A stretch of 23,485 nt of DNA from a virus. The stretch lies in the IMG/VR virus record IMGVR_UViG_3300042298_002883, positions 1 through 23,485 of that record. One strand, written 5' to 3'. A program made the translations under genes and the position numbers. Every line of letters starts with the position of its first letter. Within the stretch, counting starts at the first letter, position 1. Shown here in pieces: positions 1 through 23,485 of the stretch. Under the pieces are notes generated by a model. That model did not search any database and was not told where the DNA came from. It saw nothing but the letters and a program-made list of their open reading frames with translations.

Positions 1-55
1 TGGAGAGGGTATCACCACCGGTGCCGTTGAGATGGATGGTAGGCAGCGTGTACAT
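1..55 (-). CDS. 5' part of a small phage protein, cut by the window edge
   Basis: The minus strand reads ATG at 55-53 and stays open to the window edge, giving 18 residues that begin MYTLPTIHLNGTGG. The start overlaps the stop of the upstream gene as TGATG, typical of translational coupling. From memory, a short phage protein family starts with a similar LPTIHLNGT motif. Its function is unknown and the rest of the gene lies outside the window. Confidence 0.6.
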   Translation of the reverse strand, partial: MYTLPTIHLNGTGGDTLS

Positions 56-357
56 CAGATTTTGTAAGAGCGGTTGAAAGGATAGAACACTGGCATTTCA
101 CAGTCGTCATCTTCATCTTCATTCTCATCTTCAATTGCATCCCAATCAGTGTTGAAGTAGTTGTTAGCCCACCTGATCAGATTTTCATCTGACCAAAAGC
201 AGGTCATGGGAGCGCTGTAGTCTTTATAGGCAATGTCAACCCAGTGAGAGATCTCACCGAGACCACCGTGTTGTGTGCGCGTCATCATTCCTGCTTCTTC
301 ACAGGCCTGAAAGACTTCTGCAACGGTGGAGAATGTACGGGGGGTTGTTGTTTCCAT
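55..357 (-). CDS. Small acidic protein of unknown function (100 aa)
   Basis: The gene encodes 100 residues starting METTTPRTF and ending FNRSYKI. The N-terminal half has a helix-like stretch (TVAEVFQACEEAGMM). Residues about 76-87 form a strongly acidic run (EDENEDEDDDCE), a feature of some DNA-mimic or host-modulating phage proteins, though that is not proof of such a role. The leader before the ATG is CA-rich (ACATCACACCACACC) with no Shine-Dalgarno sequence. It shares the strand and small size of its neighbours and its stop overlaps the next start. I do not recognise a family. Confidence 0.7.
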   Translation of the reverse strand: METTTPRTFSTVAEVFQACEEAGMMTRTQHGGLGEISHWVDIAYKDYSAPMTCFWSDENLIRWANNYFNTDWDAIEDENEDEDDDCEMPVFYPFNRSYKI

Positions 358-392
358 GGTGTGGTGTGATGTTGGATTAGATACTGATTCGA

Positions 393-650
393 CTATTGCT
401 GCATTGGAATCTTTGCAAACTCCTCAATCAGCTGTTGCTCAGAATAGTTTTCATATTGAGGTTGATTTGTTTCGCAATGCTCAGGCTGCTTCTTGATGCA
501 AACGCTTTCGTTATCAACAAAGTAATAATGCAAGCCTTCTGCTGCAAGCATGGTGAAACAGTTACCGATAGTTCGATACTGTTGGCGAGCCATTTCTTTG
601 AGCAGATAATACTGATGCTCGGTGAGTTTGATGCTGATGGCGTAGTCCAT
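393..650 (-). CDS. Ribbon-helix-helix-like small protein (85 aa)
   Basis: The first 45 residues fit the ribbon-helix-helix (CopG/Arc) pattern. There is a short strand (YAISIKLT), a helix (EHQYYLLKEMARQQ), a turn (YRTIG) and a second helix (NCFTMLAAEGLHYYF). Proteins of this class dimerise and bind operators through the N-terminal strand, so a transcriptional role is plausible. The remaining 40 residues are polar and end in a possible amphipathic helix (EQQLIEEFAKI). The leader is CA-rich (CACACACCACAAACACC) without a Shine-Dalgarno sequence. The family call is inferred from the pattern only. Confidence 0.65.
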   Translation of the reverse strand: MDYAISIKLTEHQYYLLKEMARQQYRTIGNCFTMLAAEGLHYYFVDNESVCIKKQPEHCETNQPQYENYSEQQLIEEFAKIPMQQ

Positions 651-685
651 GGTGTTTGTGGTGTGTGTGGGCTATGTGTTTATGT

Positions 686-883
686 TTAGAGAGGCATTAC
701 CTCTTGCGGTTGCTGGAATCGGCCGGCAGGTCCGAACTCGACGAGCAGGTGAGGGAATGCATCCCAGATCCGTTGCCGATTGCTGGGATCAGCACAGCGG
801 AGAGCAGCGGCCAGGCTTTTGACAAAGGATCCGCCGAAGCGCTCCATGCAGAGCAGCGTGGCCTGAAATTCGTTAGGTGTCAT
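686..883 (-). CDS. Small conserved phage protein (65 aa)
   Basis: The 65-residue product starts MTPNEFQATLLCMERFGGSF. It contains the string KSLAAALRCADPSNRQRIWDAF, broken here as KSLAAALRCAD, then PSNRQRI, then WDAFPHL. A short family with the pattern phage-F-(V/A)-x-ALA-x-A-x-x-x-AD-x-x-NR-x-x-x-x-x-AFP is, from memory, common in phages and prophages with no known function. The leader is again CA-rich (CACACACCACCGCACCAACACC). It lies between two genes of the same strand. Confidence 0.7.
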   Translation of the reverse strand: MTPNEFQATLLCMERFGGSFVKSLAAALRCADPSNRQRIWDAFPHLLVEFGPAGRFQQPQEVMPL

Positions 884-935
884 GGTGTTGGTGCGGTGGT
901 GTGTGCGTTGGAAGTCTACCGGATTTTGGATGGGC

Positions 936-1211
936 TCAATCCTTTGTTGCGCTTTCTAACATTGCAAGAGAAGATGAAACCGCAGCGTGCATGTCCTTGA
1001 GCCATGCAATGCGCTGATCTTTCCCATCTGTTCTAAGTGCCATGTTGTGGACATAACACAGGATTGCACCTCGAAGTACATCTAATGGAACACCTTCAAT
1101 GCTTAGTATTTCATTTGTACTGTGATCATTGAACATGATCTCTTCGTCAGCGTTGCAGATGTGCATGCTGCAAGAAGCGATGCTATATGTGGTGATTGTT
1201 GATTTGTTCAT
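936..1211 (-). CDS. Hypothetical protein (91 aa)
   Basis: The start MNKSTITTY at 1211 lies nine bases beyond the upstream stop at 1220. The C-terminal half is helical (VLRGAILCYVHNMAL, then IAWLKDMHAAVSSSLAMLES). No catalytic motif or family is recognised. The leader TCTAATCATCACC has no Shine-Dalgarno sequence. The close spacing to 1220-1423 suggests co-transcription. The reading frame is accepted because strand, spacing and composition agree with its neighbours. Confidence 0.65.
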   Translation of the reverse strand: MNKSTITTYSIASCSMHICNADEEIMFNDHSTNEILSIEGVPLDVLRGAILCYVHNMALRTDGKDQRIAWLKDMHAAVSSSLAMLESATKD

Positions 1212-1219
1212 GGTGATGA

Positions 1220-1423
1220 TTAGATCGATTCAATGAAACCAAGTTGGAGATCATGGAGGGGACCGAAGTCCCCCCGTGGCTTGAGCTGATACCAGTTGAG
1301 ATCCCAGCCATTGGCCAGGCGGTCTTCTTTGATCAGCGTTTCGATGTCGCGAACATCATCAATCCCACCAGAGACAGAGATCCTGATCTTGTTGGGGTTG
1401 CGGTCGCGGCGGGAGTCAGACAT
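1220..1423 (-). CDS. Hypothetical protein (67 aa)
   Basis: The product is 67 residues, starting MSDSRRDRNPNKIRISVSGG. A basic N-terminus is followed by a strand-like KIRISVSG and a helix (DDVRDIETLIKEDRLANG), then WDLNWYQLKPRGDFG. The pattern suggests a small alpha/beta fold, with no known function. It sits 26 bases downstream of the zinc-finger gene at 1450-1992, in the same direction. Confidence 0.65.
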   Translation of the reverse strand: MSDSRRDRNPNKIRISVSGGIDDVRDIETLIKEDRLANGWDLNWYQLKPRGDFGPLHDLQLGFIESI

Positions 1424-1449
1424 GGGCGAAGGTTAAGGTTTGATTAAGG

Positions 1450-1992
1450 TCAGAGCAGCTCGAAGAGCTCCTCCATGGGCTTGTTTTCGTCAGCCACTGG
1501 CCCACCAGGGAACGCAGCAGCTGGCATGTACCGCTCCTGTGGTGCAGTGCCGTACATGGCCGATTGCCAACGAGCACGACCGGCAGACCGGTGGCCTGTC
1601 AGGTGTTCAGCGAGCATCTCAGCCGCCACTTCGAGCAGATCTTTGTAGGGATCAGCAGCGATGTCCATTTGCGCCGCCATGGGCAGGCAAACGTCAGCAC
1701 CAGTGTGGAACCGGGCCATGCGCCAGATGAAATAGGCGCGGGTGTCATCGGGCCGCTTCGAGCGCAGCTTGCCTGGCTTGCGCCCTTTGACTGCCTGCAC
1801 CAGAGCAGGGATGTCCGGCTTGGTGAAATGGCCAACGCCATCACACCAGATGCAGGGCTTCTCCCGGCGCGGGTAGTGCTTCCCTTCCATCGAAGTCCAG
1901 GCCTCATGGATGGTCAGCTTTGACCCCTGGCACTTGACGCAGGGCAGCATTTCGGTGTTGATCTGTTGCTGGAGCTTGTCAGCGGTGGTCAT
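1450..1992 (-). CDS. Zinc-finger-containing conserved phage protein (180 aa)
   Basis: I place the start at 1992 (MTTADKLQQQ) because the conserved CCACCTAGTACGGACA element ends six bases upstream; a longer frame exists but overlaps the previous gene. Residues about 18-56 carry two CxxC pairs (CVKCQGS and CIWCDGVGH), like the cysteine-rich zinc modules of DnaJ-type proteins. The C-terminal half has RAYFIWRMARFHTGADVCLP, DPYKDLL and GRARWQ. I recall these motifs from a widespread small phage family of unknown role. Nucleic-acid or protein binding through zinc is an inference. Confidence 0.8.
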   Translation of the reverse strand: MTTADKLQQQINTEMLPCVKCQGSKLTIHEAWTSMEGKHYPRREKPCIWCDGVGHFTKPDIPALVQAVKGRKPGKLRSKRPDDTRAYFIWRMARFHTGADVCLPMAAQMDIAADPYKDLLEVAAEMLAEHLTGHRSAGRARWQSAMYGTAPQERYMPAAAFPGGPVADENKPMEELFELL

Positions 1993-1997
1993 TGGTT

Positions 1998-2014
1998 TGT
2001 CCGTACTAGGTGGG
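1998..2014 (-). promoter_or_regulatory. CCACCTAGTACGGACA translation-start element of the zinc-finger gene
   Basis: The whole 22-bp junction between the stop at 2015 and the ATG at 1992 is occupied by this element. The same 15-16 bases recur before the genes starting at 2239 and 2494. The GATTCTCCCTCTC segment that precedes it in the other copies here lies inside the end of the upstream gene. ACGGA could act as a weak Shine-Dalgarno sequence; the conserved CCACCTAG part is unexplained. Confidence 0.6.
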
Positions 2015-2239
2015 TCAGTAGAGAGGGAGAATCGTTGGCGTAAACGATCCAACCCGATTGCCGTTGCTGTCGTTCAGGGTCGGATACTGACCATAACGGG
2101 GGTCCAGATAACGGCTGTCTGCTTCCAGTCTGTCTGCCAGGTCGCGAAGGATCCGGCCGACCTCCTGGGCCTGGTCATCATAGGTGACACCAAAGGCGTC
2201 ATTGTCAACCAGCAGTGTGATGTTGATGCAATGGTCCAT
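2015..2239 (-). CDS. Small conserved phage protein (74 aa)
   Basis: The 74-residue product contains YDDQAQEVGRILRDLADRLE, followed by a C-terminal TLNDSNGNRVGSF. The pairing of a VxRILRDLADRLE helix with an L-x-D-x-NGN-x-VG strand turn is, from memory, a common short phage and plasmid family without a known function. The start at 2239 follows the CCACCTAGTACGGACA element by three bases. Its last codons (TILPLY) are encoded by a GATTCTCCCTCTC segment shared with the neighbouring intergenic cassettes. Confidence 0.8.
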   Translation of the reverse strand: MDHCINITLLVDNDAFGVTYDDQAQEVGRILRDLADRLEADSRYLDPRYGQYPTLNDSNGNRVGSFTPTILPLY

Positions 2240-2305
2240 GTTGTCCGTACTAGGTGGGGAGAGGGATGAATCCCTCAGTGGGAGCCTAAGCCCCCAGGGA
2301 GAGAA
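2240..2305 (-). repeat. 66-bp intergenic cassette, copy 1
   Basis: This stretch runs from the stop of the 2306-2494 gene to the ATG at 2239. On the minus strand it contains TTCTCTCCC, a GC-rich imperfect hairpin (GGGGGCTTAGGCTCCC), a hairpin of GAGGGA and TCCCTC arms (2261-2276), and CCACCTAGTACGGACA. It has the same length and order of parts as 2495-2560. There is no T-tract, so it does not look like an intrinsic terminator. Confidence 0.75.
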
Positions 2306-2494
2306 TCAGAGCGGGAGCTGCACCATCATGGGCACGTCATGGATGCGACGCAGCAATGTACGGCGCTCCCGTAACAATCGATCAGCAGCATCGCCAGACA
2401 GGCGAGGCAGGATCTTCTCGATGATGCGAACCCTAGCCTGCCAGGCAGGAACGTTGGGGTCGTTGACGACAGGCAGATGTGAAAGGTCGAGCAT
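2306..2494 (-). CDS. Hypothetical protein (62 aa)
   Basis: The 62-residue product starts MLDLSHLPVVND. It is mostly helical and basic (RVRIIEKILPRLS, then DAADRLLRERRTLLRRIHD). No family is recognised; the arginine-rich helix could contact nucleic acid, but this is speculative. The gene is flanked on both sides by copies of the 66-bp cassette, so gene and cassette may have been duplicated or inserted as a unit. The start follows CCACCTAGTACGGACA by six bases. Confidence 0.7.
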   Translation of the reverse strand: MLDLSHLPVVNDPNVPAWQARVRIIEKILPRLSGDAADRLLRERRTLLRRIHDVPMMVQLPL

Positions 2495-2560
2495 TGGTCT
2501 GTCCGTACTAGGTGGAGAGAGGGAGAATCCCTCAGAGGGGCGGGTGCCCCTGGGAGAGAA
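2495..2560 (-). repeat. 66-bp intergenic cassette, copy 2
   Basis: This is the second copy of the junction cassette, between the stop of 2561-2713 and the ATG at 2494. It has a perfect 6-bp-stem hairpin (AGGGGC, loop GGGT, GCCCCT; 2536-2551). A second hairpin follows (GAGGGA, loop GAA, TCCCTC; 2519-2533), then CCACCTAGTACGGACA. Two hairpins in series just before a start codon could affect RNA processing or stability; this is inference. Confidence 0.8.
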
Positions 2561-2713
2561 TCATAGCAGCCAGAGAATGGTCATGGCCCCCAACATGATC
2601 AGCAGAATAGTCTGCTGCTGCTGGAGAGCATCGATCCGCTCTGCCTGGGTTGAGGTTAACTCTACAGCCGCATCGATGATGTCGGCCTTGGAGCTGCGCT
2701 CGGTGATGTTCAT
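2561..2713 (-). CDS. Small tail-anchored membrane protein candidate (50 aa)
   Basis: I choose the start at 2713 (MNITERSSK) because CACCTAGAAC precedes it, matching the start element of its neighbours; a longer in-frame ATG at 2797 lacks this. Residues 1-33 are polar and helical (DAAVELTSTQAERIDALQQQQ). Residues about 34-50 form one hydrophobic segment (TILLIMLGAMTILWLL) ending at the C-terminus. This is a tail-anchored layout, possible in small lysis or host-membrane proteins. It is the first gene after the regulatory region, so probably the first of its operon. Confidence 0.65.
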   Translation of the reverse strand: MNITERSSKADIIDAAVELTSTQAERIDALQQQQTILLIMLGAMTILWLL

Positions 2714-2832
2714 GGTTCTAGGTGCGGTGGCGGTTTCTATGTCCGCCGTGATCTGACTGTAGAGCACCGAGGGGCGGAACCCCTGGCAATGAAACAACTG
2801 TTTAAAGTGTTAACAGAAGTACATAAATCCCG

Positions 2833-2861
2833 ATTAAATGCATGACCATGTACTGATGCAA
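2833..2861 (-). promoter_or_regulatory. Candidate sigma70-type promoter for the 2713-to-1 operon
   Basis: On the minus strand TTGCAT (2861-2856) is followed after exactly 17 bases by TTTAAT (2838-2833), an acceptable -35/-10 pair. A CATGTACT box (2847-2854) lies inside the spacer and other AGTACA boxes flank it, which suggests repression by a protein binding these boxes. Transcription would run into 2561-2713 about 120 bases downstream. Confidence 0.45.
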
Positions 2862-2884
2862 AAGTACACAACCATGTACTTGCA
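2857..2884. repeat. Inverted repeat TGCA(AA)AGTACA / TGTACTTGCA
   Basis: Two 10-bp arms, the left one with two extra A residues, are separated by six bases. The arms contain the AGTACA box seen repeatedly in this region. One arm overlaps the proposed -35 hexamer, which fits an operator for a dimeric repressor. Confidence 0.5.
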
Positions 2885-3110
2885 TTAATACATTATTCCA
2901 CAGGTCCTGCCGAACTACCCAAAAAACCGCACGAATCGTCAGGCCCCTTTCTTGAGAAGCGCTGCGCTGCAAGGGATCTCAGAGGGATGTGACAGTGTGT
3001 AAAGTGTCACAAGTACATGTATTACGTACTTAACTAGGGTGATTTTGGGCGGTTCCGAGCTTAGCATAGGTGATTTTACGTCAAAATTGTGTGACGATTT
3101 ATGAATTGGC

Positions 3111-3166
3111 ACATTGTTACAGGTTGTTGCGCACTATCAACATGTAAATCACTATCAACTATCAAC
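3111..3166. repeat. CACTATCAAC repeats and ACATTGTTACA element
   Basis: ACATTGTTACA (3111-3121) is followed by CACTATCAAC at 3132-3141 and 3150-3159, and by ACTATCAAC at 3158-3166. The same elements recur at 4217-4226 and 4225-4235, again directly beside a minus-strand terminator. Read on the minus strand the repeat is GTTGATAGT, which could supply TTGATA-type -35 hexamers. Confidence 0.55.
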
Positions 3167-3187
3167 AAAAATGCCCCTTGCGGGGCA
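3166..3187 (-). terminator. Intrinsic terminator after the 44-aa gene
   Basis: On the minus strand TGCCCC, loop GCAA, GGGGCA is followed by TTTTTG. It begins 13 bases after the stop of 3200-3334. This is a standard rho-independent layout and it ends the 4096-to-3200 transcription unit. Confidence 0.8.
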
Positions 3188-3199
3188 AAATCGTTAATT

Positions 3200-3334
3200 T
3201 CAGCCAAAATAGAGTCCGTCGTCGGGTGATTCATCGGTTTCATAGCCGATTTCATCGTCTTCGGGCAGGCCATCGGCTGGTTCTTGCCATTCAAGCGGGA
3301 CAATCCAGCCAAAATAAGGTGAATCGTAGGTCAT
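3200..3334 (-). CDS. Small acidic protein (44 aa)
   Basis: The minus-strand frame runs from ATG at 3334 to TGA at 3200 and gives 44 residues. They start MTYDSPYFGWIVPLEW and end SPDDGLYFG. The middle is acidic (LPEDDEIGYETDE). The start is supported by the CCACCTAGAACGGA element five bases upstream and the end by a terminator close downstream; a longer frame over the same bases lacks such signals. The matching SPYFG and GLYFG ends are curious. No family is recognised. Confidence 0.7.
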   Translation of the reverse strand: MTYDSPYFGWIVPLEWQEPADGLPEDDEIGYETDESPDDGLYFG

Positions 3335-3357
3335 GATCCGTTCTAGGTGGGTTGGAT

Positions 3358-3375
3358 GGGGCCCCGCAGGGCCCC
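3358..3375 (-). repeat. GC-rich hairpin at a gene junction
   Basis: GGGGCCC and GGGCCCC arms enclose a 4-base loop in the 48-bp gap between the stop at 3383 and the ATG at 3334. No T-tract follows. On the minus strand the CCACCTAGAACGGA start element comes next, the same order of parts as in the 66-bp cassettes. Confidence 0.7.
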
Positions 3376-3382
3376 GATTGCG

Positions 3383-4096
3383 TCAATTGTAGCTGATTTG
3401 GGCAGCTTTGACGCCGTGGGCGTTGATCACCACGTTTGCAGAGTCGCCGTCGCACAGTGTGCAACGCTCGCAAGTGGTTTTGGCACCACGCTCGACGCTA
3501 GCGGCACAGTGAACCGTGCCAGATGGAGCGGGTTCGGCGGCTGGCTTGACCAGAAAGGTCCGCCAACCGTGCGCCGTAGCGTCCAGGTAATCTACCACAC
3601 CGTCGCAAGACGCCTGGCAGATGCCCTTCAGGTGCTGCGCCCAGGGCTGACGCCACTGGTGAGTGTAACCCGTGTGGCTCCCGCAATATTGCAGGATATT
3701 GTCCCAAACCTGAGCCGGGACCATGGCAGGATCACCAGCGGCACCAAATCGGACGCTAGCATCGCTGAAAATGGGCCAAGCGTAACCAATATGAGGGTAA
3801 CCGCCACGCTTGTAGCACTGCCACACGCTAAGCGGGGCCTGATACCAGCGAACGTAGCAAGTTCCGTTGTTGTAACCTGCATGACCGCAGTCACCGCAGA
3901 CGCTGCGGCCCCGGCCATCTTTGAAAGCCTCGTTAGGCTTGCAATCTTGGCGCAAAATCCAGATCTGCAGCATCGATCCCGTCTTGCCATTGGCAGACCT
4001 TTCGGTCAGACCCGTGACAATGCAAACGATCGGAGCCCCGTCGATCGGGCTCAGGCCCTCCCACAGGATGCGGCCGTTCATGTTGGGCTTGGTCAT
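3383..4096 (-). CDS. Conserved phage protein with cysteine clusters (237 aa)
   Basis: The 237-residue product contains CGDCGHAGYNNGTCYVRW at about residues 65-82. It also has the motifs WQCYKRGGYP, RFGAAGDPAMVPAQVW and TGYTHQWR, and a C-terminal CERCTLCDGD. This motif series is, from memory, characteristic of a phage and plasmid family of unknown function (ending in a GYTHQW segment). The clustered cysteines suggest zinc or an iron-sulfur cluster. The start follows CTTAGAACG, a variant of the local start element. It is likely co-transcribed with 3200-3334. Confidence 0.8.
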   Translation of the reverse strand: MTKPNMNGRILWEGLSPIDGAPIVCIVTGLTERSANGKTGSMLQIWILRQDCKPNEAFKDGRGRSVCGDCGHAGYNNGTCYVRWYQAPLSVWQCYKRGGYPHIGYAWPIFSDASVRFGAAGDPAMVPAQVWDNILQYCGSHTGYTHQWRQPWAQHLKGICQASCDGVVDYLDATAHGWRTFLVKPAAEPAPSGTVHCAASVERGAKTTCERCTLCDGDSANVVINAHGVKAAQISYN

Positions 4097-4234
4097 CGCG
4101 TTCTAAGAGCGAGTGAACTGCCGAGCTCGTTGCCCGACCCATCAAGCATAGCCCATCGCCAACCCCCTGGCGCCGAACTTCACAATCGTTGACAATATAA
4201 CCAACTCTTCATGAATCACTATCAACATTGTTAC

Positions 4235-4256
4235 AAAAAAGGGGCCCGAAGGCCCC
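4235..4256 (-). terminator. Intrinsic terminator with C(UUCG)G loop
   Basis: On the minus strand GGGGCC, loop TTCG, GGCCCC is followed directly by TTTTTT. It lies five bases after the stop at 4262 and ends the 4834-to-4262 unit. The cUUCGg tetraloop is unusually stable. Confidence 0.85.
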
Positions 4257-4261
4257 TGGTG

Positions 4262-4522
4262 TCAAGCATATGCTGCAACAATAGTCTCGTAGCAGTTGTC
4301 ACAGGCCAGGTCCCGATCTTCATAGTTGACGGCCAGGTGGACGACGTTCCAGCCGTCTGATCCTGTTGTTGTGCCGATCTGATCCCGCTCAGTCTTGCAA
4401 CAACGATGGCAGAGGCAAGCGCCGTCAGACGTGACAGCGTAACGAGGATAGAAGCCGGGCCAGGAGAACGGTTCGCGGGCCAGGGTATCGGCCAGGCGCA
4501 GGGATTTCGATTGCGTGGTCAT
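4262..4522 (-). CDS. Zinc-ribbon-like conserved small protein (86 aa)
   Basis: The 86-residue product carries CLCHRCC (about residues 36-42) and CDNCYETIVAAYA at the C-terminus. Between them are TTTGSDGWNVV and NYEDRDLACD. The order PGFYPRYAVTSDGACLC, then CC, then a DGW and a terminal CxxC fits a short phage family that I recall, of unknown role. Four cysteines in two pairs suggest one structural zinc. The start is preceded by CCACCTAGCAAGGA, which includes AAGGA, a usable Shine-Dalgarno sequence. A terminator follows the stop. Confidence 0.8.
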   Translation of the reverse strand: MTTQSKSLRLADTLAREPFSWPGFYPRYAVTSDGACLCHRCCKTERDQIGTTTGSDGWNVVHLAVNYEDRDLACDNCYETIVAAYA

Positions 4523-4553
4523 GGTGGTTCCTTGCTAGGTGGATGGATGGATG

Positions 4554-4571
4554 GGGCCCGTTGCCGGGCCC
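4554..4571 (-). repeat. GC-rich hairpin and GGAT repeats at a gene junction
   Basis: GGGCCC arms enclose six bases in the gap between 4586 and 4522, beside three tandem GGAT units. On the minus strand the CCACCTAGCAAGGA element comes next. There is no T-tract. This repeats the hairpin-then-element order seen at the other junctions. Confidence 0.65.
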
Positions 4572-4585
4572 GTTGTCAGTGTAGC

Positions 4586-4834
4586 TCAGCAGGACCGCAG
4601 GAACGCCACAGTCTGGCTTCCCACTGGCCGCAGCTGATACCAATCGCCACAGTCGACTGTCTCGCAGCGAACGCCGGTCAAGCCCAGCGCCGCCTTGCCG
4701 GCAGCAACCACAACACGCTGGCTGGCGCCAGCAGGAGCCGAGAACTCGACCCTGCGAACCCAACTGTAGTTAGCCTCGCCACCAAACGTATCGGTGAACT
4801 CAGCCAGCCAAACCCAAGTCTTTGAAGTGGACAT
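4586..4834 (-). CDS. Small conserved phage protein (82 aa)
   Basis: I choose the start at 4834 (MSTSKTWVW), preceded by CCTAGATGCG; the longer frame starting at 4963 has no support. Motifs are TFGGEANYSWVRR, LTGVRCETVDCGDW and a C-terminal TVAFLRSC. A family with YxWVRR followed by GLTGVR and GDxxxLRPxGS is, from memory, common in phages and unexplained. It is the first gene of the leftward unit that ends at the 4235 terminator. The sequence upstream has TTATAT/TTTACG hexamers that could be a weak promoter. Confidence 0.75.
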   Translation of the reverse strand: MSTSKTWVWLAEFTDTFGGEANYSWVRRVEFSAPAGASQRVVVAAGKAALGLTGVRCETVDCGDWYQLRPVGSQTVAFLRSC

Positions 4835-5064
4835 CGCATCTAGGGCGAACGACTCTGTCAATCTAGCACCCCACCCCACCCCCTGCCAACTGTTACAACA
4901 TATAACTTCTTTTTTTCCTACATCGTAAACTTTTGTGAACGGCGGGCCTGATGCCTGCCGCAAAATTTTCCCAAAATCGACTTTTTTAATGGGCCGGTAG
5001 GGTGTAACAAATCCTCGTATTTATACGCCCTAAAATCATTTATAACGTCAAAAGTACAAATAAG
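4835..5064. promoter_or_regulatory. Divergent intergenic region between leftward and rightward modules
   Basis: The 230-bp region separates the two strands and must hold promoters for both. Visible items are TGTTACAACA (4891), TGTAACAA (5003), a GGCGGGC/GCCTGCC hairpin (about 4941-4959), a CGTAT-TT-ATACG dyad, and TATAAC (5041-5046) as a possible rightward -10. CAAAAGTACA (5049-5058) is the same 10-mer as at 2859-2868. Promoter calls are tentative. Confidence 0.45.
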
Positions 5065-6879
5065 ATGCCTGTATCTCCGCAGGATTTTGCACTCTGGTCC
5101 CGCATGACTGGAAACCCGTATCCTCAGTCCCCTGCAGAGAGGATGGCACTGGCGCCAGAAGTTTATAGCTATACGCGCAATATTGGCCGTCAAGGCGGTC
5201 CTACTATGAGTCCAATTAGACGCGCCGTTGATGTTGTAGGTAAAGCTGCTCTGGCTGCAGGAGCCCTGGCAGGTGCTGCGTATCTCGGAAGTCAATATTT
5301 AAATCAAGGTGGAGAATCATTCGGGAAGCTTGAGCTTGATGACGAACCTGGTGTGCCTCCGAGCTATCCTTCTGCCGCTGGTGGTGCTTCTTCATCAGTT
5401 GTTCAAGCTTCGGGTGACGTGACTCCGCCTCCGACTTCTGATCGTTTTAATCAAGATTTAATTGTCAATCAAACTTCTGAAGTTCAGCAGGCAAAAGGGC
5501 TGTCTCCTGTAAAGCCAACTACGAATGTAATTGAACAAAAACCCGCAACGCAAAGTGAGGTCATCAGTTCACAGCAGCACTTCTCCCCTGGTACAGAAGA
5601 AGAAATGCTGGGACAAGGCGCCGCTGAGCGTGCCGCAGCTTTTCGCAAGAGTAAAGCTTACGCTGTAATGCAGCAACAGTATCCCGGTTTACAGGATATT
5701 GAATCCCCCACTCAACCGGCATCTTCCGCTCCTGTTGTTTTAAAAGATGTGAACGTCGGGGAAGCTTTAAGAGCAAAAGGATTGAGCTTGATGGGTGATC
5801 CAACTGATCCCCACGGTCTCCGAGTCATAACAGAAAAGGGTGGCGAATACCTTGTTTCTCACCCATACGCGGAGCATCCAAAAGCCGGGATTCGACAAAC
5901 GGCATTACAAGAACAATCCCTTGCTCACGAATTGTTGGCACGTGCTGGGGTGACTCCAGAAAGTGCTCAATCTTATTTTGCCGAAAAATTCCGCACTCCT
6001 GCACAAAGTGTAGTTACCGAAAGTCCTGTCGCCGCCATGGCGAAGCCAGCACAGGCACCGGTCACTGCGTCGGTTGGTGTTTCCGGTGGAGCTAGCATGC
6101 GTGAAATCCGTGAACTAGATGCCACTCCTGCAACTGTCACAAGCCCCGCCACTCAACGCAAAACTTCGGAGCAAATGGAAGATGAGCGTCTTGCTCGGAT
6201 GGCTTTTGGCAACATGCCAATGGAGCAGGCCACTGCACTTTTAGCGGCAGCACGCGCACAAAAAGGCAGTAAAACTGTTGGTGCTCCAGAAGAAGCACCT
6301 ACCACCATTATCACAACCCGTCAACCACAACCGGTTCGCGTTGCTTCTGCAGTTTCCGCTCCAGAAGCTAGAATCAGCCCAAATGAATTCTTAAGCGCTA
6401 TGAGTCAGCAAGTTGGTCCTGTAGCTACTTACGACATTCCTTCCGACAGGAGCAAAGCTGTTCGTGGATTGGCCTTCTACCCTGGCGGCGAAATTGGCGT
6501 GCAAATGGGCAAACGTAAAAGTGGTCCAACTGAATATGCCTACGCTACTTCTGATCCTTATCGTTTAGCTTTGTCTGATTACGCAGAAGAAGGTTTTCCT
6601 GCAGGGATGGGTAACATTGGCGGCATCGTTGCTGATAAAGCCCTTGCGCATCAAATGGGACTTCAAAAAGCTGTTGAGCTTGGTGGAACCATTCGTGAAA
6701 AGCGTCAACCTGTTTACGCCGGTTTAATGAGTGATGCAGACATCACATCAGCAGGAATGGGTAAATCCGGGAGCAGCCGTGCAAAAGCAATGGAGCAAGC
6801 AGAGCGCCACTTTGAAACAAAACAAATCATGCAAGCACTTGAAGAAAAGGCTGCTCGTAAAAGGGCAGGTGTTGTGTAA
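5065..6879 (+). CDS. Large putative virion protein with KTSC-like region (604 aa)
   Basis: The product starts MPVSPQDFALWSRMTG and continues AERMALAPEVYSYTRNIGR, a start I recall from marine phage contigs. Residues about 56-73 are Ala/Gly-rich and hydrophobic (KAALAAGALAGAAYLG), perhaps one membrane segment. The middle is Pro/Ala/Ser/Thr-rich and probably disordered. Residues about 463-520 (SKAVRGLAFYPGGEI ... YAYATSDPYRLALS ... GNIGGIV) resemble a KTSC-type small beta domain. The C-terminus is basic and helical. As first gene of the rightward operon, before head genes, it is probably structural or ejected; no enzyme motif is seen. Confidence 0.75.
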   Translation: MPVSPQDFALWSRMTGNPYPQSPAERMALAPEVYSYTRNIGRQGGPTMSPIRRAVDVVGKAALAAGALAGAAYLGSQYLNQGGESFGKLELDDEPGVPPSYPSAAGGASSSVVQASGDVTPPPTSDRFNQDLIVNQTSEVQQAKGLSPVKPTTNVIEQKPATQSEVISSQQHFSPGTEEEMLGQGAAERAAAFRKSKAYAVMQQQYPGLQDIESPTQPASSAPVVLKDVNVGEALRAKGLSLMGDPTDPHGLRVITEKGGEYLVSHPYAEHPKAGIRQTALQEQSLAHELLARAGVTPESAQSYFAEKFRTPAQSVVTESPVAAMAKPAQAPVTASVGVSGGASMREIRELDATPATVTSPATQRKTSEQMEDERLARMAFGNMPMEQATALLAAARAQKGSKTVGAPEEAPTTIITTRQPQPVRVASAVSAPEARISPNEFLSAMSQQVGPVATYDIPSDRSKAVRGLAFYPGGEIGVQMGKRKSGPTEYAYATSDPYRLALSDYAEEGFPAGMGNIGGIVADKALAHQMGLQKAVELGGTIREKRQPVYAGLMSDADITSAGMGKSGSSRAKAMEQAERHFETKQIMQALEEKAARKRAGVV

Positions 6880-6915
6880 TTAATCGTTGTAGACTTTTCT
6901 TATCGAGGATTAGTC

Positions 6916-7311
6916 ATGACTTTCTTAGAACCAATTATCGCCGCTGTCGTTGGTGCTGCAGCTGCTGCTCTTGCAATGCTTCTCCGCAATAGTGGACAAG
7001 CGCAAGCATTCTTAAAGTATGGCGGAATTGTAAAAAGAGCTTACGACATTATCGACCCGGTCCTGGATCAGAATTTACACAACTGGAAAGGCTCGCAAGT
7101 TGATATGGCTTTTGAATTAGCCATTTCTTCTGTTGCCGACGGTGCCTTGAGTTCGGAAGAAATTAAGAAGCTTGCTTTTTACATGGCACAAGCTTGGCTT
7201 CCTGGGAAAGCTGCAGATAAAGTTCGCCAATTAGAAGCTATGTCTAGCCCTGCTCCTGAGCTGATGAAAGCTTCAGAAATTGCAACACAAGTCAATAATG
7301 CTGCTGCTTGA
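6916..7311 (+). CDS. Small membrane protein, holin-like layout (131 aa)
   Basis: Residues about 5-23 form one hydrophobic segment (PIIAAVVGAAAAALAMLL) followed by a basic and helical cytoplasmic-type domain. The rest contains AFELAISSVADGALSSEEIKK, split here as AFELAISSVADG and ALSSEEIKK, and WLPGKAADKV. A single N-terminal membrane helix with a soluble helical tail of this length matches LLH-type phage holins in layout, but no sequence match can be checked. An AGGA stands before the ATG. It could instead be a virion membrane protein. Confidence 0.7.
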   Translation: MTFLEPIIAAVVGAAAAALAMLLRNSGQAQAFLKYGGIVKRAYDIIDPVLDQNLHNWKGSQVDMAFELAISSVADGALSSEEIKKLAFYMAQAWLPGKAADKVRQLEAMSSPAPELMKASEIATQVNNAAA

Positions 7312-7335
7312 TAAAATAGTACTTATTAGTTAATC

Positions 7336-7539
7336 ATGGCTAAAGACGGCAAGTGGATTCAGGAAGCAACTAGTGAGCATCCAGGCGCTTTTTCTAAGAA
7401 AGCTAAAGAAGCGGGAATGAGTACAGAGGAATATGCAGCCAAGGTCACCGCTAACCCATCTGAGTACGATAAACGCACTGTCAAACAGGCGAATTTAGCT
7501 AAAACGTTAACTAAATTACGCAAAAAGAAAGATAAGTGA
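7336..7539 (+). CDS. Small basic conserved phage protein (67 aa)
   Basis: The product starts MAKDGKWIQEATSEHPGAF and ends LAKTLTKLRKKKDK. The pattern KWIQxA, HPGAFxxKAK, and a basic LAKTLxKxRKK tail is one I recall from short proteins near phage and large-virus structural genes. The function is unknown. It is strongly basic and could bind DNA or nucleoprotein. It lies nine bases before the next gene. Confidence 0.7.
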   Translation: MAKDGKWIQEATSEHPGAFSKKAKEAGMSTEEYAAKVTANPSEYDKRTVKQANLAKTLTKLRKKKDK

Positions 7540-7547
7540 GCAATTGA

Positions 7548-8006
7548 ATGGCATTTAGCAGAGATTACACTAACCCACAAGAGCGTGAATGGCGGGCAGG
7601 TAAGAGCCCATATGAAAAAACCCTGGGGCCAAACCGAGAATCGGCGAGTGACCCAGCCTCATTCAGGAGTGGTTTTGTTGCATCATTAAAAGATAGCCCT
7701 AGGTTTAACAGTTTTTACAGTGAGGGTACATTCCCGATTGATGCGGCTGATCGTTCACAAGAAAAAATTAACCAAGCATCTAAAAGCGTCTGGGCTAATT
7801 TTAAAAATCCAGAAGATAATAAATTTGCCGATGACTTCCTCACGAAATATTCGCAAGGTGTTGTTCGTGGGATAATTGCAGAAGAGGATGCTGTGGATCC
7901 TAAAAATTTAGATTACTTGGTTTCAGAACCTGCACCATCTGGTTCAAATGAGAAAAGTCAATCAACTGTAGGTAAATTCCCAAATCAAGGAGTTCAAGTA
8001 GGATGA
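7548..8006 (+). CDS. Hypothetical structural-operon protein (152 aa)
   Basis: The product starts MAFSRDYTNPQEREW and is mostly polar, with no hydrophobic segment. It contains ASKSVWANFKNPEDNKFADD and a proline/serine-rich tail (SEPAPSGSNEKSQSTVG). No domain is recognised. Its last four bases overlap the next start (ATGA). Position within the head operon suggests a virion or assembly role. Confidence 0.65.
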   Translation: MAFSRDYTNPQEREWRAGKSPYEKTLGPNRESASDPASFRSGFVASLKDSPRFNSFYSEGTFPIDAADRSQEKINQASKSVWANFKNPEDNKFADDFLTKYSQGVVRGIIAEEDAVDPKNLDYLVSEPAPSGSNEKSQSTVGKFPNQGVQVG

Positions 8007-8515
8007 CCGCTTCTGTTGCCGGTAGGTTAGCTGGTAAAGCTTTATCTGATTTCTTGAAGACCGCAAGTTCGGCAATGACTGGAGCGGTCACCGGAGCTGT
8101 TGCAAACAAGTTAAGCAATTTAGAAAACCCAAGTGGTCTTCTAGGAGTAGCAGCTAAATATCCAGAAACAACGGCCAAATTGATTGGGTCTGCATCAGGA
8201 CCATTGGCAATTGGAGGTGCAGCTGCTGGAGTTGGTGCGCTCGCTAACTATTTACAGCAAAGCAGGCACTCGTTACCAGTGCAAGACAGTACCAGGGTGT
8301 CACGTCCTTCTGCTTTTACCACACAGCAGTACATCCCAGGTACATCCCCTTTAACAAACGAGCAAATGGGCGAAGCACTTCTTGATCAACAACGGTATCA
8401 ACATCAACTTGAGTTGATTCAAGCCCGTCATCAAACTTCTGCAGGCGCCGGAACACTTCATTCTAGTGGCAACATGGGTGATATTATTGGATTAGCTCAA
8501 AAAATTTACGGATAA
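8003..8515 (+). CDS. Gly/Ala-rich protein with membrane-like segments (170 aa)
   Basis: The start overlaps the previous stop as ATGA, with AGGA upstream. Small-residue-rich helices occur at about 20-36 (ASSAMTGAVTGAVANKL) and 66-88 (SASGPLAIGGAAAGVGALANYL). The second could be a membrane segment. The C-terminal half is Gln-rich and helical (LLDQQRYQHQLELIQARH). Together with the next two genes it forms a run of glycine-zipper proteins, as in phage ejection proteins that enter the host envelope. Specific family not recognised. Confidence 0.65.
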   Translation: MTASVAGRLAGKALSDFLKTASSAMTGAVTGAVANKLSNLENPSGLLGVAAKYPETTAKLIGSASGPLAIGGAAAGVGALANYLQQSRHSLPVQDSTRVSRPSAFTTQQYIPGTSPLTNEQMGEALLDQQRYQHQLELIQARHQTSAGAGTLHSSGNMGDIIGLAQKIYG

Positions 8516-8520
8516 ATAAT

Positions 8521-8973
8521 ATGGGCTTCTACGATAATTTACCTGGATATAAAAATCCGTTAGAGGATAAGACTCCATCGTGGGGTGGAGATTATGACTG
8601 GAAGGGATCAAGCGGGGGTATTGATTGGGATAAAGCGAAATTTGGCATTGCAGACGATGATAACAATTCAAAATGGGGTGGAGTTTTTTCGAATTTATTT
8701 GATAAAACAAAGAATACCGAAAAATATCGTTCTAAAGCCGAGAGACCCTACGGAGGTAATTGGGGTGGAGGTGTAGCCGGCAATATTTTGGAGAATTTAG
8801 GGGTATACGAATCACAAAAAATGAGTCCATTTGTTATTCCTGGTGAAGAACGTCAATCCCCATGGGGAGCGGTTGGACGGATAGCGGGGACCATTGGCGG
8901 CGCTCTTATTGGGGGTCCGGCAGGCGCTGCATTAGGTGGCACCATTGGTGGTACTGCTGGTAGCTTTTTTTAA
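8521..8973 (+). CDS. Protein with C-terminal glycine zipper (150 aa)
   Basis: The first 110 residues are Gly/Asp/Trp-rich and polar (PSWGGDYDWKGSSGG, NWGGGVAGNI). The last 35 residues are a classic glycine-zipper hairpin: GAVGRIAGTIGGALIGG, then PAGAALGGTIGGTAGSFF. Such helices pack closely in membranes, as in outer-membrane lipoproteins and pore-forming phage proteins. No signal peptide is seen. It is probably delivered with the virion, or is a lysis-related membrane protein. Confidence 0.65.
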   Translation: MGFYDNLPGYKNPLEDKTPSWGGDYDWKGSSGGIDWDKAKFGIADDDNNSKWGGVFSNLFDKTKNTEKYRSKAERPYGGNWGGGVAGNILENLGVYESQKMSPFVIPGEERQSPWGAVGRIAGTIGGALIGGPAGAALGGTIGGTAGSFF

Positions 8974-9016
8974 AAAATTACTTCATTTAAAATAACAATC
9001 AAGAGAATTAAAAATC

Positions 9017-9787
9017 ATGGTTTTACCACTCGCCGCGCTCGCCCCAATCGGTGGTGCTGTTCTTGGAGGATATGAAGGATATCGTCGTAGCGGCGGTGAC
9101 TTAGGTGCGGCTGCTTTAGCTGCTGGTTTAGGTGCTGCTGCCCCTGGTGCTCTTCGCATGGCAGGCACGGCATTTGGCGCGACTCCTATGGGTGCTGCTG
9201 CACTTGCTCGTGGTAGCCAACTGCTTGCTAAAGGAGCACAATTTGCCAAATTACCTGCACCCGGCCCATTGACTGCTGCTGGGTTAGGTGCAGCTGCAGC
9301 TGGTGTTGGTTCATTGGTTGCTCCTCAATTAGCTGGTAGTATTGCAGCTGCTGCGACCCCTGCAGCACGTACTGCAGCACGTACTGGAGCTGGTGCTGTA
9401 GGTTATCAAGGTCCTGGGGCAGTAAATTATGAAGCTACTGCAGGTGGAGCCATTCCCCCAAATATTGGAACATTTGGAGCAGGTGGAACACTGAGTGATC
9501 CCCTCCAAGTTTTAGGCCCTGTTGGCATGGCACAAGGTCTTGAGACCTTGAAAACTGCCGAAGCACAGCGAGATGCTTTGCGTCTGATGATGCCAGAGAT
9601 CGCCAAAGCATCTGAATTCCGCTCTCGCCAAGAACTTCAACGTCAATTGGCTGCAGCTGGTGTTCGCCAAAATATTGCAACGGCAGCAAATATGTTGGAG
9701 CGTAGCCAACAAGCGGCTCAGCAAATGGGCCTTACTGCTGCCTCCCAAGCTGGTTCTGCTCTGACCTCCCAATACCAATATCAATAA
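9017..9787 (+). CDS. Large glycine-zipper protein, putative ejection protein (256 aa)
   Basis: The first 120 residues are dominated by Ala and Gly with GxxxG spacing (APIGGAVLGGYEGYRR, LGAAALAAGLGAAAPG, AAGLGAAAAGVGSLVAP). These can form several membrane hairpins. Residues about 170-256 are a polar helical domain (KTAEAQRDALRLMMPEIAK, then RQELQRQLAAAGVRQN) ending in a Gln/Ser tail. A membrane-active N-half joined to a soluble coiled half fits a virion ejection protein, an inference from composition and place in the operon. ATG is preceded by GAGAATTAAAAATC, a weak ribosome site. Confidence 0.65.
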   Translation: MVLPLAALAPIGGAVLGGYEGYRRSGGDLGAAALAAGLGAAAPGALRMAGTAFGATPMGAAALARGSQLLAKGAQFAKLPAPGPLTAAGLGAAAAGVGSLVAPQLAGSIAAAATPAARTAARTGAGAVGYQGPGAVNYEATAGGAIPPNIGTFGAGGTLSDPLQVLGPVGMAQGLETLKTAEAQRDALRLMMPEIAKASEFRSRQELQRQLAAAGVRQNIATAANMLERSQQAAQQMGLTAASQAGSALTSQYQYQ

Positions 9788-9788
9788 T

Positions 9789-10340
9789 ATGGCGATCGGT
9801 AGCTTTCCGGATTTTACTGGTGTCTTTACCGGAACGGATACGTCTACCGGTAAAAGGAATATTGATTTATTTAAAAGGGCTTTTGTTGCTAAAACCCCTG
9901 ACTTAAGGGGCATTCTCACGCCTTCCCCTACCCCCTCTGGGACAACTCTTCCAGAAGGGAATGCCATTCCTAGTGTTGACCCTAAAATTCAAAGTTGGTT
10001 AGACCTTTATAAAGCTACCAGTCCGGAAAGGCTAAGAGAAATGGAAGAAGTCGGCAGAATTTCTGCGGCTTTAAATCGTGAGCAACTTAGGGATTTATAC
10101 CCATTTCTAAGTGCTGCGGGCGCTGAAACCACTGCCAGAAATTTAGCAGCCAGTAAAGCGTACAGGGCATTCGCTGAAGGCTTGCCATCAAACGTTCAAA
10201 ACATCATGGCATCTAAGCAAGCACAAGCAACTTCAGCTGCAGCTGGAGAGGCAGATCGTGCTCGTGCAGTTGCAGCCCAGCAAGACGCAGCTAAGAATTA
10301 CGCTGGCCGTTTCGCTGGTCAGTACATCCAAGTCGGTTGA
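9789..10340 (+). CDS. Hypothetical virion-operon protein (183 aa)
   Basis: The product starts MAIGSFPDFTGVFTGT, one base after the previous stop. After a Pro/Thr-rich stretch (GILTPSPTPSGTTLP) it becomes helical (PERLREMEEVGRISAALNRE, split as PERLREMEEVG and RISAALNRE). It ends with an Ala-rich helix (ARAVAAQQDAAKNYAGRF). No domain is recognised. The spacing shows coupling to the glycine-zipper gene before it. Confidence 0.65.
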   Translation: MAIGSFPDFTGVFTGTDTSTGKRNIDLFKRAFVAKTPDLRGILTPSPTPSGTTLPEGNAIPSVDPKIQSWLDLYKATSPERLREMEEVGRISAALNREQLRDLYPFLSAAGAETTARNLAASKAYRAFAEGLPSNVQNIMASKQAQATSAAAGEADRARAVAAQQDAAKNYAGRFAGQYIQVG

Positions 10341-10371
10341 GTTAAACTTAATTAAGAAGACCTGTTGACCC

Positions 10372-11019
10372 ATGGGCGGATCACCACCACCTCCTACTAT
10401 TGTTTATTCTCCGCCGCCGCCGCCCCCAGCGCCGCCGACTCCGGTCCCAACTCAATCATTGCAATCGCAAGTTGCGTTGAATGAGACCAGCGCCGCGCAG
10501 CAACGGCTCAACATGGAGCTTGGTGCTCAACTTGATCGCACCAATGCAGAATTTTTTGCTGGTCAAGACGTTCGTCGTTATCAGGCGCAGGGATCAGAGC
10601 AGCGACTTACATACGCCACGATGGGCGAGCAAGAACGTGCGACTGTAGCCTCTCGTGGTGAGCAAGAGCGCAAAACTGTTGCTGCCACAGGGTATGAACA
10701 GCGCTTAGGGATTGCTGCAACTGGTGAGCAAGAGCGTCAAACCCAGGCTCAACGATTCGCTGGTGAAACCGGTTTAATTCAAACCAAAGGTACTGAGGAA
10801 CGTCTTGGTATTGCGGCAACGGGTGAGCAACAGCGACAAACGCAAGCTCAACTTCTTGCTGGACAAGAGAGGCAGATTGGGTTAACTGGCCAGGAGCAAC
10901 GTGCAACTCTTGGTAAGTCGGGAGAAGAAACCCGTCTCACCGACTTGCAACAAGAGATGTTTAGACGCTATAAAGAGAGTCGAGATTACGAGCAAGCTCA
11001 ACAGCAGTACCGAACATGA
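10372..11019 (+). CDS. Proline-rich protein with strict 11-residue repeats (215 aa)
   Basis: Residues 5-26 are a poly-proline stretch (SPPPPTIVYSPPPPPPAPP). From residue 74 to about 194 an 11-residue unit of type G-x-E-Q/E-R-x-T-x-A-x-x repeats. Glycine stands at 74, 85, 96, 107, 118, 140, 151, 173 and 184, an exact 11-residue register; only two positions deviate. Residues 107-139 and 140-172 are also a 33-residue duplication. Hendecads suggest a long helix or right-handed coiled coil. The role could be a fibre or internal virion protein; it is unrecognised otherwise. Confidence 0.75.
   Translation: MGGSPPPPTIVYSPPPPPPAPPTPVPTQSLQSQVALNETSAAQQRLNMELGAQLDRTNAEFFAGQDVRRYQAQGSEQRLTYATMGEQERATVASRGEQERKTVAATGYEQRLGIAATGEQERQTQAQRFAGETGLIQTKGTEERLGIAATGEQQRQTQAQLLAGQERQIGLTGQEQRATLGKSGEETRLTDLQQEMFRRYKESRDYEQAQQQYRT
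10591..10953 (+). repeat. Coding repeat of 33-bp units (11 residues each)
   Basis: About eleven 33-bp units encode the GEQER-type hendecads; GGTGAGCAAGAGCG recurs at unit starts near 10658 and 10723. The DNA copies have diverged more than the protein, which argues for selection on the 11-residue spacing rather than recent slippage. Confidence 0.7.
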
Positions 11020-11501
11020 CGGAATGGATTCAGGTTTTAACCGATAAAGACCGCGAATCCTTTCTTGCCTTTTGTAAACGCACCAGCTCTCCAATACAAA
11101 TGTACCTGTATGCCCGGTTTCTCGGGTTTACAGGTAGCATTGTGCAGTGCGACGAATGGTCCAAGAAAGAGTTTAAAAAACGCAATTTCAATGCCTTGCT
11201 GGAGGATGAAATTGATTCCATGCAGCAAGATATTGCTAAATTGCGAGATGCAATTGATATGGGCATAGTGAAGCAGGACATGGGAACTTCCAGAATTGCC
11301 ATGCTTCAAAAAGAATTGCGTGGCTCGATTAAACAGCTTAATGACGAAAAAGTTTTATTAGACAAACAAGGTTTAATTCTTGCTGGTGCTGACCGAGCTT
11401 TACGGGAGATGATTTCTATCTTCCGCGATGATCCCATTGAGGGACCACTCCAGGAAGCTTCCATGGGCGTTTGGACTAAGATCCTGTCAGAAGAATCGTA
11501 A
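11016..11501 (+). CDS. Candidate terminase small subunit (161 aa)
   Basis: The gene ends 24 bases before TerL and starts by ATGA overlap with the repeat protein. The N-terminal part (DKDRESFLAFCKRTSSP, LYARFLGFTGS, WSKKEFKK) is helical. The middle is a long coiled-coil-like stretch (EIDSMQQDIAKLRDAIDMG, MLQKELRGSIKQLNDEK). Small terminases typically combine an N-terminal DNA-binding helical domain with a coiled coil, and sit directly before terL. The call rests on position and layout; no motif is decisive. Confidence 0.5.
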   Translation: MTEWIQVLTDKDRESFLAFCKRTSSPIQMYLYARFLGFTGSIVQCDEWSKKEFKKRNFNALLEDEIDSMQQDIAKLRDAIDMGIVKQDMGTSRIAMLQKELRGSIKQLNDEKVLLDKQGLILAGADRALREMISIFRDDPIEGPLQEASMGVWTKILSEES

Positions 11502-11525
11502 GGCTAATTGCGCTAAGCTACGGGC

Positions 11526-13049
11526 ATGGTAGCAACTAGCATCTATTCTGTATATCGGCGGACTGCTCGTGCTGCGGCACAAAAGCGTGTCGTAAAACAA
11601 ACAAGTACTGTCGACATTGAAAGAGCCAGGACAGATTTTGGTTATTTTTGTGAAGTTGTTGGCGATAAACCACCGGCAGATCACCACAAGGAGTGGCACA
11701 AATATCTTTGTACTGATGAGAACAGCGAATGTTTAATTGGTATTGCCGGACCCAATGTAGATATTTTGGCACCAAGGGGTAGTGCCAAATCCACGGTTTT
11801 AGGTCTATTCACTGCCTGGGCAATTGGAATACACGCTTTACACAAAAAACCTCTCAAAATTCTGTATATCTCTTACACCGTTGACGTTGCTCGTCCAAAA
11901 AGTGCAGCTATTAAACGAATCATTGAAGAAAGCAAAATTTACGGAGAAGTTTTTCCAACCGTAAAAATTGCAAAAGGTATCAACTCCAACGAATATTGGA
12001 GCATTGACTGGAAATTTGCAGGGATTAAATCTACCGGTGAAGAGGAATTTACTGTATGTTGCGCAGGTTTGAAAGGCGCCGTGACCTCAAAGCGTTCACA
12101 TCTTTGCATTATTGATGACGCGATCAAATCTGCTGATGACATCAAAAACAGAGACATTCGTGCCGCGATGGAAGATAACTGGAATTCAGTTATTGTTCCT
12201 ACAATGTTTGAAGGTGGCCGAGCAATTTGTCTTGGTACCAGATTTAGACATGATGATATTCATAACACCACTTTCATCCCGGCAAATGATTGGATTCAAA
12301 TTGTTCAATCAGCCATCACAATCGATGAGCAAGGGGAGGAGCTGTCTTATTGGCCTGCACTTTGGTCTTTGGATTATTTGAGGGATCGTCGTAGGCAGGC
12401 CCCAATCGCATTTAGTTTTCAATATCAAAATCAAATTGTACAAACCAGTGAGCTATCGCTGTCTCCCGATTTAATTGTTAAAGGTACAATTGCCACCCAA
12501 TTTGATTCTTTGGGTGTCGGCGTTGATTTGTCGGCAGGCATTCGAGAGCAGAATGACTATACCGTGTTTACGATGGGTGGTCGTGTTGGCGACAGAATTC
12601 ACATCATCGATTGCAAACGAATTCGAATGATGGGAAACCTAGAAAAACTTGAGGCATTAATGGAAATGATGGAAGAGTGGGGTGTCGTTCATAAAGACAA
12701 CAATCGTTACTTCCCCACTGGCAGTAATATTGACATCTGGTCTGAAGCGGTTGCATATCAAGCTTCGCTTGAGGCAGACTTCAAACGGATTTGCCTTGGG
12801 GACCACGGACTTTATAACATGAATTGGCACGCGATCAAGGGATTCCGTGGTGACAAAGTGGCAAGATTCCGTGGCATCATGGGCTTGTTTGAGCAGCGAA
12901 AAATTATCTTCAATAAGTACAGGCGTTTTGGTTATCTGCAAGATGAGATCGTGAATTTTGGTGTCAGCTCTCACGATGACTGCGTTGATTCACTGGTTTG
13001 GTTGTGCAACGGTTTAATGACCAGAGGGAAGCTTCAGTTGGAGTTCTAG
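11526..13049 (+). CDS. terL: Terminase large subunit (507 aa)
   Basis: The packaging motor ATPase and nuclease. The Walker A motif APRGSAKST is at residues 82-90, Walker B LCIIDD at 193-198, and a coupling-type CLGTRFRHDD at 235-244. The RNase-H-like nuclease has VGVDLSAG (Asp334), a nearby NDYTV (Asp344), and the final HDDCVDSLVW (Asp484-488). The length is normal for the family. It is followed by an AbrB-like gene and portal, a common order in aquatic phages. The start at 11526 has only a weak upstream ribosome site. Confidence 0.95.
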   Translation: MVATSIYSVYRRTARAAAQKRVVKQTSTVDIERARTDFGYFCEVVGDKPPADHHKEWHKYLCTDENSECLIGIAGPNVDILAPRGSAKSTVLGLFTAWAIGIHALHKKPLKILYISYTVDVARPKSAAIKRIIEESKIYGEVFPTVKIAKGINSNEYWSIDWKFAGIKSTGEEEFTVCCAGLKGAVTSKRSHLCIIDDAIKSADDIKNRDIRAAMEDNWNSVIVPTMFEGGRAICLGTRFRHDDIHNTTFIPANDWIQIVQSAITIDEQGEELSYWPALWSLDYLRDRRRQAPIAFSFQYQNQIVQTSELSLSPDLIVKGTIATQFDSLGVGVDLSAGIREQNDYTVFTMGGRVGDRIHIIDCKRIRMMGNLEKLEALMEMMEEWGVVHKDNNRYFPTGSNIDIWSEAVAYQASLEADFKRICLGDHGLYNMNWHAIKGFRGDKVARFRGIMGLFEQRKIIFNKYRRFGYLQDEIVNFGVSSHDDCVDSLVWLCNGLMTRGKLQLEF

Positions 13050-13101
13050 GTCAGATTACGTGGTATAAAGTATTTTGGACCTAGACTTATAAAATCACCC
13101 A

Positions 13102-13284
13102 ATGTCCACCAGCTACTACAACGTCGAACTTGAACAGGATGTGTACGGCTCTGCCGTAATTCCGCTCCCCGACGAATTGTGTCATGACATGGCACTTCAA
13201 CCTAACGAGCGATTTGAACTCGAAGTTGAAGATGACGTAATTACACTAAAACGCATTGCTGTTGGCTACGATATTGACGAGTAA
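13102..13284 (+). CDS. AbrB/MazE-like small protein (60 aa)
   Basis: The product contains the pattern VIPLPDELCHDMALQPNERF followed by ELEVEDDVITLKR. This is the swapped-hairpin AbrB/MazE-like signature, where a PLP-x-EL helix precedes a GD-type turn and a strand. The usual GD in the turn is NE here. Small proteins of this kind near terminase or in head genes are frequent in cyanophages, from memory. DNA binding is possible, but a structural role is not excluded. It sits 52 bases after TerL and 13 before portal. Confidence 0.7.
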   Translation: MSTSYYNVELEQDVYGSAVIPLPDELCHDMALQPNERFELEVEDDVITLKRIAVGYDIDE

Positions 13285-13297
13285 TCCCTAACCAACC

Positions 13298-15571
13298 ATG
13301 AGCGACGGCAATAAAACTGTCCTTGACGACATTCTTAAGGCGGTCATAACTCGCGATGGTAGCGGCCCCGCAGACACGATGCTCGTCAACGCGCATCTTG
13401 GGCAGATGCGGATGTTTGGTATCCGACAAGGCGTTGAATTTTATCCAGAACAAGACAACCTCGGAACTCAACGGTTTGATTTTATTCAACAAGTAATCAA
13501 GTTCAACAAACTTGATGCTCGCTTAGATTCGATTTGGGATCGCTTCTTATGCTATGGAAGAGGCCTGTTTTATATTCGTCCTACTAAGAAAACATATCGG
13601 CTTTATTGGTTCGATAAAGATTCGTATCGAACCTATTATTCACCAGATGGTGAACTAGAAGAAGTTATCATCATTTATCCATACAAAGTACGGTCCACCC
13701 GTGGTTTTCAGGGTGTTGGTCTAAACACGGATAAGCGCTACATGCGGCTTCGCATTACTGCTACTGAGATTGAAGAGTTTCACAGCGAGCAAGAAATTAC
13801 ATTTGATATGCCAACCATGGAGTTTGGCGTATTTGACAAAAAAACCGTTGTCAACACAATGGAATTTATACCATGTGTTGAGGTTTTTAATAATCCAGAT
13901 GCTTTTGGCACCGATGGAGCTGGAGAATTTGATTGGATGGCAAACCAAATCATCGCTCATGATGAGATGGTTAAAAATATCCGTGCCAACTTATCTTTCT
14001 TTGGGAATCCCACTCTTCTTTCGTCGAGACCTAAGCAAGACATCGTTGAAAGCGGGGATACCGATGTTGCACAACGTCCCAGTATTTCCAGTCAATCTGG
14101 TTTTCAGTCTGAATTTTTTCTTTCAAGTTCTACTTATAAGCAGGATAACGTAAATAGGCAACCTCCTGGCTACATTGGTAAACCAGGAAGTGGCATGAGG
14201 GTGCCCCGCGTCATCGCCAACCTGGAGCCAACAGATCGGGTTGGTTTTATTACACCTAATGCTGTAAGCACTGATCAGGCTAGGTACGCAGAGCAGTTAA
14301 GGAGTGAGATCCGACTGGCATTGGGTGGTATTGATGATTTAAGCATTACAAACGTTACCGCTACTGAAATTAAATCGGCATATGGTCGCGTTAGTGCAAC
14401 AGCAAAGAAGAAATGCTTGCAGCTCTATACGTATGGTATTTGCAAGTGTTTTGAACTAATGATTTTTCAGGAAGAACAAATCTTCCGGAAATCATTGGCT
14501 TATGCCTCTGGGATTAAATACCCTGCCCCACCTCAAGACCCGGACGATGAGGCTTCCGTTTTAAAATACGAAAAACAAAAATCAACTTACGAAAAGAAAC
14601 TTCAAAAAGCTATTGATACTGCGCTTGAAACAAGAGAAATTCCTGACGGAGTTTTAGGTTTAGCTCCAGATGGCGATCGTACTGTTGCCTGGCGCTGGAT
14701 GGGGCCTGTTTATGAAGACACTGCACAAGATAAATTAAACCAGTCTATTTTCACCCGAAACCTGCAAGAGTTAGGGGTTGATAGCATTGAAGCACTGAAG
14801 TATTTGTTCCCTTCAAAAACGGATGACGAAATCGCGGGCATGCTCTCGGGGTTCCCATTCCGGATGGTGGGGGAAGTACAGAGGGCCTACTCCGCATTTA
14901 TTGACCTTGTCAATTTAGAAATGCGGACACCACATCCGCAGCAACCGAATTTACCGATGGCTGCGGATCCAAGACTTGATCTTACCCCCTTCCTTTACCG
15001 AACTCTCGAAAGCCTACAAAAAGAGGTAACCTATGCAGGCCGATACCGCAATGCCGACCCAATCGGCACCCCAAGTATCCCCGACCCAGCCGACCAGCTA
15101 CGCGGCTCCAATGACCCAGACGGCGGCCCAAGCTCCGGCGGTGGCGACCAACTCTCAATGGGTGGCGCCTTACCAGCAGATGGTGGCCCCCGCCCCGCAA
15201 ACCCAGGCCCAGATGGGGGTCCCCAGCTACCCATCAGCCCCTACAGCGTTTTACCCCCAAGCACCCCAGGCAGCCCCACAAGCGGCACCTCAGGCGGAGA
15301 ATCCTTACAAGGAGGCGTTCAATCGGGTGGTGGGGCTCCTGAGTTCGCCCGTCCAATTCCCCTTCCAGGGTCAACAGTCGGCAGTGACTCAACCGGTAAA
15401 CCCGGCCAGTTACGCTTCCCAACAGGCTCCCCAGTACAACAACGCGGGGATGCCGACCTCTATGCCTGGGACCAACAACAACCAGGCTTACTCCAACGCT
15501 TATTCCCAACCTTCACAGGAAATCAGCCAGGACCAGCTTCTGGCAAACGGAGTAAGCCCGCAAAGTCTTGA
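13298..15571 (+). CDS. Portal protein with long C-terminal tail (757 aa)
   Basis: The gene follows TerL and precedes the scaffold and capsid genes, the standard portal place. Residues 1-570 form the expected portal-size body (EFDWMANQIIAHDEMVKNIR, split as EFDWMANQ and IIAHDEMVKN; VAWRWMGPVYED). Residues 579-757 are Gly/Pro/Ser-rich and disordered, and are encoded in the +1 frame relative to the next gene over 539 bases. The tail may be a real overprinted extension, or the reading frame may have been extended by loss of an earlier stop. The portal call is inferred from context, size and composition. Confidence 0.8.
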   Translation: MSDGNKTVLDDILKAVITRDGSGPADTMLVNAHLGQMRMFGIRQGVEFYPEQDNLGTQRFDFIQQVIKFNKLDARLDSIWDRFLCYGRGLFYIRPTKKTYRLYWFDKDSYRTYYSPDGELEEVIIIYPYKVRSTRGFQGVGLNTDKRYMRLRITATEIEEFHSEQEITFDMPTMEFGVFDKKTVVNTMEFIPCVEVFNNPDAFGTDGAGEFDWMANQIIAHDEMVKNIRANLSFFGNPTLLSSRPKQDIVESGDTDVAQRPSISSQSGFQSEFFLSSSTYKQDNVNRQPPGYIGKPGSGMRVPRVIANLEPTDRVGFITPNAVSTDQARYAEQLRSEIRLALGGIDDLSITNVTATEIKSAYGRVSATAKKKCLQLYTYGICKCFELMIFQEEQIFRKSLAYASGIKYPAPPQDPDDEASVLKYEKQKSTYEKKLQKAIDTALETREIPDGVLGLAPDGDRTVAWRWMGPVYEDTAQDKLNQSIFTRNLQELGVDSIEALKYLFPSKTDDEIAGMLSGFPFRMVGEVQRAYSAFIDLVNLEMRTPHPQQPNLPMAADPRLDLTPFLYRTLESLQKEVTYAGRYRNADPIGTPSIPDPADQLRGSNDPDGGPSSGGGDQLSMGGALPADGGPRPANPGPDGGPQLPISPYSVLPPSTPGSPTSGTSGGESLQGGVQSGGGAPEFARPIPLPGSTVGSDSTGKPGQLRFPTGSPVQQRGDADLYAWDQQQPGLLQRLFPTFTGNQPGPASGKRSKPAKS

Positions 15572-16046
15572 GGTTATTAATTATTTTGGCGCGGACGTTC
15601 CCGCCATCCTTAATAGCTATGCTTGCCAGCTGGAAGATGCGCTGATTCAAACCAATCAGCAACTCATGGAATCTGTGGGTCTTCTTCAGGAGCTTTCGAA
15701 TGAGCACCGTGCTTATGAGACCATCCTGACAGATCCCGATGTCCTTGCCGACTATACCTGTGAGTTCTTCGGTGAGAATGGCCCCTATCCGATTCCCGAT
15801 TCGGAAATTGGTTATGCCCCCGCTCAACAAGGTCAAGCTGTTGGTCAACAGTACCAGCGTCCGGCCGCTCCTCAGCGCCCTGAGATGCCTGTTCCTCCTC
15901 AACCTCAAGCGCAAGGCAATCCCATGGATTTCTGGAATAGCTTCGGCTCTCTGGCTGATCGGGATCCTTCGAATGCTTGGCGCTATCTGAATGCTGCTCA
16001 GTCTAATCCCGAAGTCTTCCGCCAGAAGCTTCTGGTGATGGAGTGA
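15033..16046 (+). CDS. Scaffold-like head assembly protein (337 aa)
   Basis: A GAGG Shine-Dalgarno (15023-15026) lies six bases before the ATG, and an in-frame TAA sits between them. The N-terminal 150 residues are Gln/Ala/Pro-rich (APQVSPTQPTSYAAP, APQAAPQAAPQAENP). Residues about 180-235 are helical (SPQSLEVINYFGADVPAIL, QLEDALIQTNQQLMES). The C-terminus is again Pro/Gln-rich, then helical (DPSNAWRYLNAAQSNPEVF). Acidic-helical, low-complexity proteins between portal and capsid are usually scaffolds. No protease was found. The first half lies inside the portal frame. Confidence 0.65.
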   Translation: MQADTAMPTQSAPQVSPTQPTSYAAPMTQTAAQAPAVATNSQWVAPYQQMVAPAPQTQAQMGVPSYPSAPTAFYPQAPQAAPQAAPQAENPYKEAFNRVVGLLSSPVQFPFQGQQSAVTQPVNPASYASQQAPQYNNAGMPTSMPGTNNNQAYSNAYSQPSQEISQDQLLANGVSPQSLEVINYFGADVPAILNSYACQLEDALIQTNQQLMESVGLLQELSNEHRAYETILTDPDVLADYTCEFFGENGPYPIPDSEIGYAPAQQGQAVGQQYQRPAAPQRPEMPVPPQPQAQGNPMDFWNSFGSLADRDPSNAWRYLNAAQSNPEVFRQKLLVME

Positions 16047-16100
16047 TTATCGGTATTCTGAATAAACGCCATTTATCAGAAAAATAAGTAAATGTAAAAT

Positions 16101-16130
16101 AAGGGGTAGCAACAGCTGCCCCTTTTATTT
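16101..16130 (+). terminator. Intrinsic terminator after the scaffold gene
   Basis: AAGGGG-T-AGC, loop AACA, GCT-G-CCCCTT is followed by TTATTTG. It lies 55 bases after the stop at 16046, following an imperfect TCTGAATAAA/TTTATCAGA dyad. The next ATG is only ten bases away, so that gene is likely transcribed by read-through or from a promoter overlapping this region. Confidence 0.75.
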
Positions 16131-16139
16131 GTAATATTT

Positions 16140-16577
16140 ATGACTGCTAAAAAGGAGAGCGCTGGTAAACGAACTGAGCAGTTTTTGGCGAAGATTGGTA
16201 CCGCTGGCGGCCCAATTGGCTCTCCATTTCTTTTTAGTTTTGGTGCCGGTAATCTAATGCAACAAGTGCAAGCCGGTATGGTCGACGAGTATGCACCAAT
16301 TAGAGCGCGTGGTGTCGCCCCTAAAATTGGGAATCCTAATGCTCCGCAGCCCCCGATGCCTAGCGACTTGGATGCGGCTTATTTAAAGTTAAATCTCCCT
16401 GGGTCCCCGCTTCCAAGAAACGGCCTCATGGCTGCTCAATTTATTGATTCAGCTGAATATACGCAAGATGCAATTGTTGCCAATGAGCAGCGTATGTTTA
16501 GTCAATTCATGCCGATGACTGGACAACTCCCGATGGGCATTCAACCCCCTATGCCTCAAAAGAAAGGTGGCCGCTGA
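16140..16577 (+). CDS. Hypothetical head-region protein (145 aa)
   Basis: The N-terminus is basic (MTAKKESAGKRTEQF), followed by GGPIGSPFLFSFGAGNLMQQ. The C-terminal part is Pro/Met-rich (FMPMTGQLPMGIQPPMP). No domain is recognised. The final base of its stop is the first base of the next start (TGATG). Together with 16577-16840 it forms a two-gene insert between scaffold and capsid; head-stabilising or scaffold-like roles are possible. Confidence 0.65.
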   Translation: MTAKKESAGKRTEQFLAKIGTAGGPIGSPFLFSFGAGNLMQQVQAGMVDEYAPIRARGVAPKIGNPNAPQPPMPSDLDAAYLKLNLPGSPLPRNGLMAAQFIDSAEYTQDAIVANEQRMFSQFMPMTGQLPMGIQPPMPQKKGGR

Positions 16578-16840
16578 TGGACAAATCTAAAGCTAAAAAA
16601 GCTGTCAAAAAATCTGAATCTCGGAAACAAATGGCAGAAGCTGCCAACATGATGGCAACTATGCAAGCAGCTGCAGCCGGGGCTGGCATCGATCCTGAAA
16701 TTCAATCCCCACAGATTGATATGCAACCACCGACTGTCAATCCATATCACGCAATGGGTTCGATGGCTCCGATGATGTATGCCCCAGGGAACATGCTGCC
16801 AGGATACAATTTTCCCGTGATGGTAAATCCGGAAGCTTAA
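16577..16840 (+). CDS. Small Met/Pro/Lys-rich protein (87 aa)
   Basis: The first 25 residues are Lys-rich (KSKAKKAVKKSESRKQ), followed by an Ala/Met helix (AANMMATMQAAAAGAG). The tail is Pro/Met-rich (MGSMAPMMYAPGNMLPG), similar in style to the protein before it. Its start overlaps the previous stop. The basic N-terminus could bind DNA. No family is recognised. Confidence 0.6.
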   Translation: MDKSKAKKAVKKSESRKQMAEAANMMATMQAAAAGAGIDPEIQSPQIDMQPPTVNPYHAMGSMAPMMYAPGNMLPGYNFPVMVNPEA

Positions 16841-16854
16841 TTTCAAAAGTTATT

Positions 16855-16883
16855 AATCCGGATTGATAAATTGTTGCTATAAT
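16855..16883 (+). promoter_or_regulatory. Extended -10 promoter of the capsid genes, with palindrome at -35
   Basis: TGCTATAAT (16875-16883) is a full extended -10 element. At the -35 distance, instead of a TTGACA-like hexamer, stands the perfect palindrome AATCCGGATT (16855-16864). This suggests either an extended -10 promoter that needs no -35, or an activator or repressor site. The leader of about 75 bases contains a GAGGA/TCCTC hairpin (16914-16929). Confidence 0.65.
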
Positions 16884-16963
16884 TTTTCTAGTGGAGCTTT
16901 TGTTCCATTTTGTAGAGGATACTTGTCCTCGGGTATCAGCTAAACCTACGCTGAGTAACCAAC

Positions 16964-18106
16964 ATGTTTATCGATAACGATTTCCCGAAGCTGCTGGGCG
17001 CGGAGCTGTACCGTCCCCACCCAGCTTACATTGTGGAGATGGCAGCTGAGCCTGTCGTCGTCCATGATTTCACCAAACAGCCCGGTCAAACCGTTCAGTT
17101 AGACCGGTATCGTTTTTGGGGCAACCCTGGTACCAAGACTCAGCGTGAGCGCACCCAAGACCAAACGATTGGTACGGCCAACAGTCGCTCCATCGTTAAG
17201 GACAAGGTGCTTGTGTCTCTGCGTGAGTACACTGGCCCTGCTGACCCGAACAACGCTAACCTCCCGAGCACCTTTAAGATCGCTCGTGAGACCCTGATGA
17301 CCGCTCAGCGCCTTCTGCTGGACACCGGGAACCTTAACATGTTCCACCAGTCCATCGGTTCGCTGACCCTGCTCGATGACTATCGTCGTTGGCGCGATCG
17401 CGTTTTCCTCGACGAGTTTTCGAAATCTGAAGCTCGCGGCGCGGCTTCGGATACCCAAGGCGGTTACTATTACCCCAACGGCAAAGTTAAGACTGGTTCG
17501 ACCACTCTGACTGCCTATACCGCTACTGAGTACGCTTCCGAGCGTTACAAGTTTAACGTCAAGACCGACCTGCTGGAAGTTGTCAAGCAACTCCGCAAGC
17601 GGAACACCCCCGTGTTTGCTGACGGTTACTACCGTTGTATCGCTGACCCCTCTTTCATGAAGGATCTGCGTGCTGACCAGGGCTTCCGTGAAGTGGCTCG
17701 CTATCCTGGCATGGGCCAACCCAATCCTCTGATGGGTTCCATGGCTCCTAACGCTGCCATCTATGGTGGTGGTCAGTATGGCCAGGCTCAGTTTGTGGCT
17801 GGCGAACCGGTTATGCCTTCTGGCTTCGTGTTTGAAGGTGTTCGTTTCTTCGAGTCCACTAACTTTGCTGAAAAGTCCATCACTGTTGACATTGGCGACG
17901 GTGCTGGTGCTATCTCTCACACCACTCCTCCCGCTCTGTTCTTCGGCCCTCAAGCCGTTGGCGTGGGTATCGGCGGTCCTAACGCTCAGGTTCTGATCAA
18001 TAACAACGACGACTTCAGCCGCTTCATCATCCTGATTTGGCAGCTGTACGCCGGTTTCGCGAACCTGAACAAGGACTTCGTGACTGCCGCCTTCACCATC
18101 GTTTGA
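16964..18106 (+). CDS. Major capsid protein (380 aa)
   Basis: This is the best capsid candidate. It follows portal and scaffold, has its own promoter, and shows a strong preference for C-ending codons typical of an abundant product. Motifs include PGQTVQLDRYRFWG, REYTGPADPNN, and KQLRKRNTPVFADGYYRCIA with ADPSFMKDLRAD. The latter two resemble the pattern of N4-gp56-type HK97-fold capsid proteins, from memory. The C-terminus ends FVTAAFTIV. The length is normal for a capsid without a fused scaffold or protease domain. Confidence 0.8.
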   Translation: MFIDNDFPKLLGAELYRPHPAYIVEMAAEPVVVHDFTKQPGQTVQLDRYRFWGNPGTKTQRERTQDQTIGTANSRSIVKDKVLVSLREYTGPADPNNANLPSTFKIARETLMTAQRLLLDTGNLNMFHQSIGSLTLLDDYRRWRDRVFLDEFSKSEARGAASDTQGGYYYPNGKVKTGSTTLTAYTATEYASERYKFNVKTDLLEVVKQLRKRNTPVFADGYYRCIADPSFMKDLRADQGFREVARYPGMGQPNPLMGSMAPNAAIYGGGQYGQAQFVAGEPVMPSGFVFEGVRFFESTNFAEKSITVDIGDGAGAISHTTPPALFFGPQAVGVGIGGPNAQVLINNNDDFSRFIILIWQLYAGFANLNKDFVTAAFTIV

Positions 18107-18125
18107 GGATAGGAGGTAACTAACA

Positions 18126-18944
18126 ATGGCTGCTTACAAAGAAGAAGCCGGTGCTATTCTCCAGCCCGGTAATCAAATCAACCGCCTGTCTTCGTATAAC
18201 ACCGAGGGTGTGTACGGCTGGCCCGGTGTTGAAGCGTTCGAACTGATCGGTTATGCCAAGGTTGATAACCTGGCTGCCGATAAAGCTTCTTACAAGAGCT
18301 TCGACATCATCGTTCCTTCGCCTGATCGTCGTCCTGACGACCGTGTCCGTGACAACCGCACCTCGCTGGTTGTTCAAGCTAGCTCGGCTCGCCCTGCCTA
18401 TGTGTATGGCGCTTCGATCGCTATTGCGCAGGACTACCCCGCTGGTGGTCTGGCTGGCTTCCCCGCTTCGCCTGTGACTGCTGATATCGGTGGTACCTCC
18501 ACCGAAGGTCTGCTCCTCGGCCCCAACAACGCTGGCGCTCCTTTCGGCGTGCCTTCGACCCAAGCCAATGGTCTTGCTGCTGCAAGCTCCATTATCAGTG
18601 CTACCAGCTCCCTGTTTGCTCAGGGCCTGACTGATACCACTGTGGCTGACCTGCCGTTCTGGACCGCCGTTACCACCGCTGGTATCGACGACCAGGATGC
18701 TGCCAACTCGATGTTCTACAAAGTTACGTCGGATACCACCTTTAAGGTGTTCAACGTTAACGCTGTGACTTCGACCACCGTTGACGGTGATGGCGTGTTC
18801 ATCAGCTCGACCGATAAAGATGCTGGTAAGGCCGGTTACATCCTGTGCCGCGTCAACTACCTGCGTCCTGCTCTGGGCGTGTCCTGGAATGACATCCAAG
18901 GTTTCATCGACTTCGCTTCGCAAGTCGGCGGTACCGACAGCTGA
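18126..18944 (+). CDS. Abundant head protein, decoration or cement candidate (272 aa)
   Basis: A perfect AGGAGGT (18111-18117) precedes the ATG by eight bases. Codon bias matches the capsid gene, so similar high expression is expected. The sequence is beta-rich with Gly/Ala/Ser/Thr stretches (YDIIVPSP-like segment near residue 60, AAASSIISATSSLFAQG). Thr-rich strands (TSDTTFKVFNVNAVTSTT) follow. It shares promoter and terminator with the capsid gene. A decoration or capsid-surface protein is the most likely role; a major tail protein is the alternative. Confidence 0.65.
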   Translation: MAAYKEEAGAILQPGNQINRLSSYNTEGVYGWPGVEAFELIGYAKVDNLAADKASYKSFDIIVPSPDRRPDDRVRDNRTSLVVQASSARPAYVYGASIAIAQDYPAGGLAGFPASPVTADIGGTSTEGLLLGPNNAGAPFGVPSTQANGLAAASSIISATSSLFAQGLTDTTVADLPFWTAVTTAGIDDQDAANSMFYKVTSDTTFKVFNVNAVTSTTVDGDGVFISSTDKDAGKAGYILCRVNYLRPALGVSWNDIQGFIDFASQVGGTDS

Positions 18945-18963
18945 TCCTTCAGCTTATAAAATT

Positions 18964-18991
18964 AGCGGGTTCTTCGGAGCCCGCTTTTTTT
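18964..18991 (+). terminator. Strong intrinsic terminator with C(UUCG)G loop
   Basis: AGCGGGTTC, loop TTCG, GAGCCCGCT gives a nine-pair stem including one G-T pair, followed directly by seven T. It closes the two-gene capsid transcription unit. Confidence 0.9.
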
Positions 18992-19050
18992 GTGCCTATT
19001 GAAGAGTAAAGTTAACTTTGTTAAGCTAAGCAGAGACTAAAACTGCTTTT

Positions 19051-19491
19051 ATGCTGTATCAATACAAAATGACTGGTGGCCTGGTTGAGGTCGTCTCCAA
19101 GCATGGAGATGGCATCTTGATGTGCCTCGATTCCCAAGACGAGGTTTTGTACATCGAGGAGAGTGAGCTCACTCCTCACCTTGAAGCCACAAACGAAAAA
19201 ATTCGTACTGAAGAACGTCTTACGGCAGTTCTTGAAGCAGAGGGGGTCAAGCCTGCCAAGCCGACCACGAAAGAAACATTTCCTCTGGATGTCCGGATTA
19301 ACATCAACACTGCCAGCGCCAGGCAAATTGCAGATTCTCTCCCTGGAGTCGGATTGAAGACAGCCCGTGACATCAAGGATTTGCAGACATCCATGCCAGG
19401 GGAAAAATTCCTTAAGCTGGAGCAATTAAAGTCAATTAAACGTGTGGATTGGGACGAAATTTTTAAAGAAAATTTAGTACGGGTTGAGTGA
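19051..19491 (+). CDS. Helix-hairpin-helix protein (146 aa)
   Basis: Residues 85-108 (INTASARQIADSLPGVGLKT) form a helix-hairpin-helix motif of the ComEA type, with the PGVG hairpin that contacts the DNA backbone. The N-terminal 45 residues look like a small beta barrel (GDGILMCLDSQDEVLYIEE), followed by a helical linker. Placed between capsid and neck-like genes, it may act at the head-tail connector or bind packaged DNA. The start ATG lacks a clear ribosome site. Confidence 0.7.
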   Translation: MLYQYKMTGGLVEVVSKHGDGILMCLDSQDEVLYIEESELTPHLEATNEKIRTEERLTAVLEAEGVKPAKPTTKETFPLDVRININTASARQIADSLPGVGLKTARDIKDLQTSMPGEKFLKLEQLKSIKRVDWDEIFKENLVRVE

Positions 19492-19532
19492 CAATTAGCG
19501 CGTGCTAGTGTGTTAATGGGTATATCTAAAGG

Positions 19533-19562
19533 ATGTGCCCATTACGCATTTCTTTCGTGTAA
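19533..19562 (+). promoter_or_regulatory. Possible 9-residue leader ORF coupled to the next gene
   Basis: ATG at 19533, preceded at short distance by AAAGG, opens a nine-codon frame (MCPLRISFV). Its TAA shares its last A with the ATG of the next gene (TAATG). This could couple translation. Alternatively GTG at 19535 may start the downstream gene directly. Confidence 0.3.
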
Positions 19563-20041
19563 TGCAACTCGACACTTTTCTCAAATCTAAAGTTCGCTGG
19601 CACCTGGGATATAACCTGACATCGGTCCCTGCTGGTGATCAAGCACGACTTGAGGAAGCTGTCAACAATATCCAAGATTCGTTCTGGTATAGCAAGATTG
19701 TCGAACAGATCAGTCGGTGCGATGAAGCTGAAAAACGCACTGACATGACTGGCAGCGTGAACAATAATACCGTCCCCCGTAATCGTATTGAGAGTATCGC
19801 AGGTGATGTTGATCGAACGATTGCAACCTCTGACTTTAGAGACACGCTGAAAACCTGGACGGCAATCTATTTATACGAGACGGATCGACTCGCTCTCCAT
19901 CTCTATGTTCCGAATTACCGAAACCCCGAGCAAGCTCGATACCGATTTAACCGGGAAGGCGCTGAATTCATTCAAGCGCTTCCTGGTCCTGCCGACACTG
20001 CTGTGGGGACTAGGATCATGTTTGCTACCAACTTCCGTTGA
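19562..20041 (+). CDS. Putative head-tail connector or neck protein (159 aa)
   Basis: From ATG at 19562 the product starts MQLDTFLKSKVRWHLGYN; a GTG start at 19535 would add nine residues. Notable parts are LEEAVNNIQDSFWYSKIVEQ, a polar loop, and DFRDTLKTWTAIYLYETDRL. The C-terminus contains FNREGAEFIQALPGP. Helical proteins of about 160 residues after the capsid genes are often head-closure or connector proteins, an inference from position. It ends four bases before the lytic transglycosylase start. Confidence 0.6.
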   Translation: MQLDTFLKSKVRWHLGYNLTSVPAGDQARLEEAVNNIQDSFWYSKIVEQISRCDEAEKRTDMTGSVNNNTVPRNRIESIAGDVDRTIATSDFRDTLKTWTAIYLYETDRLALHLYVPNYRNPEQARYRFNREGAEFIQALPGPADTAVGTRIMFATNFR

Positions 20042-20045
20042 AGCC

Positions 20046-20627
20046 ATGAGTCAGTTAAGCCCTCAACAAATTGCTTCATTGCTTCAGCAACAAGGTGTTG
20101 CTAAAGAAAAAATTCCTACGATGACTGCTATTGCTTTGGCAGAATCTAGCGGACGCCCCCAGGCTTTTAATCCACAAGGTTTAGACAAATCTTATGGATT
20201 ATTTCAGGTGAACATGTACGGGGGCTTAGGTCCTGCCCGTATGAAACAATTTGGATTAAAAAATGAAAAAGAGTTATTTGATCCAACAACAAATGTTAAA
20301 GCAGCAAAACAGATTTTAGGTAGCCAAGGATTAGGTGCTTGGTCTGTTTATAAAAGTGGTAAATATAAAGAGTTTTTGCCGCAGGCTCAACAAGCTGCTC
20401 AAGGATTGGGTCAGCCGTCTCCCGAACAAAAACCACAACAAATCTCTGCCGCGCCAAAAGGAAACACGTACATTATTTACGGTGACGGGGAAACCGAAGA
20501 TCCAGCATTAAATTTTTTACGTGGTTACAAAGATAAAGTTCAACCACAGTTTCAAGGGATTGATCCGGTGGCGCTGTTAACGAAAGCTTTTTCTCAAACA
20601 CCGAATTATTTAGGTGATCAAGCATAA
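20046..20627 (+). CDS. Lytic transglycosylase, virion-associated candidate (193 aa)
   Basis: An SLT/lysozyme-fold domain covers residues about 20-120. AIALAESSGRPQAFNP holds the catalytic Glu33. DKSYGLFQVNMYGGLG matches the S-x-G-x-x-Q motif. KAAKQILGSQGLGAWSVYK is the usual end of such domains. I choose the start MSQLSPQQ at 20046 because it follows the previous stop; an in-frame upstream start would overlap that gene. After a Pro/Gln linker, residues 139-193 (GNTYIIYGDG to QTPNYLGDQA) match the end of the next protein. It degrades peptidoglycan during entry or exit. Confidence 0.85.
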   Translation: MSQLSPQQIASLLQQQGVAKEKIPTMTAIALAESSGRPQAFNPQGLDKSYGLFQVNMYGGLGPARMKQFGLKNEKELFDPTTNVKAAKQILGSQGLGAWSVYKSGKYKEFLPQAQQAAQGLGQPSPEQKPQQISAAPKGNTYIIYGDGETEDPALNFLRGYKDKVQPQFQGIDPVALLTKAFSQTPNYLGDQA

Positions 20628-21293
20628 ATGGCAGCCACAACAACAACTAGCGTCGGTCAAGTAATCTCTCCGTCAGAGGACATTTATCCAACTACTGGAG
20701 CACATCTTGATGTACGAGTCTTAAAAGACGGAAAATACATCGATCCTGGTACGATCCGTTCTTTGCTAACTCGCTTAAAAGTTGGTAAAGAACAAAAACC
20801 ACTGTGGCAACAAGTTGGACAGGAGTGGAAGCCCAGCTACGCTGTTACATCTGGATATGGGAAACGGGATGCTCCTACGAAAGGCGCGTCCACATTCCAT
20901 CTTGGACAGGATTATGGGATAGGAGCTGGAACACCACTTTCATGGGAGGGACCAGGGGAGTACATCCCAGGGCGTGGTTATAGCACGATTAAAACATCCG
21001 ATGCTCAAGGTCAACCTTACGAAGTTCGTTTACTACATACAAAACCAGGAAAAGCGGCAAATATTTTAGGCGCAGCTCCACCACCCCCACAACTTCCACC
21101 TGCACAACAAGCAGGGGGAAACACGTATATCTATGTCGGTGGTCGTTCCAAGAAAGAAGATTCTCCGGAGGATTTTCTTTCTTCCTACATCAGGGACTCG
21201 CTTTTTCAAGGTACACCAGAGATTAAATCTACATTTAATCCAACTGCTATGCTGCAATCTGTGTTTGCACAGACCCCTAACTACATGGTGTAA
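20628..21293 (+). CDS. M23-like endopeptidase with shared C-terminal module (221 aa)
   Basis: The central region TSGYGKRDAPTKGASTFHLG, followed by QDYGIGAGTPL, matches M23 metallopeptidases. H91 and D95 (HLGQD) would bind zinc. The second motif reads LLH (H137), where HxH is usual, so the first His of that pair is missing. An N-terminal HLDVRV (H26, D28) is typical of a phage subgroup, from memory. After a proline-rich linker, residues 164-221 (GNTYIYVGG to QTPNYMV) match the end of the preceding enzyme. It starts directly after that gene's stop. Confidence 0.7.
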   Translation: MAATTTTSVGQVISPSEDIYPTTGAHLDVRVLKDGKYIDPGTIRSLLTRLKVGKEQKPLWQQVGQEWKPSYAVTSGYGKRDAPTKGASTFHLGQDYGIGAGTPLSWEGPGEYIPGRGYSTIKTSDAQGQPYEVRLLHTKPGKAANILGAAPPPPQLPPAQQAGGNTYIYVGGRSKKEDSPEDFLSSYIRDSLFQGTPEIKSTFNPTAMLQSVFAQTPNYMV

Positions 21294-21592
21294 TGAGATT
21301 CGCAGCTGTCCCTGGTTATTATCCATCTTTCCCTGTTACCTACGGAAATCTGTACGGTGACGGAAGCATGACCACTGCTGGTTTCTCAGATCCATTTAAT
21401 ATGCAACGGTCCGAGAAACACCAAACTTGTCCGCACGTAGTGGCTTACAATGGTATTGAAGAGCCTCGTTTTCAGCTCAACAATCCAGCGTATTACCGCG
21501 AAGTCATTCGCTCCCACGCAGACCCTGTTCCTCCCGTGGAGCTGAGCCGCAATCCTGTACAAAGCGACTTTTATGGCATATACAAAACCTGA
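21293..21592 (+). CDS. Hypothetical protein (99 aa)
   Basis: The start overlaps the previous stop as TAATG, so translation is coupled to the peptidase. The product is aromatic- and proline-rich (AAVPGYYPSFPVTYGNLYG, NNPAYYREVIRSHADPVPP). No domain or catalytic motif is recognised. It opens the chain of tiny genes that runs to 23262. Confidence 0.6.
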   Translation: MRFAAVPGYYPSFPVTYGNLYGDGSMTTAGFSDPFNMQRSEKHQTCPHVVAYNGIEEPRFQLNNPAYYREVIRSHADPVPPVELSRNPVQSDFYGIYKT

Positions 21593-21806
21593 GCTACGTG
21601 AGCGATTAAAAAATCGAATAAAAGCTGGCTCTAAAGGTGGAAAACCAGGTGAATGGTCAGCGAGAAAGGCTCAGCTTCTTGCGCGTGCTTATAAAGAAAA
21701 AGGTGGTGGATACAAAGGTGGTAAAACTGAAGGACAAAAATCTCTCAAGCGTTGGGGAGATCAGAAATGGATGACCAAAGAGGAATACGAAGGTAAAAAC
21801 AAATGA
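21573..21806 (+). CDS. DUF5872-like small basic protein (77 aa)
   Basis: The product contains KAGSKGGKPGEWSARKAQLL, then YKEKGGGYKGGKTEGQKSLK and WGDQKWMTKEEY. The GRPGxWSARKAQ, GGGY and WxxxxW pattern fits the DUF5872 family of phages and large DNA viruses. The function is unknown; it is strongly basic. It overlaps the previous gene by 20 bases and the next by four. Confidence 0.75.
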   Translation: MAYTKPELRERLKNRIKAGSKGGKPGEWSARKAQLLARAYKEKGGGYKGGKTEGQKSLKRWGDQKWMTKEEYEGKNK

Positions 21807-22222
21807 ATCCGAAGCTTAACATTCTTTTAAATAAAACTGTATCCGAGATTGGTGGATCGTGCCCTCGTGCAACGACAGATATAGAAGAAAACATTAAAAA
21901 TCGTAATTGGACAATTAAAAATTTTGCGTATGGTCCTTTAAATCCAGACGTACCTGATCCAGGGTTTTGGGAGAAAAAAGCTGAGATGTGGAACAGTGAT
22001 GTGGATACTGTAATGACAGCTCGTTGTTGTAACTGTGCCGCTTTTGATCAATCCGCAAAACTAATTGATTGCATTATCGAAGGAATCAACGAAAAGGAAG
22101 CTGCAGACCCCTGGGAAGTTCAATGTCGTGCCAATTTAGGTTACTGCCAGTTGTTTAAATTTAAATGCGCAGGGGATCGTACTTGTGACGCCTGGTTGCA
22201 TGGTGGCGCAATTCAAGACTAA
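21803..22222 (+). CDS. Cysteine-rich phage protein, possible metal-cluster protein (139 aa)
   Basis: Cysteines occur at SCPRATTD, RCCNCAAFD, DCIIEG, QCRANLGYCQLFKFKC and RTCDAWLHGG. The series CCNCxxF ... GYC ... FKCxxxRTCxxW recalls a phage family whose cysteines resemble an iron-sulfur or zinc site; that cofactor is inference. The start overlaps the previous stop (ATGA). The final base of its stop is the start of the next gene (TAATG). Confidence 0.75.
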   Translation: MNPKLNILLNKTVSEIGGSCPRATTDIEENIKNRNWTIKNFAYGPLNPDVPDPGFWEKKAEMWNSDVDTVMTARCCNCAAFDQSAKLIDCIIEGINEKEAADPWEVQCRANLGYCQLFKFKCAGDRTCDAWLHGGAIQD

Positions 22223-22449
22223 TGGCAGCAGATAAAGCTATTGAACCAGGTAAAAAAGGTACTGAAAGGTATTTACCAAAGGCTGCTTGGGCTAAGTTAT
22301 CTCCCGAAGAAAGAAAAAAAACGGATGAAAAGAAAAAACGTGAGTCTCGAGAAGGAAAGCAATTCGTTGCAAATACGGATCGGGCAAGAAAAGCTAGGAA
22401 AGCCGTAGAATTAGCAAGCAGGCGGAAACAAGAAAGTGGTTCAACCTAA
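22222..22449 (+). CDS. Small basic conserved phage protein (75 aa)
   Basis: The product has the motifs PKAAWAKLSPEERKKTDEKK and KQFVANTDRARKARKAVELA. A short phage family with AWAxLSxxEKxxTxxKKxx followed by QFVxNT is familiar from memory, without known function. It is highly charged and probably helical, suggesting nucleic acid binding. Start and stop both overlap neighbours. Confidence 0.7.
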   Translation: MAADKAIEPGKKGTERYLPKAAWAKLSPEERKKTDEKKKRESREGKQFVANTDRARKARKAVELASRRKQESGST

Positions 22450-22720
22450 AAGTAGACTCGGCTACATGTATGGGTTAGGGTTGGAAAAAGACCCTTATGA
22501 AAGGCCGCTGCCTACTAATGCAGAAAAATTTCAATCAGTTGTTTCAGAAGAAGGCGCTTATTACGCTTATGGTCGATTACCAGAACGTAGCTATCCTGAT
22601 AAACGTAAAGCAGGGGATGCGTTAAACTTAGACTTAAGGCAATCTTTAGGAACCCCTAAGTACGTACCTTTACCTTCTATCGGTAGGGCCGAACTGCGAA
22701 CTCCTGAACTCCCTTCATAA
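22436..22720 (+). CDS. Hypothetical protein, GTG start (94 aa)
   Basis: The frame opens at GTG 22436 inside the end of the previous gene and gives 94 residues (VQPKSRLGYMYGLGLEKDPY). An ATG at 22466 is the alternative and would shorten it by ten residues. It contains the segment FQSVVSEEGAYYAYGRLPE. No family is recognised. Confidence 0.6.
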   Translation: MVQPKSRLGYMYGLGLEKDPYERPLPTNAEKFQSVVSEEGAYYAYGRLPERSYPDKRKAGDALNLDLRQSLGTPKYVPLPSIGRAELRTPELPS

Positions 22721-22722
22721 TC

Positions 22723-22956
22723 ATGGGTGCATCAAAAGATAATTCTGTATTTGATACAGAAAAATTACGTATGGCAGGTAACGAACTGTCAAAGATGTCG
22801 TCGACTCCTCAAAGCGACGCTGAGCTGAGCACGTATGCCTCGTACTCTCCTGAGACCCCTTCAAAAGCAGCTCGAGATGCTAGGTCCCGTTATCTTGCAC
22901 AAGGAGTATCTGCACCTATCCCTTTTTCGTTAATTCAAGAAGAAGTTAAATCATGA
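22723..22956 (+). CDS. Hypothetical protein (77 aa)
   Basis: The product starts MGASKDNSVFDTEKL, two bases after the previous stop. It contains ELSTYASYSPETPSKAARDA and RSRYLAQG, followed by a short hydrophobic end. No family is recognised. Its stop overlaps the next start (ATGA). Confidence 0.6.
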   Translation: MGASKDNSVFDTEKLRMAGNELSKMSSTPQSDAELSTYASYSPETPSKAARDARSRYLAQGVSAPIPFSLIQEEVKS

Positions 22957-23159
22957 CCAGTAAAAAGTCGATGCCTCCTGAGTTACTGGAGCATTTTAAG
23001 AAAAAGCAAGAGGGCAAGGAGGAAAAGGGAGGCGATCATAAGTCTGAAGACAAGGATCGCCGTAAGGAGGCCGTCAAGAAAGCTCGTACTAGGATGGAAG
23101 AAAAGAGCAGGAGGAATCGTGATGACCAAAAAGAAAAAACTGGTAAAGGACGCGCTTAA
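22953..23159 (+). CDS. Very basic Lys/Glu-rich protein (68 aa)
   Basis: The product is dominated by charged residues (EHFKKKQEGKEEKGGDHKSE, KDRRKEAVKKARTRMEEKS) and is probably one helix. It starts MTSKKSMPPELLEHFKKK. I recall similar PPELLEHFKKK starts in short phage proteins of unknown role. It overlaps the previous gene by four bases and the next gene by 38. Confidence 0.65.
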   Translation: MTSKKSMPPELLEHFKKKQEGKEEKGGDHKSEDKDRRKEAVKKARTRMEEKSRRNRDDQKEKTGKGRA

Positions 23160-23262
23160 GCATTCAGAACTTTATGCTCCAGCCGAGCTTAAATTTTTTG
23201 AGATTTGGCTGGCGCATAAAAAAGAAAAGAAAGAAGCCAAGAAGGCTTCTTCCTCTGTCTAA
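23122..23262 (+). CDS. Small basic conserved phage protein (46 aa)
   Basis: The ATG at 23122 is preceded by a perfect AGGAGG (23109-23114), the best ribosome site of the tiny-gene chain, and decides the start. The product begins MTKKKKLVKDALKHSELYAP and continues ELKFFEIWLAHKK to a Lys/Ser tail. The pattern LKHPELYxxAELxFFxxWL is familiar from short phage proteins. The gene overlaps the previous one by 38 bases in another frame, and its 3' part contains a minus-strand terminator. Confidence 0.75.
   Translation: MTKKKKLVKDALKHSELYAPAELKFFEIWLAHKKEKKEAKKASSSV
23217..23250 (-). terminator. Minus-strand terminator inside the 46-aa gene
   Basis: Read on the minus strand, AGAAGCC, loop TTCTT, GGCTTCT is followed by a T-rich run (TTCTTTTCTTTTTT). 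It lies 17 bases after the stop of the endonuclease gene at 23268, so it probably ends that transcript while also encoding Lys/Ala/Ser codons on the plus strand. Confidence 0.5.
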
Positions 23263-23267
23263 TATTC

Positions 23268-23485
23268 CTACGGTTTCTTATTAATTGGCCTCATTACGGC
23301 ATCGTATGGGGACAAACCTTGCTGTAGTCTTTTTGAGATAAGACCTTTGCTGAGTCCCTTTTCCTTTTCCCACTCAGAGTATGTCTTAGTAACTCCGTCA
23401 ATTGTAATAAATTTACTATTTTTATTTCTAACTGTTCCCCCTTTTGTAGGGTTAACTGGTGAGGCAACCCATTTCGATCTGTCGC
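23268..23485 (-). CDS. C-terminal part of an HNH-type homing endonuclease, cut by the window edge
   Basis: The minus-strand frame runs from the right edge to TAG at 23268. It begins DRSKWVASPVNPTKGG, matching the end of an HNH core (x-N/R-x-x-W-V/A-T/S-P). It continues FITIDGVTKTYSEWEKEKGL and SKGLISKRLQQGLSPYDAVM. This repeat-like DNA-binding extension is typical of phage HNH homing endonucleases (ITYNGKTxTLxEWA ... RLxxGWSxxxAL). Its opposite orientation and insertion next to structural genes fit a free-standing mobile gene. The catalytic HNH residues lie outside the window. Confidence 0.75.
   Translation of the reverse strand, partial: DRSKWVASPVNPTKGGTVRNKNSKFITIDGVTKTYSEWEKEKGLSKGLISKRLQQGLSPYDAVMRPINKKP

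Follow-up and report, generated by a model that had tools for sequence, protein, structure and literature searches.

In cellulosomes, different enzyme heads are linked to one short C-terminal docking module, the dockerin. Two adjacent hydrolase genes in the stretch of viral DNA analyzed here (IMG/VR record IMGVR_UViG_3300042298_002883, 23,485 nt, the whole of which we call the window) resemble this arrangement in combining varied heads, linkers and one short C-terminal module. In contrast to dockerins, however, the window tails have no apparent calcium-binding repeats, neither of them has a Pfam match that would identify a dockerin domain, and a scaffoldin was not found.

A second comparison is with the internal proteins of phage T4, in which a conserved tag, the capsid targeting sequence (CTS), is carried by highly diverse cargo that is sent into the head and delivered with the DNA (PMC3012670; PMC12373910). 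In both systems the tag is conserved and the cargo attached to it, encoded in the same loci, is highly variable, and the tail described here is indeed a constant tag on variable cargo at one locus. By this analogy, the window system would most plausibly work like the T4 CTS. The T4 tag, however, which directs its protein to the prohead core and is cleaved off by the prohead protease, is N-terminal and its cargo consists of anti-restriction proteins, whereas the window tag is C-terminal in every case, much longer (about 55 aa), carried by two hydrolases and copied between both. As it is not N-terminal we have not filed it as a CTS, and the comparison leaves sequence relationship aside.

Virion-associated lysins are peptidoglycan hydrolases that usually lack a wall-binding domain (PMC6024856). 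The likeness to the window is that of peptidoglycan-cutting enzymes coded among structural genes, which in the window is known from gene position. The window enzymes would belong broadly with this class, and we infer that they are present in the virion. A virion-associated lysin is often one part of a tail or tape measure protein, or else a single internal protein, whereas the window encodes a pair of small, separate enzymes that share a tag and have heads that can be swapped. The same lineage includes Synechococcus phage S-EIV1 (KJ410740) and its sister clade, which likewise have two hydrolases near the gene for PHROG 29158 and heads swapped over constant tails. They differ from the window in having another tail family, and in that the M23 peptidase precedes and the second hydrolase follows the PHROG 29158 gene.

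Gene neighborhood and domain layout

Judged by its proteins, the window is one of a group of uncultured freshwater viruses among the S-EIV1-like cyanophages. Its major capsid protein is 70% identical to that of S-EIV1, its portal-like protein matches PHROG 20475 (6e-208) and its TerL matches PHROG 38; a distant blastn search of cultured phage genomes, with the window's 3′ end as the query, gave zero matches. The two hydrolase genes lie directly 3′ of the PHROG 29158 gene, which has 467 relatives in IMG/VR, within the head/neck (capsid/neck) gene cluster. Also among the head genes is a conserved helix-hairpin-helix-like protein (NINTASARQIADSLPGVGLKTARDIKDL, 19051-19491), which has no PHROG match. 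Below, the first and second hydrolase positions are called slot 1 and slot 2, and related loci are given L numbers. The features are:

19535..20041, + strand: conserved upstream gene, PHROG 29158 (phrog_29158, E 7.7e-59), in a neck/head-completion-like position
20046..20627, + strand: slot 1 protein, with a predicted lytic transglycosylase (LT)/lysozyme-like head, a P/Q-rich linker and tail 1 (Pfam SLT_3 5.2e-13, SLT 6.2e-8)
20046..20425, + strand: swappable catalytic head 1, SLT_3 type in the window (zero DNA similarity to L028 in 20045-20425)
20426..20459, + strand: linker 1, right breakpoint region of the head-1 swap (95% DNA identity to L028 from 20426 on)
20460..20624, + strand: tail 1, 55 aa, GNTYIIYGD / ED..LNFLRGY / IDPVALLTKAFSQTPNYLGDQA (tail-versus-tail score, shuffles, tail HMM)
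20628..21293, + strand: slot 2 protein, with a predicted circularly permuted M23 metallopeptidase head, a P/Q-rich linker and tail 2 (matches to an S-EIV1 homologue and 3slu)
20628..21064, + strand: swappable catalytic head 2, permuted M23 in the window and M15-like in L028 (zero DNA similarity to L028 before 21065)
21065..21116, + strand: linker 2, right breakpoint region of the head-2 swap (93% DNA identity to L028 from 21065 on)
21117..21290, + strand: tail 2, 58 aa, GNTYIYVGG / ED..EDFLSSY / FNPTAMLQSVFAQTPNYMV (tail-versus-tail score, shuffles, tail HMM)

The model of the slot 1 protein has a lysozyme fold (best Foldseek match 2fbd, 7e-5), and from this fold and the SLT_3 and SLT matches a peptidoglycan-degrading catalytic domain is predicted. 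The first-pass annotation had counted its residues from an ATG at 20046, a start that is borne out by the heads of relatives, which begin within a few codons of the stop of the upstream gene. A longer ORF starting at 19905 overlaps the conserved PHROG 29158 gene in another frame and was rejected, since its signal-peptide-like stretch is that gene read in another frame. The conserved open frame at 19905-20045 (MFRITETPSK...SVEA), which lies over the 3′ end of the upstream gene and resembles an LT signal peptide, most likely exists only because that gene is conserved, and it can easily mislead gene callers. These observations bear on the possibility that the two proteins are late, lysis enzymes whose tail targets a holin or a membrane export partner. 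Such a role would suit peptidoglycan hydrolases whose location in the virion is putative. However, the genes sit between head/neck genes, and the conserved upstream extension that resembles a signal peptide is the neck gene in a different reading frame. In S-EIV1, moreover, a separate lysozyme gene lies away from the hydrolase cluster. We regard a lysis role as very improbable.

The slot 2 protein has an S-EIV1 homologue (55% identical) annotated as peptidase M23. The canonical M23 motif order (HxxxD, H, HxH) is not found in the window head; H91xxxD95 and H137 are present, and the equivalent of HxH is the N-terminal H26-L-D28 (TGAHLDVRV, with D for the last H). When the family profile was aligned with the solved M23 structure 3slu, positions 70-117 of the profile corresponded to 227-277 and positions 20-41 to 320-341, that is, in swapped order; the second piece is insignificant alone, though its motif TGPHLxxxxxxxGxxxxP is plain. 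H26, H91, D95 and H137 are invariant in the family and D28 is nearly so, and the conservation of H26/D28, H91/D95 and H137 fits what would be expected of a zinc site in which HxH is replaced by HxD. On these motifs we take the head to be an M23-derived circular permutation, not a canonical member, and a predicted peptidase. Foldseek gave zero M23 matches for the peptidase model, a result that is uninformative because the aligner is sequential and the chain is permuted. No relatives of the peptidase were found in 84,980 bacterial and archaeal species genomes. The permuted head is also encoded by L032 (23380-24126), and Acinetobacter and Moraxella phage tape-measure/tail proteins align over the same permuted order. 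Permuted M23 domains may be widespread and missed by Pfam.

The paired tails and their distribution

The first-pass annotation had proposed that both proteins end in the same tag of about 55 residues, copied between unrelated enzymes. We found the tails where it had placed them, at residues 139-193 of the LT (20460-20624, counted from the ATG at 20046) and residues 164-221 of the M23 protein (21117-21290). They begin with common DNA, GGAAACACGTA, of which the window contains exactly two copies, at 20460 and 21117. The BLOSUM62 local alignment of one tail with the other scored 85, well above shuffled sequence (mean 21.7, sd 4.3, maximum 59 in 20,000 shuffles). The enzyme cores alone scored 36 (shuffle mean 31.6, maximum 58), which is within the shuffle range and therefore indicates that the cores are unrelated. 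In their DNA, tail 1 and tail 2 share short matches only, and the window copy is therefore old. Across both proteins the tag combines a short strand (motif G-x-T-[YF]-I), an amphipathic segment containing FL..Y, and a last helix with [FI]-[DN]-P-x-x-[ML]-L-x-x-A-F and the end QTPNY. Together with recent copying between both genes in relatives, described below, the homologous tails and unrelated heads uphold the proposal.

The tail had also been described as unlike any recognised wall-binding domain, in agreement with our searches, in which zero Pfam matches to either tail and no predicted fold were obtained. Up to E 5, neither tail matched a curated wall-binding family (LysM, SH3b, PG_binding and others) or any other family in Pfam, and a tail profile had no significant relative among solved structures, the matches being weak and irrelevant (best 0.022). 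Two AlphaFold2 models were made. One covered the LT and M23 proteins joined into a single chain by reading the intervening stop as Q (alignment of 56 rows), and the other covered only the M23 protein (32 rows). The catalytic parts were confident, mostly 75-87 for the LT and 85-97 for M23 in the single run. The tails had pLDDT values of 31-55 and were modeled as a short strand and two helices, packed neither on each other nor on the heads. Such low confidence fits a peptide that would fold on binding, and may also reflect a shallow alignment.

Scans of IMG/VR with the peptidase, the PHROG 29158 gene and the S-EIV1 peptidase yielded 207 loci having the PHROG 29158 gene. Among the distinct loci whose downstream sequence extends for at least 1.7 kb, both tails are present in 62, one tail in none, and neither in 21; the latter all belong to the S-EIV1 sister clade, with its different gene order and different tails. 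The first-pass annotation had named homologues with only one tailed enzyme as evidence against a shared module. All of the distinct loci that have the window gene order and are complete downstream (62/62) carry both tails, and no premature stop removing a tail was seen among them. Matches of an iterated tail HMM were confined to the two ORFs 3′ of the PHROG 29158 gene, and 14 larger records contained no convincing third tailed protein, the extra matches scoring <13 bits. Because the tail alignment was too variable for a scan of the collection, we used a degenerate DNA pattern for AFxQTPNY on all IMG/VR contigs. It hit 53 stretches, in which the in-frame tails are all on the two hydrolases; the remaining stretches look like chance. 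The expectation that other enzymes would carry the tail thus holds in part, as different enzyme families occur in the same two gene slots and no protein besides these two has it.

Lysin C-terminal domains often bind the wall, and a host could drive the co-variation of both tails, as would suit a cell-wall- or cell-surface-binding domain. The lack of Pfam matches, of a predicted fold and of a significant relative among solved structures speaks against this, as does the finding of the tail on no other hydrolase in the larger records searched, and virion-associated lysins usually do without such domains (PMC6024856). A wall-binding tail therefore appears most unlikely.

Exchange of heads and copying of tails

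The heads fall into six unrelated clusters. Slot 1 holds SLT_3-type heads (38 distinct), SLT and SLT-like heads (22), SleB-like heads (7) and lambda-lysozyme-like heads (4), the last matching the solved lambda lysozyme 1am7 at 4e-11. The SleB-like label is a motif reading, to which a match to PHROG 12490 'endolysin' (3e-6) adds support for L058 only. Slot 2 holds permuted M23 heads (50) and M15-like heads (17), the latter with a weak match to 1lbu (0.022). No head type crosses slots, and each phage therefore has one glycan-type and one peptidase-type enzyme. A strict pairing of one glycosidase with one peptidase per phage is thereby shown at the level of predicted activities.

Comparison with L028 places the exchange of heads at the nucleotide level. 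The window and L028 are 99.2% identical up to 20044, without similarity in head 1, where L028 carries an SLT head in place of the SLT_3 type, and 95% identical over 20426-20615 (linker and tail 1). In the second gene similarity is nil in head 2, where the L028 head weakly matches the D-Ala-D-Ala carboxypeptidase 1lbu (E 0.022), and 93% from 21065 (linker and tail 2); tail 2 differs at 1 of 58 residues beside unrelated heads. The head-1 pattern is repeated in L091 versus L094 and in L009 versus L008. These comparisons show that heads have been exchanged between viruses, with breakpoints at the gene start and in the linker. The left breakpoint of the head-1 swaps is the 3′ end of the PHROG 29158 gene, which serves as the cassette anchor. 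Breakpoints at a conserved upstream gene and in the linker might also be expected if the tail were mainly a recombination anchor, that is, repeated homologous DNA for head exchange with little protein function. However, across the family the tails have diverged to about 40% protein identity and yet keep the motif pattern, as in a constrained protein segment and unlike a DNA anchor, and the two window tails are too dissimilar in DNA to recombine. We find this explanation hardly credible.

In S-EIV1 and its close relatives, the permuted M23 lies 5′ and the second hydrolase 3′ of the PHROG 29158 gene; in S-EIV1 itself these are AHV82231 and AHV82234, respectively. In the second hydrolase, nearly the same tail follows an SLT-like head in L116, a SleB-like head in L117 and a lambda-lysozyme-like head in L118. 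Second-hydrolase tails of the sister clade (L032, L106-L136) form another, unrelated family and are constant under swapped heads. The tails of both hydrolases resemble each other in S-EIV1 (z = 8) and L125 (z = 5.8), and in several other sister-clade pairs this similarity is not significant. The principle of a constant tail and a variable head thus appears to be wider than the tail family of the window, with strong matching of the two tails seen only in the window's clade.

A single duplication followed by independent evolution would leave one slot change in the tail tree. With 123 tails, the tree obtained requires 8, of which 7 are forced by well-supported branches; with so short a tail, individual forks are weak. 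In several places, tails from the two slots cluster together according to phage lineage (L063/L087/L091/L209; L065/L058; L054/L056/L060; L174/L180/L181/L182), and one tail type, TYNIY..SPADI..AI..AA, occupies both slots in L063/L091/L209. The last 153 bp of both genes are 96.7% identical in L180 and the last 151 bp are 90% identical in L174, beside unrelated heads in each case, and copying between the genes has therefore been repeated and, in some lineages, recent. Taken together, this pattern shows paralogous tags that apparently stay matched by repeated copying while the cargo changes. The Mantel correlation between tail 1 and tail 2 distances (r = 0.81) is not counted as evidence, since common descent of the phages would by itself produce such a correlation.

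Exactly two tails per phage, always in adjacent genes, co-varying and recently copied, are also what one might see if tail 1 and tail 2 bound each other, as a heterodimer or mixed oligomer, to make a bifunctional complex with no third partner. However, the AlphaFold2 model of LT and M23 as a single chain (56 rows) contains no packed tail pair (pLDDT 31-45, pTM 0.40), and the two tails of L180, nearly identical over the last 50 residues, would favor homo-oligomers over specific pairing. We consider mutual binding of the tails unlikely.

A putative docking role for the tails

Our preferred reading, which we hold to be probable, is that these are paired modular entry enzymes whose C-terminal tag serves for docking or packaging, through a single virion partner common to both. 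The enzymes would be located in the virion, have this partner in common and be used at entry. The swapping of heads together with the co-variation of tails is best explained by docking, either in the virion or to one partner. We favor it because of the tail homology, the 62 of 62 double-tailed loci, the head swaps, the co-variation and the unfolded tails, and also because of the position in the capsid/neck cluster, the separate lysozyme gene of S-EIV1, the constant tails that the sister clade shows independently, and the likeness between the two hydrolase tails of S-EIV1, although these are of another family. Tail co-variation could also arise from gene conversion alone, without a shared partner.

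As we picture docking, each enzyme would be built of a peptidoglycan-cutting head that can be swapped, a flexible linker rich in P and Q and, at the C-terminus, a constant tag of ~55 residues, with a glycan-cleaving head always in slot 1 and a peptide-cleaving head always in slot 2. The tag would fold upon binding one common virion partner, possibly a scaffold/core, portal-proximal or ejection complex. Both activities would be loaded at one site and delivered together, and the wall would be opened during DNA entry. The tag would have to fit a lineage-specific partner, and the head would be free to change if the division between glycan and peptide cutting is kept. A more specific version, which we offer tentatively and with some doubt, is that the S-EIV1-like virion has a dedicated socket for two interchangeable cartridges, one glycan and one peptide cutter. 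Both would be inserted by one co-evolving C-terminal plug that is re-copied between the genes to fit both, the cutters being changed by head swaps at the linker. If true, docking would make the tail a short, naturally occurring and transferable means of loading enzymes into or onto virions, and would amount to a plug-and-play exchange of entry enzymes in which the division of labor (one glycan and one peptide cutter) is kept. It also makes testable how an abundant, poorly known lineage of freshwater cyanophages opens the host wall.

No change linked to tail type is visible in the capsid, portal and neck genes. The capsid, neck and helix-hairpin-helix genes are about equally conserved between lineages of different tail types, and the partner, if the window encodes it at all, is therefore probably to be found among the more variable structural proteins.

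Two further observations concern neighboring genes. A 99-aa gene directly 3′ of the peptidase (21293-21592) is missing in the TYN-tail lineages L091, L094 and L098 and in L137. As a candidate tail partner it was rejected, being missing also in QTPNY-tail lineages (L084, L088, L056) and thus not cleanly tracking tail type. In the S-EIV1 record KJ410740, the capsid gene (match 60859-61989, + strand) appears to be misannotated, since the annotation at 60784-62010 consists of a minus-strand hypothetical protein and a short plus-strand one.
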